A stretch of 54,261 nt of DNA from Actinomycetes bacterium. Its GTDB lineage: Bacteria; Actinomycetota; Actinomycetes; S36-B12; CAIYMF01. The stretch spans positions 1 through 54,261 of the forward strand of contig JAKOVT010000156.1 of the NCBI GenBank assembly GCA_029781935.1, read 5' to 3'. Under the pieces are notes generated by a model. The model searched no databases. It was not told where the DNA came from and worked only from the letters and a program-made list of their open reading frames with translations. The position numbers and the translations under genes are program-made. Shown here piece by piece: positions 1 to 54,261 of the stretch (position 1 is its first letter; every line of letters begins with the position of its first letter).

Positions 1-1715
1 CCCCAGGTGTCGTTGAGCACCTTGAGCTCGTCGACGTCGCAGAAGACCAGCCCCACCTTGTCGTCGGCGGTGGCGTCGCGGCCCAGCCGGTCGGTGAGGC
101 GACGCAGCATCTCGTCGCGGTTCACCACGCCGGTGAGGGCGTCGTGGCTCGCGCGGTGGTCGAGCTCCCGTCGGATCGCCATCTCCTCGGTGACGTCGCG
201 CAGCCCGATCACCTGTCCGACGACCGCTCCGTCCTCGTCGAGCACCGCGCGACCGGTGCCCGACATCTCGAGGGTCGTACCCCGGGTCGTGCGGAACCGG
301 GCCACCGCCGTGGCCGTGCGACCGCCGTGCAGCACGGCCTCGCGGATGCTCAGCACGGTGGACCGGTCCTCGTGCTCGACCAGCGAGATCGACGGCGTCC
401 CGACGAGCAGCTCCGGATCCCAGCCCAGGACCGTGCGCACCGACGGCGAGATCCACTGGATGAGGCCGCCGGCATCGACGCGCATCACCACATCCGACGC
501 GTTCTCGGCGAGGGTCTGGTAGTCGCGGGCCGCACGCTGCAGGGCTTCGAAGTTCGCCACCTCGGCCGAGACGTCGACCGCCTGCACGATGAGGTGCCGG
601 AACGAGCCGTCTGCGGCGCGCACGCCCGCCACAGACACGTCGACCCACAGCGCGCGGCCGGACTTCGTGATGTAGCGCGTCCGCTGCCGGAACCCGTCGG
701 ACTGGGCACGGACGACGCGCGTGCCGTCGGCCTCTCCGCGCTCGATGTCGTCGGGGTGGGTGAGGTCCTGGAACCGCATGCCGGCCAGCTCGTCCACGTC
801 GTACTCGACCATCGCGCAGTACGCCGGGTTCACGCGCAGGAACTCGCCGTCGCGGCCCACCAGCGCCATGCCGATGGCGCTGGTGTCCATCGCGACCCGG
901 AACAGCTCCTCGCTCGCCGCCAGCCGCTCCTCCGCCTCGACCTCGGGCGTGGCGTCGTGCCAGCCGCTCACCCGAGCCACGATCTCGCCGCGCTCGTCGC
1001 GGACGGGCCGCAACGTGCGGTGCATCCAGCGCAGGCTGCCGTCCTTGGCCAGCACCCGGAGGCGCCCGGAGACGACAGCGCCCTCGTTCACCTCGTGGGT
1101 CTGGGTGCGCAGCGCCGCCAGGTAGGCGGGGTCGGCGAAGTCCAACGAGCTGCGGCCGACGAGCTCCTCAGGCAGCCACCCGAGGACCTCGGTGACGCCT
1201 TCGGACACCCATGCGATGACGCTGTCGGGGGTGCTGCGCATGACGAAGTCGGAGGAGTTCTCGGCGAGCAGCCGGAAGCGCTCCTGGCTGTCCTGCAGCG
1301 CCCGGTGCTGCTCGGCCAGGGAGTCGTGCACCGCGCGCCGCTCGGTGACGTCGTGCGCGAGGACGACGCAGGCGACCACGGCCCCGGCGTCGTCGCGGAC
1401 CGGTCCGACCCGCGCGTCGACCACCCGCCCGCCGTCCCACTCGACGAGGGCCTCCTCGACCCTGCCGTCGAGGCCGGCGGCGATCGCGGGCTCGAGAGCC
1501 GCGACCAGCTCGGCCAGGACCGCGGGCTCGGGGTCGCCGGCACCGGGCAGCAGAGAGCCGCGGGCGAGCAGCACCCGACGGTCGTGGTCGACCACCGCGA
1601 GGAACGCCTCGGGCGCGGCGTCGAGCACGGCCTGCAGCAGCGCGAGCAGGTGGTCGGCCGGGAGGTCGACGAACATGCCGGAGCGGCGTACTCGGCCCGC
1701 CCAGTCGATCGCCAC
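1..1715 (-). CDS. Multi-PAS diguanylate cyclase (GGDEF), partial, C-terminus beyond window
   Basis: Sensor protein that probably makes cyclic di-GMP. The minus-strand frame is open from the left edge to a GTG at 1715, so about 571 residues are visible and the C-terminus is missing. The N-terminal ~130 residues look like a degenerate PAS domain. Three clearer PAS modules follow at about 138-260, 270-390 and 397-515, with typical phrases such as RFRLLAENSSDFVMR, LFRVAMDTSAIGMALV and YQTLAENASDVVMR. The GGDEF domain begins near residue 517 (SHDALTGVVNRDEMLRRL, then LVFCDVDELKVLND). The GGDEF signature itself lies outside, so catalytic competence cannot be judged. I chose GTG 1715 because GGAGG (1722-1726) sits 6 nt upstream; ATG 1676 is an in-frame alternative. 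No membrane segment is seen, so the sensor is probably cytoplasmic. An EAL domain could follow beyond the edge. Confidence 0.9.
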   Translation of the reverse strand, partial: MAIDWAGRVRRSGMFVDLPADHLLALLQAVLDAAPEAFLAVVDHDRRVLLARGSLLPGAGDPEPAVLAELVAALEPAIAAGLDGRVEEALVEWDGGRVVDARVGPVRDDAGAVVACVVLAHDVTERRAVHDSLAEQHRALQDSQERFRLLAENSSDFVMRSTPDSVIAWVSEGVTEVLGWLPEELVGRSSLDFADPAYLAALRTQTHEVNEGAVVSGRLRVLAKDGSLRWMHRTLRPVRDERGEIVARVSGWHDATPEVEAEERLAASEELFRVAMDTSAIGMALVGRDGEFLRVNPAYCAMVEYDVDELAGMRFQDLTHPDDIERGEADGTRVVRAQSDGFRQRTRYITKSGRALWVDVSVAGVRAADGSFRHLIVQAVDVSAEVANFEALQRAARDYQTLAENASDVVMRVDAGGLIQWISPSVRTVLGWDPELLVGTPSISLVEHEDRSTVLSIREAVLHGGRTATAVARFRTTRGTTLEMSGTGRAVLDEDGAVVGQVIGLRDVTEEMAIRRELDHRASHDALTGVVNRDEMLRRLTDRLGRDATADDKVGLVFCDVDELKVLNDTW

Positions 1716-1947
1716 CCGGTGCCTCCGTTCGTCCTGCCGGGACGGTAGGCGCGCGGCGCTGCCGGATGCGCGCCGACGAACCCGCCCGGGCGCGAGCAGG
1801 TAGGGCAGATCCGGACAAACTGTGCGATCGATGACCTCTCGTCCACCGAGAGCACCAGACCGGCGGTTCACACCTTGGACGGATCTTGGAGGTCGGTGAC
1901 CCGTTCGGAGCAGTAGGCCCGCTCCCACCGACCCCGATCACAGGATC

Positions 1948-2721
1948 GTGAGCCCGCTTCCACGAACCCGAGTCCTGGGGGGCACGGCGGCAGCCGCGCT
2001 GCTCGGGGGTGCCGCCCTCGCCCTGCTCGCGCCCGGGACCGCGCCGGTCGCGGCCAGCGCGGCGCCCGGGCAGCCGGTCGAGAACGACTACGGCCAGTCG
2101 GCCAACGAGGTCGCGGCGGAGATCGCCGTCGTCGTGAACGCCGACGCCGGCGTCGTCCGGACGCGCGCGGCGCTGATCAAGGCTCGCGACGTCGTGCTCG
2201 TGCGAGCGGCGATGGAGTCCCGGGCCCGCGCCGCCTACCTCGCCGCCGTCCGTACGCGGATCAAGAGCCGGATCACCACCACCTACGCCGCCTACCTGGC
2301 GGCCAAGGCGGCCACCGCGCGCGCCAAGAGCGCCTACACCGCCGCGGCGAAGCTCTACACGAGCGCGCGCGCCACCGCGACCGCGCGCGTCACGGCGACG
2401 CACTACCAGCCCAAGGACGGGGTGTGGACGGGCACGAAGAAGTCCTACCTCGTCCCGAGCCAGCCGATCTCGTTCGAGCCGATGCAGGTGCAGATCACCG
2501 TGTACGGCGGTCACGTGAGCGATGTCGTCGTCACCGCGCAGGCGGAGGCAGGCACCGACTCGGCGTCGTACAACGACATGTCCCTCAGCACGCTGGCGCT
2601 GCAGGCCATGGCCGCCGACGGCACCTCGGCGATCGCGGGCGTCAGCGGCGCCACGCTCACCACGGGCGCCTTCCGCTCGTCGCTGCAGTCGGCGCTCGTC
2701 GCCGCCGGGTTCACGGGGTGA
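1948..2721 (+). CDS. Secreted FMN-binding-domain protein (flavinylated electron carrier)
   Basis: Predicted exported flavoprotein of 257 residues and first gene of the flavin operon. An N-terminal signal peptide runs to about A38. A helical region of about 110 residues starting APGQPVENDYGQSANEV follows, then a C-terminal FMN_bind domain (about 155-257). In this family ApbE joins FMN phosphate to a threonine in an S/T-G-A-T motif; here the motif is SGAT, with the acceptor at T236. The Asp often found three residues before the motif is absent. The helical N-terminal region is clearly related to that of the next protein, so the two are paralogs. The stop is 7 nt before the next start, which implies co-transcription. 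The start is GTG with AGGA only 2 nt upstream, so the start is less certain than the frame. Confidence 0.85.
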   Translation: MSPLPRTRVLGGTAAAALLGGAALALLAPGTAPVAASAAPGQPVENDYGQSANEVAAEIAVVVNADAGVVRTRAALIKARDVVLVRAAMESRARAAYLAAVRTRIKSRITTTYAAYLAAKAATARAKSAYTAAAKLYTSARATATARVTATHYQPKDGVWTGTKKSYLVPSQPISFEPMQVQITVYGGHVSDVVVTAQAEAGTDSASYNDMSLSTLALQAMAADGTSAIAGVSGATLTTGAFRSSLQSALVAAGFTG

Positions 2722-2728
2722 TGCGGGG

Positions 2729-5278
2729 ATGACGACCACGGCCCTGCGCACCGGCGGCAAGCGTGTCGGCGCCGCTGCCGCGGGCACCGCCGTCCTGGTG
2801 TCCACCGCGGCCGGCCTCGTGGCCGGTACGCCGTCGCCCGCCGGGGCCGCAGCCGCCCCGGGCCAGGACGTCCTCAACGACTGGGGCCAGACGGTCGCCG
2901 AGGTGCAGCAGGAGATCGCCGTCGTCGTCGACGCCGACACCCGGGTGATCGCGGCCCGCACCCGCTACCTCAACGCGCTGTCGGCCTACGCCTCCCTCAA
3001 GCAGGTCCAGCGGGTGGCGCGCACGGCCTACTCGACCGCGCTCGCCACGCGCACCAAGACCGACGACCCGGTGGCCTACCAGCGCCTGACCGCCATCAAC
3101 ACCAAGGTCTTCGTCGCGGCCCGCGAGGTGGCGGCATCGCAGCTGGCGATGGTGAACATCGTCGACTCGGTCACGGCCGCCGTGAAGGCCACCCACTACG
3201 TGCAGGCGCCGTACGTCGCCAAGCCGGCCGAGGTCACCGGCCTCGCCACGGTCGGCGCCTCGGGGCAGGTCACGGTCTCGTGGACCCCTCTGCAGGACGC
3301 CGCGAGCTACCACGTCTACCGCGACGGCAGGATGATCGGCACGACGATCAGCCCGGGCTACGTCGACACCGGTCTCGACAACGGCTCCGCGTACGCCTAC
3401 ACCGTCGTCGCCACGAACGTGGCGGGCTGGTCGCCCGTGTCGGCCGAGGTCGTCGGCGTGCCTACGGCGGTCGCGCCCTCCGCTCCGTTCGACGTCGTCG
3501 CGGCGCCGGGCGACGCCTCCGTGCATCTGGCGTGGACCGCCGTGCCGTCGGCGACGTCGTACGAGGTCTACCGCAACGGGACGCTGGTCGGCTCGCCGAC
3601 CGCGCCCGAGTTCGTCGACGCCGGCCTCGCGAACGGCACGTCGTACTCCTACACGGTGAAGGCGCTCAACGGCCTGACCGCGTCGACCCCGTCGGCGGCC
3701 GTGCCCGCCACCCCGGTGGCTACCGCGCCCGCGGCGCCCACCAACCTCGTGGCCACGCCGGGGAACGCGACGGTGGGCCTGTCGTGGTCGGCACCGGCCG
3801 GCGCCACGTCGTACGCGGTCTACCGCAACGGCTCGGTCGTGGCGACGACACCGTCGACGACGTGGACCGACAGCACGGTCGTGAACGGGACGACGTACTC
3901 CTACTACGTCGTCGCGTACAAGCAGAACTCGTCGGCCTCCCCGGCCTCGGCCACCGTGACCGCGAAGCCGGTCGCTCCCCCGCTCGCGACGCCGACCGGT
4001 CTCGCGGCGACCCCCGGCAACGCGACGGTCTCGCTCGCCTGGGGCTCGGTGGCCGGGGCCACCGGGTACGACGTCTACCGCAACGGCACCAAGCTCACGT
4101 CGACCGCGGGGCCGTCGTACACCGACAACGCGGTCAGCAACGGCAGCGCCTACAGCTACTACGTCGTGGCGACGAGCGCGACGTCGTCCTCGGGCGCGAG
4201 CGCCACCGTCACCGCCACTCCGGCGGCCCCCGCACCCGGTGCGCCCACCGGGCTCTCGGGTGTGGCCGGCGACCAGACCGTCACCCTCACGTGGAACGTC
4301 GTGGCGGGCGCGACGTCGTACAACGTCTACCGCAACGGGACGCTGCTCAAGACGGGCCTGGCCGGCAACACCTACACCGACTCGGGGCTCACGAACGGCA
4401 CGGCGTACACCTACGAGGTCACCGTCATCAAGACCGGCGTGGAGTCGGCGCGCTCCGCTGCGGTGCAGGTGACTCCGTTCGTCATCACGCCCGCGGCCCC
4501 CACCGGGCTCGCGGCCACCGCGGGGAACGCGCAGGTAGCGCTGTCGTGGTCGCCCACCGCGAACGCCCAGTCCTACAAGGTCTACCGCGGAGCCACCCTC
4601 GTCACGAGCGTGACGACGACGAGCTACGTCGACACCGGGCTCACGAACGGCACCGCGTACACCTACACGATCGTCGCGGTGAACGGGTCGGCGTCGTCGC
4701 CGGCGTCGACCGCCGTGTCCGCCACGCCGATGGCGCCCGCACCCGCGCAACCGACCGGCCTCACGGCCACCGCCGGCAACGCGCAGGTGGCGCTGACGTG
4801 GAACGCGGTCCCGACCGCGACGTCGTACCGCGTCTACCGCGGCGGCGTCCTGCGCACGACGGTCGCCACACCGTCGTTCACCGACACCGGCCTCACCAAC
4901 GGCACGGCGTACACGTACTACGTCACCGCGGTCGCCGCGACCACGGAGGGGCCCGCGTCGTCGTCGGTGTCCTCGACCCCGGCCAAGCCGCCGGTGAACG
5001 GCACGTTCACCGGCAGCATCGTGGCGATCGCCTCGAAGCACGGCACGATCCAGGTCGTCATCGTCGTCAGCAACAGCGTCATCACGTCCGCCAAGGGCAC
5101 TCTGCTCACCAACGACGGGTCCGAGACCGTGAAGATCAACTCGACGGCGCTGCCGCAGTACGACACCAAGACGGTCGCTGCGCAGTCCGCCACCATCACC
5201 AAGGTGTCGGGCGCGAGCCTCACCTGGACCGCCTACAAGACGTCGCTGCAGTCGGCGCTGACCCAGGCGGGGCTGTGA
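2729..5278 (+). CDS. Secreted protein with seven fibronectin type III domains and a C-terminal FMN-binding domain
   Basis: Large exported protein of 849 residues. A signal peptide runs to about A42. A helical region resembling that of the upstream paralog follows (APGQDVLNDWGQTVAEVQQE). Seven consecutive Fn3 domains of about 84 residues occupy roughly 166-753, each with a YxVYR core strand and a variant of DTGLTNGTAYTYTV. The last ~95 residues are an FMN_bind-like domain. Its acceptor motif reads SGAS rather than SGAT, so the residue at the flavin site is S830, not threonine. The Fn3 array probably acts as a rigid spacer that spans the cell wall; this is inference. ATG 2729 is chosen because it lies just after the upstream stop and begins a good signal peptide. 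The stop codon overlaps the next start (GTGA). Confidence 0.88.
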   Translation: MTTTALRTGGKRVGAAAAGTAVLVSTAAGLVAGTPSPAGAAAAPGQDVLNDWGQTVAEVQQEIAVVVDADTRVIAARTRYLNALSAYASLKQVQRVARTAYSTALATRTKTDDPVAYQRLTAINTKVFVAAREVAASQLAMVNIVDSVTAAVKATHYVQAPYVAKPAEVTGLATVGASGQVTVSWTPLQDAASYHVYRDGRMIGTTISPGYVDTGLDNGSAYAYTVVATNVAGWSPVSAEVVGVPTAVAPSAPFDVVAAPGDASVHLAWTAVPSATSYEVYRNGTLVGSPTAPEFVDAGLANGTSYSYTVKALNGLTASTPSAAVPATPVATAPAAPTNLVATPGNATVGLSWSAPAGATSYAVYRNGSVVATTPSTTWTDSTVVNGTTYSYYVVAYKQNSSASPASATVTAKPVAPPLATPTGLAATPGNATVSLAWGSVAGATGYDVYRNGTKLTSTAGPSYTDNAVSNGSAYSYYVVATSATSSSGASATVTATPAAPAPGAPTGLSGVAGDQTVTLTWNVVAGATSYNVYRNGTLLKTGLAGNTYTDSGLTNGTAYTYEVTVIKTGVESARSAAVQVTPFVITPAAPTGLAATAGNAQVALSWSPTANAQSYKVYRGATLVTSVTTTSYVDTGLTNGTAYTYTIVAVNGSASSPASTAVSATPMAPAPAQPTGLTATAGNAQVALTWNAVPTATSYRVYRGGVLRTTVATPSFTDTGLTNGTAYTYYVTAVAATTEGPASSSVSSTPAKPPVNGTFTGSIVAIASKHGTIQVVIVVSNSVITSAKGTLLTNDGSETVKINSTALPQYDTKTVAAQSATITKVSGASLTWTAYKTSLQSALTQAGL
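3224..4990 (+). repeat. Seven tandem Fn3-encoding repeats (~252 bp each)
   Basis: Seven in-frame units of about 84 codons encode successive Fn3 domains. Neighbouring units share conserved stretches for VYRNG and TNGTAYTY, and units 5-7 are the most alike. They are domain duplications inside a gene, not a CRISPR array or mobile element. Confidence 0.85.
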
Positions 5279-6849
5279 GCGGCGGTGCGGGCTACGACGC
5301 CCGCTACCTCCCGCAGGGCTCGGGAGCCTTCCTGCCCGAGCCGTTGGCCGCCGCCCCGCTGTCCGAGCCCGCGCACGCGGGGCTGCTGCTCGCTCCGCCC
5401 ACGGGCGCGCCGGTCGACGAGGCGCTCCTGCCTCCCCTCCCCCCGCAGTTCGCCCCGCCGCCGCTCCCGACGACGCCGGTCGCGACACCGGCACCGGCAC
5501 CCGTGCGGCCCACCGTCCGCCGGGGCGTCGCCGCGCGCGGTCGCAGCAGCCGTCGCGGCGACATCGCCATCACCATCGGTGGCATCGGTCTGGGCATCTC
5601 GCTCGGCATCGCGGTGTACGCCGTCAAGGACGGCCTCGATCTTCCGGGGGGCAAGCTCCTCGCCGCGGGAACGGTCGCGGCGATGGTGGGCACGTACCTC
5701 TGCCTGGTCCTGCTCCTGCTCGTGTCGCGGATCCCGTGGCTCGAGCGCGAGATCGGGCACGACCGCATGGTCGCGCTGCATCGCACCGTGGCGCCGTACT
5801 CGATCTTCCTGATCCTTGCCCACGTGCTGCTCACGACCCTCAGCTACGCGCAGTCGCTCGAGCGGGGCTTCGTGGCCGAGCTGCTGCAGCTGGTCCTGCA
5901 CTCGGCCTGGATGATGCCGGCGGCCGCCGCCTTCGTGCTGATGATGTCGTTGGGCGTCATGTCCTACCGCCGGATCCGGCAGCGGATGAAGTACGAGACG
6001 TGGTGGGTCGCGCACCTCTACTTCTACATCGCCGTCGCGTTGTCCTTCGGACACCAGATCGCCAACGGACCCATGTTCGTGGCGCACCCCTACCAGCGCC
6101 TGTTCTGGACCGGCCTCTACATCGCCGTCGCGACCACCATCGTCGTGGCCCGCGTGATCATGCCGGTGTCCTTCTCCCGCAAGCACGACCTGCGCGTCGC
6201 CGCGGTCGTGCCCGAGAAGGACGGCGTCGTCTCGGTCTACGTCTCCGGTGTCGACCTCGACCTGCTCAAGGCGCGCGGCGGCCAGTTCTTCCAGTGGCGG
6301 TTCATGACCCGCGACTGGTGGTGGCAGGCGCACCCGTACTCGCTGTCGGCCTCGCCGAACGAGTCGTGGCTGCGCATCACCGTCAAGGACCTCGGCGACC
6401 ACTCGCGCAGCCTGCGCCGCATGAAGGTCGGCACGCGCGTCCTGGCCGAGGGCCCGTACGGCGTGTTCCATGCCGGCTCGCGCAGCACCGACACCGTGGC
6501 CGCGTTCGCCGCCGGCGTCGGCGTGACGCCGATCCGCGCGGTGCTCGACGACCTGCCCGACGGCACGTCGGTGACCCTCGTGTACCGGGTGGCGGAGCGG
6601 TCGACCGCGCCGCTGCACGAGGAGCTCGAGGCGCTGGTGTCCGAGCGCGGCTGGCGCATGCACTACCTGCAGGGCCCTCGCCGCCACCACCCGCTCACCG
6701 CGGAGTACCTCGAGCACCTGGTCCCCGGGATCGCCGCCTCCGACGTGTTCGTCTGCGGGCCGGACTCGTTCACGGAACGCATCGTCGAGGCGGCCGAGGC
6801 CGCTGGAGTGCCCCACGACCGCATCCACCACGAGGCGTTCGCCTTCTGA
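5275..6849 (+). CDS. Ferric-reductase-like transmembrane flavocytochrome (FAD/NAD(P)H-binding)
   Basis: Membrane oxidoreductase of 524 residues, predicted to move electrons from cytoplasmic NAD(P)H through FAD and heme across the membrane. The first ~90 residues are a Pro/Ala-rich cytoplasmic tail. About six membrane segments follow (about 96-300). They hold two His pairs that fit bis-heme ligation: H169/H183 and H247/H260, spaced 14 and 13 residues. The C-terminal half is a ferredoxin-reductase-type module with HPYSLSASP for FAD, GVGVTPIRAVL for the nucleotide and VFVCGP near the end. The GTG start overlaps the previous stop by 4 bp, indicating translational coupling to the Fn3/FMN protein. 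The exported FMN proteins alongside are its likely electron acceptors. It belongs to the wider FRE/NOX-like family; the natural terminal acceptor is unknown. Confidence 0.9.
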   Translation: MSGGAGYDARYLPQGSGAFLPEPLAAAPLSEPAHAGLLLAPPTGAPVDEALLPPLPPQFAPPPLPTTPVATPAPAPVRPTVRRGVAARGRSSRRGDIAITIGGIGLGISLGIAVYAVKDGLDLPGGKLLAAGTVAAMVGTYLCLVLLLLVSRIPWLEREIGHDRMVALHRTVAPYSIFLILAHVLLTTLSYAQSLERGFVAELLQLVLHSAWMMPAAAAFVLMMSLGVMSYRRIRQRMKYETWWVAHLYFYIAVALSFGHQIANGPMFVAHPYQRLFWTGLYIAVATTIVVARVIMPVSFSRKHDLRVAAVVPEKDGVVSVYVSGVDLDLLKARGGQFFQWRFMTRDWWWQAHPYSLSASPNESWLRITVKDLGDHSRSLRRMKVGTRVLAEGPYGVFHAGSRSTDTVAAFAAGVGVTPIRAVLDDLPDGTSVTLVYRVAERSTAPLHEELEALVSERGWRMHYLQGPRRHHPLTAEYLEHLVPGIAASDVFVCGPDSFTERIVEAAEAAGVPHDRIHHEAFAF

Positions 6850-6901
6850 CCCCGACGCTCCGGTCGCCCACGCGACCGGTCCCGATCCCAGGAGCCATCC
6901 C

Positions 6902-7564
6902 ATGAAGCGCGCGATCCTCGTGACGAGCGGCACGCTCGCCGGCCTCGCAGCCGTCCTCACCTACTCCGGCGCCGATCAGGTGCCGGCGATGGCCTCGGGC
7001 CCGTCCGACGCGGCCGCGCTCGGCGCGCCGCCCGCCATCGACGACACCCCCTCGGACCAGCCGTCGGCATCGCCGAGCTCGCCGTCGGGGGCCGCCTCGA
7101 CCCCGACCGCGGCGGCCTCCTCGGCAGCGCCGGCGCCGACCAAGGCGGCCGCCGCCACGACCAAGGCTGCTGCCGCCCCGACCAAGGCGGCCGCCGCTCC
7201 GACGAAGGCGGCTGCCGCGCCGACGCCGGCGCCCACCAAGGCGGCCGCTCCGAAGCCGACGCCGACACCGACCCCCAAGGCGACCGCGACCGGGCCCAAG
7301 GACTACCTCGGTCCCGTCATCACGCACAAGTACGGCAAGGTCCAGGTCGGCATCCGTGTGCAGGGCGGCAAGATCACCGCCGCCTGGGCCGCCGTCTACC
7401 CCACCGGCGACTCCCAGCCCTACACCGACTTCTCCATCCCGGTGCTCAAGTCGCAGACCGTCAAGGCGCAGTCGGCCAACATCGCGGGCGCCAGCGGCGC
7501 GACCGAGACCACGAACGCATGGAAGAAGTCGCTGCAGGGCGCGCTGTCCAAGGCCGGCATCTGA
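6902..7564 (+). CDS. Small exported FMN-binding protein with Ala/Pro/Lys-rich linker
   Basis: Exported electron-carrier candidate of 220 residues. An N-terminal hydrophobic stretch (residues 4-22) acts as a signal peptide or anchor. A long low-complexity linker rich in Ala, Pro, Thr and Lys follows, including repeated APTKAAA units. The C-terminal ~90 residues are an FMN_bind domain with SGATET, the acceptor threonine being T201. The layout of membrane or secretion signal, flexible linker and flavin domain resembles proteins that pass electrons over the cell surface. The ATG has AGGAG about 8 nt upstream. It lies 52 nt after the flavocytochrome and 24 nt before apbE, so it belongs to the same operon. 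Confidence 0.87.
   Translation: MKRAILVTSGTLAGLAAVLTYSGADQVPAMASGPSDAAALGAPPAIDDTPSDQPSASPSSPSGAASTPTAAASSAAPAPTKAAAATTKAAAAPTKAAAAPTKAAAAPTPAPTKAAAPKPTPTPTPKATATGPKDYLGPVITHKYGKVQVGIRVQGGKITAAWAAVYPTGDSQPYTDFSIPVLKSQTVKAQSANIAGASGATETTNAWKKSLQGALSKAGI
7137..7260 (+). repeat. Ala/Pro/Lys linker repeats, about 21 bp per unit
   Basis: Several imperfect 21-bp units encode APTKAAA or ATTKAAA within the linker of the small FMN-binding protein. Copy number could vary by slippage. Confidence 0.6.
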
Positions 7565-7588
7565 GTGGTCGTGCGCCAGGATGACCCG

Positions 7589-8425
7589 GTGACCGAGCGC
7601 ACCGACGGAGTCCCCGACCCGTCCGCCGCCCCCGAGGTGGCGCCGGGCATCTCCTTCGCCGACGCCGGGCCGTGGCAGAGCCGCCTGCACGTCGAGCACG
7701 TGTGGGGCACGGTCGTGACGTTCGACCTGCGGGCCGAGGCCCTGCCGGACGACGTCGACGCGATCCTCGCGGACGCCGTCGGCTTTCTCCACCAGGTCGA
7801 CGCGTGGTTCTCGACGTACCGGGCCGACACCCCGATCACGGCACTGCGCAACGGGCTCATCGAGGAGTTCCGGCTGCCCGCGGTGGTCCGCGACGTGCTC
7901 GCGTCCTGCGCCTGGGCCAAGCAGCTCACCCACGGCGCCTTCGACCCGTGGGCGGTCAAGGGCGGGGTCGACCCGTCGGGCTACGTGAAGGGCTGGGCTG
8001 CGGGCCAGGTCGCCGACCAGATCGTGCGCCGCGGGGTGCCGAACGTCTGCGTGAACGCCTCGGGCGACATCGCCTGCCGCGGCGAGCAGCGACCGGGCGA
8101 GCCATGGGCCATCGGCATCGTGAACCCTTACGACACGCAGCAGATCATCGAGGTCGTCCACCTCTCCGACGGCGCGATGGCGACCAGCGGCCTGTACGAG
8201 CGGGGCGAGCACATCCGCAACCCGCGGACCGGCACGGCGCAGGTCCACTACGACTCGGCGACCATCGTGGGCCCGGACGCCGGCCTCGCCGACGCCCTGG
8301 CGACCGCCGCGCTGCTCGAGGGTCCCGGCTGCGCGGCGTGGTTCGCCGGACTCCCGGGCTGGTCGGTCTACCTCGTGAAGGACGGGCAGGCCCAGTTCTT
8401 CGTCCCCGCGTTCGACCGGCGGTAG
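7589..8425 (+). CDS. apbE: FAD:protein FMN transferase (ApbE)
   Basis: Transfers FMN from FAD to a threonine of FMN_bind-domain proteins, with Mg2+. The 278-residue protein has the expected family motifs: DPSGYVKGWAAGQVAD, then VNASGDI, then ATSGLYERGEHIRNPRTG, and near the C-terminus the metal-binding DAGLADALATA. I see no clear lipoprotein signal, so it may act in the cytoplasm or reach the outside by another route; many ApbE proteins are exported. GTG 7589 is preferred because AGGA (7578-7581) lies 7 nt upstream; GTG 7565 is an alternative. Its place at the end of a run of three FMN_bind proteins makes those its natural substrates. Confidence 0.93.
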   Translation: MTERTDGVPDPSAAPEVAPGISFADAGPWQSRLHVEHVWGTVVTFDLRAEALPDDVDAILADAVGFLHQVDAWFSTYRADTPITALRNGLIEEFRLPAVVRDVLASCAWAKQLTHGAFDPWAVKGGVDPSGYVKGWAAGQVADQIVRRGVPNVCVNASGDIACRGEQRPGEPWAIGIVNPYDTQQIIEVVHLSDGAMATSGLYERGEHIRNPRTGTAQVHYDSATIVGPDAGLADALATAALLEGPGCAAWFAGLPGWSVYLVKDGQAQFFVPAFDRR

Positions 8426-8452
8426 TCGACCGCCAGCGCGGGCGCGTCGGCG

Positions 8453-8623
8453 TCAGCGACCCCGGCGCGCAGGGCGGGTGCGTCGCAGCGCGTTGGTGTG
8501 CGGCATGTGCCGCCGGTGGGCGTCGCTCGTGGCGATCTCATAGCTGCTGCGCGCACCGTGGGAGAGGAAGGCCTCGCGGATGCGGGCATCGTGACGGGTG
8601 TCGGGCGTGACGCCGTAGCGCAT
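8453..8623 (-). CDS. Small basic hypothetical protein
   Basis: Predicted 56-residue protein, Arg-rich with a very basic tail. I do not recognise the family. ATG 8623 has GAAGG about 8 nt upstream, and the frame shows normal GC3 bias. It is convergent with apbE, leaving 27 bp between the two stops. An in-frame ATG at 8653 would add ten residues. A chance open frame remains possible. Confidence 0.42.
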   Translation of the reverse strand: MRYGVTPDTRHDARIREAFLSHGARSSYEIATSDAHRRHMPHTNALRRTRPARRGR

Positions 8624-8777
8624 GGAACGCACCTTCTTTCGCACCACCATCATCCCACCGTGCGCCCGCCCGTCGCACTCCTCGACACCGCATCGCGGAC
8701 GTCTCGCGCGTCACCGTCCCGCTGGCCGCGCGGCGTGCATCCGGTTCTGCAGCCCCGGGTTCGCGGCACTGTCCACC

Positions 8778-9461
8778 TCACCGGACGACCCGCAGCAGCG
8801 GGTCGTCGACCTGGTCGACGCCCTGACCCTGCAGGGATGCCACCAGCAGCCGGCTCACCAGCTCCCGCGCCGGGTCGGGGTCCTCGGCGCCGCCGCACAG
8901 CCGACGCCCGAGGGCGCGCTCGGGCCCGTCGAGCATGTCGGCGTGCCCCATCCCTTCGATCACGACGTGCCGGGCCTCGGGCAGGGCGTCGGCGAACGCT
9001 TCGTGGTCCACGGGCTCCGGGGCGCACGGCCCCGCGTGGCCGGCCCCGATCACGAGAGTCGGGACGCCGAGGACGCTGCGGAAGGCGGTCGCCGTGCGCC
9101 GCGTCGGTCGGCGACCGCCGCCGTCGACCGGGTCGACGAGCACGAGGCCCACCACGGCGCGCCGCACGTCGTCGTCGGGCACCAGGATGCGCGCGGCGCG
9201 CAGCGCCGCCTGGCCGCCCCGGGAGTGGCCGGCGAGCAGCACCTGGCGGCCGGCCTCGATGATGCCGTGAACAACGGCCGCAGCGTGGACCGCCTCCTCC
9301 TCCACGCCGTACCTGCCGGTGAGCAGGGCGAGCCGCCCGGGAGCGAGGGAGGGGACCACGACGTCGGCACCCGTGCCGCGCGCCGGAGCGACGACGGCCT
9401 CGTACGCCGTCGGGCTGGACAGGAAGCCCGGGAGCAGCACCAGGGACGTTCCGCCGGTCAC
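8778..9461 (-). CDS. Alpha/beta hydrolase, chlorophyllase-like
   Basis: Probable serine hydrolase of 227 residues with a compact alpha/beta fold. It opens with LVLLPGFLSSPTAYEAVV, which fits the oxyanion-hole strand. The nucleophile elbow is GHSRGG, with the serine the likely catalytic residue, and GMGHADM near the C-terminus supplies the His. There is no signal peptide, so it is probably cytoplasmic. The substrate is unknown; the sequence resembles actinobacterial proteins annotated as chlorophyllase-like or PHB-depolymerase-like. GTG 9461 is chosen with GGAGG 4 nt upstream; GTG 9464 is in frame and only one codon longer. It is divergent from the glutaredoxin-thioredoxin reductase gene across about 90 bp. 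Confidence 0.82.
   Translation of the reverse strand: MTGGTSLVLLPGFLSSPTAYEAVVAPARGTGADVVVPSLAPGRLALLTGRYGVEEEAVHAAAVVHGIIEAGRQVLLAGHSRGGQAALRAARILVPDDDVRRAVVGLVLVDPVDGGGRRPTRRTATAFRSVLGVPTLVIGAGHAGPCAPEPVDHEAFADALPEARHVVIEGMGHADMLDGPERALGRRLCGGAEDPDPARELVSRLLVASLQGQGVDQVDDPLLRVVR
8784..8807 (-). terminator. Possible hairpin terminator overlapping the hydrolase 3' end
   Basis: A perfect 10-bp stem (8784-8793 with 8798-8807) closes an AGCA loop. It overlaps the last codons of the hydrolase and has no T-tract. The same AGCA loop occurs in the stronger terminator at 10782-10813. It could simply be coding sequence. Confidence 0.3.
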
Positions 9462-9551
9462 CACGCCTCCCGTTCTTGGCCGTTCGCGGGACAGCGCGCC
9501 CGCGGCGCGGTCAGAGTCGTGCCATCGATCCCCGCCTCCCTGGAGCTGATC

Positions 9552-10775
9552 ATGCCCGACCCGACGGATCGCCCGCCGCTGGTGGTGTACGGCGCCCCGT
9601 GGTGCCCGGACTGCCGCCGCAGCAAGGCGTTCCTCTCCGAGCAGCGTGTGCCGTTCACCTTCATCGACCTCGAGCAGCATCCCGAGGAGAACGCCGCCGT
9701 CGAGCGATACAACGACGGCAAGCGGATCATCCCCACCATCGTCTTCGCCGACGGTTCGCACCTCGCCGAGCCGACCGACGAGGAGCTGGCCGCGCGTCTC
9801 GGTCTCGCGCGCGACGCGGCGCAGACGTCGTACGACCTGGTCATCGTCGGGGGCGGGCCCACCGGCCTGACGACGGCGATCTACGCCGCGCGCGAGAACC
9901 TGCGCACGGTGGTGATCGAGCGGTCGGCCCTGGGCGGCCAGGCCGGCGTCACGGAGCGCCTCGACAACTACCCCGGCTTCCCGGACGGGATCGCAGGATC
10001 CGAGCTGGCCGCGCGGTTCGTGCAGCAGGCGGAGCGGTACGGGGTCGAGCTGCTGCCCGCGGTGAGCGTGGCCGGGCTGAGCACGATCGACGGCAGGTCG
10101 ATCGTCACCACGTCGACGGGCCAGGACCTCCACGCGGCCGCAGTGCTGGTCGCGACGGGGTCGACCTACCGCCGCACGGGCGCCGAGGGCGAAGGAGATC
10201 TCATCGGCGCGGGCATCCACTTCTGCGCGACGTGCGACGGCCCGTTCTACCGCGGCGCGGCCGAGGTCGTGGTGATCGGCGGGGGCAACTCGGGCTTCGA
10301 GGAGGGACTGTTCCTCACCCAGTTCGCCGAGCACGTCACGATCGTCGTGCGCACCGAGCCCGTCGCCTCCCGGCTGCTGCAGGACAAGGTGGCCGGCCAT
10401 CCGCGGATGACCGTGCTCACCGGCACCGAGACGATCGCGTTCCACGCCGACCAGCACGGCAAGCTCGCCGCCGTGACCCTGCGCGGGCCCGGAGGGGAGG
10501 AGTCACAGCACCCCGCCTCTGCGGCGTTCGTGTTCGTCGGTCTCGACCCCAACACCGGCTGGCTCGGCGGAGCGCTCGAGCTCGACGCCCGGGGGTTCCT
10601 CGTCACCGACCGGATGATGCAGACCTCGGTGCGCGGTGTCTTCGCCGCCGGTGACGTCCGCAGCGGCTCGACCAAGCAGCTCGCGTCCGCCGTCGGCGAG
10701 GGCGCAGCGGCGGCGCTGCAGATCCGCGCGCACATCGACGAGCTGCGCGACGGCGGCAGCGACACGGCGGCCTGA
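9552..10775 (+). CDS. Glutaredoxin-thioredoxin reductase fusion protein
   Basis: Flavin-dependent disulfide reductase of 407 residues with its own glutaredoxin module. Residues 1-90 are a glutaredoxin/NrdH-like domain with active site C18-P-D-C21. From about residue 95 it is a complete thioredoxin reductase: GGGPTG for FAD, redox-active C225-A-T-C228 followed by DG, GGGNSG for NADPH, and GVFAAGDV near the end. Electrons probably run from NADPH through FAD and the CATC pair to CPDC in the same chain, then to an unknown client. The ATG has GGAG 6 nt upstream. It is a stand-alone gene followed by a strong hairpin. The architecture appears in other actinobacteria but is less common than separate trxA and trxB. 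Confidence 0.92.
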   Translation: MPDPTDRPPLVVYGAPWCPDCRRSKAFLSEQRVPFTFIDLEQHPEENAAVERYNDGKRIIPTIVFADGSHLAEPTDEELAARLGLARDAAQTSYDLVIVGGGPTGLTTAIYAARENLRTVVIERSALGGQAGVTERLDNYPGFPDGIAGSELAARFVQQAERYGVELLPAVSVAGLSTIDGRSIVTTSTGQDLHAAAVLVATGSTYRRTGAEGEGDLIGAGIHFCATCDGPFYRGAAEVVVIGGGNSGFEEGLFLTQFAEHVTIVVRTEPVASRLLQDKVAGHPRMTVLTGTETIAFHADQHGKLAAVTLRGPGGEESQHPASAAFVFVGLDPNTGWLGGALELDARGFLVTDRMMQTSVRGVFAAGDVRSGSTKQLASAVGEGAAAALQIRAHIDELRDGGSDTAA

Positions 10776-10781
10776 CGCGCG

Positions 10782-10813
10782 ACGAGGGGCGCCGCAGCAG
10801 CGGCGCCCCTCGT
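10782..10813. terminator. Bidirectional hairpin terminator
   Basis: A perfect 14-bp GC-rich stem (10782-10795 with 10800-10813) closes an AGCA loop. It lies between the convergent reductase-fusion and ScyD/ScyE-like genes. There is no T-tract, as is usual in high-GC actinobacteria. Confidence 0.85.
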
Positions 10814-10822
10814 GCGGTGCGG

Positions 10823-11806
10823 TCAGACGGGCTCGTGGAACGCGGAGTCCGAGACCTTGAGGATCAACCCGGCGAACGACGACACGACGAGCATGCCGTG
10901 TCCGTACTCGGCGTCGGCGGCACCGGGGATGTCGGCGACGTCGATGTCGCCGCCGCGGATCCGCAGCACCTGGTTGGCGACGAGCGACGCGGCGTAGATC
11001 GTGCCGTGCTTGCCGATCGCGAGACCGGTGAGCGGCGGCAGACCGCCCCAGCTGCGCACGATGGCGCCCGTGCGCGGGTTCACCTTCCAGATGTGCCCCT
11101 CGACGAACGCGCCGAGACCGGAGACGTAGAGGTAGCCGTCGGCGCCCATCTCGACATCGGTCGGGACGGGGTCGCAGCCGAAGGTTCCGGGGTCGTTCTC
11201 GGGCTGCGTCGCGCAGGGTCCGGCGTGCGACACGGGGAACACGGTGAGGGTGCGCACGTGGTGGCCGCGCACGACGAGTATGTCGTTCGCGCCGGCGTCG
11301 ACGACGATGAGGCGGTCGCGCAGCTTGAGCACCGAGTAGGGGTTCGACACCGAGTCGACCGCCTGGCTCTGCCCGTCAGGGTTGTGCGCCCGCTCGTAGG
11401 CGAGCGTGTCCACGACGACCTTCGCCGTGCCGTGATGCCCGAGCCGCACGACGCGCGCGGGCACCGCGCCCTCTTCCGGGTTGCCGAGCACCGAGGTCGC
11501 GTAGACGTGGCCGTCGCGGCCCACGTCGACGCCGGCGGCGAAGCCGAGCTTGTCGGTGACGACCCACGACGCACCGGTGCGCAGCTTCACCTTCGAGATC
11601 TGCATCGACCCGATGTCGGCGACGTACAGGGTGCCGTGGGGGCCGAACGCGACGTGGGCCGGCTGCTGGAACCCGGAGGCCAGCACGGTCACCCCTGCCG
11701 GCAACGGCGGAGGCGGCGGGTCTGCCGCCGATGCCGGCTGGGCGGCGAGGGTGGTCGCGGCGAGAGCTGCGGCCGCGATGGCGGGGACGAACAGTCGACG
11801 GCGCAT
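10823..11806 (-). CDS. Secreted ScyD/ScyE-family beta-propeller-like protein
   Basis: Predicted secreted protein of 327 residues. A clear signal peptide ends near ASA (residue 27). The mature part is built of repeated NHL/SGL-like blades with phrases such as AFGPHGTLYVADIGS, GVDVGRDGHVYATS, EMGADGYLYVSG and AIGKHGTIYAAS. Proteins of this kind are annotated as ScyD/ScyE family after a cyanobacterial scytonemin locus, but no scytonemin genes are present here, so the molecular role is unknown. It shares the bidirectional terminator with the convergent fusion gene, and its promoter region faces that of a TetR gene across 259 bp. Confidence 0.85.
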   Translation of the reverse strand: MRRRLFVPAIAAAALAATTLAAQPASAADPPPPPLPAGVTVLASGFQQPAHVAFGPHGTLYVADIGSMQISKVKLRTGASWVVTDKLGFAAGVDVGRDGHVYATSVLGNPEEGAVPARVVRLGHHGTAKVVVDTLAYERAHNPDGQSQAVDSVSNPYSVLKLRDRLIVVDAGANDILVVRGHHVRTLTVFPVSHAGPCATQPENDPGTFGCDPVPTDVEMGADGYLYVSGLGAFVEGHIWKVNPRTGAIVRSWGGLPPLTGLAIGKHGTIYAASLVANQVLRIRGGDIDVADIPGAADAEYGHGMLVVSSFAGLILKVSDSAFHEPV

Positions 11807-12016
11807 GGGACTCCTCAGAGGACGGCGTGCTGGAGAACCGCGCGGCGCGCGATCGGCCGCGCCGGGCGGTGGAACGGGATCGGCCTGTCGGCCGGTCTGG
11901 TGTCGGCGAACGACGTGGGGTGCAGTACCGCGTGCGTGCCAGGACGATCGGGAGGCTACGACCGGCGGATGGAGCCCGCAAGGGTCCGTTTCTCGAGCCG
12001 CTTGTCGCGCCCGCTA

Positions 12017-12044
12017 CATTCACCATCCATCGGATGTTGGAATG
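12017..12044. promoter_or_regulatory. Imperfect inverted repeat, candidate TetR operator
   Basis: CATTC at 12017-12021 pairs with GAATG at 12040-12044, with inner CATCC/GGATG arms around ATC. The repeat is centred about 35 nt upstream of the tetR-type start codon, where an autoregulatory operator would lie. It is also upstream of the divergent ScyD/ScyE-like gene. This rests only on symmetry and position. Confidence 0.4.
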
Positions 12045-12065
12045 CGGCGACGCTAGGGTCGGGAC

Positions 12066-12740
12066 ATGCCGGATGTCAAGGAGCCGCGGGGTGCCGCGAA
12101 AGCGCGTCCGTATCGCTCGGCGGTACGAGACGACCAGGCGCGAGCCACCCGCGCGCGGATCGTGGCGGCGGCGCACGCGCTCTTCCTGGAGCGAGGCTTC
12201 GCGAGCACCTCCGTCGCCGGAGTCGCGGCGGCCTCCGGCGTCGCGCGACCGACGGTCCTCACCGTGTTCGGGACCAAGGCTCATCTGCTCCGCGCCGTCG
12301 TCGACGTCGCGATGGCCGGTGACGACGGCCTGGTGCCGGTCGCCCAACAGCCATGGTTCCAGCCGGTCTGGACCGCCACCGACGGAGGCGCGTGCCTCGA
12401 CGCGTACGCCCATGCCTGCCTGCTCATCGCCCGACGGTCGGCACGCGTCATCGAGCTCGTCCGGCGGGCGTCCGACGAGGGTCCGGAGGTGGCCGAGCAG
12501 TGGGCGCAGCTGCAGACGAACCGGCGCGCCGGAGCGCGCAGCATCGCCCGGCGTGTCCGGGAGCTCGGCGACCTGCCCGGGGGACTCACGCTCCCCCGAG
12601 CCACCGACCGGATCTGGATGCTCAACGACTCCGCCCACTACCTCGCCCTCGTCTCGGACTGCGGCTGGAGCGAGCGGGCGTACGAGGCGTGGGTCGCCGA
12701 GGGACTGCGGGCCGCCGTGCTCGGCGACGCGGGCTCATGA
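12066..12740 (+). CDS. TetR family transcriptional regulator
   Basis: DNA-binding repressor of 224 residues. A basic N-terminal extension is followed by a TetR helix-turn-helix: ATRARIVAAAHALFLERGFASTS, then VAAASGVARPTVLTVFGTKAHLLRAVVD. The C-terminal ligand-binding region has no recognisable subtype. It is divergent from the ScyD/ScyE-like gene and 68 bp upstream of a GNAT gene; either could be a target. The inverted repeat at 12017-12044 is a candidate operator. The ATG follows AGGGTCGGGAC, a weak ribosome-binding site. Confidence 0.9.
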   Translation: MPDVKEPRGAAKARPYRSAVRDDQARATRARIVAAAHALFLERGFASTSVAGVAAASGVARPTVLTVFGTKAHLLRAVVDVAMAGDDGLVPVAQQPWFQPVWTATDGGACLDAYAHACLLIARRSARVIELVRRASDEGPEVAEQWAQLQTNRRAGARSIARRVRELGDLPGGLTLPRATDRIWMLNDSAHYLALVSDCGWSERAYEAWVAEGLRAAVLGDAGS

Positions 12741-12808
12741 CCCACGTCACCCGCTCGGGGCGACGCACAACGGTGTGGCACCGCCGTCGCGGGGTTACCG
12801 TGACGGGC

Positions 12809-13393
12809 ATGACCGTCGTACGCCGGGCCACCGCCGAGGACGAGGCCGCCGCCGTCGCCACCGTGGTCGCCGCGTTCAAGACCGACCCCGCCTGGCAGCA
12901 CATCGTCGGCCACCAGCACGACACGGCGTCGCCGCACTTCGCCCGTGCGCTGTTCCGCTCCCGCGTCGACGCCGGAACGGTGTGGGTCACCGACGACGTG
13001 AGCGCCGTGGCCATGTGGGAGCTGCGCGACGGCGACGCCCCCGTGCACGAGCAGCGCGACGACGTCTGGACCGACTACCGCGAGGCGGTCGGCGAGCAGC
13101 TGTGGGAGCGGCTCGAGGAGTGGGAGACCGCTCTCGACGCCAGCCGCCCCACGCCGCCGTACTGGTATCTCGGCGTCCTCGCCACGCATCCCGACCACGT
13201 CCGCCGCGGCCTGGCCACGGCGGTGATGGAGCCGGTGATGGAGCTCGCCGACCACGACCACCTCGACTGCTGGCTCGAGACGGCGTCGGTCGCCAACCTC
13301 ACGTTCTACGACCGCCGCGGCTTCCACCAGCGGCTGCCGATCGAGGTCGACGGCGGTCCGCAGACCTGGTGGCTGCGACGCCCGCCGGCGTGA
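12809..13393 (+). CDS. GNAT family N-acetyltransferase
   Basis: Predicted acyl-CoA-dependent acetyltransferase of 194 residues. The acetyl-CoA-binding segment is visible as YLGVLATHPDHVRRGLATAVMEPV, and the C-terminal motif LETASVANLTFYDRRGF is typical of the fold. The N-terminus begins MTVVRRATAEDEAAAV. The substrate is unknown. It follows the TetR gene on the same strand, and its stop is only 4 bp from the convergent M14 peptidase stop. Confidence 0.88.
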   Translation: MTVVRRATAEDEAAAVATVVAAFKTDPAWQHIVGHQHDTASPHFARALFRSRVDAGTVWVTDDVSAVAMWELRDGDAPVHEQRDDVWTDYREAVGEQLWERLEEWETALDASRPTPPYWYLGVLATHPDHVRRGLATAVMEPVMELADHDHLDCWLETASVANLTFYDRRGFHQRLPIEVDGGPQTWWLRRPPA

Positions 13394-13397
13394 GCGC

Positions 13398-14264
13398 TCA
13401 GGCCGGAAGCCGGCCGGCCAGGTAGGCGGCCGCGAGCGCGGTGCAGCGGATCGGCGTCTCGCGCGGGTGGCCCGGCACGCCGCACGGCCGCACCGTGCGC
13501 GACGACCGTGGCATCTCCACGGTGAAGGCGACTCCGGACGCGCGCGACGTCGCGGTGTACCAGTCCGTCAGGTTGCCGTGGCACGGGCCTCCGCAGGGCA
13601 CGACGTGCGCCGGGGCGATGCCCGACAGCCCCGAGAAGGTGCGCGCGAGAGCTGCGCGCCGACCGCCGCCGGTCGTGTCGACCGCCTCCGAGAAGCCGTG
13701 CAACGAGATCACGAGGTCGGGCTGCACCAGCGTGAGGAATCGTGCGATCGCCTGCGACTCGGGCTCGCTGAGCGCCCTCGGCCCGCTGCGCGAGTCCCTC
13801 AGGAACTTGTCGGGGAAGTTCGAGTTCAGGTTGACGCCGTGCGAGTTCCATCGGCGACCGATCGCGCCGCCGTCGGGGTTCATGCTGCGCACCGACCAGA
13901 TCACCGCGTCCGCCGCCGGCCGCAGGGTGCGCAGCACGTCGACCGTGAGCGGTCCGGGCCACTCCTCGCCGTGCATCTGCCCGAGCACCACCAGCACCCG
14001 CGGCGCCGCGGCGCGTCCCTGTCGCGTGGCGACGAGCGCGCGCCCGTCCACGGACCGGCCGATGACGCACGAGAGGTCCACCGCAGAACCGCTCACGCGA
14101 CGGCACGAGTAGCCGTACGCCGACGACGAGGCGCTGGTCGGCGCGGTGGTCGGCACCGCCGGCTCGGGGGCCGGGACGGCCCGTGCCGGGGCGGCGTACG
14201 AGGCACCCGCGAGCAGCACCGCGGCGACGACGGACGTCGCGGCGGATCGGAGCGGTCGGCGCAC
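13398..14264 (-). CDS. Secreted M14-family zinc carboxypeptidase/amidase-like protein
   Basis: Predicted exported metallopeptidase of 288 residues. The signal peptide ends near ARA (residue 29). Zinc ligands fit the M14 pattern: HGEE in LGQMHGEEWPG for the HxxE motif, and a later His in ISLHGFSE. The catalytic Glu is probably that in FTVEMPRSS. SMNPDG and NSHGVNLNSNFP are also family hallmarks and recall murein-tripeptide amidases (MpaA type). It may trim peptidoglycan peptides outside the cell; this is inference from the family and the signal peptide. Confidence 0.87.
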   Translation of the reverse strand: MRRPLRSAATSVVAAVLLAGASYAAPARAVPAPEPAVPTTAPTSASSSAYGYSCRRVSGSAVDLSCVIGRSVDGRALVATRQGRAAAPRVLVVLGQMHGEEWPGPLTVDVLRTLRPAADAVIWSVRSMNPDGGAIGRRWNSHGVNLNSNFPDKFLRDSRSGPRALSEPESQAIARFLTLVQPDLVISLHGFSEAVDTTGGGRRAALARTFSGLSGIAPAHVVPCGGPCHGNLTDWYTATSRASGVAFTVEMPRSSRTVRPCGVPGHPRETPIRCTALAAAYLAGRLPA

Positions 14265-14416
14265 CCGACCATCCTGCGCCCCGAGGCGCCCGCCACGACA
14301 CCCCCACGCCGAGGCGTCGTCGCACGGGTCGCCGCGCCGCCGATCTCGACCACCCGCGCGTGCACGCGCCTGCCGCGCATAGGCTCGGCGGGAGCCGACG
14401 AGGTGAGGAGCGCACC

Positions 14417-15124
14417 ATGGCAGCCGAGGAGAACGACCCCGTCTACGGCTCGGTCTACCGCGACGCGCTCGACTACGCCGCCAAGCTGCACCGCCGACAG
14501 TTCCGCAAGGTGCCCGAGGGCGTGGAGCCCACGGTGCCCTACCTGGCCCACCTGCTCGAGGTCTCCGCGCTCGTGTGGCTCGGCGGCGGCGACGAGACGC
14601 AGGCCATCGCCGGGCTGCTGCACGACGCGCTCGAGGACCAGGGGCCGCACACGTCGCCGCGCAAGCTGGAGAAGAAGTTCGGCCCGGACGTTCGACGCAT
14701 CGTCGAGGCGTGCACCGACGGCGCGCCCGGCGTGGTGCGCGACGAGTCGACGTGGCTCGAGCGCAAGGTCGCCCACCTCGCGGAGCTGTACGCGGTCGAC
14801 TCCGACGCGCTGCTGGTGCTCGCTGCCGACAAGGTGTCGAACGCCCGCGCCATCCTCGACGACGAGGCGATCGCCCCGGGCGAGGTCTGGGCCCGGTTCA
14901 ACGCGCCGCGCCAGGCGATCGCCTGGTACTACGACGAGGCCACGGCCGCGCTCGCGCTGCGGCTGCCCGACAACGTCGTGACCCTGCGCCTCGTGCGGCT
15001 CGCGGCGTTGCTCGCCGACAGCGCCGGCGGCACCGATCTGCGCGCGTGCTACGCGGCGATGGCCGACGACGAGTACGAGGACGCGCTGCGCCCCCTGGCC
15101 GAGGCCAAGACCGCGGCCTACTGA
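14417..15124 (+). CDS. HD-domain (p)ppGpp hydrolase-like protein
   Basis: Metal-dependent phosphohydrolase of 235 residues resembling the hydrolase half of RelA/SpoT and small alarmone hydrolases (MESH1-like). Key parts are YLAHLLEVSALV and HDALEDQG, which carry the His and HD metal ligands, and ERKVAHLAEL further on. There is no synthetase domain. Many actinobacteria carry such stand-alone proteins; whether the substrate is (p)ppGpp or another nucleotide is not settled by sequence. The ATG has AGGAG 6 nt upstream. The gene ends in a strong compound hairpin. Confidence 0.85.
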   Translation: MAAEENDPVYGSVYRDALDYAAKLHRRQFRKVPEGVEPTVPYLAHLLEVSALVWLGGGDETQAIAGLLHDALEDQGPHTSPRKLEKKFGPDVRRIVEACTDGAPGVVRDESTWLERKVAHLAELYAVDSDALLVLAADKVSNARAILDDEAIAPGEVWARFNAPRQAIAWYYDEATAALALRLPDNVVTLRLVRLAALLADSAGGTDLRACYAAMADDEYEDALRPLAEAKTAAY

Positions 15125-15130
15125 CGCGCA

Positions 15131-15180
15131 CCCCGCAGGCGGCAGCACCCACCGTGAGGTGGCGGCTGCCGCCTGCGGGG
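15131..15180. terminator. Compound hairpin terminator
   Basis: A perfect 16-bp stem (15131-15146 with 15165-15180) encloses a smaller CCACC/GGTGG hairpin with a GTGA loop. It separates the convergent HD hydrolase and Cys-rich mini-protein genes and should stop transcription from both sides. Confidence 0.88.
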
Positions 15181-15190
15181 CGCGGCCGGA

Positions 15191-15358
15191 TCAGACCTTG
15201 GTCTTGTTGCGGCTGAAGAGCTTCTCGAAGAACGAGGGCTCCGGCGGGCACGCGCAGCGCTGCGACTTCGGCACGCCCTTGAGCACCTGGTCGACATGCT
15301 GGCCGCAACCGGCCCACGTGGCCTTGCCGCACCGGCGGCAGCTCACCTGACGGCACAT
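15191..15358 (-). CDS. Conserved Cys-rich mini-protein (55 aa), possible metal-binding
   Basis: Short protein beginning MCRQVSCRRCGKATWAGC, with Cys at positions 2, 7, 10, 18, 35 and 37 and a basic tail. Very similar small proteins are widespread in actinobacteria, without a firm function as far as I know. The Cys spacing suggests zinc or another thiophilic metal. The ATG has a GAGGAG site upstream. A perfect CsoR-like palindrome (15400-15417) lies 42 nt before the start codon, so expression may answer to copper or to reactive sulfur species. The gene is divergent from a TauE/SafE-type exporter. Confidence 0.8.
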   Translation of the reverse strand: MCRQVSCRRCGKATWAGCGQHVDQVLKGVPKSQRCACPPEPSFFEKLFSRNKTKV

Positions 15359-15399
15359 GGACGGGCACTCCTCACGATCGGGTTCGACGACAGCAGCAC

Positions 15400-15417
15400 T
15401 ATACCCCAGGGGGTATA
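15400..15417. promoter_or_regulatory. CsoR/CstR-like operator palindrome
   Basis: TATACCCCAGGGGGTATA is a perfect palindrome with 8-bp arms and an AG spacer. A GC-tract core with AT-rich ends is the form of operator used by CsoR/RcnR/CstR-family repressors, which sense Cu(I), Ni/Co or persulfides. It lies between a Cys-rich mini-protein and a TauE/SafE-like exporter. No CsoR-family gene is present in the window. Confidence 0.7.
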
Positions 15418-15586
15418 TGCGCCTCGCCACCCGCCGCTCGGACGGCATGAGGACCGAGAGACCGTGGCGGCTTGACCGCCGGCCCCCGCACCGGCAGGTT
15501 GCGGCCGTGCCGTTCCGCTCCCGCATCGTTGACGGCGAGCGCCGCCCGGGCGCCTGGGCCGTCGCGCCGTCTCCCGGGGGTCTGCG

Positions 15587-16462
15587 GTGACCCTGCTCGC
15601 GCTGCTCGTCGTGGGCGCCCTGCTCGGCACGGTGATCGGCATGCTCGGCGGTGGCGGCGGAGTGCTCGCCGTCCCCCTCCTCGTCGCGATCGGAGAACCG
15701 GTGCTGTCGGCGTCGACCATGTCCCTGGTCGTCGTGGGCACCGGCGCAGCGGCAGCGCTCGTGCCGCACCACCGCGCTCGCCGCGTCGACTGGCGCATCG
15801 GTCTGGCGTTCGGGGCGCTGGGGTCGGTCGGCGCGGTGGTCGGCGCACGACTGTCGTCGGTGCTGGCGCCGAACCTGCTGCTGCTCGGGTTCTCGGTCCT
15901 CGTGCTGCTGGGCGCGTTCGCGATGCTGCGCTCCGGACGAGCAGCGCGCCGGCTCGAGCTGGGGCTCGGCGATCCGGTTCGCGAGACGCACCAGGCGCGG
16001 CCCCCTGTCGACGACGAGACGGGGATGCAGCGCCACGAGCTGGTCGCCGGGCTGGCGGACGTCGACGGCTCCGCGTCGGTACCTCCCGGCCCCCCGCTGC
16101 GCGTCGATGCGCGCGTGATCGGGCTGGCGAGCGGGGTCGGGCTCATCCCCGGCCTTTTCGGTGTCGGTGCGGGTTTCGTCGTCGTCCCCGCGCTCGTGAC
16201 GGCGCTGCGCGTCCCGGTGAAGCGCGCGACCGCCACGGCGCTCGTGGTGATCGTCATCAACTCCAGCGTGGCGCTGGCCGCACGGCACGAGCACCTGCGC
16301 GACGTGGGGGCGGCGCTGCAGCTGGCCGCCGTCACCGCCGTCTTCGCCGTCGTCGGTGCGCTGCTGTCGCGCCGCGTCCCGAGCTGGGTGCTGTCGACGG
16401 CCTTCGGCTCGCTGCTGCTCCTCGTCGCCGTCTACACGGTGGTCCGGGCCCTCACGCTCTGA
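15587..16462 (+). CDS. TauE/SafE family sulfite/anion exporter-like membrane protein
   Basis: Membrane permease of 291 residues with two blocks of hydrophobic segments, each with the family's glycine-rich entry: GTVIGMLGGGGGVLAVPLL at the start and LIPGLFGVGAGFVVVPAL in the second half. A hydrophilic loop of about 45 residues joins them. Family members move sulfite, sulfonates or related anions. The start is GTG, about 170 bp past the CsoR-like operator. Where persulfide-sensing CstR has been studied, TauE-type exporters belong to the regulon, so a sulfur-stress role is a reasonable guess. Confidence 0.88.
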   Translation: MTLLALLVVGALLGTVIGMLGGGGGVLAVPLLVAIGEPVLSASTMSLVVVGTGAAAALVPHHRARRVDWRIGLAFGALGSVGAVVGARLSSVLAPNLLLLGFSVLVLLGAFAMLRSGRAARRLELGLGDPVRETHQARPPVDDETGMQRHELVAGLADVDGSASVPPGPPLRVDARVIGLASGVGLIPGLFGVGAGFVVVPALVTALRVPVKRATATALVVIVINSSVALAARHEHLRDVGAALQLAAVTAVFAVVGALLSRRVPSWVLSTAFGSLLLLVAVYTVVRALTL

Positions 16463-16555
16463 GTTCCCCCGACCGGGTGGACGGTGTCGCCCACGACGAT
16501 GGCTAGCCTGGTCGCGTGATCGCGCACTGGGCGCGCGGAGCGGGGAGGTCCCATC

Positions 16556-17494
16556 ATGGCCGTACGTCGTACCGGTGCCGCGGTGCTCGTCGCGGGCGCT
16601 GCGCTCATGTTGACGGCGTGCGGCTCGGGCAGCGTCACGCTGCCCACAGCGAACCCCAGCCGCACCCTGCCCTCGATCACGACGACACCGTCGGTCCCGA
16701 GCCGTACGCCGAGCACCCCGACACCGACCAGCCCGACACCGACTCCGACCGCCACGGACACCGCGACGGCGACCGGCACGACGACGCCGAGCCGGACCGC
16801 CTCGGCCAGCGCCACGAGCACCTCGCCCACCCCGACTCCCACTCCGACCGAGACCACCCCGACGCCGACTCCGACGCCGACCCCCACGGAGACGTCCGCC
16901 ACTCCGACGCCGACGCCCACCGAGACCACGCCCACGCCGACCAGCTCCTCGCCGAGCGCGACCGCGACCGCATCGCCCGGTTCGAGCTCGGCGGCGCCGC
17001 AGCCGGCCGGGTCCAGCACGCCGTGGTGGCCCTGGCTGCTCGTCGCGGCCGCCGTGGTCGCCGGCTTCGTCTGGTGGATGCTGGCCAGCGGGAAGCGCCG
17101 GACCTGGGACACCGCCTTCGCGAGGAACAGCGCCGAGGCGCGGTGGGCTGCCGACGTGCTCGCACCGTCGGTGGTGAACCGGGCCATCCCCGCGGACCAG
17201 GTGGCCTCGCAGTGGCCCGACAGCAAGCGGCGTCTCGACGACCTCCAGGCGGCCCTCTACCAGCAGCAGGCCGACATCCCGAACCCCGAGCGCGCCCAGC
17301 GGCTCGGCGTCGTCACCGGCGCCCTCACGGCGCTGACCGAGGCGCTCACCCACGACGTCGCGCTCCGCACCGGCGGCACCGGACCGGACGACGCCGAGCT
17401 CCTCGCGTCGGAGCAGGCGGTGAACCACGCAGCGGCGACCCTGTCGGCTGCCGTCGCGGGGACGCCGACCCCGGGTTCGCACTCGGCGAGCTGA
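16556..17494 (+). CDS. Pro/Thr-rich lipoprotein with one transmembrane segment
   Basis: Protein of 312 residues. The N-terminus is a lipoprotein signal with lipobox LTAC, Cys at about position 21. A Pro/Thr/Ser-rich stretch of about 110 residues follows, full of TPTPT. Residues about 157-178 (PWLLVAAAVVAGFVWWML) form a strong membrane segment, and the last ~130 residues are a soluble helical domain containing RRTWDTAFARNSAEARWAADVL. This would leave the lipidated end and the PT-rich part outside and the helical domain in the cytoplasm. The C-terminal region resembles actinobacterial proteins of unknown function. ATG with GGGAGG 7 nt upstream. Confidence 0.75.
   Translation: MAVRRTGAAVLVAGAALMLTACGSGSVTLPTANPSRTLPSITTTPSVPSRTPSTPTPTSPTPTPTATDTATATGTTTPSRTASASATSTSPTPTPTPTETTPTPTPTPTPTETSATPTPTPTETTPTPTSSSPSATATASPGSSSAAPQPAGSSTPWWPWLLVAAAVVAGFVWWMLASGKRRTWDTAFARNSAEARWAADVLAPSVVNRAIPADQVASQWPDSKRRLDDLQAALYQQQADIPNPERAQRLGVVTGALTALTEALTHDVALRTGGTGPDDAELLASEQAVNHAAATLSAAVAGTPTPGSHSAS
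16690..16970 (+). repeat. PT-rich low-complexity coding repeat
   Basis: Imperfect short repeats of the type CCGACNCCGACN encode TPTPT runs in the extracytoplasmic part of the lipoprotein. Slippage at this tract could change its length. Confidence 0.6.
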
Positions 17495-17495
17495 C

Positions 17496-17519
17496 CCGCC
17501 CCGGCGCTACTCGGGGCGG
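17496..17519. terminator. Small hairpin between convergent genes
   Basis: CCGCCCCG (17496-17503) pairs with CGGGGCGG (17512-17519) around an 8-nt loop. It overlaps the end of the convergent methyltransferase gene and starts just after the lipoprotein stop codon. Confidence 0.5.
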
Positions 17520-18133
17520 CGCAGCACCACGCTCGTGAACGGCTGCACGGCGTCCCACGGCGTGACGTGCTGGCGCCGCTCGGTGCGCAGCACCTCCCAG
17601 GCGCGTGCATCGAGCGCGGCGACGAGCGACGGCGCGTCGTAGCGAGCGACCGGCAGGCCGCTGCACGTCTCGGGACCGTCGAGGGCGAACGTCGACACGA
17701 CCGCGAACCCGCCGCGACGCAGGCCCGCGCGCAGCGAGAGCACGTAGGCGGCGATGTCCTCGGGCTCGGTGAGGAAGTGGAAGACCGCGCGGTCGAACCA
17801 CACGTCGACCGGCGGTTCGAGGAACGTCGAGGTGACGTCGCCGATCACCGGGTGCACGCCCTGGGCGGCCGCACCGTACTCCGCTCGGACCCGGTCGACC
17901 GCTCGCTGCATGGCGGTCGCCGAGACGTCGAGGAGGGTGATGTCGCCGTATCCGCGGGACAGCAGAGCATCGACCAGGGTCGAGGATCCGCAGCCGACGT
18001 CGGCGATCCGGGCGCTCGTCGGGACGCCGGTCGTCTCCACGAGGTCCACCCACACCGCGTCGTGCGGCTGCCACCACGAGACGTCGTCGACGTCCTTCCC
18101 GGCGTGCACCCTCTCCCAGTACGGCTCGGTCAT
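17507..18133 (-). CDS. Class I SAM-dependent methyltransferase
   Basis: Predicted 208-residue methyltransferase. The SAM-binding motif I is ARIADVGCGSSTLVDALL, followed by DITLLDVSATAM for the acidic ribose-binding residue and VIGDVTSTFL. It begins MTEPYWERVHAGKDVDDVSWW, typical of a broad family whose substrates are mostly unknown; some relatives are annotated as thiopurine- or tellurite-type methyltransferases. No partner gene points to a substrate. It reads in the same direction as the ADP-ribosylglycohydrolase upstream, with 65 bp between them. Confidence 0.88.
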   Translation of the reverse strand: MTEPYWERVHAGKDVDDVSWWQPHDAVWVDLVETTGVPTSARIADVGCGSSTLVDALLSRGYGDITLLDVSATAMQRAVDRVRAEYGAAAQGVHPVIGDVTSTFLEPPVDVWFDRAVFHFLTEPEDIAAYVLSLRAGLRRGGFAVVSTFALDGPETCSGLPVARYDAPSLVAALDARAWEVLRTERRQHVTPWDAVQPFTSVVLRRPE

Positions 18134-18198
18134 GGCCCCATGGTCCCTGATCCGCGGACGGATCGGCCGCACCGGGTGGTCGAGTCGCGCGGCCCCGG

Positions 18199-19173
18199 TC
18201 AGTCGCGCACCGCCACCGAGCCCGCGGCCAGCGCCTCGGCGCGATCGGCGAGCTCCGTGCCGGTGATCCCCGGCCAGCCGTGCAGCAGCGGGACCCAGTC
18301 GGCGGGCACCGCCGAGGCGCCGTACGTCGCCCCCAGCAGCATCCCGGCGATCGCGGCGACCGTGTCTGTGTCGTGGCCGGCCCGCACGGCGTTCTCGAGG
18401 CCACGTCGCAACGGCTCGACGGTGCCGCGCGCGAGCCGCACGCTCGCCCAGGCCGCCTGGGCCGCGTGCACCACCCAGCCGTTGCGCGGGAAGGCTGTCG
18501 GGTGCTGGTGATCGGCCTCGTCGAGCAACCCGGCCCACCGGGCACGCTGTGCGGGATCGAGGTGCGCGAGGCCACGGCGTACGTCGAGCTCTCCGGTCAC
18601 CACGGCGTGCCCCGCGGCGACGCACCACAGCACGCACGCTGACGCGGCATCCGGCTCGGGGTGGGTGAGGTCGCTGACCGCGCGCGCGGCCGCCGCGGTC
18701 GCGGCGTCGTCGCCGAGGTGCGCCAGCGGGATCGGGGCGCTGCGCATGAGCGAGCCGTTGCCGCCGGTGCGTCCCGTGCGGGCGTGCAGCTCCTGCGCGG
18801 CGGCGCGCACCGACTCGGCCGTGACCGCGCTACCGGTGGACCCGTTGTAGAGCACCTGCCGCGTCTGCGCGCCGACGTCGGGTGCCGTCTCGTGCCAGGT
18901 GTACCAGCGGGTCGCAACGTGATCGAGCGCGTCGACCAGGCGCGAGCCCTCGGCCGCGGCCATCTCGGCGGCCTCGAGGATGGGCACCGCCATCGAGGTG
19001 TCGTCGGTCCACTCCCCCGGCGCCCACCGGAAGGTGCCGCCGCCCTTCATGAGGACGGGTACGTCGTCGGCCAGCGGCGGCCCGAACTCGTAGCCGGCTC
19101 CCAGCGCGTCGCCCGCCGCGGTCGCGAGCAGGACGCCGCGCGCCCGGTCGCGCTGCACGTCGGTGAGGTCCAC
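18199..19173 (-). CDS. ADP-ribosylglycohydrolase family protein (DraG-like)
   Basis: Hydrolase of 324 residues expected to remove ADP-ribose from proteins or from another acceptor. Two metal-site signatures are clear: GEWTDDTSM in the N-terminal third and GHDTDTVAAIAGMLLG near the C-terminus. It begins RGVLLATAAGDALGAGYEFG, the family's usual opening. GTG 19173 is chosen with AGGA about 8 nt upstream; the frame stays open to 19239. No ADP-ribosyltransferase or nitrogenase gene is nearby, so the target is unknown. Confidence 0.9.
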   Translation of the reverse strand: MDLTDVQRDRARGVLLATAAGDALGAGYEFGPPLADDVPVLMKGGGTFRWAPGEWTDDTSMAVPILEAAEMAAAEGSRLVDALDHVATRWYTWHETAPDVGAQTRQVLYNGSTGSAVTAESVRAAAQELHARTGRTGGNGSLMRSAPIPLAHLGDDAATAAAARAVSDLTHPEPDAASACVLWCVAAGHAVVTGELDVRRGLAHLDPAQRARWAGLLDEADHQHPTAFPRNGWVVHAAQAAWASVRLARGTVEPLRRGLENAVRAGHDTDTVAAIAGMLLGATYGASAVPADWVPLLHGWPGITGTELADRAEALAAGSVAVRD

Positions 19174-19442
19174 GCGACGATCCTGCCGGGTCGCGGCCGC
19201 CGCCGTCGGGTCCCACGCGCCCGAGGTGGCGCACGCCACGCACCCGAGAACGACGGCGCCGCCGCTCGCCCGGCGCGGATCCGGACGAGGGCGGCGTCGT
19301 CGAGAGGAGAACTCGACGCAGGGTGCATCGGGTGCCGCGGACCCCCGTCCCGAGACATGTCACCCGTTCGGAGCAGCGGATCGGGCTGACCTGCGGCGCA
19401 GCGATCCTGCGACGGGGCACGGCTCCGGGGCAGGATGGCCGG

Positions 19443-20342
19443 GTGGAGGTCATCTGCCGCATAGCGGCCGCCGTGCTGGCCGCGGCACTTCTCGCGGGGT
19501 GCTCGTCGGCGGTCGAGGAGCCGGCGACGACGAGCGCCCCGCCGCCGGCGACGACGAACGCGCCGCCGTCGGTGGCGGCGTTCGTGCCGTCGGCGTCGTC
19601 GGAGACCTACCTCCCGACCGGAGTCCCGCGCGGACGCACCGTCCCCGTGGTGCTCACCATCCCTGGCGGCAGCTGGCAGACCTCCGATCGCACCGGCCTG
19701 GCGCCCCTCGCGCAGCGCCTCGCGTCCGCGGGTGCGTTCGTCGTGAACTCGTCGTACCGGGCGGGCGACGTCGGAGCGCTGTTCCCCCTGCCCCTGCAGG
19801 ACGTCCGCTGCGCCGCCGGGTACGCCGTGGCCGCGGCTGCCTCCGCCGGCTGGAAGCCGGGCCCGGTGATCCTCGTCGGGCACTCCGCCGGCGGTCACCT
19901 CGTCGCCCTCGCCGGGGTCTCGGGCGACGCGCTCGACGCGCCGTGCGACGACCCCGTGCCGCACATCGACGCCGTCGTGGGTCTGGCCGGCGTCTACGAC
20001 GCCGCCGACGCGGGCGGGCTCATCGCGCCGTTCTTCGGCGTGGCGCGCGCGGCCGACCCGGCGCTGTGGGACTCCGGCGATCCGATCCGCTACGTCGCTG
20101 CCGGCCGCACGCCGAAGCCCCTCTCGGTCCTGCTGATCCACGGCGACGCCGACTCCGTCGTGCCTCTCACCCAGTCCGAGTCCTTCGCCCGCGCCCTGCG
20201 CGCTGCGGGCATCCCGGTGGCGCTCGACGTCCTGCCCGGGCAGGACCACCTCTCGGTGATCGAGCCGGCCGTGTCCGGCGACGCCATCGCCGCCTTCGTC
20301 GCGGCCCTCTCGTCTGTCGGGGCAGCCACGCCCGCCGGCTGA
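19443..20342 (+). CDS. Lipoprotein alpha/beta hydrolase (esterase-like)
   Basis: Predicted lipid-anchored serine hydrolase of 299 residues. The signal ends in lipobox LLAGC, and a short Pro/Thr/Ala linker follows. VVLTIPGGSWQ supplies the oxyanion region, GHSAGGHL the nucleophile elbow, LIHGDADSVVP the acid and PGQDHLSVI the His. It resembles carboxylesterases of the BD-FAE/PF20434 type; the substrate is unknown. It starts at GTG with an AGGA site upstream and faces the ADP-ribosylglycohydrolase gene across 269 bp. The zinc-ribbon mini-gene follows after 33 bp. Confidence 0.87.
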   Translation: MEVICRIAAAVLAAALLAGCSSAVEEPATTSAPPPATTNAPPSVAAFVPSASSETYLPTGVPRGRTVPVVLTIPGGSWQTSDRTGLAPLAQRLASAGAFVVNSSYRAGDVGALFPLPLQDVRCAAGYAVAAAASAGWKPGPVILVGHSAGGHLVALAGVSGDALDAPCDDPVPHIDAVVGLAGVYDAADAGGLIAPFFGVARAADPALWDSGDPIRYVAAGRTPKPLSVLLIHGDADSVVPLTQSESFARALRAAGIPVALDVLPGQDHLSVIEPAVSGDAIAAFVAALSSVGAATPAG

Positions 20343-20375
20343 CCCGCCGTCGGACGCCTGAGGGGAGGTGGCGGC

Positions 20376-20537
20376 GTGATCGCGTCCGTGTGCCGGGGGT
20401 GCGGCCACGAGGGCGTCGACCCCGACGAGGACGACCGCGACGGCGTGCACTGCTCGCGGTGCGGAGAGCCGGCGCCCGAGCGCGCCGACCGGCTCCCGTC
20501 GCTCAGGACGCCCCGAGGTGTGCGCAGAGCGCGGTGA
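20376..20537 (+). CDS. Zinc-ribbon mini-protein (53 aa)
   Basis: Tiny protein starting (V)IASVCRGCGHEGVDPDED with a second pair CSRCG, so it has a CxxC-x16-CxxC zinc ribbon (C6, C9, C26, C29), an acidic loop and a basic tail. The GTG has a strong GGGGAGG site upstream, which argues that it is real. It lies 33 bp after the lipoprotein esterase and overlaps the 3' end of the convergent serine hydrolase by 35 bp. Function unknown. Confidence 0.6.
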   Translation: MIASVCRGCGHEGVDPDEDDRDGVHCSRCGEPAPERADRLPSLRTPRGVRRAR

Positions 20538-21714
20538 GCGCAGCGGCGGACAGCACGACGTGGTCGTCGTCGATCGGGTGCGCCCAGCTGGAGAACTTCG
20601 CGACGACCGTCTGCGACGGCGGGTGCACGAGCACCTGCTGCCCATGGATGCCGAGCCCGGTGAAGACGCCGCTCGCGGGATCGAGCACCCACCACTGCTG
20701 GTGGTAGAACGCGCCCGGCGGGAAGTCGGGTCCGTGGTCGTCGACGGCGAACGACGCCGCGAGGCCGTCGTCGTCGCGCGTGATCGACTCGACCCACCCG
20801 CGCGGCAGCACCTCGCGGCCGTCGACGCGGCCTCCGTCGAGGTGCAGCTGTCCGAACCGCGCGAGGTCCTCGACCGTGAGGCACAGCCCTCCCGAGGCGA
20901 GCGGGAACGAGAGCGGTCCGACGAGCAGGTCGGCGTCGTACGCCGCACCCATCGGGCGCCACAGCCACTCGGACAGCACCGCCGACAGCGGGGAGCCGGT
21001 CACGCGCTCGAGCACCCAGCCGATCACGTCGGTGAGGATCGAGCGGTACTCGAAGCGCGTCCCGTGCGGACCGCCCTCGTTGCGCAGCGCCGCGATGTAG
21101 TCGTGCGGCAGCCGGTCCTCGGGGCGCCGCGTGAGCCAGCCGAGGATGCGGAACCCGCGCATGGACTCCGAGTCCGGGTCCTCGTAGTCGCTCTCGTCGA
21201 ACGACGTCGACGTGCGCATGTCGAGCAGCTGCTGCACCGTCGCGCCGTCCCACGAGGTGCCGGTCAGCTCCGGCAGGTACGCCGAGACCTCGGCCCCCGG
21301 GTCGAGCAGGCCCCGGTGGATCGCGATGCCGGCGAGCGTCCCGACGACGCTCTTGGTCACCGACTGCGCGACATGCCGCGAGTCGGGACCCACGCCCTCG
21401 TCGTAGTGCTCGAGGACCACCGAGCCGCGGTGGACGACGATCATCGCGTCGACGTCGGTGCGGTCGAACAGATCGGCGAGCCGGAGCCAGACGCCGTCGT
21501 GCTCGAAGACGACGCCGGAGAGGTCCCGCAGGTCGCGGGGCAGCTGTCGCGGGGCCGTCGACGCCGCGACGCGGGCGCTGGGCACCAGCTGGCGCATGTG
21601 CAGCATCGACCAGCGCGGGTGCACCCCCTGGTCGTAGTCGTCCAGGGTGACCCGCTTGTCCTCCGGCGGCGGGTTGCCCTGCATGAGCCCGAGCTCCACC
21701 CAGCTGCGCGACAT
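20503..21714 (-). CDS. Serine hydrolase of the beta-lactamase/class C family
   Basis: Penicillin-binding-protein-like hydrolase of 403 residues without a signal peptide. The active-site SxxK is SVTK in HVAQSVTKSVVG. A candidate second motif is YRS in FEYRSILTDVIGWVLE, and GIHGQQ near the C-terminus occupies the place of the HxG/KTG motif. It is related to 6-aminohexanoate-dimer hydrolases and esterases (EstB type), so an esterase or amidase role is more likely than antibiotic hydrolysis. It is divergent from the large glycoside-hydrolase-like gene, with a 21-bp perfect inverted repeat in the shared upstream region. Confidence 0.87.
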   Translation of the reverse strand: MSRSWVELGLMQGNPPPEDKRVTLDDYDQGVHPRWSMLHMRQLVPSARVAASTAPRQLPRDLRDLSGVVFEHDGVWLRLADLFDRTDVDAMIVVHRGSVVLEHYDEGVGPDSRHVAQSVTKSVVGTLAGIAIHRGLLDPGAEVSAYLPELTGTSWDGATVQQLLDMRTSTSFDESDYEDPDSESMRGFRILGWLTRRPEDRLPHDYIAALRNEGGPHGTRFEYRSILTDVIGWVLERVTGSPLSAVLSEWLWRPMGAAYDADLLVGPLSFPLASGGLCLTVEDLARFGQLHLDGGRVDGREVLPRGWVESITRDDDGLAASFAVDDHGPDFPPGAFYHQQWWVLDPASGVFTGLGIHGQQVLVHPPSQTVVAKFSSWAHPIDDDHVVLSAAALTALCAHLGAS

Positions 21715-21794
21715 GACCGCCTCCGCCCCCGACCGCACCCTGCGGTCGACGGCCTCCGTTCTACCGTGCAGCGCCCCGCAGCGTCCGACGCCCC

Positions 21795-21844
21795 GCTCTG
21801 GAGGTCTCAGAGGTAGCCATAGGTACCTCTGAGACCTCCAGAGC
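21795..21844. repeat. Perfect 21-bp inverted repeat between divergent genes
   Basis: The left arm (21795-21815) and right arm (21824-21844) are exact reverse complements, with an 8-nt loop. The repeat lies 81 bp from one start codon and 73 bp from the other, a position where a terminator is unexpected. There is no T-tract. It might block read-through of antisense transcripts or serve as a structured 5' leader. Confidence 0.85.
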
Positions 21845-21916
21845 AGGGGGGGGCAGCCTCGTGGGGACGTTCCTGGTGCCCGGTTCGGCCCTCCTGCCGT
21901 GCCAGGATCATCGACC

Positions 21917-24900
21917 GTGCAGACGGGGGGACGACGGCGGACGGTCGCAGCGGCGCTGACGGTGGTCCTGCTGCTCGTCCTCGGCTGGCTGGTCGCCGAC
22001 CAGCTCACCGCGGCCCTGCGGCTGTCGACGCAGGCGGTGACGGTCCCGACCGAGACGTCGACCGCCGAACCGGAGCGGTCGTCGACGCCGGCCTACCCGG
22101 TCGTGCGGTCCGTGCTCCTCACCGAGACCAGCCCGTTGCTCGACCTCGCGTCCCGCACGTACGCCGACGCGGTCGCCGCTCGGACCGGCGTGCGCCCCGC
22201 GGTGTCGCGCTGGGCGGCGGGCTCGCCGACGACCGACGCGGTGCTCGTGTCGGTCTCGACCCTCGAGCGCACGGGAGCCCAGGCGTACCGGGTCAGCGAG
22301 GGCGGCACGCGGATCGAGGCCGACGACGCCGCGGGTGCGGCGGCAGCTCTGTTCCAGCTCGCCGACCGGTACGCCGCAGCGCGGCCGCTCCCGACCGGCA
22401 GCACGCTGGTGACGCCGCGCCTCGGACTGCGCATGCTCGACTCCGGCGCGATCGGCGTCACTCCCGACGCCGCGGCCTGGAGCAAGGGCGACGACTACAG
22501 CCACAACAACCATGCCTTCGCCAACGCGATCCTCGCTGATGCGCCCTACGTCGACCCGGTCGCGATGGCGAAGGACGCCGCCGACTTCCGCGCGTTCGTC
22601 GACCACGGGGTCGCGCAGGGCTACAACGCGATCGCCATCAACGGGTTCCTCGAGTACCTCACGTTCTCCGAGGTCGGCGACGGCAACGAGGTCTACGCGC
22701 CCGGAGACGTGCACCGCGAGCGCGCACTGGCCATGCGCCAGGCGTTCGGCCCGATGCTCGAGTACGCGCGCACGATGGGCATGACGCTCGTCCTCAAGAC
22801 CGACATGCTCGCCCTCACGACCCCGCTCGAGCAGTACCTCCAGCGCACCACGGGCGGTGTCGACGCCGAGGACCCGCGCCTCTGGGATGTCTACGAGAAG
22901 GGGCTCGACGAGCTCTTCACGACGATGCCCTACGTCGACGCCCTGATGATCCGCATCGGCGAGGCCGGCTCGGTCTACGACGTCCCCGGGTGGGACTACT
23001 ACTCGCGCCTCGCCGTGACGACGGTGCCCGCGGTCCGGCAGATGCTGACGAGCCTCACCCGGGTCGCCGAGCAGCACGACAAGGACATCGTCTTCCGCAC
23101 GTGGAGCGTCGGGGTCGGCGACGTCGGCGACATGCACACCTCGCAGAAGTCCTACGACGCCGTGCTCAAGGGCATCACGAGCCCGCGGCTGATCGTGTCG
23201 ACCAAGTACACGCTCGGCGACTTCTACTCGCACCTGCCGCTCAACGACACCCTCGACGCGGGCGACCACCGCCGCATCGTGGAGTTCCAGGGCCGCCGAG
23301 AGTTCGAGGACTACGGCGCCCTGCCCAACGACCTCACGGTCCTGCACCGCACGGCGCTGCAGCGGTTCCTCGCCGCCAACCCGAAGGTCGAGGGCGTGTG
23401 GCTGTGGACCCAGGACGGCGGACCGTGGCGCGCGGGGCCGATGACGCTGTACCTGAAGACCGGCTTCTGGCAGCTCTACGACCTGTCGGCGTACTCCATG
23501 GGCCGGCTCGCATGGGATCCGACGGCCGACCCCGCGCAGCTCACCGCCGACTGGGCGCGGCGCACCTTCTCCGACGACCCGGTCACGGTCGCGGCGATCG
23601 CGAGGGCCATGTCGCTCTCGCGCGAGGCGATCACGAAGGGTCTCTACATCGGCCCGTACGCCGACCAGAAGGTGAAGGCGCTCGGCCTCGAGCCTCCGCC
23701 GATGATGTGGATCTTCGAGTGGGACATCGTCAGCGGCGACAGCGCCACGCTCGGCACGATCTACGACACGAGCAAGGACCAGCTGCAGCGCGCGCTGACC
23801 GAGGCCGACGACGCGGTGCGGCTCGCGACGACGATGCGCACGACCGTCGACGCCACCGACCCGTCGACCTGGCGCGATCCCGCGCTGCGCCAGCACTTCG
23901 TCGACACCCTCGCCTACGAGGAGGACCTGTTCACGACCCTGCGCGCCTACCGCTCGATGGTGCTGCGCCACGAGCAGTGGCTCGACACCGGCAGCCCCGA
24001 GGCGCGCGACGCGTGGGCCACTGCTCGCAACGCGTACGTCGTCGCCCGCGACGCGCACCTGGCCCGCTACAGCGGCGACGTCGACCTGCCGGCCTACGAG
24101 TTCACCGCCGCCGACCTCGGCCTCGAGCGCGCCGACCGCGACGCCGCCATGGGCCTGCTCGCGGGAAGCGTCCTGCTCGCCATCGCCGTGCTGCTCGGGC
24201 TCGGGACGCCGCTCGGGCAGCGTCTGCTGCGCGGCGGCACGCTGCCGGGCGCTGCCGCGCTGCGAGCGCTGTGGATCGGCGTCTCGCGGCCGTGGCGCAT
24301 CGCCTCCGCGCCCGGCCCGCGCGGGCGGCTCGACCGCATTCTCGTGTGGCTGGTGCCGACCCTCGCCGTCGTCGTGTCGAGGTTGGACTACACGTGGTTC
24401 GCCGCACCCGCGCACCTCGTCGTCACCCTCGGCGCCTGGCTGCTCTTCGTGCTGGTGCTGCGGCTGTCGCTGCGCGGCCGCGACCCGTGGCTGCTCTGGG
24501 CGGCGGTAGGGGGCGCCGCGGTCCTGCGCACGGTGATCCTCCTCGTCGCGCTGGTGTCGCGAGGCCCCGGCGGCTACTGGTTCGCGTTCTGGACCCGGCC
24601 CGAGGCGCGCACGGTCTACGTCACCCTCGCGTTCGCCGCGTTCGTGTGGGTGCTCGTCGTCGCGTGGACGACGGTGCGCTACGCCTACGGCCTCACCCGA
24701 CGCGGCTCCTGGGGCCGGCTGCTCGCGGCGTGCGGGGTGCCGCTGCTGGTGCTCGGCGGCCTCGTGACGGCGATCGGGCTCGAGACGGCGCTGACCGCAT
24801 GGAACGACCAGATGGCGCTCCTGCCCTGGGGCCTGTCGCGCATCCTCGGCATCACCGTCTACCTCGGCATCCCGACCGAGCTCCCGGCGTACGTCGCCGT

Positions 24901-25042
24901 CCTCGGTGCGGTGCTCGCGGTCGTCGGCGCTGTGCTGTGGCTGTGGTCGCGCCGTCGCGACGCTCCGCTCGCCGGCCCGTCGTCGGACCTTCCTGGCCCT
25001 GGACCGGAGCGCCTCCCGGGCGCTGTCGGGGGCCTCGTCTAG
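21917..25042 (+). CDS. Membrane-anchored glycoside-hydrolase-like protein with C-terminal multi-span domain
   Basis: Protein of 1041 residues. One N-terminal membrane segment (about 8-30) is followed by a large extracytoplasmic part of about 700 residues. This resembles a hexosaminidase-type N-domain (ADDAAGAAAALFQLADRYAA, then PRLGLRMLDSG) joined to a GH67/GH20-like TIM barrel, with phrases such as YNAIAINGFLEYLTF, LMIRIGEAGSVYDVPGWDYY and GVWLWTQDGGPWRAGP. The last ~300 residues hold about seven hydrophobic segments. It probably acts on a cell-surface or external glycan. The exact family and catalytic acids cannot be fixed by eye. GTG 21917 has AGGA 9 nt upstream; GTG 21899 is in frame. No transporter or regulator for a sugar is adjacent. 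Confidence 0.75.
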   Translation: MQTGGRRRTVAAALTVVLLLVLGWLVADQLTAALRLSTQAVTVPTETSTAEPERSSTPAYPVVRSVLLTETSPLLDLASRTYADAVAARTGVRPAVSRWAAGSPTTDAVLVSVSTLERTGAQAYRVSEGGTRIEADDAAGAAAALFQLADRYAAARPLPTGSTLVTPRLGLRMLDSGAIGVTPDAAAWSKGDDYSHNNHAFANAILADAPYVDPVAMAKDAADFRAFVDHGVAQGYNAIAINGFLEYLTFSEVGDGNEVYAPGDVHRERALAMRQAFGPMLEYARTMGMTLVLKTDMLALTTPLEQYLQRTTGGVDAEDPRLWDVYEKGLDELFTTMPYVDALMIRIGEAGSVYDVPGWDYYSRLAVTTVPAVRQMLTSLTRVAEQHDKDIVFRTWSVGVGDVGDMHTSQKSYDAVLKGITSPRLIVSTKYTLGDFYSHLPLNDTLDAGDHRRIVEFQGRREFEDYGALPNDLTVLHRTALQRFLAANPKVEGVWLWTQDGGPWRAGPMTLYLKTGFWQLYDLSAYSMGRLAWDPTADPAQLTADWARRTFSDDPVTVAAIARAMSLSREAITKGLYIGPYADQKVKALGLEPPPMMWIFEWDIVSGDSATLGTIYDTSKDQLQRALTEADDAVRLATTMRTTVDATDPSTWRDPALRQHFVDTLAYEEDLFTTLRAYRSMVLRHEQWLDTGSPEARDAWATARNAYVVARDAHLARYSGDVDLPAYEFTAADLGLERADRDAAMGLLAGSVLLAIAVLLGLGTPLGQRLLRGGTLPGAAALRALWIGVSRPWRIASAPGPRGRLDRILVWLVPTLAVVVSRLDYTWFAAPAHLVVTLGAWLLFVLVLRLSLRGRDPWLLWAAVGGAAVLRTVILLVALVSRGPGGYWFAFWTRPEARTVYVTLAFAAFVWVLVVAWTTVRYAYGLTRRGSWGRLLAACGVPLLVLGGLVTAIGLETALTAWNDQMALLPWGLSRILGITVYLGIPTELPAYVAVLGAVLAVVGAVLWLWSRRRDAPLAGPSSDLPGPGPERLPGAVGGLV

Positions 25043-25082
25043 CGTCGGAGGCGTCCGGTCGCAACGTGGTCAGGAGGTCGTC

Positions 25083-26243
25083 GTGCGGCTGCTGCACACG
25101 TCCGACTGGCATCTCGGCCGCAGCCTGTTCCAGACCAGCCTGCTCGAGGAGCAGGGCCGCTTCCTCGGGTGGCTGCTCGACACCGCGCAGCAGCAGCGGG
25201 TCGATGCCGTGCTCGTGTCCGGTGACGTCTACGACCGTGCCGTCCCGCCCCTCGATGCGGTGGCGCTGCTCGACTCCACGCTCGAGGCGTTCAGCGACGC
25301 CGGGGTGCCGCTCGTGGTCGTCAGCGGCAACCACGACTCCGCGGTCCGCCTCGGCTTCGGCAGCGGGCTGGCCGAGCGCGCCGGCGTGCACCTGCGGACC
25401 ACGCTCGACGACCTCGCGCGGCCGGTGGTCCTGCACGACGAGCACGGACCGGTGTCGGTCTACGGCGTTCCCTACCTCCTCCCCGATGCCGTCATGGACC
25501 GGCTCGAGGCCGACCGCAGCCACGAGTCGGTCCTCCGGGCCGCCGTGGCGCGCACGCTCGCCGACTCCGCGGAGCGCGGGATCGGTCGCACCGTCCTGCT
25601 GGCCCACGCGTTCGTCACCGGCGGCGAGGTGAGCGAGTCCGAGCGCGACATCACCGTCGGCGGCATCGGCGACGCTCCCGCGGCGGTGTTCGACGGCGCC
25701 ACGTACGTCGCGCTCGGTCACCTGCACCGACCGCAGGACGTCGTCCTGCGCGGCAGCAGCACCCGCCTGCGCTACTCCGGCTCGCCGCTCGCCTTCTCCT
25801 TCGGCGAGAAGCACGACACCAAGTCCGTCACGCTCGTCGAGCTCGACGCCGACGGCGTCGCGTCGGTGCGGGCGCTCCCGGCCCCGGTCCCCCGACCCAT
25901 GCGCGAGGTGCGCGGAACCCTCGACGAGCTCCTGGCGCTCGACGACCCCGCCCTGGCGCGGGCCTGGATCAAGGCCGTCATCACCGATACCTCCCGACCG
26001 GTCTCGCCGATGGAGCGGCTGCGCGAGCGCTGGCCGCACACCCTCGTGCTCGAGTTCGCGCCGGAGGGCGAGCGCCGCTCGTCGTCCGAGGATCTGGAGC
26101 GTCTGCGGCGTACGACGGATCCGGTCGAGATCGCGACCGGTTTCGTCGAGTTCGTCGACCGCGTGCCGCCCACGGAGGAGGAGACCGCGCTCCTCGTGCG
26201 CGCCGTGGAGACGGTGCGCGACCTCGAGGTGGCCGCGGGATGA
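25083..26243 (+). CDS. sbcD: Exonuclease SbcD (Mre11-like nuclease subunit)
   Basis: Nuclease subunit of the SbcCD complex, which opens DNA hairpins and processes protein-blocked double-strand ends. The 386-residue protein has the calcineurin-type metallophosphoesterase motifs in order: HTSDWHLGR, VSGDVYDRA, VVVSGNHDS, LLAHAFVTGG and ALGHLHRPQ. The C-terminal capping domain follows. GTG 25083 has AGGAGG 7 nt upstream. Its stop overlaps the sbcC start (ATGA), so the subunits are translationally coupled. Confidence 0.96.
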   Translation: MRLLHTSDWHLGRSLFQTSLLEEQGRFLGWLLDTAQQQRVDAVLVSGDVYDRAVPPLDAVALLDSTLEAFSDAGVPLVVVSGNHDSAVRLGFGSGLAERAGVHLRTTLDDLARPVVLHDEHGPVSVYGVPYLLPDAVMDRLEADRSHESVLRAAVARTLADSAERGIGRTVLLAHAFVTGGEVSESERDITVGGIGDAPAAVFDGATYVALGHLHRPQDVVLRGSSTRLRYSGSPLAFSFGEKHDTKSVTLVELDADGVASVRALPAPVPRPMREVRGTLDELLALDDPALARAWIKAVITDTSRPVSPMERLRERWPHTLVLEFAPEGERRSSSEDLERLRRTTDPVEIATGFVEFVDRVPPTEEETALLVRAVETVRDLEVAAG

Positions 26244-29224
26244 GGCTCGAGCGCCTGCGCATCACCGCGGTCGGGCCGTTCGCCGGCACCGAGGAGATCG
26301 ACTTCGACGCGCTCACCCGCGGCGGGCTGTTCCTCCTCGAGGGGCCCACCGGAGCGGGCAAGTCGACCGTGCTCGATGCGATCACGTTCGCGCTCTTCGG
26401 CCAGCCCGCGGGCGAAGCGACCTCCGCCGACCGGCTCCGCTCGCACTTCGCCGCACCCGGCACCGCACCCGAGGTGCAGCTGACCTTCTCCGTCGGCGGC
26501 CAGCGGCTGCGCATCACCCGAGTGCCGGAGCACGAGCGGCCGAAGAAGCGCGGCGGCGGCACGACCACGCAGAAGGCGTCGGTCCACCTCGAGAAGCACG
26601 ACGGCACCCGCTGGGTGTCGGTCAGCTCCACCATCGCCGAGGTCGCGCTCGACATCGACCAGCGCATCCGGCTCAACCGCCAGCAGTTCACGAAGGTGGT
26701 GCTGCTCCCCCAGGGCGAGTTCGCCACCTTCCTGCGCGCCGGCGCCAAGGACCGGGCCGACGTGCTCACGCAGATCTTCGGCACCGCGTTCTACGACCAG
26801 CTCACCGCGCAGCTGGTCGCCTGGCGGCGCGACGCCACCCGCGAGCGCGAGCTGGCCGACCTCGCCGTCGTCAAGGCCGCGTCCGAGCTCGGTGGCGCGG
26901 CAGGGTTCGACCACGAGCAGCGCGCGGTGCTCGAGGCCGCTGTGGCCGCGTCCGACGACGAGGCCCTGTCCGGCCTCGAGACCGCGCTGCGCGCCGCGGT
27001 GGACGAGACCGAGCTCACCGAGTCGGCTGCGGTCGACCGGCGCGCGCGGGCAGCCACGAGCCTCGACCACCTGGCCGCCCTGCGTGCCGCCTACGCCGAG
27101 CTCGCCGACCTGCTCGCGCGACAGGCCCGTCACGAGGCGGAGGCAGGGCTGCACGCCGAGCGGCTGATCGAGCTCGAGCGCGCCCGGGCCGCGGCACCCG
27201 TGAGCATCGTCCTGCGGCAGCGCGCCGACGCCCGTCGGCAGCTCGACCGTCGGCGCGACGAGGTCGTCGCCCTCCCCCTCGGGCTCACCGGCGAGGAGAC
27301 CACCGAAGACGCCGACGGCTTCGAGCAGCTGGCCCGCGACTGGGACGCGACGGCCGCCGAGCTGCGTCCGGTCGCGTCCACGGAGGCCGCGCTCGCCGAC
27401 CGTCGCGCGTCGGCCCACGCCTTCGACGAGGCGATCGAGGCCTTCGAGGAGCAGCTCAAGTCGATCGGCGTGCGCCGCCTCGATCTGCCCTCGCTCATCG
27501 ACGACGCCGAGGCCGAGGTCGCCCGCCTCGCCGACCTCGCGGCACGCACGACCGGGCTCGAGCTCGCGCACGACACCGCGGTCGCCCGGTTGGCCGCCGC
27601 GACGAGCCTGCTCACCGTCGACCGCGAACTCGCTGCGGCTCGCGCCCGACAGGTCGAGGCGCGCGAGGCGCGCAACAGCGCGGTCGAGCACCGCCTCGAA
27701 CTGCTGCGCCGCCACCTCGACGGCATGGCCGCGCACCTCGCCGCGCGGCTCGAGGACGGTGCCCCGTGCCCCGTGTGCGGCGGCACCGAGCATCCCCTGC
27801 CCGCGGCGCTGTCCGACTCCGACGTGACCGCGCTCGAGCTCGAGGAGGCGGAGCGCCTCGAGGGCGAGGCGGCGCGGGCGCTCGACCTGGCAGCCGCGTC
27901 GGTCGCGGCGCTCGAGGCACGGCGCGCCTCGCTGGAGGCCACCGCCGACGGCTACGACGTCGACACGGCCACCACACAGGCCGGTGCCGTCCTCGTCGAG
28001 CTCGAGGTGGCCCGTGCCGGGGCGGGGGCGCTCGACGCGGCCCGCACCGCGCTGGCCGGCCTGCGCGCCGAGTCCGAGGCCGCCGACCGCGTCGAGAAGG
28101 AGGCGCGCGAGGAGCTCGCCCGGCTCCAGACGCTGCGCACGCAGGCCCTCGCCCACGTCCAGCGCGACGAGAACACGGTCCGCCTCGCGCTCGCGGAGTT
28201 CGACTCCGTCGCCGAGCGCATGGCCGCGCTGCACGCGCGGGCCGAGGCCGCGCGCGTCGCCGCAGCCGCCGTCCGCGACCTCGCCGCCGCCCGCGCCGCC
28301 CTGGTCGTCGTCGCGGACGACTGCGCGCAGGTCTGCGCGGAGGCGGGGTTCGCCGACCCCGACCAAGCGGCGGCCGCCGTCCGCTCGTCCGCCGCGATCG
28401 AGGATCTCGCCGCCGCCGTCGCCGCCTGGGAGACCGAGTCCGGAGTGCTCGCCGAGATCGCCGCCGACCCGCGGCTGCGCGACCTCGACCCGCAGGGTGC
28501 CGACGCGGTCCTCGCGGCGTACGACGAGGCCTCGCGGCGGCACGCCGAGGCGCACCGCGAGGTGGAGCTCGCTGCGGCCGAGCGCACCCGCCGCGAACAG
28601 CGGCTCGCCGGGTTCGTCGACCACCGGGCGGTGCTCGCGCGGCGGCGCGAGGAGCAGGCGGCCGTGCACGCGGGAACGGCGGCGATCCACCGCATCGCGA
28701 GCCTGGCCAACGGCACGAGCGGCAACCCCAAGATGACGCTGTCGACCTACGTCCTGCGCCAGCGGTTCGAGAACGTCGTGGCCGCCGCGAACCTGCGCCT
28801 GGACCGGATGTCGTCGGGCCGCTACCAGCTCGAGCGCACCGACGAGGCGGAGCGCAAGGTGGAGCAGGCGGGGCTCGGCCTGCGCGTGGTCGACCTGCAC
28901 ACCGGCGAGGTCCGCAGCCCCACGTCGCTCTCCGGCGGCGAGACGTTCTACACCTCGCTCGCCCTGGCCCTCGGGCTGGCCGACGTCGTGCGTGCCGAGG
29001 CCGGCGGCGTCGACCTCGACACCCTCTTCATCGACGAGGGCTTCGGAACGCTCGACACCGAGACCCTCGAGCTGGTCATGGACGTCGTCGACGACCTGCG
29101 CGACGGCGGCCGCGCGGTCGGCATCGTCTCCCACGTGAGCGACCTCAAGGACCAGATCACCGAGCGCCTCGAGATCCGCCGGACCAGCCCCACCGGACCG
29201 AGCACCACCCGCGTCGTCGCCTGA
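26240..29224 (+). CDS. sbcC: ATPase subunit SbcC (Rad50-like SMC protein)
   Basis: ATPase subunit of SbcCD, 994 residues. Walker A GPTGAGKST lies at 35-43. The Q-loop region is QQFTKVVLLPQGEF. Two long Ala/Glu/Arg-rich coiled coils flank the zinc hook CPVCGG at 510-515. The C-terminal ATPase half has signature LSGGE and Walker B LDTLFIDEGFGTLD. Everything needed for a working protein is present. It starts within the last codons of sbcD. A hairpin at 29298-29337 follows, before the convergent universal stress gene. Confidence 0.96.
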   Translation: MRLERLRITAVGPFAGTEEIDFDALTRGGLFLLEGPTGAGKSTVLDAITFALFGQPAGEATSADRLRSHFAAPGTAPEVQLTFSVGGQRLRITRVPEHERPKKRGGGTTTQKASVHLEKHDGTRWVSVSSTIAEVALDIDQRIRLNRQQFTKVVLLPQGEFATFLRAGAKDRADVLTQIFGTAFYDQLTAQLVAWRRDATRERELADLAVVKAASELGGAAGFDHEQRAVLEAAVAASDDEALSGLETALRAAVDETELTESAAVDRRARAATSLDHLAALRAAYAELADLLARQARHEAEAGLHAERLIELERARAAAPVSIVLRQRADARRQLDRRRDEVVALPLGLTGEETTEDADGFEQLARDWDATAAELRPVASTEAALADRRASAHAFDEAIEAFEEQLKSIGVRRLDLPSLIDDAEAEVARLADLAARTTGLELAHDTAVARLAAATSLLTVDRELAAARARQVEAREARNSAVEHRLELLRRHLDGMAAHLAARLEDGAPCPVCGGTEHPLPAALSDSDVTALELEEAERLEGEAARALDLAAASVAALEARRASLEATADGYDVDTATTQAGAVLVELEVARAGAGALDAARTALAGLRAESEAADRVEKEAREELARLQTLRTQALAHVQRDENTVRLALAEFDSVAERMAALHARAEAARVAAAAVRDLAAARAALVVVADDCAQVCAEAGFADPDQAAAAVRSSAAIEDLAAAVAAWETESGVLAEIAADPRLRDLDPQGADAVLAAYDEASRRHAEAHREVELAAAERTRREQRLAGFVDHRAVLARRREEQAAVHAGTAAIHRIASLANGTSGNPKMTLSTYVLRQRFENVVAAANLRLDRMSSGRYQLERTDEAERKVEQAGLGLRVVDLHTGEVRSPTSLSGGETFYTSLALALGLADVVRAEAGGVDLDTLFIDEGFGTLDTETLELVMDVVDDLRDGGRAVGIVSHVSDLKDQITERLEIRRTSPTGPSTTRVVA

Positions 29225-29297
29225 CCCGGACCGGCAGCCACCGCATCGCGGCAGGCACGGCACTCGACACCGGCGCCCGTGCCCCCGTGCCCTCACC

Positions 29298-29337
29298 CTG
29301 AATGCCATCGCATGTCCGGAAACGCGAGGGCATTCAG
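29298..29337. terminator. Repeated hairpin element, copy 1 (terminator after sbcC)
   Basis: Arms 29298-29311 and 29324-29337 pair over 14 positions with one mismatch around a 12-nt loop. It sits between the convergent sbcC and universal stress genes, so it may end both transcripts. The 36 nt from 29300 match 32 of 36 positions at 32602-32637. Confidence 0.7.
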
Positions 29338-29412
29338 AAGTCCCGCCGCGATCACCGGTTCGACCTCGCGCACGGGAGCGGTCGTGACGCCTACCGCGCT
29401 GAACCGGCCGGG

Positions 29413-30279
29413 TCAGACGCGTTCACGCGGGACCACGAGCACCGGGCACGCGGCGTCGTGCAGGGCGGCCGAGGTCACCGAGCCGGCCACCATGCCCTCG
29501 AACCAGCCGCGGCCGTGCGTGCCGAGCACCAGCAGCTGCGCGGTGTCGGCCAGTCGCGAGGTCACCGTCACCGGGTGACCGCGCTGCACGCGCAGCTCGA
29601 CGTCGAGGCCCTGGGTCTCGTCGCCCAGCGCGCCGACGGCGTCGATCACGAAGTCGCGCGCCTCCTTCTCGATCGCGTCGGCCATCTCGGCGGTCGGGAT
29701 CCACGCGCCGTAGGGGTCTCCCGTCGGGAGGTCCCAGGCGTGGACGACGACGAGCCGCGCGGCACGCAACCGGGCCTCCCACGCGGCCCAGGCGAGCACC
29801 TCGCTCGCGTGCTCGGAGTCGTCGATGCCCACCACCACCGGACGGCCCACGCCCGGCGGCAGCTCGCGCACCACGCAGGTGACGCTGTGGGCGTGGTTGG
29901 CGACGTGCCGGCTCACCGAGCCCAGGCGCATCCGCTCCACCAACGAGCGTCCGCGCGCACCCACCACCGTCATCACCGCCGACGACGAGCGCTCGATGAG
30001 CGCCTTCGCCGGGTTGCCGCGGACGACCTCGGTGCGGACGTCGACCTGCGGCCACGACTCGGCGAGGCGCACCCGGTGCTCCTCGAGGAACGCGGGCAGG
30101 AAGCTCTCGCCGTCCGGGTGCTGCACCCGCTCGCCGTACGGGTCGTCGATGACGTGCGCGTGCAGCAGGAGCAGGTGCCACCCGTGCAGCGCGGCCTCCT
30201 CGGCCGCCCAGCCGACCGCCGCCGTCGCGTTCGCAGATCCGTCGACACCGACCAGGATCGTGCCCGTCTCGTCGTACAT
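29413..30279 (-). CDS. Tandem universal stress protein (two UspA domains)
   Basis: Protein of 288 residues with two UspA domains (about 8-143 and 150-288). The ATP-binding loop is clear in the C-terminal domain (LGTHGRGWFEGMVAGSVTSA) and somewhat changed in the first (VGARGRSLVERMRLGSVSRH). Both domains open with VGVDGS or VGIDDSE. Such proteins accumulate in stress or stationary phase and bind ATP; precise functions vary. ATG 30279 has GGGAGG 6 nt upstream. It is divergent from a VOC-family gene. Confidence 0.93.
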   Translation of the reverse strand: MYDETGTILVGVDGSANATAAVGWAAEEAALHGWHLLLLHAHVIDDPYGERVQHPDGESFLPAFLEEHRVRLAESWPQVDVRTEVVRGNPAKALIERSSSAVMTVVGARGRSLVERMRLGSVSRHVANHAHSVTCVVRELPPGVGRPVVVGIDDSEHASEVLAWAAWEARLRAARLVVVHAWDLPTGDPYGAWIPTAEMADAIEKEARDFVIDAVGALGDETQGLDVELRVQRGHPVTVTSRLADTAQLLVLGTHGRGWFEGMVAGSVTSAALHDAACPVLVVPRERV

Positions 30280-30511
30280 GGCCGCCTCCCCGGGAGGGAC
30301 GCCGACGTGCTCGACCGCGGGTCCGGAGCCGACGCGCGTCGCGGTCGCTCCCGCCCCCAGTATCCGCCCGGCAGCCCCGCGAAGCCCCCTCGAGCCGCGC
30401 GCCCCTGTGCCGGTGCCTCGTGCCGCCGATGCGCGCCCCGGACGGCGTCGCGACCTACCCCCTGTCGGAGCCGGCTGGTTGACTCGTCGCACCCCAGCAG
30501 CAGGAGGAGAC

Positions 30512-30910
30512 ATGTCGCGAGTCGTGCACTTCGAGATCCAGGTCGACGACATCGAGCGCGCCAAGGCGTTCTACTCGGCCGCGTTCTCGTGGGAGTTCCA
30601 GGACTGGAGCGCCGCTGTCGGTGGCGCGGCCTACTGGGGCATCGTCACCGGACCGGAGGACCAGCCCGGGATCAACGGCGGCCTCCTCCAGCGCCCCGCT
30701 CCTGCGCCAGCGGCCCACCAGGGCACCAATTCCTACGTCTGCACCCTCGAGGTCGACGACTACGACGCCACCGAGGCACGCATCCTCGAGGCCGGCGGCC
30801 TGGTCGCCCTCCCGAAGATGGCCCTGGTCGGGATGGCCTGGCAGGGCTACTACCTCGACACCGAGGGCAACACCTTCGGGATCCACCAGCCCGATCCTGC
30901 GGCCGCCTGA
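30512..30910 (+). CDS. VOC (glyoxalase/bleomycin resistance) superfamily protein
   Basis: Metalloenzyme-fold protein of 132 residues with two beta-alpha-beta-beta-beta units. VVHFEIQVDDIERAKAFYSAAFSWEF is the usual opening of this subgroup, and GYYLDTEGNTFGIHQPD closes the second unit. Relatives are annotated as lactoylglutathione-lyase-like, but no specific reaction can be assigned. The ATG has a perfect AGGAGG site. The following transporter gene begins 218 bp downstream. Confidence 0.9.
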   Translation: MSRVVHFEIQVDDIERAKAFYSAAFSWEFQDWSAAVGGAAYWGIVTGPEDQPGINGGLLQRPAPAPAAHQGTNSYVCTLEVDDYDATEARILEAGGLVALPKMALVGMAWQGYYLDTEGNTFGIHQPDPAAA

Positions 30911-31128
30911 TCCGCTGCGGCTGCGGTCGCTCGCGCTACCGGCCGCGTCTCCCCCCGTCGCCGCCGGCCGGCTCGACAACCTCGCCGGTCGCCAGCGCGT
31001 TCGACGGCACCGGGCAGTCCTGCCCGTGACGACGGATGCCCGTGGTCCGCGAGAGGCACCTCAGCCTGCCCGGGACCGGTGCGCCGTTCGCCGCGGATCC
31101 CGTCCCGGGTCGTGCCAGGATGCGCGAC

Positions 31129-32517
31129 GTGGCGACCACGACGCGCAGGCTGGGCCGGGGCACGTACGTCGGCTACGCCCTCGGCTCGCTTGCCACGGGC
31201 ACGTTCGGCACCGTTCCGGGCCTGCTGCTGCTCTACTTCCTCACCGACACCCTCGGAGTCGCGGCCGGCGTCGCAGGCGTCACGGTCCTGATCCCCAAGC
31301 TCTGGGACGTCGTCTGGAACCCGCTCGTCGGCGGGTGGTCCGACCGCACGCACACCCGCTGGGGCGCCCGACGGCCGTGGATGCTCGCCGGTGCGCTGAT
31401 CCTTCCGGTGTTCTTCGTGGCGATGTTCGCCGCCCCGCTCGGCCTGTCGACGGGTGCGGCCGCGGTGTGGACCGGCGTGGCGTTCCTCGTCGCCGCCGCG
31501 GCGTACGCGCTGTTCCAGGTGCCCTACGTGTCGATGCCCGCCGAGATGACCGACGACTACCAGGAGCGCACGACCATCGTGTCGTTCCGCATCGTGGCGC
31601 TGACCATCGGCATCCTCGCCGCCGGCGCGCTCGCACCGGTGCTCGTCGACTCGGCCGGCGGCGGCCGCGGGGGCTACCTCGTGATGGCGGTCGCGATCGC
31701 GGTGTTCATGCTCGTGAGCATGCTGGCCACGGTCGTCGGCACCCGGAAGGCCCCGCGCACGACGCGGCCGACCGGAGCCGGGTCGCTGCTCACGGCGGTG
31801 CGGGTCGCGCGCAAGAACCCGTGGTTCCTGCGACTGTGGGGCACCTTCATCGTCCAGGCGCTCGCCACCGCAGCGACGCTGGCCGCGATCCCCTACTTCG
31901 CGACGTACATCCTGGACAACGAGAAGTCGACGACCCTGCTCTTCGCCGGGCTGGTCGCGCCCGCGATCGTCGTCATGCCGCTCTGGGCGCGCTACGGCCA
32001 CCGCGCGGGCAAGAAGCGCGCTTACGTCGTCGCCTCCCTGCTGTACGCCGCGGCGTCCCTCGGCATGGTGCTGGGCAGGGTGGTCCCCACCGGCGTGGTG
32101 CTGGCGCTCGTGGTGCTCGCGGGCGTGGGCTACTCGGGGATGCAGCTGTTCCCCCTCGCGATGCTGCCCGACACGGTGGAGGCCGACGAGGCCCGTGCCG
32201 GCGTCCGGCGCAGCGGACTGCTCACCGGGCTCTGGACCGCCGGCGAGACCGCGGCCTTCGCTGTCGGTCCGGCGCTCGTCGGGCTGCTGCTGGCCGTGTT
32301 CGGCTTCGTCTCCCGCGAGGGCACCGACGTCGTCGACCAGTCCTCGAGCGCGGTCACCGGGATCCTGCTCGCGTTCAGCGTGCTGCCTGCTGTCGCCATG
32401 CTGCTGTCGCTGCTCGCACTGCGGGGCTACGACCTCTCGGCCGAGAGGCTGGCGGCCGTCGTCGAGGAGGCCGGCACCGGAACCGGCATCGCACCGGTCG
32501 AGCAGGCCGACCGATGA
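31129..32517 (+). CDS. GPH-family (MFS) sugar:cation symporter-like transporter
   Basis: Integral membrane transporter of 462 residues with about 12 hydrophobic segments. The loop after segment 2 reads PLVGGWSDRTHTRWGARRPWM, the GPH hallmark, and YVSMPAEMTDDYQERTT matches the family's conserved segment in the first half. GPH members import glycosides with Na+ or H+; some relatives carry other solutes. GTG 31129 is preferred with AGGA 8 nt upstream; ATG 31120 is in frame. No glycosidase is adjacent. The downstream gene encodes a PLP enzyme, so an amine or lipid-derived substrate is conceivable but unsupported. Confidence 0.9.
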   Translation: MATTTRRLGRGTYVGYALGSLATGTFGTVPGLLLLYFLTDTLGVAAGVAGVTVLIPKLWDVVWNPLVGGWSDRTHTRWGARRPWMLAGALILPVFFVAMFAAPLGLSTGAAAVWTGVAFLVAAAAYALFQVPYVSMPAEMTDDYQERTTIVSFRIVALTIGILAAGALAPVLVDSAGGGRGGYLVMAVAIAVFMLVSMLATVVGTRKAPRTTRPTGAGSLLTAVRVARKNPWFLRLWGTFIVQALATAATLAAIPYFATYILDNEKSTTLLFAGLVAPAIVVMPLWARYGHRAGKKRAYVVASLLYAAASLGMVLGRVVPTGVVLALVVLAGVGYSGMQLFPLAMLPDTVEADEARAGVRRSGLLTGLWTAGETAAFAVGPALVGLLLAVFGFVSREGTDVVDQSSSAVTGILLAFSVLPAVAMLLSLLALRGYDLSAERLAAVVEEAGTGTGIAPVEQADR

Positions 32518-32601
32518 CCAGCGCAGCCCGAGCGCTCCTCGCCCCGTCATCCCCGGGCACGGGCGGCGCCGGTGGCCGTCCGGACGTCATCGCATCTCCG
32601 G

Positions 32602-32637
32602 GAATGCCAGCGCATGTCCGGACACGCGATGGCAGTC
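32602..32637. repeat. Repeated hairpin element, copy 2
   Basis: This 36-nt segment matches copy 1 (29300-29335) at 32 of 36 positions. It forms an imperfect stem around ATGTCCGGACAC, whose core TGTCCGGACA is self-complementary. It lies between the transporter gene and the PLP enzyme gene. Confidence 0.7.
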
Positions 32638-32671
32638 CGGTGCCCGTGCCCACGACATCACGGAGGAACCC

Positions 32672-34129
32672 ATGACACTGCCGGAGCACGGGCGCAGCCG
32701 CGACGAGGTGGTGGCCGACCTCACGGCACGCCACGCCTCGGACCTGCCGACGCACGGAGGTCGCACCTGGGCCTACGTGTACGACTCCGGACTGGCCGAT
32801 CTCGACCCCGTCATGGACTCGGCGCGGTCGATGTACGCCGCCGTCAACGGGCTCGACCCGACCGTCTTCTCCTCCATCGTCGGGCTGGAGAACGAGGTGG
32901 TCGGCACGGTGCTCGACCTCGTCCGCGCACCCGAGGGCTCCGTGGGCACGTTCACCTCCGGCGGCACCGAGTCGTGCATGCTCGCGGTGAAGGCCGCCCG
33001 TGACGCCCGCCGCGACGTCGAACGGCCGAACATCGTGGCACCGACCACCGTGCACGCCGCGTTCGTGAAGGCCTGCGAGTACTTCGGCGTCGAGATGCGC
33101 TTCGTGCCGGTCGACCACAGCACGTTCCGTGCCGACCCCGCCGCGATGGACGCCGCCTGCGACTCGAGCACCGTGCTCGTGGTCTGCTCGGCCGTGTCCT
33201 ACGCGCACGGCGTCGTCGACCCTGTGCCCGAGATCGCTTCTGCGGCAAGCGGTCGCGGCATTCCGTGCCACGTCGACGGCTGCATCGGCGGCTGGGTCCT
33301 CGCCTGGTACCGCAGCATCGGGATCGACGTACCGGAGTGGGACTTCACGGTCGACGGCGTGACGTCGATCTCTGTCGACCTGCACAAGTACGCGTACGCC
33401 TCGAAGGGCGCCTCGACCCTTCTGTTCCGCGACCCGGCCATGCGCCGCGCGTCGTACTTCGCGTCGGCCGACTGGCCGGGCTACGCGATGATCAACACCA
33501 CGATGCAGTCGACGAAGTCGGCCGGTCCGCTCGCCGCGGCATGGGCAGCGTTCCAGCACGTCGGCGCCGACGGCTACGCCGAGCTGGCCCAGCGCACCTA
33601 CGACGCGACCCGGGCGCTGATCGAGCGGATCGGCGCTATCGACGGGCTGCGGATCCTCGGCGTCCCCGACGCCTCCCTCGTGGCGGTGGCGTCCGACGAC
33701 GACGCCGTCGACGTGTTCGTCGTAGCCGACGAGACGCGTGCCCGCGGCTGGTACCTGCAGCCGCAGTTCGCCTACCTCGACCTGCCGCGCAACCTCCACC
33801 TCACCGTCACGGCAGCTTCGCTGGCCAACGTCGACCCGCTGATCGCCGACCTCGAGGCGTCCGTGGCTGCGGCCCGTGAGATCCCGAGCGCCGCACCGGC
33901 TCCCGAGCTCGTCGAGGTCGCGCGCAACCTCGACCCCGACACCCTCAGCCGCGAGGAGTTCGCGGGCCTGCTCGCCTTCGCCGGTCTCGACCCGAGCGCC
34001 GTCAGCGGCCAGGGACTGCCCGAACGGATGGCCGGCGTCAACCACCTGCTGGAGGCGATGCCGCCGCGCCTGCGCGAGCGCATCCTCAGCGAGTTCCTCG
34101 GCCTGCTCTACTCCCCCACCCGCGGCTGA
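32672..34129 (+). CDS. PLP-dependent decarboxylase/aldolase (sphingosine-1-phosphate lyase-like)
   Basis: Fold-type I PLP enzyme of 485 residues in the group II decarboxylase/S1P lyase family. GTFTSGGTESCMLAVKAAR binds the PLP phosphate, CHVDGCIGG carries the Asp that contacts the pyridine nitrogen, and SVDLHKYAYASKG contains the Schiff-base lysine K239. Compared with bacterial glutamate decarboxylases, the HKY-YA-SKG segment is closer to sphinganine-1-phosphate aldolases. The substrate could be a phosphorylated sphingoid base or an amino acid. ATG with GGAGG 7 nt upstream. A strong hairpin follows the gene. Confidence 0.86.
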   Translation: MTLPEHGRSRDEVVADLTARHASDLPTHGGRTWAYVYDSGLADLDPVMDSARSMYAAVNGLDPTVFSSIVGLENEVVGTVLDLVRAPEGSVGTFTSGGTESCMLAVKAARDARRDVERPNIVAPTTVHAAFVKACEYFGVEMRFVPVDHSTFRADPAAMDAACDSSTVLVVCSAVSYAHGVVDPVPEIASAASGRGIPCHVDGCIGGWVLAWYRSIGIDVPEWDFTVDGVTSISVDLHKYAYASKGASTLLFRDPAMRRASYFASADWPGYAMINTTMQSTKSAGPLAAAWAAFQHVGADGYAELAQRTYDATRALIERIGAIDGLRILGVPDASLVAVASDDDAVDVFVVADETRARGWYLQPQFAYLDLPRNLHLTVTAASLANVDPLIADLEASVAAAREIPSAAPAPELVEVARNLDPDTLSREEFAGLLAFAGLDPSAVSGQGLPERMAGVNHLLEAMPPRLRERILSEFLGLLYSPTRG

Positions 34130-34197
34130 TACGCCGTCGATGTGTGCCCCCACCGGCCCCGATGCCGGCCCGGGCACTCATCGACCGGCGGACGTGG

Positions 34198-34230
34198 GGC
34201 CGGGACCGCGCGGGGGACGCGGCCCCGGCC
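34198..34230. terminator. Bidirectional GC-rich hairpin terminator
   Basis: Arms 34198-34210 and 34218-34230 pair at 12 of 13 positions around a 7-nt loop. It lies between the convergent PLP enzyme gene and the small membrane protein gene. Confidence 0.75.
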
Positions 34231-34260
34231 GCTCGTGGGCGTCACGTGGCGGCGCGGACA

Positions 34261-34623
34261 TCAGAAGCGGGGCAGCCCGGCGTACGCCTCTCCGGTGAAC
34301 GGCGACGCCAGGTTGGGCGCGAGGGTCGTGAGCTCGGACGACGGGCTCTGCTCGCCGGCGCGGTAGTCGGTCCAGGCGACCGGACCCTGCCCGGTCGGGG
34401 TCGTGGTGAGCGGCGGGACGGCGATGGCGATGAGGAAGAACCCGAGCATCACGACGAGAGCCCAGAGAGCGATCCAGGCGATGCGATCGCTCCCCCGCCA
34501 CAGCTCGCGCTCGCGCACGTGCGACTCGTGCGGCGTGAGGTGCTCGTCGGGCGGGATGCCGACGGTGGTGACGTGCAGCGGTGGCAGGTCGTGCAGGTCC
34601 CTGTCGAGCGACGTGGTGCTCAT
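34261..34623 (-). CDS. Single-span membrane protein of unknown function
   Basis: Protein of 120 residues with one strong membrane segment at about 47-70 (RIAWIALWALVVMLGFFLIAIAV). The acidic/His-rich N-terminal part is probably cytoplasmic. The C-terminal part is polar and ends AYAGLPRF. I do not recognise the family. ATG 34623 has GGAGG 7 nt upstream, good evidence for translation. It is the last gene of the minus-strand run, separated from the previous one by 220 bp. Confidence 0.72.
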   Translation of the reverse strand: MSTTSLDRDLHDLPPLHVTTVGIPPDEHLTPHESHVRERELWRGSDRIAWIALWALVVMLGFFLIAIAVPPLTTTPTGQGPVAWTDYRAGEQSPSSELTTLAPNLASPFTGEAYAGLPRF

Positions 34624-34843
34624 GACCCCACCTCCAGGCTCTCGGCGGACGGCCCGAGATGCAGCCGCCTGGTCCTGACACCTCCAGTCTCGTCCTCGCC
34701 CCCCGCCGACTCCACCCCTCGACCGGAGCCGACCACTCTCCGGACATGGCAGCGCTCCCGCACCCCGGGACCGGTCCGGAATCGGGAGCCGAGCAGGTCC
34801 GCCCCCTGATTCGAGGCGTCAGCGTTGGCTGTACCGCGCAGGC

Positions 34844-35512
34844 TCACGCATCCAGAGCGGGGTCGGAGGGGGCGAAGGGGAGCATGAGGACGGCACCGAC
34901 GAGGAAGCAGACGCCACCGGCGAAGGTGCCGACGTTGGCCCACCACAGGCTGACGAGCTCGCCCGACGCCAGCGTGAGCGCGCCGACCGCGGAGGCGCCG
35001 AAGAGGATCGACCCGATCATGTTCGCCCAGGCGATGACCCACGCGCGGTCGCGCACCCGGGTGAGGCGCCGCTGGTGCACGACCGGGGCGAGGGCGATCG
35101 CGCTGGAGACGAGGAACAGGATCGAGCCGATCGCGTCCGGGTTCCACACGCTCTGCGTGGAGTACGTCGCGCGGTCCGCCGCGTCGAGCGCCGCTCGCAG
35201 GGTCGTGATGTTGAACTCGACGGTGCCGACGAGCTGCACGGCCGCCGCGATCAGGTTCGCCCGGTCCGCCCGGTTCCAGGTGTGGAACGGTGCGGTCGCC
35301 TCGTCGTCGGGCGAACGCGAGGCCAGGGTCTGCAGCGACGCCGCGGTGGTGAAGAAGACCGACCCGACGAAGAACGTCCAGCCCGCGACGCTCGGGGACA
35401 GCGTCGTCGACAGGCTCAGCGGTACGCCGGCCATGAACAGCGCCGAGCCGATCGCGAAACCCCAACCGGCCCAGGTGATCCGGCGCTGCGAGAGCGACGG
35501 CGTACCGCTCAT
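34844..35512 (-). CDS. Multi-span membrane protein of unknown function
   Basis: Membrane protein of 222 residues with about six hydrophobic segments, beginning MSGTPSLSQRRITWAGWGFAIGS. A polar loop (SPDDEATAPFHTWNRADR) joins segments 2 and 3. I recognise it only as a type of conserved actinobacterial membrane protein of unknown function. ATG 35512 overlaps the stop of the upstream amidotransferase gene (ATGA), so the two are translationally coupled and probably work together. Confidence 0.8.
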   Translation of the reverse strand: MSGTPSLSQRRITWAGWGFAIGSALFMAGVPLSLSTTLSPSVAGWTFFVGSVFFTTAASLQTLASRSPDDEATAPFHTWNRADRANLIAAAVQLVGTVEFNITTLRAALDAADRATYSTQSVWNPDAIGSILFLVSSAIALAPVVHQRRLTRVRDRAWVIAWANMIGSILFGASAVGALTLASGELVSLWWANVGTFAGGVCFLVGAVLMLPFAPSDPALDA

Positions 35513-36345
35513 GCGCGGGCGTCCGGCACGAACTCGGCGTGGCGGTAGCCGCTGGCATCGAGGATCGCCACGGTCGACTCCGGCACCTCGCGGAACACGC
35601 CGGGCAGGTCGTTGAGCGGCTCCGAGACGACCACGTGCGCGTCGTCGCTGAACAGGCTCAGCCGCTCCTCGTCCGGGTACATCGCGCGCAGGTCCGCGAG
35701 GTCGGTGGAGTGGAACAGCGAGCGCGTGCGGCCCTGCGAGGAGTACCGGAACGCCCAGACGGTGCTGCCGTCCGTGACCGCGACCGAGCCCTGGAAGGGG
35801 AACGGCACGCCGTGCTGCTTCCCCACGCGTTCGACCTCCGCGAGAGCACGGGCCATGCCCGCGACGGGGTCGTCGCGCAGACCGAGCGTGAGCGCGAGGT
35901 GGAAGAGCACCTCCGAGTCCGTCGTACCGAGGATGTCCGGGTAGAGCTGCGGGTCGACCTGCAGGACGAGGTCGCGCTTGACGTCGCGGAAGCCCGAGAT
36001 CACGCCGTTGTGCATGAACAGCCAGCCGAGGTGCGCGAACGGGTGGCAGTTGGTCTGCTGGATCGGCGGACCGGCCGCCGCGCGCACGTGGCAGAAGAAG
36101 AGCGGCGAGGTCGTGGCCTCGCTGAGGGAGCGCAGGTTCCGGTCGTGCCAGGCCGGCTCGATGCTGCGGAACACGCCCGGATCGCCGCCGTCGACCGGGT
36201 ACCAGCCGAACCCGAATCCGTCGCCGTTCACCGTCTCCGCCCCGAGCGGCGAGTCGAGCGACTGCGCCACGATCGAGTGCACCGGATGCAGCAGCAGCTC
36301 GCTGGTGCGCAGCGGCGCCCCTCGGTACGCGAACCAACGGCACAT
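35509..36345 (-). CDS. Class II glutamine amidotransferase (YafJ/EgtC-like)
   Basis: N-terminal-nucleophile amidotransferase of 278 residues. It starts MCRWFAYRG, so Cys2 becomes the catalytic N-terminal nucleophile. Further signatures are NGDGFGFGWYP, CHVRAA, NCHPFAHLGWLFMHNGVI and TTDSEVLFHLAL, which bind glutamine and shape the active site. Stand-alone relatives include YafJ and EgtC, the gamma-glutamyl hydrolase of ergothioneine synthesis; no other egt gene is here. It is 75 bp downstream of the STAND ATPase pair and overlaps the next membrane protein gene, so it may share their transcript. Confidence 0.9.
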   Translation of the reverse strand: MCRWFAYRGAPLRTSELLLHPVHSIVAQSLDSPLGAETVNGDGFGFGWYPVDGGDPGVFRSIEPAWHDRNLRSLSEATTSPLFFCHVRAAAGPPIQQTNCHPFAHLGWLFMHNGVISGFRDVKRDLVLQVDPQLYPDILGTTDSEVLFHLALTLGLRDDPVAGMARALAEVERVGKQHGVPFPFQGSVAVTDGSTVWAFRYSSQGRTRSLFHSTDLADLRAMYPDEERLSLFSDDAHVVVSEPLNDLPGVFREVPESTVAILDASGYRHAEFVPDARA

Positions 36346-36420
36346 GGCGCCTCCCTCGCTCCCACCCTAGGCCGCACGGTGGGTCGAAGGGCCCCGGCCG
36401 ACCAGCCGACCGCAGCGGGG

Positions 36421-39066
36421 TTACGCCGAGGACGTGGCCGGGACGAGGCTGCGGGTCAACGCCTCCACGGCGTCGAGGTCGAGGTGGCGTCCGATCTGGC
36501 GGTTGCGCTCGAAGACCTCCTCGCCCGCCACCGCGCGCACCCCGTCGAAGATGGCCGCCATCACCGGCCGGAGACCGGGCCAGGGCACGATTCCGGCGCG
36601 GTCGCGCAGGGCGTGCGACGCGCCGACGAGCTGCGCCGCGACGTCGGGAGACTCGTTGCGGGCCAGGAGCACCGCGGCCAGCCCGTCGCACGCGAACGAG
36701 AGCGTCTCGGGGTTGCCGGCGAGGTGCCCGAAATGGGCGCCGCCCACGAGATCGCGCGCGGCGTCGTCGAGCGAGCCGCGGCCCAGGCGCGCGAAACCGC
36801 GTGCGACGAGCGTCTGGCCGCGCAGCATCGCGGAGTCGATCTCCTCGGCCTCCCGGAGGCCGCGATCGAGGGGTTCCTCGGCCTCGTCGAAGCGGCCGAG
36901 CTGGGCCAGGATCATCCCCGCGGTGCTCGAGCAGACCGAGGCCACGAACACGTTGCCCTGGGCGACGAGCTCCTTCCCCACGCGCAGGAACGTCTCGACC
37001 GAGCGCTCGTACTCCTCCGACAGCGGCGCCAGCGACGCGTCGAGGAACCCGCACAGCGCCAGTCCCTCCGCGTCGTCGAGGTCGGTGAAGCGTGCGGTCG
37101 CCTCGGCGAGGTGGCTCAACGCGGCGTCGTTGTCGCCCTGCTCCACGCCCGCGCCCGCGAGGGTCCACACCAGCCGCGCATGCGCCAGCGGTGAGAGCCG
37201 CTCGGGGTGGTCGATGGCGCGCTCGAGCCAGAGCCTGGCCTCCCGCGTGTGGTGGCGGGCCCACAGCCACAGCCACAGGTTGTAGCCGAGGTGCACGAGA
37301 GTGTCGGGGTCGCCGTCGGCCCACGCGCGCAGGCCGGCGATCCGGATGTTCGCGGCCTCGAGCTCGAGCCGCTCGAGCCAGCCCCCGTGCCCCTCCGTGG
37401 GCAGAGCGGCCTTCGCCCGCTCGGCCAGGTCGCGCACCCACGTCCGGTGAGCGAGGTCGATCTCCTCCGCGCGTCCCGACGCCTCGAGCTGCTCGCGCGC
37501 GTAGTCGCGCACGGTCTCGAGCATCGTGAACCGCGGCGCATCGACCACCGACGCATCGACGTCGAGCAGGCTGTGGTCGGCCAGCACCGCGAGCGACTCC
37601 AGCACGTCGCCGTCGATCCGTACGACGCTCTCCACTGCGGTGAGCGACATCCCGCCGACGAACGTCGACAGCTGCGCGAGCAGCTCGCGCTCCGGCGGAC
37701 GCAGCAGCTCGAAGCTCCACGCGAGGGTGGCCCGCATGGTCCGCTGCCGCTCGGGCAGGTCGGCGAATCGCGCCGCAGGCACGTCGAGCCTGCGGTCCAA
37801 CCGGTCCAGCAGCGCGGAGGGGGGCAGCAACCGACAGCGGGCCGCGGCCAGCTCGATCGCCAGCGGCAGGCCCTCGAGCCGCCGGCAGAGCGCCACCACG
37901 GCCGCCATCTCCTCGGAGTCCTCGGCGATCTCGAGGTCGGGTCGAGCCGCGCGCGCCCGGTCGAGGAAGAGCCGCACCGCGTCGGAGCGGCGTGCCTGCA
38001 GGTCGAGCGCGAGCGGGTCGCGGGTCGGCGACCCGAACCCGTCGTCGAGCACCGGCCCGAGGTCCAGCGGCCCGAGCGGGTAGTCGTACTCCGCCACCAG
38101 CCGGATCCGGGTTCGACTGGTGACCAGGACCGTGAGCCCGGGGCACGTGCCCACGAGCGCGGCGAGGTCGTCGGCGGCGTCGGTGACCTGCTCCGCGTTG
38201 TCGAGCACGAGCAGCAGCTCGCCGCGCTCGGCGAGCGCTTCCGCCACGGCGTCGACCGACGGCCGCTGCGTGTCCAGCCGGATCCCGAGGCGGCTGGCGA
38301 TGCTCGTGACGACCAGCCCGGGCTCGGGCACCTCCGACAGCGCGACGAGGACGACGCCGCCGGGGAAGTCGGGCTCGAGCCGATGCGCCGCCTCGAGCGC
38401 GAGGCGCGACTTCCCGATGCCGCCCATGCCGGTGATGGTCACGAGGCGTACGCCGTCGCGCCGGCACAGCTCCACCACGGCCTCGACGTCGCGGTCGCGG
38501 CCGACGAGCGAGCTGGTCGGCACGGGCAGCGACGTGATGCCGGCGACGTCGCCCGGTGCGGTGCGCAGGGGCCCGCTCGGCGTGCCGGTCTCCTGCGTGA
38601 CGGAGGCCGAGCCGAACGACTCGGCGAGCAGCGCGGCCAGGTCGTCGGACACCAGCCTGCCGAGCTCGTCGGCGTCGGAGTACAGACGCAGGCGCACACG
38701 CGGATCGTCGGCGACGTCGGCGAGCATCGCGGTCAGCTGCTCGTCGCGCTCGGGCGCCGGGTCGCGGACGTAGACCAGTTTCGGACGGTCGCCGCTGAGG
38801 CGGTACTCGTCCTCGAGGCCGGAGATGTCCATGCTGGGCGCGACCCAGCCGTAGCGCTGGGCGTAGATCGCCAGGAAGACGTGCGACTGCTCGAGGTAGG
38901 CGCGGTAGAGAGCGCGCGGCGGGTGCGGGCGGGCGCCCATCTCGAACATCACCGGCGCGAGACGCAACGACTCGATCGCCTGCTTCACGACGGCGCGCTC
39001 GGCGGCGAGCTCCCCGAGGGTCGAGCTCACGAACACGCGCAGCTTCTGGTCGGGCGTGAGGATCAT
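36421..39066 (-). CDS. STAND ATPase: DUF4062, NB-ARC-like NTPase and TPR-like repeats (A)
   Basis: Large signal-transduction ATPase of 881 residues. Residues about 9-155 are a DUF4062 domain opening LRVFVSSTLGELAAERAVV. The NTPase follows, with Walker A TGMGGIGKSR (K219), Walker B LLLVLDNAEQ, sensor-like VLVTSRTRIR, and GLPLAIELAAARCRLLPP, typical of the AfsR/LuxR-like branch. A winged-helix region comes next (about 420-500). The last ~350 residues are helical repeats of TPR type. There is no SARP or LuxR DNA-binding domain. In STAND proteins the repeats usually sense a partner and the N-terminal domain is the output; the target is unknown. Its ATG overlaps the stop of the upstream paralog (ATGA). 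Confidence 0.87.
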   Translation of the reverse strand: MILTPDQKLRVFVSSTLGELAAERAVVKQAIESLRLAPVMFEMGARPHPPRALYRAYLEQSHVFLAIYAQRYGWVAPSMDISGLEDEYRLSGDRPKLVYVRDPAPERDEQLTAMLADVADDPRVRLRLYSDADELGRLVSDDLAALLAESFGSASVTQETGTPSGPLRTAPGDVAGITSLPVPTSSLVGRDRDVEAVVELCRRDGVRLVTITGMGGIGKSRLALEAAHRLEPDFPGGVVLVALSEVPEPGLVVTSIASRLGIRLDTQRPSVDAVAEALAERGELLLVLDNAEQVTDAADDLAALVGTCPGLTVLVTSRTRIRLVAEYDYPLGPLDLGPVLDDGFGSPTRDPLALDLQARRSDAVRLFLDRARAARPDLEIAEDSEEMAAVVALCRRLEGLPLAIELAAARCRLLPPSALLDRLDRRLDVPAARFADLPERQRTMRATLAWSFELLRPPERELLAQLSTFVGGMSLTAVESVVRIDGDVLESLAVLADHSLLDVDASVVDAPRFTMLETVRDYAREQLEASGRAEEIDLAHRTWVRDLAERAKAALPTEGHGGWLERLELEAANIRIAGLRAWADGDPDTLVHLGYNLWLWLWARHHTREARLWLERAIDHPERLSPLAHARLVWTLAGAGVEQGDNDAALSHLAEATARFTDLDDAEGLALCGFLDASLAPLSEEYERSVETFLRVGKELVAQGNVFVASVCSSTAGMILAQLGRFDEAEEPLDRGLREAEEIDSAMLRGQTLVARGFARLGRGSLDDAARDLVGGAHFGHLAGNPETLSFACDGLAAVLLARNESPDVAAQLVGASHALRDRAGIVPWPGLRPVMAAIFDGVRAVAGEEVFERNRQIGRHLDLDAVEALTRSLVPATSSA

Positions 39067-41612
39067 CCCGGGATGCCCTGCCCCTCATGGCTTCTCGCGT
39101 GCTCCACGATCTGGTCGAGCGAGGCGCACGAGCCCTCGGCGTAGGCCTTCTCGAAGTCGTCCGGTGCGATCTCCTTCACGCGCGCGATCGTCTCGACATG
39201 GGCGCGCTCCTCGGTGAGCGGTCGGCGTACGTCGAGCGCAGCCCGCAGACCCGCGGCGCCGCCGTAGAGCCATCCCGCCTCGGCGGTGCGGCCGGCGAGA
39301 CCGAGAGCGCTCGCGAGGACGTCGACGGCGTCGACGAGGTCCCACGTGTCGTCGAGGGTGGCGTAGCCCTCGACGGCGTCGCGGGCGACGCGTGCAGCGC
39401 GGTCGAGCTCGCCGAGGCTGAGCAGCGCGGTGGCGGTGTTCATCCGCGCCCGCGCCAGCAGCTCGACCGAGCCCATCTGCTTCGAGAGCTCCTGCACCTC
39501 GTCGTAGAGCTCGATCGCCTCGGCGTCGGCACCGCGGTGGTGCGCAGCGACACCGAGGTTGTTGAGCACCGATGCTCGGCGCACGACGTCGTCGACACCG
39601 TCGAGGGCCTCGAGGCTCCTGCGCCACCAGCCCTCGGCCGACTCGACGTCGCCGCGGTCGAACGCGACGTTGCCGAGGAACCGAAGCGACGCCGAGATAG
39701 CAGCCGGATCCCCTTGCTCCTCACGGATCTCCAGCGACTCGCGGTACTGCCGCTCGGCGACGTCGTAGTCGCCGCGGGCGCGCGACAGGTAGGCGGCGCC
39801 GTTGAGCAAGTCGCTGCGCAGGTCGGTGCGCTGCCCGGCCGAGAGCGCGAGCGCGCGGTCGAGCCAGCGCCGGCCCTCGCTGAAGTGGCAGTGCGCGCGC
39901 CAGAACGGCCCGAGAGACGCCGCGAGGCGCAGGAGCGTCTCGACGTCGCGGCTGCGGTCGGCCCAGTCGAGCGCCACGCGGATGTCGTCGTGGTGGTGCT
40001 CGAGGATGCCGAGCCAGCCCTCGAGCTCGGCCGGCCCGTTGCGCGCCGCGCGCTCGACCACGCGCAGCACGCCCTGCGCATGACGGGAGTGGACGTCGTC
40101 GGCCTCCCCCGACTCGGCGAGGTGCTCGTGCGCGTACTCGCGGATCGTCGACAGCATCACGAAGCACGGCTCGCCCGTGACGGGCTCGGCGTCGGTCGTG
40201 CGCACGAGGCTCTTGCCCACGAGGCTGTCGAGGAGGTCGAGCACGTCGAGCGCCGGCTCGTCGATCACCGCCTCGGCGCCCCACAGCGTGAAGTCGCGGG
40301 GGAAGACGGCGAGGCGGCGGAACACGACCTGCTCCTCCTCGGAGAGCAGCGCATGGTCCCAGTCGAGCGTGGTGCGCAGCGCACGCTGGCGCTCGGGCAG
40401 GTCGAGCGGGCCGTCGCCGAGGACGTCGAGCGCGTGCGCGAGCCGGCCGAGCAGGGTGGTGGGCGGCAGCAGGCGGGTGCGCGCGGCGGCGAGCTCGAGC
40501 GAGAGCGGTACGCCGTCGAGCCGCCGGCAGATCTCCGCGGCCGCGGCCCGGTCGGCGTCGGACATCGCCCGGTGGGGGTTCGCGGCCGCAGCGCGCTCCA
40601 GGAACAGCTCGAGCGCAGCGCTGTGCGCGGGGTCGGTGTCGCCGGCCTCGGGCGTGCGCAGGGGAGGCAGCGGGTACTCCTGCTCACCGCGCACGCGCAG
40701 GACGCTGCGGCTGGTGACGAAGAACCGCACTCCCGGAGCGCTCGCGAGCAGGTCGAGCACGAGGGGCGCGGCGGTGGTGACGTTCTCGAAGCTGTCGAGC
40801 AGGATCAGCGCCTGCATGCTCGCGAGGTACGTCTTGAGGCTCTGCACCGGCAGCGCGCCGGCCGACTCCCGCACGCCGAGCGCGTGCGCCACGGTCGGGG
40901 CCACGAGCGCCGGGTCGCGCACGCCGGCGAGGTCGACGAACCAAGCGCCGTCGCGGAACTGCCCCTCGCAGCACGCCGCGACCTCGATCGCCAGGCGCGA
41001 CTTCCCGATGCCTCCCGGTCCGGTCAGGGTGACCAGCCGCGCCTCGCGGGTGATGAGCGAGCACACCTCCTCGACCTCGCGGTCGCGTCCCACGAGCCGG
41101 TGCCACGGCGCGGGGATCCGGGCCCGGGGTCCCGGTCGCGGTCCGCCCGTCTCGGCGGCGGGTGCGCTCGCCTGCTGCGGGATGCTCGGCGTACCGCCGG
41201 TGAACGCCTCCATGAGCACCATCGAGACGTCGTCGGCGACGAGGCGCGCGAGCTCGTCGGCGTCGGAGACCCGGCGGTAGGACGTGAGGTCGTCGGCCTG
41301 GATCCGCTTGAGCAGGAGGGCGAGGTGGTCGTCGCGCCGATCGCTGCCGGGCATCACGTAGACCAGGCGCGGTCGGCGTCCGGCGGCCAGGTAGTCGGCC
41401 TCGAGGCCCGAGACGCCGCGCTCGAGGTCGATCTCGCCGTAGCGGTCGCCGTAGACGCCCACGAAGATGTCGGCCTCGCGCACGTCGGGGACGTCGAGGT
41501 CGGCGCGCAACGGCGCCAGCGCCGCCCGCACCGCCTGCGCCTCGCGCGGCAGCTCGACGTCGTCGATCGACAGGTGCACGCGCACGGTGCGCACGCTCGT
41601 CCTGCTCGCCAC
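39063..41612 (-). CDS. STAND ATPase: diverged DUF4062, NB-ARC-like NTPase and TPR repeats (B)
   Basis: Paralog of the next gene, 849 residues. The N-terminal ~145 residues match the DUF4062 region of protein A in parts such as EADIFVGVYGDRYGEIDLERGVSGLEADYLAAGRRPRLVYV, but the VFVSST opening is replaced by VRVHLSIDD. The NTPase has Walker A TGPGGIGKSR (K204), Walker B ALILLDSFEN, FVTSRSVLR and GVPLSLELAAARTRLLPP. A winged-helix region follows (about 385-470), then clear TPR-like repeats including RFLGNVAFDRGDVESAEGWW and NNLGVAAHHRGADAEAIELY. GTG 41612 has GGAGG 5 nt upstream. It is the first gene of the minus-strand unit and is coupled to protein A by a 4-bp overlap. Confidence 0.87.
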   Translation of the reverse strand: MASRTSVRTVRVHLSIDDVELPREAQAVRAALAPLRADLDVPDVREADIFVGVYGDRYGEIDLERGVSGLEADYLAAGRRPRLVYVMPGSDRRDDHLALLLKRIQADDLTSYRRVSDADELARLVADDVSMVLMEAFTGGTPSIPQQASAPAAETGGPRPGPRARIPAPWHRLVGRDREVEEVCSLITREARLVTLTGPGGIGKSRLAIEVAACCEGQFRDGAWFVDLAGVRDPALVAPTVAHALGVRESAGALPVQSLKTYLASMQALILLDSFENVTTAAPLVLDLLASAPGVRFFVTSRSVLRVRGEQEYPLPPLRTPEAGDTDPAHSAALELFLERAAAANPHRAMSDADRAAAAEICRRLDGVPLSLELAAARTRLLPPTTLLGRLAHALDVLGDGPLDLPERQRALRTTLDWDHALLSEEEQVVFRRLAVFPRDFTLWGAEAVIDEPALDVLDLLDSLVGKSLVRTTDAEPVTGEPCFVMLSTIREYAHEHLAESGEADDVHSRHAQGVLRVVERAARNGPAELEGWLGILEHHHDDIRVALDWADRSRDVETLLRLAASLGPFWRAHCHFSEGRRWLDRALALSAGQRTDLRSDLLNGAAYLSRARGDYDVAERQYRESLEIREEQGDPAAISASLRFLGNVAFDRGDVESAEGWWRRSLEALDGVDDVVRRASVLNNLGVAAHHRGADAEAIELYDEVQELSKQMGSVELLARARMNTATALLSLGELDRAARVARDAVEGYATLDDTWDLVDAVDVLASALGLAGRTAEAGWLYGGAAGLRAALDVRRPLTEERAHVETIARVKEIAPDDFEKAYAEGSCASLDQIVEHARSHEGQGIPG

Positions 41613-41850
41613 CGGCCCCTCCGCGCCCCCGGAGCGGCCCGAGCGCCGCGCCTGCACCCAGAGTGGCACAGGAGGCGCACCAGCAACACAGGGTTGCCTT
41701 GCCTGGACGATCTTCAGGGGTCGAGCCCCTCGACGGCTCCTGGGTCGGCGGGACGCCCTCCACCGCTCGACGCCGGATCCGCGCCCCGCGGCCGCCCCCG
41801 AGCACGTGTCCTCCGCGGGACGGGGCGCGACCCCCGCTGGCCGCGGGTGC

Positions 41851-42363
41851 TCAGGCCGTGGCGAACAGAGCGGCGGGGCTTGCGGCGTACGCCAGCATCC
41901 AGCGCGGCTGGATCCGGAGGTAGGCGATATCGGGCGCCCAGGTCGAGGGCGAGGCGCCGTAGTACGTCGTGAGGTGCTCGTCGACCATCGCGAAGTCCGG
42001 ATGCTCGGGGGTGAGCCGCTCCGCGGTGCCGTGCGTGAAGATCCCGAGCTCCTCCCCGCGCGCATGGGTGGCGCTCACCGCCGGCCGGGCGGCGAGGTGA
42101 CGGGCCTTCGTGGCGCTGGCGTCGGTGGTGAAGACCCAGCGCCCGTGCAGGAAGTGGCCGTCGACGCAGGAGGTGAGCGGTCGCCCGTCGGCGGTCGCGG
42201 TCGCGACCACGAGCACCTGCATCCCGACGAGCAGCTGGGCCATCTGCTCCGCCGACAGCCGCCGCTCCGGAGTCATGATCGCGAGCAGGTGCTCGTTGTC
42301 CGACGCGATCGACGCGTCGAGCAGCTCCTGCAGCTCCGCGATCTCATCAGCAGTCTCGAGCAC
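41851..42363 (-). CDS. Pyridoxamine 5'-phosphate oxidase-family (FMN split-barrel) protein
   Basis: Predicted flavin- or deazaflavin-binding protein of 170 residues. The split-barrel core is LLVGMQVLVVATATADGRPLTSCVDGHFLHGRWVFTTD. Then comes KARHLAARPAVSATHARGEELGIFTHGTAERL, the usual continuation in this family. The first ~30 residues form an acidic helix (LETADEIAELQELLDASI). The reaction is unknown; actinobacterial relatives use F420, FMN or heme. GTG 42363 has GGAGG 4 nt upstream. The next gene downstream on this strand is the STAND pair, 239 bp away, so it is probably a separate unit. Confidence 0.8.
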   Translation of the reverse strand: MLETADEIAELQELLDASIASDNEHLLAIMTPERRLSAEQMAQLLVGMQVLVVATATADGRPLTSCVDGHFLHGRWVFTTDASATKARHLAARPAVSATHARGEELGIFTHGTAERLTPEHPDFAMVDEHLTTYYGASPSTWAPDIAYLRIQPRWMLAYAASPAALFATA

Positions 42364-42480
42364 AGCACCTCCCAGGTCCGACACACCGACCCTGAGCCAC
42401 CCGTCCCCCGAGGTCAACCATTCCCTCTGGAGGGGTGAGAGGCACGTAGGGGGGTCGTCCACCCATCCATCAGCGGGGGG

Positions 42481-44334
42481 TCAGGGGCCGGACAGGAGCT
42501 CGAGGAAGCGCGCTCCGTACTTCTCGGCCTTGACCGGGCCGATGCCGTTCACGGCGAGGAGCTGCTCGGGCGTCTGCGGTCGCGCGGCGACGAGCTCCCA
42601 GAGCGTGCGGTCGGGGAAGACGACGTACGGCGGGACTCCCTCCGCGTCGGCGAGGGCACGGCGCTCGGCGCGGAGCACCTCGAAGAGCGCGCGGTCGTCG
42701 TCGGTGACGTCGGCCGGGGCGCCTCCGGGCGACGACGCACGGGCCTTCTTCACGCGCGCGGGTGTCGCGGTCATCCGGCGCAGCATCACGGTCTCGCGAC
42801 CTTCGAGCACCGGACGCGCCTTCTCCGTGACGGTGAGGGCGCCCATGCGCGACGGGTCGGGCGAGAGCAGGCCGCGCGCGACGAGCTGGCGGATCACCGA
42901 CCGCCACTCCTGGTCCGACAGCTCGACGCCGACGCCGAACGTCGGCAGGTCGTGGTGGTTCCAGCTCTCGATCTTGGCCGTCTTCTTGCCGCGCAGGACG
43001 TCGATGATGTGACCGGCACCGAACCGCTGACCCGTGCGGATCACGGCCGACAGCGCCTTCTGCGTGTCGACCGTGGCGTCGTACAGCTCCGGCGGCGAGA
43101 GGCAGGTGTCGCAGTTGCCGCAGTCGCCCGACTCCTCGCCGAAGTACGCGAGCAGCACCCGACGGCGGCAGGTGGCGGCCTCGGCGTACCCGAGCATGGC
43201 GTCGAGCTTCATCTGCTCCACGCGCTGCTGCTCGACCGACGCGCCCCCGCCGCTGATGAACTGCGACTGCGCGACGACGTCGGCGAGGCCGTACGCCATC
43301 CACGCGACCGACGGCTCGCCATCGCGGCCGGCGCGTCCGGTCTCCTGGTAGTAGCCCTCGAGGCTCTTGGGGATGTCGACGTGGGCGACGAATCGCACGT
43401 CGGGCTTGTCGATGCCCATGCCGAACGCGATCGTCGCGCAGACGACCACGCCGTCCTCGCGACGGAACCGCTGCTGCGCGGCGCTGCGCTCGTCGCCGTG
43501 CATGCCGGCGTGGTAGGCGATCGCGTCGTAGCCGTTGTCGCGCAGCAGCTGCGCGAACTCCTCCGTGCGCTTGCGCGACTGGCAGTAGACGATGCCGGTC
43601 TGGCCGCGGAAGCCCTCGCCGTCGTCGCCCTGGGCGAGGAACCGCAGCAGCTGTGCGCGGACGTCGTTCTTCTCCTCGACGACGTACCGGATGTTCGGTC
43701 GGTCGAAGCTCGTGACGAACTCGCGGGCCTCGGTGAGCCCGAGCCGCTGGTGGATCTCGCGACGCGTGATGGCGTCGGCCGTGGCGGTGAGCGCGATCCG
43801 CGGTACGCCGGGGAAGCGCGAGGTGATCTCCGCGATCCGCAGGTACTCGGGGCGGAAGTCGTGTCCCCACGCGCTCACGCAGTGCGCCTCGTCGATCGCG
43901 AACAGCGCGATGCCCCCGCTGTCGGCTACCTCGTCGAGCGTGGTGAGGAAGCTCGGCGTGAGAAGGCGTTCCGGGGCGACGTACAGCAGGTCGAGCTCGC
44001 CGGAGCGCAGCGCCTGCCGGGTGCGGTAGACCTCCTCGTCCGACGACGTCGAGTTCCAGTACGACGCGCGCACGCCGAGCAGCCGGAGCGCCTCGACCTG
44101 GTCGTGCATCAGCGCGATGAGCGGCGACACCACGATCCCGACGCCCGGCCGCACCAGCGACGGCAGCTGGTAGCACAGCGACTTCCCGCCGCCGGTCGGC
44201 ATGAGCACGACCGAGTCCTCGCCCGCGATGGTCCGCTCGACGATCTCCGCCTGAGCCCCCCGGAACGACGAGAACCCGAACACCTCACGAAGCACCCGCA
44301 CCGCGTCGTCGCCCACGACCTCGACCCTAGCCAT
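42481..44334 (-). CDS. recQ: ATP-dependent DNA helicase RecQ
   Basis: 3'-5' DNA helicase of 617 residues with the full bacterial RecQ layout. Motif I is MPTGGGKSLCYQLP (K51), motif II is IDEAHCVSAWGHDFRPEY, and motif VI is YYQETGRAGRDG. The zinc-binding part of the RQC region is CRRRVLLAYFGE with CGNCDTC. A winged helix follows, and an HRDC domain closes the protein (WELVAARPQTPEQLLAVNGIG). It acts in recombination and replication-fork repair. ATG 44334 begins MARVEVVGDDAVRVLREVFG. Short related palindromes (44344-44368 and 44406-44441) lie just upstream. Confidence 0.94.
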   Translation of the reverse strand: MARVEVVGDDAVRVLREVFGFSSFRGAQAEIVERTIAGEDSVVLMPTGGGKSLCYQLPSLVRPGVGIVVSPLIALMHDQVEALRLLGVRASYWNSTSSDEEVYRTRQALRSGELDLLYVAPERLLTPSFLTTLDEVADSGGIALFAIDEAHCVSAWGHDFRPEYLRIAEITSRFPGVPRIALTATADAITRREIHQRLGLTEAREFVTSFDRPNIRYVVEEKNDVRAQLLRFLAQGDDGEGFRGQTGIVYCQSRKRTEEFAQLLRDNGYDAIAYHAGMHGDERSAAQQRFRREDGVVVCATIAFGMGIDKPDVRFVAHVDIPKSLEGYYQETGRAGRDGEPSVAWMAYGLADVVAQSQFISGGGASVEQQRVEQMKLDAMLGYAEAATCRRRVLLAYFGEESGDCGNCDTCLSPPELYDATVDTQKALSAVIRTGQRFGAGHIIDVLRGKKTAKIESWNHHDLPTFGVGVELSDQEWRSVIRQLVARGLLSPDPSRMGALTVTEKARPVLEGRETVMLRRMTATPARVKKARASSPGGAPADVTDDDRALFEVLRAERRALADAEGVPPYVVFPDRTLWELVAARPQTPEQLLAVNGIGPVKAEKYGARFLELLSGP

Positions 44335-44343
44335 CCGCTGTCC

Positions 44344-44368
44344 GGTGACGAGGAGGCACTCCAGTGCC
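44344..44368. repeat. Palindromic repeat family E, copy 1 (half diverged)
   Basis: The segment begins GGTGACGAGGAGGCACTCC and aligns with the left and middle parts of copy 2. Its own GGCACT/AGTGCC arms form a 6-bp hairpin. It ends 10 bp upstream of the recQ start codon. Confidence 0.5.
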
Positions 44369-44405
44369 ACCACACTCCCGCGAATCCACCCCTCCCCCGA
44401 TCCGC

Positions 44406-44441
44406 GGTGATGACGGGTCACTCCGGTGCCTCCTCATCACC
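44406..44441. repeat. Palindromic repeat family E, copy 2
   Basis: Ends GGTGATGA and TCATCACC pair, flanking an imperfect inner stem around CACTCCGGTG. It overlaps the stop codon of the AbiEi/DUF559-like gene and could act as its terminator. Confidence 0.6.
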
Positions 44442-45495
44442 GAGGAGCCGGGCGCGCGAGTCTCCGGAGCGACTCGAGAACCCGGGCGGAGTCCTGCGCC
44501 AGCGCCGCAACCGGCATCCGGAGCACGACGTACCCGAGCGCGGTGAGCTCCGCGTCGCGTTCCGCGTCGGCGGCCTGCACACGCGGGTCGAGGTGGTGCG
44601 GCCCGTCGACCTCGATCACGAGCCGCCGGCCGTCCGGCAGGACCACCAGAAGATCGACCCGACGCGGTCCGGCGGGCGTCTGGATCAGCACCTGCCGGCG
44701 CGGTACGCCGAGACCGGCCTGCTCCACGAGCCGCGCGACCTGCGCCTCGCGGAGCGACTCGGCCCCGGAACCGGCGTCCGCAAGTGCCACCAGCAGTGCG
44801 GCGCGGTGCCGCGTTCTCGGCCGACGGGACAGCACGTCCGCCACGTCGTCGGGCCGAGTCAGTCGCTGTTGGACGACGGCGATCACGAGCGCCGTCGCGA
44901 CTGCGGCCGACCGCTCCCAGGATGCGGCGTCGATGGCGGCGCGGGCCGGTGTGCTGCACGGCAGACCGCCGACGCCGCCGGCGAACCTGTCGGCGGTCGC
45001 CGCGCGGTGCACCGCCCCGTCAGCCCGGACCGAGAGGGGCTCGAGGGCCGAAGTACGGTGCGCCACGACACCGGCCAACCGGGGCGGCCGCCGTTCCGGA
45101 CCGACGAGCACGTGGATCCGGCGGTCCTCCCATCCGCGCAGACCGTGCCGTTCCAACGCGGTGCGACCGGCCAGCACCGCATCGTCGCCCGCGTTGATCA
45201 GCGCCACCGACATCTGCTGCGCTCGGGTCAGGGCACCGGTGCTGAGCGCGACGACCAGCGGACCGATCGTGCGCCAGCGCTGTGCTCGCACCTGCCCCCG
45301 CACATGTCTCGGCGTCACGCCGAGGGCCGCGAGCTGGTCGCGGCGTGCGACACCGAGCTGTCGCTCCGCCAGCTCGCGGAGCCCGGGTATGCGGTCGAGC
45401 GGTCGAGTGCGTCCAGACACGGCGGCAGGGTGGAGGGACGCGAGGGCCGCAGGCACCGCGGACCGTGCGCCGCTGGGGACGGGGCGCCGAGCCAT
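44437..45495 (-). CDS. AbiEi-like/DUF559 protein with endonuclease-like C-terminus
   Basis: Protein of 352 residues from the chosen ATG. The N-terminal region (RELAERQLGVARRDQLAALGVTPR, then VRAQRWRTIG) looks like the winged-helix part of AbiEi-type antitoxins. The C-terminal ~110 residues look like DUF559, a Vsr/PD-(D/E)XK relative: PRRVDLLVVLPDGRRLVIEVDGPHH, with the D and ExD pattern, then ELTALGYVVLRMPVAAL. Such fused proteins are common and often multicopy in actinobacteria, usually without an AbiEii toxin beside them, as here. The frame is open to GTG 45555. I prefer ATG 45495 because a palindrome (45540-45572) would then lie in the promoter region. Function unproven. Confidence 0.78.
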   Translation of the reverse strand: MARRPVPSGARSAVPAALASLHPAAVSGRTRPLDRIPGLRELAERQLGVARRDQLAALGVTPRHVRGQVRAQRWRTIGPLVVALSTGALTRAQQMSVALINAGDDAVLAGRTALERHGLRGWEDRRIHVLVGPERRPPRLAGVVAHRTSALEPLSVRADGAVHRAATADRFAGGVGGLPCSTPARAAIDAASWERSAAVATALVIAVVQQRLTRPDDVADVLSRRPRTRHRAALLVALADAGSGAESLREAQVARLVEQAGLGVPRRQVLIQTPAGPRRVDLLVVLPDGRRLVIEVDGPHHLDPRVQAADAERDAELTALGYVVLRMPVAALAQDSARVLESLRRLARPAPR

Positions 45496-45539
45496 CCGCG
45501 CCGTGGACAACGCACATGTCCCGCCAGCGCCGCGACCCC

Positions 45540-45572
45540 GGTGACGAGAGGGCACCTGGGTGCCTCGTCACC
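45540..45572. repeat. Palindromic repeat family E, copy 3 (candidate operator)
   Basis: GGTGACGAG (45540-45548) pairs perfectly with CTCGTCACC (45564-45572). Inner GCACC/GGTGC arms pair too, with a 3-nt bulge. It lies just upstream of the preferred start of the AbiEi/DUF559-like gene. AbiEi-type proteins are known to bind inverted repeats in their own promoters. Confidence 0.6.
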
Positions 45573-45598
45573 ACCGCGAACGGCGACCAGCGACGGGG

Positions 45599-46198
45599 TT
45601 AGCCCACGGGGCGCCATTCGAGGTCGCTGGGCATGGCTCGGCTCGGGGGGACGCAGACGAGGCGCTGACCGCTCGCGTCGTACGCCAGGAGTCCCCGCGT
45701 CGGGCACGGTGTGCCGGCGACCTGCACCTGCGTCACGGTCATGCCGTCGTCGCCGACCGGGGGCTCGTCGGACGCCGTCCCGCCCACTCCCCCGAGCAGC
45801 ATGCTGAACGCGACCACGACCGCAGCCAGCAGTACGGCGGTGAGCCCGAGCCGGGTCGGCCGGGAGAACCGGGACCACCGGCCGACGAGCAGGGAGATGA
45901 GGTCGTCGCCGGGCGGTTCCTCGGCCTCGTCGGCGTACGCCGAACGCTCGGCTCGTCGGCCGAGCTCGACCGCCGGGTGCGGTCCCATCGCCGGAGTCAC
46001 TGCCGCGACCGGCAGCGTGGCGAACGACGACCGCGCCTCCTCGATCGCCGCGCGCACGCCAGGCGTGTCGCCGCCGGGGTACCACCACTGCAGTCCCCGG
46101 TCGAGGTCCAGCGCCCACGCGGGCCGGCCGTCGTGGTCGATCGCGAGCACGAGGTCGCGGCCACCCGCGATCTCCCGCACGAACACGACGTCGGCCAT
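45599..46198 (-). CDS. Single-span membrane protein, short paralog of the NERD membrane protein
   Basis: Protein of 199 residues. It opens with a small conserved module: GRDLVLAIDHDGRPAWALDL then WWYPGG (residues 13-44). A membrane segment lies at about 117-138. The C-terminal module is PCPTRGLLAYDASGQRLVC, ending SDLEWRPVG. Both end modules are shared with the protein at 50519-51787, which has a NERD nuclease-like domain between them. Function unknown. ATG 46198 has GGAGG 5 nt upstream. Confidence 0.78.
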   Translation of the reverse strand: MADVVFVREIAGGRDLVLAIDHDGRPAWALDLDRGLQWWYPGGDTPGVRAAIEEARSSFATLPVAAVTPAMGPHPAVELGRRAERSAYADEAEEPPGDDLISLLVGRWSRFSRPTRLGLTAVLLAAVVVAFSMLLGGVGGTASDEPPVGDDGMTVTQVQVAGTPCPTRGLLAYDASGQRLVCVPPSRAMPSDLEWRPVG

Positions 46199-46279
46199 CG
46201 AGCCCTCCAGCCACCAGGGTGCGCCTCCTCCCGGGTCCGTCGCATCCGCATCCCCGCATCCGGCGCGCCGCGTGCCGGC

Positions 46280-46606
46280 TCAGCGACGTGGATACGCCGC
46301 GGGCATGACGTCGTCGAGGTCGCCGCAGGCGTTGGCGAGGTGCCGGGCCCAGGAGAGCTGCACGCGCACCAGCTTGCGGTTGCGCCGCCGGTCCTCCCGC
46401 AGCCACTGCCGGCCGTGCTGGTGGCCGCAGGCGCACACGGTGCGCGGCTGGCTCCCCCACGTCCAGGTGCAGCGCGACCCGCCCGCGAGCCAGTCCTTCA
46501 GCGTGCGCGGCAGGTCGCACGCGCCGTGGCGGTGATCGTGCTCGGCCGAGCGGCCGGCGTACCAGATGACGACGGGGATCGGGTCGGTGCTGTCGGTGTG
46601 CGACAC
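46280..46606 (-). CDS. Small hypothetical protein with Cys/Trp motif
   Basis: Protein of 108 residues containing CTWTWGSQPRTVCACGHQHG, so three Cys and two His that might bind metal, followed by a basic helix (WLREDRRRNRKLVRVQLSWA). I do not recognise the family. GTG 46606 has GGGAGG 8 nt upstream. That ribosome-binding site lies inside the stem of a long nested hairpin (46615-46670), suggesting translational control. It ends 81 bp before the start of the short NERD-family paralog, in the same direction. Confidence 0.6.
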   Translation of the reverse strand: MSHTDSTDPIPVVIWYAGRSAEHDHRHGACDLPRTLKDWLAGGSRCTWTWGSQPRTVCACGHQHGRQWLREDRRRNRKLVRVQLSWARHLANACGDLDDVMPAAYPRR

Positions 46607-46614
46607 GTGGTTCG

Positions 46615-46670
46615 CCTCCCAGGTGGGGGCGCGCCCGTGCCGCTACGACACGGGCGGACGCCCTGGGAGG
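46615..46670 (-). promoter_or_regulatory. Nested hairpin that can mask the ribosome-binding site of the downstream gene
   Basis: Read on the minus strand, CCTCCCAGG (46670-46662) pairs with CCTGGGAGG (46623-46615), which contains the GGGAGG ribosome-binding site of the gene starting at 46606. An inner 8-bp stem (46649-46656 with 46632-46639) and 9-nt loop sit inside. This is the form of a translational switch or thermosensor; it matches no riboswitch class I can name. Confidence 0.6.
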
Positions 46671-46894
46671 GCGACCCCTCCGGCGCAGCGGTGAGCCGTA
46701 CGACGCATGCCGGCGACCCTAGCGGCGAGGTCCGTCGGAGGAGCGACGTACAGTGCTCGCGGATCACGAAAGTCCGACCCGATGCCCCGGCAGGTCGGCT
46801 GGCAACCGCGCACGTGCGCACGGTGCCCCGGGTGACGATCCGCCCGTCCTCGCACACGAGGTCCGGGAAGCGCCCGCATCGGAGGAGCACCGCA

Positions 46895-47224
46895 GTGTCC
46901 ACCCCTGGCGACGACGGCATCCGCCGCGAGCATCCCGAACTGACCGAGGAAGCGGAGATCGCGGCCCGTTTCGCGGCGCAGCTGATGGGCGGCACGATCG
47001 CGTCCGGGCCACCACCCGCTGGCAGCATGCTCGCGTGGATGCTGGCCCATCCGGGATGGGACCGCGACGACATCACGGCCGAGTACGCCCGGCGCGGGGT
47101 CGACTGGGAGGCCGTGTGGCTGCGCGGCGAGTGCACCGAGGAGGACGAGCGGCGGTTGTGCGGCGAGGCCGCAGGCACCGACGCGCGTCCACCGGCCACC
47201 CCGGGGTCGAGCGCAGCGTACTGA
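46895..47224 (+). CDS. Hypothetical protein (109 aa)
   Basis: Acidic soluble protein beginning (V)STPGDDGIRREHPELTEEAE, with a helical centre and HPGWDRDDITAEYARRGVDWEAVWLRGE. I see no known domain. GTG 46895 has a strong GGAGGAG site 7 nt upstream. The stop lies 13 bp from that of the convergent 2TM protein gene. It is the only plus-strand gene in this stretch. Confidence 0.6.
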   Translation: MSTPGDDGIRREHPELTEEAEIAARFAAQLMGGTIASGPPPAGSMLAWMLAHPGWDRDDITAEYARRGVDWEAVWLRGECTEEDERRLCGEAAGTDARPPATPGSSAAY

Positions 47225-47237
47225 TCCCGACCGAGCC

Positions 47238-47537
47238 TCAGGCGATGCCGCCGCGCTTCATCTCCTGCTGGACGTCGGCCTCGGTGATCGGACGACGGAT
47301 GAACACGTCGTAGAACCGGATCACGATGCCGATGCCCCATCCGGCCATCACCCAGCCCGGCCAGAAGTAGCCGCCGCCCGACCACCACCACACCAGGGTG
47401 AGGAACGCGTTGACGACGACGTACACGACCAGGTGGCCCTGGAACTCGCGCTTGGCCTTGAGCCGCTTGAGGGCCAGGTCGTGCTCGATGGCCTCCGGGA
47501 CCGGTACGCCGGTGATGGGCTGCATGTCGTGCGACAT
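47238..47537 (-). CDS. 2TM domain-containing protein
   Basis: Small membrane protein of 99 residues matching the 2TM family. An amphipathic helix (EAIEHDLALKRLKAKREFQGH) leads into the first span (LVVYVVVNAFLTLVWWW). A short GGGYFWPGW turn and the second span (VMAGWGIGIVIRFYDVF) follow, then a basic tail. In other proteins this domain sits beside histidine kinases or LytTR regulators; here it stands alone, so the role is unknown. ATG 47537 has GGGGAGG 6 nt upstream. Confidence 0.85.
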   Translation of the reverse strand: MSHDMQPITGVPVPEAIEHDLALKRLKAKREFQGHLVVYVVVNAFLTLVWWWSGGGYFWPGWVMAGWGIGIVIRFYDVFIRRPITEADVQQEMKRGGIA

Positions 47538-47775
47538 GGTCGACCTCCCCGCTCGACGTTCACGCGCAGGCGACCGACAACTGCGGGGACGGCACACCCG
47601 CCCGCACCGCCAGTCTCCTCGCGCTCTCGCCCGATCGCCTGGCAGCGGCCGCATCGTCCGGACTCCGTGCTCCGAGCCCCCGCGCTTTGCCCGCTGGCCG
47701 AGCCACTGTCGGAGCCGGCTGCCATGATCGTTCTCAGGCCCGGTGAACGAGACCGGGCGGGATCGGGGGATCTCC

Positions 47776-48117
47776 GTGCAGGCCGGCAAGCAGACGTTCG
47801 TCATCCACCAGCAGTCCTCACCCGCGCGACGCGTCTCCACCGTCGCCGCCTGGAACCCCGTGCGGGGCCTCGAGATCACGCACGAGGTCGAGCATCACGA
47901 GGCCCCCGGTGGCGGTACGGCGCAGACCGAGGTGATCCATCAGGTGCCCGAGGCTCGGGTGCCCGAGCTCATCGCGCGCCTCGGCGTCGACATCGCCACA
48001 GTCCCGGCGCTCATCGCCTGGGCCTCGGCGTCGAGCGCGAACGCGACCCGCCTCACGTCGGCGCTGGCTCAGATGGACCCGCCCACCCTGGTCTTCAGCC
48101 GCCAGTCCCAGCACTGA
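47776..48117 (+). CDS. Hypothetical protein (113 aa)
   Basis: Short soluble protein containing TFVIHQQSSPARRVSTV, EITHEVEHHEAPGGGTAQTEVIHQVPEA and an Ala-rich helical tail. I do not recognise the family. GTG 47776 follows GGGGGATCTCC; the frame is open to GTG 47743. The next plus-strand gene starts 62 bp later, past the palindrome GTCGTACGAC. Confidence 0.5.
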   Translation: MQAGKQTFVIHQQSSPARRVSTVAAWNPVRGLEITHEVEHHEAPGGGTAQTEVIHQVPEARVPELIARLGVDIATVPALIAWASASSANATRLTSALAQMDPPTLVFSRQSQH

Positions 48118-48179
48118 ACAACGTCGTCGTACGACGCCTTCGACGCGCGTCCGCGTGACCGTGTGCCTAGTCTCCCGGC

Positions 48180-48722
48180 GTGCGGGTACACGATCTCGAG
48201 AACGCCTACCGCGTCATCACCACCGAGGACTCCCGCATCGCGCCTGGCGGCCCGATGGCGGCGTACGTCGGCGAGCAGCTGACCCCCGACATCCTCGCGA
48301 AGGCCTACCTGGCGCGCAGCGATGGCGAGGACCTCCCGCCGCGCTGGCTGCCGCCTGTGGTTCGCAGCTTCACGGTGCCGACCCTGATCGGGCTCACGTG
48401 CGAGCTCACCGCCGATGGCGCCGGACGCGAGCTGCGCGCGGCTCTGGCCTCGGCGCTGCCGGGAGTGGCTGTCGGCGGGGTCGACTCGGTGGGCAGCCTG
48501 TGGGGTCCGATCGCGAAGTACGGCGTCCTCGATACGAACCTGTTCGCGTCGCGCGACGAGGCGACCGGGCACCAGATGACGCTCGAGGTCGGCGGTGACT
48601 GCATCGACGACGACGGCAGCCGGTTGCCCCGGATCACCGGCGACCGCGCGACCGTCCGTGTCACGAGGGTGCACTGGACCAACGTGTCCGGCCTGTGCGT
48701 CGGGGGACCGTTCTACCTCTGA
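48180..48722 (+). CDS. Hypothetical protein (180 aa)
   Basis: Soluble protein beginning (V)RVHDLENAYRVITTEDSRIAPGG. No signal peptide, membrane segment or known motif is visible. The sequence is balanced and non-repetitive with normal codon bias, which supports a real gene. GTG 48180 has no clear ribosome-binding site. Its stop is one base from the stop of the convergent NERD-helicase gene. Confidence 0.62.
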   Translation: MRVHDLENAYRVITTEDSRIAPGGPMAAYVGEQLTPDILAKAYLARSDGEDLPPRWLPPVVRSFTVPTLIGLTCELTADGAGRELRAALASALPGVAVGGVDSVGSLWGPIAKYGVLDTNLFASRDEATGHQMTLEVGGDCIDDDGSRLPRITGDRATVRVTRVHWTNVSGLCVGGPFYL

Positions 48723-48723
48723 C

Positions 48724-50379
48724 TCAGCCAGCGCTGCGCTGGAGCTTCTTCACGAGCTCCTTGCCGCCGACGCGGCGGAGCACCTCCGGGTCGCCGCACA
48801 CGACGAGCTGGTCGCGGGCGCGCGACATGCCGACGAGCAGCGTCTCGCGCGCGGTCGCGTCGTCGCGGAACCCGTCGACTGCCAGCACGATCGCCGGCCG
48901 CTCGAGGCCCTTGAACCCGGGCACCGTGGCGTAGAAGAACTGGTCGCCGTCCCAGAGCGTGTCCCAGTAGCCCTCGCGGCCGTGCGCGTCGACGAGCTCC
49001 ACCTGCACCGGGTGGCGGTGGTGGGTGGTGAGCAGCGCGAGATCCGACGGCGCCCAGCCCTCGCCGAGCAGACGCTCGGCCTCGTCGTCGGCGGCCGCCA
49101 CGGCGTCCTCCGACGAGCACGGCACGAACCGCACGGCCGGACCACCGCCGCCGAGGACGGTCATCGCCTCGGGCAGGAGCAGGTTCACCGCGGCCGAGAT
49201 GGGGCCGGAGTTGCGCAGGTTCTCGTCGAGCGTGAGCACCGGGAGGCCGAGGCCGTCGCCGCCCTCGCGGCCGAACACCTGCTGCGCGGCGTCGCTGAAC
49301 ACCGCGAGGTGCTGCGACGCCGGCGATCGGTACGCCGCGAGCAGCGGGGCCCACCACAGCGCCCCGAAGTCCTGCCCCTCGTCGACGACGATCGCGTCGT
49401 ACCGGTGCTCGTCGTCGAGATCGGCGGCGAGCACGGCCATCCGCTGCGGGATCTCGACGTCCCACTCGGGCTGCTGCGCCGCCTCCGACGCGACCGCGCC
49501 CCAGCGGTAGCCCAGGGCGTGGAAGGTGGTGACGTCGAGGCGAGACCGCAGGTCGTCGGGCCACGACGACACGAGCCGCTCGACCCACGACGTGAGCCCG
49601 CGAGAGTAGGCGACGAACGCGACGCGCTCCCCCGCGGCCGCCCAGCGTCGCGCCTGCTCGACTGCGAGGAACGTCTTGCCCGTGCCCGGTCCGCCGACCA
49701 CCTGGTAGCGCGGCAGCCGGCGGGCCATCGACAGGACGGTGTGCTGCTCCTGGGTGAGCCGTTCGACGAGCTCCTCGCGCACGAGCCGCAGCGCCGCGAC
49801 CTCCGCTTGCGAGTCGCCCCGGCCGGCGAGGATGTCGACGGCGGCCTCGACTCCTGCGGCGCCCGGCGGGGTCTGCGGCTGGTTCTCGAGCTTCCCCACG
49901 AGCAGGTCGTAGATCCTGCCCATCGCGTCGCGCTCCTCGCCCTTCGCGATCACGAGATAGCGCGGCAGCCCCGGTCCGAGGTCCTCGTCCTCCGGCTGCG
50001 CGGTGTCGGGCAGCGCGACGAGATGCACCATCCGCGGCGGCGGCCCGGGCCAGCGGCGGTGGTCCTTGAGGTAGCGACGTACCAGGTACTTCTCGCTCTT
50101 GGCCTGGTCGGCGAGGTCGATCGCGTGCCGGCCGAGAGCGCCGACCTGGACGTACTCGCCGCCCTCGAACCGGACCTGGCCACCCTTGACCTCGACCGTC
50201 GCGAAACCCTCCGGCATCAGCACGACGAGGTCGGTCTCCCAGTCGCCGTCGCGCCCGCAGAGGACCACGCCGTGCAGCAGGACATCGCACTCGCGCAGCT
50301 TCGCCCGGAACGCCTTCCAGACCCGCTCCTCCGCACCGTTCTTGAACCGCGGCCGCTCCGGATAGCACCGCCCCGCCAT
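48724..50379 (-). CDS. NERD-domain helicase (UvrD/Rep-like superfamily 1)
   Basis: Predicted DNA-processing enzyme of 551 residues. The N-terminal ~100 residues are a NERD nuclease-related domain (ERVWKAFRAKLRECDVLLHG, then WETDLVVLMPEGFATVEVKGG with the D and ExK pattern). A superfamily 1 helicase follows. Walker A is VVGGPGTGKTFLAVEQA (K235), motif II is VVDEGQDF, and LLVGMSRARDQLVVCG near the end is the C-terminal motif VI region. It probably unwinds and may cut DNA. ATG 50379 starts MAGRCYPERPRFKNGAEE. It is divergent from the NERD membrane protein across 139 bp, so two NERD proteins share one promoter region. Confidence 0.9.
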   Translation of the reverse strand: MAGRCYPERPRFKNGAEERVWKAFRAKLRECDVLLHGVVLCGRDGDWETDLVVLMPEGFATVEVKGGQVRFEGGEYVQVGALGRHAIDLADQAKSEKYLVRRYLKDHRRWPGPPPRMVHLVALPDTAQPEDEDLGPGLPRYLVIAKGEERDAMGRIYDLLVGKLENQPQTPPGAAGVEAAVDILAGRGDSQAEVAALRLVREELVERLTQEQHTVLSMARRLPRYQVVGGPGTGKTFLAVEQARRWAAAGERVAFVAYSRGLTSWVERLVSSWPDDLRSRLDVTTFHALGYRWGAVASEAAQQPEWDVEIPQRMAVLAADLDDEHRYDAIVVDEGQDFGALWWAPLLAAYRSPASQHLAVFSDAAQQVFGREGGDGLGLPVLTLDENLRNSGPISAAVNLLLPEAMTVLGGGGPAVRFVPCSSEDAVAAADDEAERLLGEGWAPSDLALLTTHHRHPVQVELVDAHGREGYWDTLWDGDQFFYATVPGFKGLERPAIVLAVDGFRDDATARETLLVGMSRARDQLVVCGDPEVLRRVGGKELVKKLQRSAG

Positions 50380-50518
50380 CGCACCCCCTGTGATCGCGTC
50401 CATCCTGGCGCACTGCACCGGCGGACTCGCGTTCGCTCGGCCGATCGCGCCGGGGGTGGTCGCGGATGGAAGCGCTCACTCGCTTCAGGAGCACGCCGTC
50501 CCGGTCGAGGGCACGAGA

Positions 50519-51787
50519 GTGGGGGATCTTCGGCTCGTCTCCGAACGCCGCGATGGCCGCGAGTTGGTTTTCGCGTTCCTGCCGTCGGGCCAGGCCGTGT
50601 GGGCGATGGATGCCGTCAGTCGTCAAGAGTGGTGGTACGCGCCGGAACTGGCACCCGCGGTTCTCCCCGACCTGCGGCGGGCACTTCTCGAGCGGCCCCC
50701 TGCGACGCAGGCGCCCGCGCCGATCGGCCCGGGGGCCGACCTGTCCGTGCATCGTCCAGGGCACGCCGTGCTCGCCGAGATCGAGGCCCAGCACCGGAGC
50801 GCCACGGCCTCGGTGATCGACGGGATGGCCGGCACACTCGAAGAGGGCATCGTGCATTGGTGCGTCGGGTACGTCGGTGAGGCCGAGGTCGGACGCGAGC
50901 TCGAACGGCTCGGGCCGTCGTGGCACGTGCTGCACGGCGTACCGGTCGGGACTCGCGGCTCCGACATCGACCACGTCGTCATCGGACCAGCCGGCGTGTT
51001 CACCATCAACACGAAGCACCACGCCGGTGCCAACGTCGACGTCAAGGGCGACGCCGTCTTCGTTGGTCGCGATCACCAGCACTACATCCGCAACGCGCGC
51101 CACGAGGCCAGTCGGGCTCGCTCCGCTGCCGCCGGGCTCTCCTGCTCGCCGCGCATCCATCCGCTCGTGGTCACCGTCGGGGCGAACCTGCGCATCAAGC
51201 AGGCGCCGGTCGACGTGGGCGTCCTCGACAGCCGGGCGCTCGTCGCGTGGCTGCTCGACCAGCGACCGTCGCTGAGCGACGCGCGGATCAGCGAGGTCTA
51301 CGAGCATCTCCGTTGGAGCGAGCGCTGGACCGAATCGCTGCCGCCAGCCGCCGCAGCGCCGTGGGTCGAAGGCTTCGCTCGTCAGATGGCGACCGAGCAG
51401 GCTGTGGCCCGGACAGTGCGCCGCCGACACCGCGGAGCCGCCGGAGGTCACGCGCCCTCGCATCCCACTCCTGCCGGCGGTCGCGCCTCGAACGGACCGG
51501 GGCGCGCACAGCGGAGGCGCCGAGGGGTTTCGGTCCGACAGGAGCTCGTGCGCCTCGCGGTGGGCATCCTCCTGTTCGCGTTCCTCGTCACCGCGGGCCC
51601 GACGATCCTCAACCGGATTGCGTCGGCCTTCACCCCCAAGGGGCCGGTGATGCCCAGCGCGACCGCGACCGCAGGAGCTGCCTGCACGACTCGAGGCGCC
51701 CAGGCCGTCAGTGCCTCCGGCGCACGCCTGGTGTGCGCCCCGGGTCCAGGCAGCAGCACCCTCGTCTGGCGCACTCCGAAGCCCTGA
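50519..51787 (+). CDS. NERD-domain membrane protein, nuclease-related
   Basis: Protein of 422 residues. An N-terminal module GRELVFAFLPSGQAVWAMD then WWY matches the short paralog at 45599-46198. A NERD domain follows (about 120-230: GEAEVGRELERLGPSW, DIDHVVIGPAGVFTINTKHH, then HYIRNARHEA), carrying the D and a T-K in place of the usual E/Q-x-K. One membrane segment lies at about 342-363. The C-terminal module CTTRGAQAVSASGARLVC is again shared with the paralog. GTG 50519 is preferred because the paralog alignment begins there and GAGG lies 8 nt upstream; the frame is open to 50390. The nuclease part should face the cytoplasm. Confidence 0.83.
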   Translation: MGDLRLVSERRDGRELVFAFLPSGQAVWAMDAVSRQEWWYAPELAPAVLPDLRRALLERPPATQAPAPIGPGADLSVHRPGHAVLAEIEAQHRSATASVIDGMAGTLEEGIVHWCVGYVGEAEVGRELERLGPSWHVLHGVPVGTRGSDIDHVVIGPAGVFTINTKHHAGANVDVKGDAVFVGRDHQHYIRNARHEASRARSAAAGLSCSPRIHPLVVTVGANLRIKQAPVDVGVLDSRALVAWLLDQRPSLSDARISEVYEHLRWSERWTESLPPAAAAPWVEGFARQMATEQAVARTVRRRHRGAAGGHAPSHPTPAGGRASNGPGRAQRRRRGVSVRQELVRLAVGILLFAFLVTAGPTILNRIASAFTPKGPVMPSATATAGAACTTRGAQAVSASGARLVCAPGPGSSTLVWRTPKP

Positions 51788-51799
51788 CCAGTCGCTGGA

Positions 51800-52357
51800 T
51801 CACGCGAGCGGTGCGCTCCGCCCGTAGCCGAAGACGTGCGCGCTTCTGACGTCGATCTCGCGGCGCGGATCGCCGAAGAACGCCTCGATGCGCGTCGCCA
51901 CGCGATGGAACGGCCGCTCGCGAGCGAGGCCCGACGCCGCCCAGTTGGCGTGGGGGACGATCAGGAACAAGTGCTGGGTGTCCGGACTGATGTGGGCTTT
52001 CCAGATGTCCTTGAGGTCGTGGTTATTCGTGGTGGTCCCGCCCCGCTCGACCTCGGCGAGGATGCCCGCACCCTCGTGGAGCCGATAGAAGAAGTCGGGC
52101 CGCGGGCGGGTCACGAGCCCGTCGCCCACGCGGATCACGACCTCCTCTCCGAAGTCGAGCTGCTCGCGCAAGAGCTGGGCGACGATGCTCTGGATCGCCA
52201 GGCTGGAGGCCCCGTGGACGTGCGCCAGATCGATCTGGTCGGCCCTGGAGTCGAGGTGGGCGATCAACTGCTGCGCCAACCCATCGACCTCGACCTGCTC
52301 CGGGTCGCCTTCGTCCACATCGGACCGCACATACCGTGCGTATCCGGTGGCCCCCAC
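51800..52357 (-). CDS. PD-(D/E)XK-like nuclease candidate (185 aa)
   Basis: Soluble protein of 185 residues. Its core RPDFFYRLHEGAGILAEVERG then NNHDLKDIWKAHI and HLFLIVPHANW fits the order of a restriction-endonuclease fold: PD, then a central strand with ExE, then a hydrophobic strand. The usual ExK lysine is not seen, so activity is uncertain. It is divergent from a vsr-like gene with 72 bp between them. A restriction partner of Vsr is one reading; no methyltransferase is present. GTG 52357 is a weak start. Confidence 0.6.
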   Translation of the reverse strand: MGATGYARYVRSDVDEGDPEQVEVDGLAQQLIAHLDSRADQIDLAHVHGASSLAIQSIVAQLLREQLDFGEEVVIRVGDGLVTRPRPDFFYRLHEGAGILAEVERGGTTTNNHDLKDIWKAHISPDTQHLFLIVPHANWAASGLARERPFHRVATRIEAFFGDPRREIDVRSAHVFGYGRSAPLA

Positions 52358-52409
52358 GGCTCGCAGCTTCGCAGCTGCGGCGCAGAGAAGCTAGTCGGGC
52401 GAGGGATGC

Positions 52410-52440
52410 CGACCTGGCACCATGACCGGGTGCCAGGTCG
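52410..52440. promoter_or_regulatory. Perfect 11-bp inverted repeat at the vsr start
   Basis: CGACCTGGCAC (52410-52420) and GTGCCAGGTCG (52430-52440) are exact reverse complements around a 9-nt loop. The right arm overlaps the GTG that I take as the vsr start. It could be an operator shared with the divergent nuclease-like gene, or an RNA hairpin at the start codon. Confidence 0.55.
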
Positions 52441-52870
52441 TGCTCCCACCCCATCGTGGGCTACGTCGGAGGGCACCCGTCGCTCAATGCTCGGCAACGT
52501 TCGACGCGACACGAAGCCGGAGCTCGCGGTCCGCACGCTCCTGCACAGTCGGGGTCTGCGCTATCGCGTCGACTACCCGTTGCCGATGGCTCCTCGACGA
52601 CGCGCGGACATCGCCTTCACGCGGCTCAAGGTCGCCGTCTACATCGACGGCTGCTTCTGGCATGGCTGCCCCGAGCACGCGACGTCGCCTTCCCAGAACA
52701 GCGACTACTGGTCGCCCAAGCTCGCCCGCAACAAGGCTCGTGATGTCGAGACCACACAGATGCTCACCAACGCCGGCTGGCTGGTCCTTCGCTTCTGGGA
52801 GCACGAGCAGCCGACCGTGATCGCCGACACCATCGAGTCCGCGGTGAGGTCAGCCGCCCCAAGCACGTGA
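52430..52870 (+). CDS. vsr: Very short patch repair endonuclease-like protein (Vsr)
   Basis: T:G mismatch endonuclease family protein of 146 residues. Family signatures are clear: RRSMLGNVRRDTKPELAVR, RADIAFTRLKVAVYIDGCFWHGC (catalytic Asp in RADI and the Cys/His zinc region), YWSPKLARNKARD and GWLVLRFWEHE. Vsr enzymes repair T:G mismatches made by deamination of 5-methylcytosine, and so usually sit beside a C5 cytosine methyltransferase; none is in the window. GTG 52430 lacks a clear ribosome-binding site; ATG 52406 is in frame. Confidence 0.9.
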   Translation: MPGRAPTPSWATSEGTRRSMLGNVRRDTKPELAVRTLLHSRGLRYRVDYPLPMAPRRRADIAFTRLKVAVYIDGCFWHGCPEHATSPSQNSDYWSPKLARNKARDVETTQMLTNAGWLVLRFWEHEQPTVIADTIESAVRSAAPST

Positions 52871-52885
52871 CCGAAGTTCGATCAA

Positions 52886-53158
52886 TCACCAGGCGGAGCT
52901 GCGGACCCGAGGGTCCATCAAGATCGCCCATGTGTACGACGCACCCTGCAGGCCAGCGAGCGCGGCCGGACCCGAAGGCGCAGGCATGAGATCTGCCGCC
53001 TTTCGGAAGTTGGTCCGCGACAGATTTCTCACGGTGCGGTCCACCCGCAGGTAGTTGCCCGGCACCGTGTACGTGAACGGCAGCCCCGTGACGGTATGGA
53101 ACAGCTCGCCCTCGTGAGTGCGGATTCGGCTCCACACCTGCTCGAAGTCCATCGCCAT
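52886..53158 (-). CDS. Conserved small hypothetical protein (90 aa)
   Basis: Compact protein beginning MAMDFEQVWSRIRTHEGELF, with FTYTVPGNYLRVDRTVRNLSRTNFRKA and a C-terminal QGASYTWAILMDPRVR. I recognise this pattern as a widespread small protein of unknown function, often seen near restriction or defence genes, though that is memory rather than a search. ATG 53158 or ATG 53152 could start it. It is convergent with vsr, leaving 15 bp between stops. Confidence 0.7.
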   Translation of the reverse strand: MAMDFEQVWSRIRTHEGELFHTVTGLPFTYTVPGNYLRVDRTVRNLSRTNFRKAADLMPAPSGPAALAGLQGASYTWAILMDPRVRSSAW

Positions 53159-53220
53159 GCGACCACCGTACGGCGTCAGTTCGCAGTGGCGCCCCGTCAA
53201 TCGACGAGGCCGCGAATCAG

Positions 53221-54261
53221 CTACGGCAAGCGGTGAGCCGCAACGGGGACCACCGTTCGGGAGCCGGCGTCGCGGAGGAGGACGGTCGCGAGGGTGGCGG
53301 TCCAGCCGGTGCGCCAGGTGTCGTCGACTAGCAGGACGGTCGCGTCGGGGACGGGGACGCCGGCACGCAGACGCAGCCGCGTGGAGAGCGCGGCCGCCCG
53401 CGAGGCTGGTGACAGGGACGGCGAGGGCCGTGGCCCGACCTGCTCGAGGCACTCCACGACCGGTAGGCCGAGCCGGGATCCGCAGACCGACGCCAGCGAC
53501 GTCACCAGCAGCGGCTTGCTCGAGCTCGGCACCGGCACGATGACCTCGGGGCGCTGCGGCAACGCCGGCACCCATCGGTCGAGCAGCGCCTCGAGCCCGG
53601 CCACCAGCCAGTCGGGCGCGGGAGCGTCCGGAGCCGACGGGCCGGTCACCGACGCCATCTCCTCCCAGCCGATGTCCTCGGCGAAGGCCAGCGCCCGCCC
53701 GGTCATGCCCGCCCACTCCGGCCGGATCTTGCCCTTCCACTCCGCACGCCCCGACGCAGCGGCCAGCCCCGCCGGGAACATCGCGCGCGGCTCGAGCTCG
53801 ACGTCGAGACCGCGCACGAACGCGCGCGCCGAGTCCGCAGAGTCCCGCGGCACCGACGCCGACAACCCGCCGGGCAGCGAGCCGGTGCACACCGAGCAGC
53901 GGCCGCACCTCTCCCCCGGCGCGACCGGGTCGTCGAGCGCTCGGCGCAGCAGCACCTCGAGGCAGGCGTGACCGCGGGCGTACTCCCGCATGAGGTCGGC
54001 CTCCGCGCGACGGGCGGCGACGATGCCGGCGTACTTCGCGGAGTCGTACGACCACGGCCGACCCGTCGCGTACCAGCCGGACTCGGCGCGGGTCACGGCG
54101 CCGTCGACCGCGAGGATCTTGAGCAGCAGCTCGAGGCGGCCTCGGCGTATCCCCGTCGCCGTCTCGATCTGCGGTCCGGTCATCACGCCGTCGGCCGTCT
54201 CCTCCGACGCACGTCCGAGCACCCCCAGCACGCGATCAGCCTCGTCGGGATCGGGCACCGA
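53221..54261 (-). CDS. RecQ-related helicase C-terminus with phosphoribosyltransferase-like tail, partial
   Basis: The frame is open to the right edge, so the N-terminal part is missing; about 347 residues are visible. The first visible part has a winged-helix-like segment (GPQIETATGIRRGRLELLLKIL), then a RecQ-type zinc region (YARGHACLEVLLRRAL, then CGRCSVCTG). The last ~150 residues resemble a phosphoribosyltransferase fold, with EVIVPVPSSSKPLL and the PRPP-loop-like VLLVDDTWRTGWT. The motor domain presumably lies beyond the edge. Proteins with this layout occur in actinobacteria as RecQ-like helicases. The role of the tail is unknown; it may bind a nucleotide. Confidence 0.82.
   Translation of the reverse strand, partial: SVPDPDEADRVLGVLGRASEETADGVMTGPQIETATGIRRGRLELLLKILAVDGAVTRAESGWYATGRPWSYDSAKYAGIVAARRAEADLMREYARGHACLEVLLRRALDDPVAPGERCGRCSVCTGSLPGGLSASVPRDSADSARAFVRGLDVELEPRAMFPAGLAAASGRAEWKGKIRPEWAGMTGRALAFAEDIGWEEMASVTGPSAPDAPAPDWLVAGLEALLDRWVPALPQRPEVIVPVPSSSKPLLVTSLASVCGSRLGLPVVECLEQVGPRPSPSLSPASRAAALSTRLRLRAGVPVPDATVLLVDDTWRTGWTATLATVLLRDAGSRTVVPVAAHRLP

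Follow-up and report, generated by a model that had tools for sequence, protein, structure and literature searches.

In Avs, bNACHT and CARD-NLR proteins, a STAND ATPase is combined with an effector region and with repeats or a sensor region, and a division of sensing and executing between two NLRs is known in plants and, in another form, in animals. Our literature search returned no description of two paired bacterial NLRs of which one carries a crippled effector. A 2026 preprint describes DUF4062 as a TIR-like domain that hydrolyzes NAD+ and acts as the executioner of the antiphage protein Swarozyc (KpSwz), with residue E97 of KpSwz and E1008 of human TEP1 being required and activation being accompanied by oligomerization (PMC13174449). 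Structures are available for KpSwz (PDB entries 10wc, 11cq and 11cv, with a chain of 326 aa) and for TEP1 (11gz). In the animal proteins TEP1, NWD1, NWD2 and NPHP3, DUF4062 adjoins a STAND ATPase (PMC13174449). The plant pairs RRS1-RPS4 and CHS3-CSA1 each consist of two linked NLRs, one of which has a catalytic TIR domain; in the sensor RRS1 the catalytic Glu is missing and the BB loop is short, and the CHS3-CSA1 pair forms a hetero-oligomer in which the NADase sites come from CSA1 only, while intact P-loops are needed in both partners (PMC11298796).

The locus described here lies in a window of 54,261 nt (the whole stretch of DNA analyzed) and contains two genes on the reverse strand, transcribed in the order B, then A. 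Gene B (39063-41612, 849 aa), whose GTG start is preceded by an SD-like GGAGGGG, encodes a protein with an eroded TIR-like (DUF4062) domain, an NB-ARC ATPase and TPR repeats, and gene A (36421-39066, 881 aa) encodes a TIR-like (DUF4062)-NB-ARC-TPR protein. The ATGA overlap of two large STAND proteins, proposed in an earlier note on this DNA, is borne out by the open reading frames (B 41612-39063, A 39066-36421; the stop of B and the start of A share positions 39063-39066). The two proteins are paralogs with 40% identity over 572 aa, and the Walker A, Walker B, sensor and GxP motifs typical of STAND/NB-ARC ATPases are present in both: GMGGIGKS, LLVLDN, TSR and GLPL in A (37747-38520) and GPGGIGKS, LILLDS, TSR and GVPL in B (40353-41120), with an approximate domain end in each case. 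At the level of domain profiles, NB-ARC scores above its cut-off in A (32.8 bits), where the TPR match is weak; in B the NB-ARC profile is sub-threshold and other P-loop ATPase models are weak, and the TPR repeats (residues 603-760, 39333-39806) match strongly (TPR_12, 68.8 bits). Among the PADLOC models, none matched A, and B gave a generic TPR match and a marginal match to mad8.

The N-terminal domains differ between the two proteins. In A, a complete TIR-like domain spans residues 10-152 (38611-39039), as indicated by the DUF4062 profile, the profile match to KpSwz, the AlphaFold2 (AF2) model and structural re-alignment with VIA; the match to the Pfam profile (PF13271) spans its whole length (65.9 bits, positions 1-80 of 82, cut-off 24.7), in line with the earlier observation that A keeps the VFVSST opening of the family. 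In B, the domain (residues 7-137, 41202-41594; alignment, AF2 and VIA) is without betaB, the BB loop and alphaB, the missing stretch being PVMFEMGARPHPPRALYRAYLEQS, and the profile reaches 21.2 bits over positions 49-82 only, under the cut-off. B had been said to have lost the opening and kept the later part, which describes the profile match well and the protein less so, as a degenerate first strand is still there (VRVHLSID where A has LRVFVSST). In KpSwz, the elements that B is missing make up the face of the autoinhibitory dimer and the loop by which the active site is plugged (PMC13174449).

The relationship to KpSwz is visible at profile level. A profile of 16 DUF4062 domains matches KpSwz (10wc_A) with an E-value of 1.7e-26 over the whole domain and TEP1 with 2e-7, the profile of the N-terminal domain covering only the DUF4062 part of KpSwz; full-length A had no match at E 0.001 among the sequences of solved structures in the PDB. 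The 10wc construct carries the E97A exchange, and its Ala (in SFTEKAFDYA) aligns on the second Glu of the motif SxxExE(Y/F), which corresponds to E87 in A (SGLEDEY; codon at 38806-38808), the predicted catalytic residue, and to D73 in B (SGLEADY; codon at 41394-41396). By counting, this Ala would be residue 97, provided that the first residue of the chain is number 14. The catalytic Glu is kept in A and in all 18 other canonical relatives examined. Judged by profile and predicted catalytic residue, A can be assigned to the DUF4062 TIR-like family, and B appears by the same sequence features to be a truncated relative and not an active member.

The AF2 model of A (pLDDT 69.7) shows the order betaA-alphaA-betaB-alphaB-betaC-alphaC-betaD-alphaD-betaE-alphaE, and that of B (pLDDT 80.7) the same fold minus betaB and alphaB, both models being built from 3-row alignments. 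Foldseek alone was not discriminating, since flavodoxins, Ras and PurE appeared at similar E-values. On re-alignment with VIA, the best match for both proteins was the NDT-like DNPH1 (A: Z 13.4, 2.6 Å over 126 residues; B: Z 12.6, 2.4 Å over 113 residues), with the RRS1 TIR domain at 12.8 for A and an RPS4/RRS1 entry at 10.7 for B; flavodoxin-like and other Rossmann-like folds score close behind DNPH1 and the TIR domains. Among the rows listed, the KpSwz and TEP1 structures did not appear, which has no bearing on how similar they are.

To what extent the pair is a conserved unit was a question raised in the earlier note. Overlapping samples of 148 relatives, 394 members of the class (for which scoring covered the top two matches of each genome) and 396 members of the phylum were searched, and among the matches listed the B-A pair occurs in four genomes: the window genome (G000), one of the same genus (G009), one of the same family but another genus (G011; JAFIHG010000025.1, a Nanopelagicales MAG) and one that belongs to the class but to a different order and family (G187), that is, in three Nanopelagicales and one other order. 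At all four loci (the window, L024, L025 and L090) B precedes A with the identical 4-nt overlap, and the gene trees of A and B are congruent, with G187 branching first, then G011, then the window genome with G009, a pattern that points to co-inheritance. Among the matches listed, A-type genes stand alone at 10 loci (G152, G236, G285, G379, G187:C111, G536, G782 twice, G851 and G774), and B-type N-termini (match starting at or before B residue 10) are found only beside an A-type gene or in tandems. The flanks of the pair differ between G000/G009, G011 and G187.

The erosion of B is as constant as the arrangement of the genes. All four B proteins open with V(H/R/Q)(L/V)S(I/L)(D/E) and not with VFVSST, and all four have lost betaB, the BB loop and alphaB (stretch PVMFExGARPHPPRxLYRxYLEQS); the A-type proteins looked at keep both the opening and the stretch. 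Given that the identical erosion is found in every B ortholog, it does not represent an isolated accident. At the catalytic position, three of the four carry Asp (window, G009 and G011) and that of G187 carries Glu, so that by sequence only one partner would be catalytically competent in 3/4 pairs as judged by this residue and in 4/4 as judged by loss of the BB region. The Glu in B of G187 counts against the receptor-pair reading preferred below, as do frameshifts in B of G009 and G011.

These frameshifts bear on the possibility that A works alone and that B is a decaying neighbor, its eroded N-terminus and frameshifts being steps of loss, which would also suit the frequent occurrence of A-type genes on their own. 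B is frameshifted in 2/4 assemblies, with A intact in both, and its N-terminus evolves faster than that of A: in simple NG86-type counts comparing the window pair with each of the other three (with the pieces of frameshifted B genes compared separately), dN/dS is 0.23-0.31 for the TIR-like domain of A and 0.39-0.46 for the rest of A, as against 0.39-0.60 for the N-terminus of B and 0.21-0.47 for the rest of B. The TIR-like domain is thus the most constrained part of A, and the remnant in B is under looser but not neutral evolution, dN/dS remaining below 1 throughout. We consider decay of B improbable, as four genomes from two orders share the same fixed erosion with 56-75% identity across the remnant, the ATPase motifs and the 4-nt coupling are kept, the copies in the window and G187 are intact, and each frameshift is a single break in a MAG contig, the G009 contig having a coverage of 1.35.

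A recent tandem duplication, with B sub-functionalized afterwards, could account for two adjacent, coupled and homologous genes, and tandem duplications do occur among DUF4062-STAND proteins. Beside rpoBC, a single copy in G285 corresponds to two complete copies in its congener G366, and G156 and G179 each have a 4-nt-overlapping pair of DUF4062-STAND genes beside dnaX (rpoBC and dnaX being named by eye). The trees speak so strongly against this origin that we regard it as very improbable: in the tree of the ATPase-TPR part, the only part on which these results are based, B groups with the G156/G179 pair (support 98/98) and A branches elsewhere, and a tree in which A and B are forced together is rejected (p-AU 0.0004, lnL 69 worse). 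A and B therefore appear, on this part of the sequence, to be old, separate lineages now traveling together. Both tandem genes are complete in G156. In G179, the first gene is intact, but the second is missing the betaB-alphaB stretch that B is also missing, together with the surroundings of SxxExE. This loss appears from the tree to be independent of that in B, and one-sided erosion therefore seems to have occurred at least twice.

Downstream of A, after a gap of 75 nt, lies a class II amidotransferase gene (35509-36345, reverse strand; a distant EgtC-like GATase_4 by profile match), which is ATGA-coupled to a gene for a YrhK-like membrane protein (34844-35512, reverse strand). Both exist as first described, and the shared strand, the short gap and the coupling of the last two genes could suggest a four-gene system of B, A, amidotransferase and membrane protein. 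This wider unit, raised as a possibility in the earlier note, is scarcely credible in view of the other pair genomes: G011 and G187 lack the amidotransferase, in G009 it lies on another contig, and other genes follow A at the three other pair loci. With the amidotransferase missing or elsewhere in these genomes, the unit consists of B-A only.

The wider surroundings are weak evidence for a defense island. RecQ, AbiEi/DUF559 and nuclease genes do lie nearby, as had been pointed out in favor of an accessory or defense region, but they amount only to scattered helicase and nuclease genes. No clear defense island is present at the four pair loci: near the pairs in the Nanopelagicales only NERD/Vsr/RecQ-like genes were seen, PADLOC matches being mainly helicases and a NERD-UvrD protein, and no clear defense genes were seen near the corresponding loci of G187, G156, G179 and G366. 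Canonical relatives can sit at stable chromosomal places, next to dnaX in G156 and G179 or next to rpoBC in G285 and G366 (genes named by eye), and single relatives next to rpoBC are found at L093 and L095. These places and the unclear island context count against the pair reading, and the core positions of relatives argue for a resident over a mobile role.

The same observations would suit A and B being AfsR-like (COG3903-type) STAND regulators of metabolism, stress or development, their TIR-like domains serving nucleotide sensing or oligomerization with no immune role. Such regulators of the Actinomycetota share the ATPase-TPR core, which belongs to a family whose members mostly carry BTAD, cyclase or kinase domains, and single relatives are also found in metabolic surroundings (L094, L096 and L138-L142). 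Where these regulators have a BTAD, cyclase or kinase effector end, however, A and B have DUF4062, and a domain profile search found neither a DNA-binding nor a cyclase domain in either protein. Since, in addition, the catalytic Glu of A is kept throughout, its NADase-type domain is the most conserved part of the protein and the described DUF4062 proteins are NADases (PMC13174449), we regard a purely regulatory role as unlikely.

The reading we prefer, to which we give a probability of roughly 0.47, is that B-A forms an NLR-type receptor pair in which A is the NADase executor and B a catalytically impaired sensor or restrainer. The two proteins would be made together by translational coupling. 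A would execute by means of its TIR-like (DUF4062) NADase domain, which is joined to an oligomerizing NB-ARC ATPase and TPRs, and B would be its dedicated partner of the same architecture, with an impaired TIR-like domain in which no normal active site could form. B might keep A inactive in the resting cell or serve as the sensor. Upon a trigger, probably phage-derived, the ATPases would exchange nucleotide and a mixed oligomer would form, in which the TIR-like domains of A could meet and hydrolyze NAD+, so that the infected cell stops growing or dies; B may sense, restrain or seed the complex. Of the asymmetry between sensor and executor that was suggested at the outset, the conserved pair, the intact catalytic domain in A and the crippled one in B have held up, while the immune role attached to it should be read as a suggestion.

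Comparison with the described systems shows where such a pair would stand. A shares with KpSwz the N-terminal domain family and the position of the catalytic Glu, but KpSwz has a C-terminal HTH/winged portal-binding domain and no ATPase (PMC13174449), whereas A and B come as a pair, are about 850-880 aa long and contain NB-ARC and TPRs, and A is without the portal-binding domain. TEP1, NWD1, NWD2 and NPHP3 also combine DUF4062 with a STAND ATPase, but have NACHT, several of them with WD40, in place of NB-ARC/TPR, and are described with no eroded partner gene. The combination of a STAND ATPase with effector and repeat or sensor parts is shared with Avs, bNACHT and CARD-NLR proteins, although A lacks a PADLOC family match. 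The plant pairs have a true TIR and LRR instead of DUF4062 and TPR, are eukaryotic and have head-to-head genes, and no integrated decoy was seen in B; the likeness would therefore be one of functional resemblance and not of membership. That B-A is a bacterial counterpart of the plant sensor-executor TIR-NLR pairs, with a catalytically dead B without BB loop controlling the NADase NLR A via a mixed oligomer, and with one-sided erosion having arisen at least twice (in the B-A clade and in G179), is a tentative proposal that we see as possible rather than probable. If true, a bacterial pair missing the catalytic Glu and BB region in one partner only would suggest that this arrangement arises repeatedly, and would offer a small system for studying the control of an active TIR domain by an inactive one. 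The newly recognized DUF4062 NADases would then also include an NB-ARC/TPR architecture whose layout is close to that of human TEP1 and NWD1.

Several minor observations concern the genomes and the distribution of the genes. The window genome has an estimated contamination of 8.7%, but several of the window genes that surround the pair are also found in G009, of the same genus. SbcC was uninformative as a reference for judging whether the pair was transferred to G187, since G187 gave no match. Within about 15 kb of the pair lie both of the NERD genes that G000 has, the single one of G009 and one of the four of G011; as the G000/G009 locus is partly shared by descent and G187 is without this linkage, it is left as a lead only. 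Carriage by phages or plasmids was considered and rejected, the A-like matches listed in plasmid and phage records and viral contigs covering only the ATPase-TPR part. PHROG 15411 matches the N-terminal domain of A alone.

On the contig that carries the B-A pair, both genomes of the genus encode a second RecQ-like helicase with a PsyrT-type PADLOC match (window 53221-54231; 2988-5114 in L136, a locus of the congener), the two homologues sharing 62% identity; in the window it is additional to a true RecQ (42481-44421). A protein combining AbiEi_4 and DUF559 is likewise kept within the genus on this contig (window 44437-45555; L136 6738-7703). In the three Nanopelagicales genomes, genes for a NERD-UvrD helicase, a NERD protein and Vsr are located no farther than about 15 kb from the pair (window 48724-50403, 50768-51787 and 52487-52870; 17482-18879 in L024, the pair locus of the congener G009; 15707-17344 in L025, that of G011 from the same family), and these include both NERD genes of the window's genome and the sole one of G009.

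While A is intact in G009 and G011, B is frameshifted in both (L024 at about 12003-12054; L025 at about 5685-5760), reflecting either assembly error or real loss.

Related genes occur elsewhere. A tandem pair distinct from B-A is complete in G156, whereas in its congener G179 the second gene is without the betaB-alphaB stretch of the DUF4062 domain (L092 6278-11463), a loss independent of that in B. In two further congeneric species a DUF4062-NB-ARC-TPR gene (L093 6710-11954; L095 6407-9016) adjoins rpoBC, as one copy in one species and as a duplicate in the other. Other Actinomycetes carry short, Swarozyc-like DUF4062 proteins in frames of 364-386 aa (loci L102 and L104), with a motif very close to that of the Swarozyc protein KpSwz.
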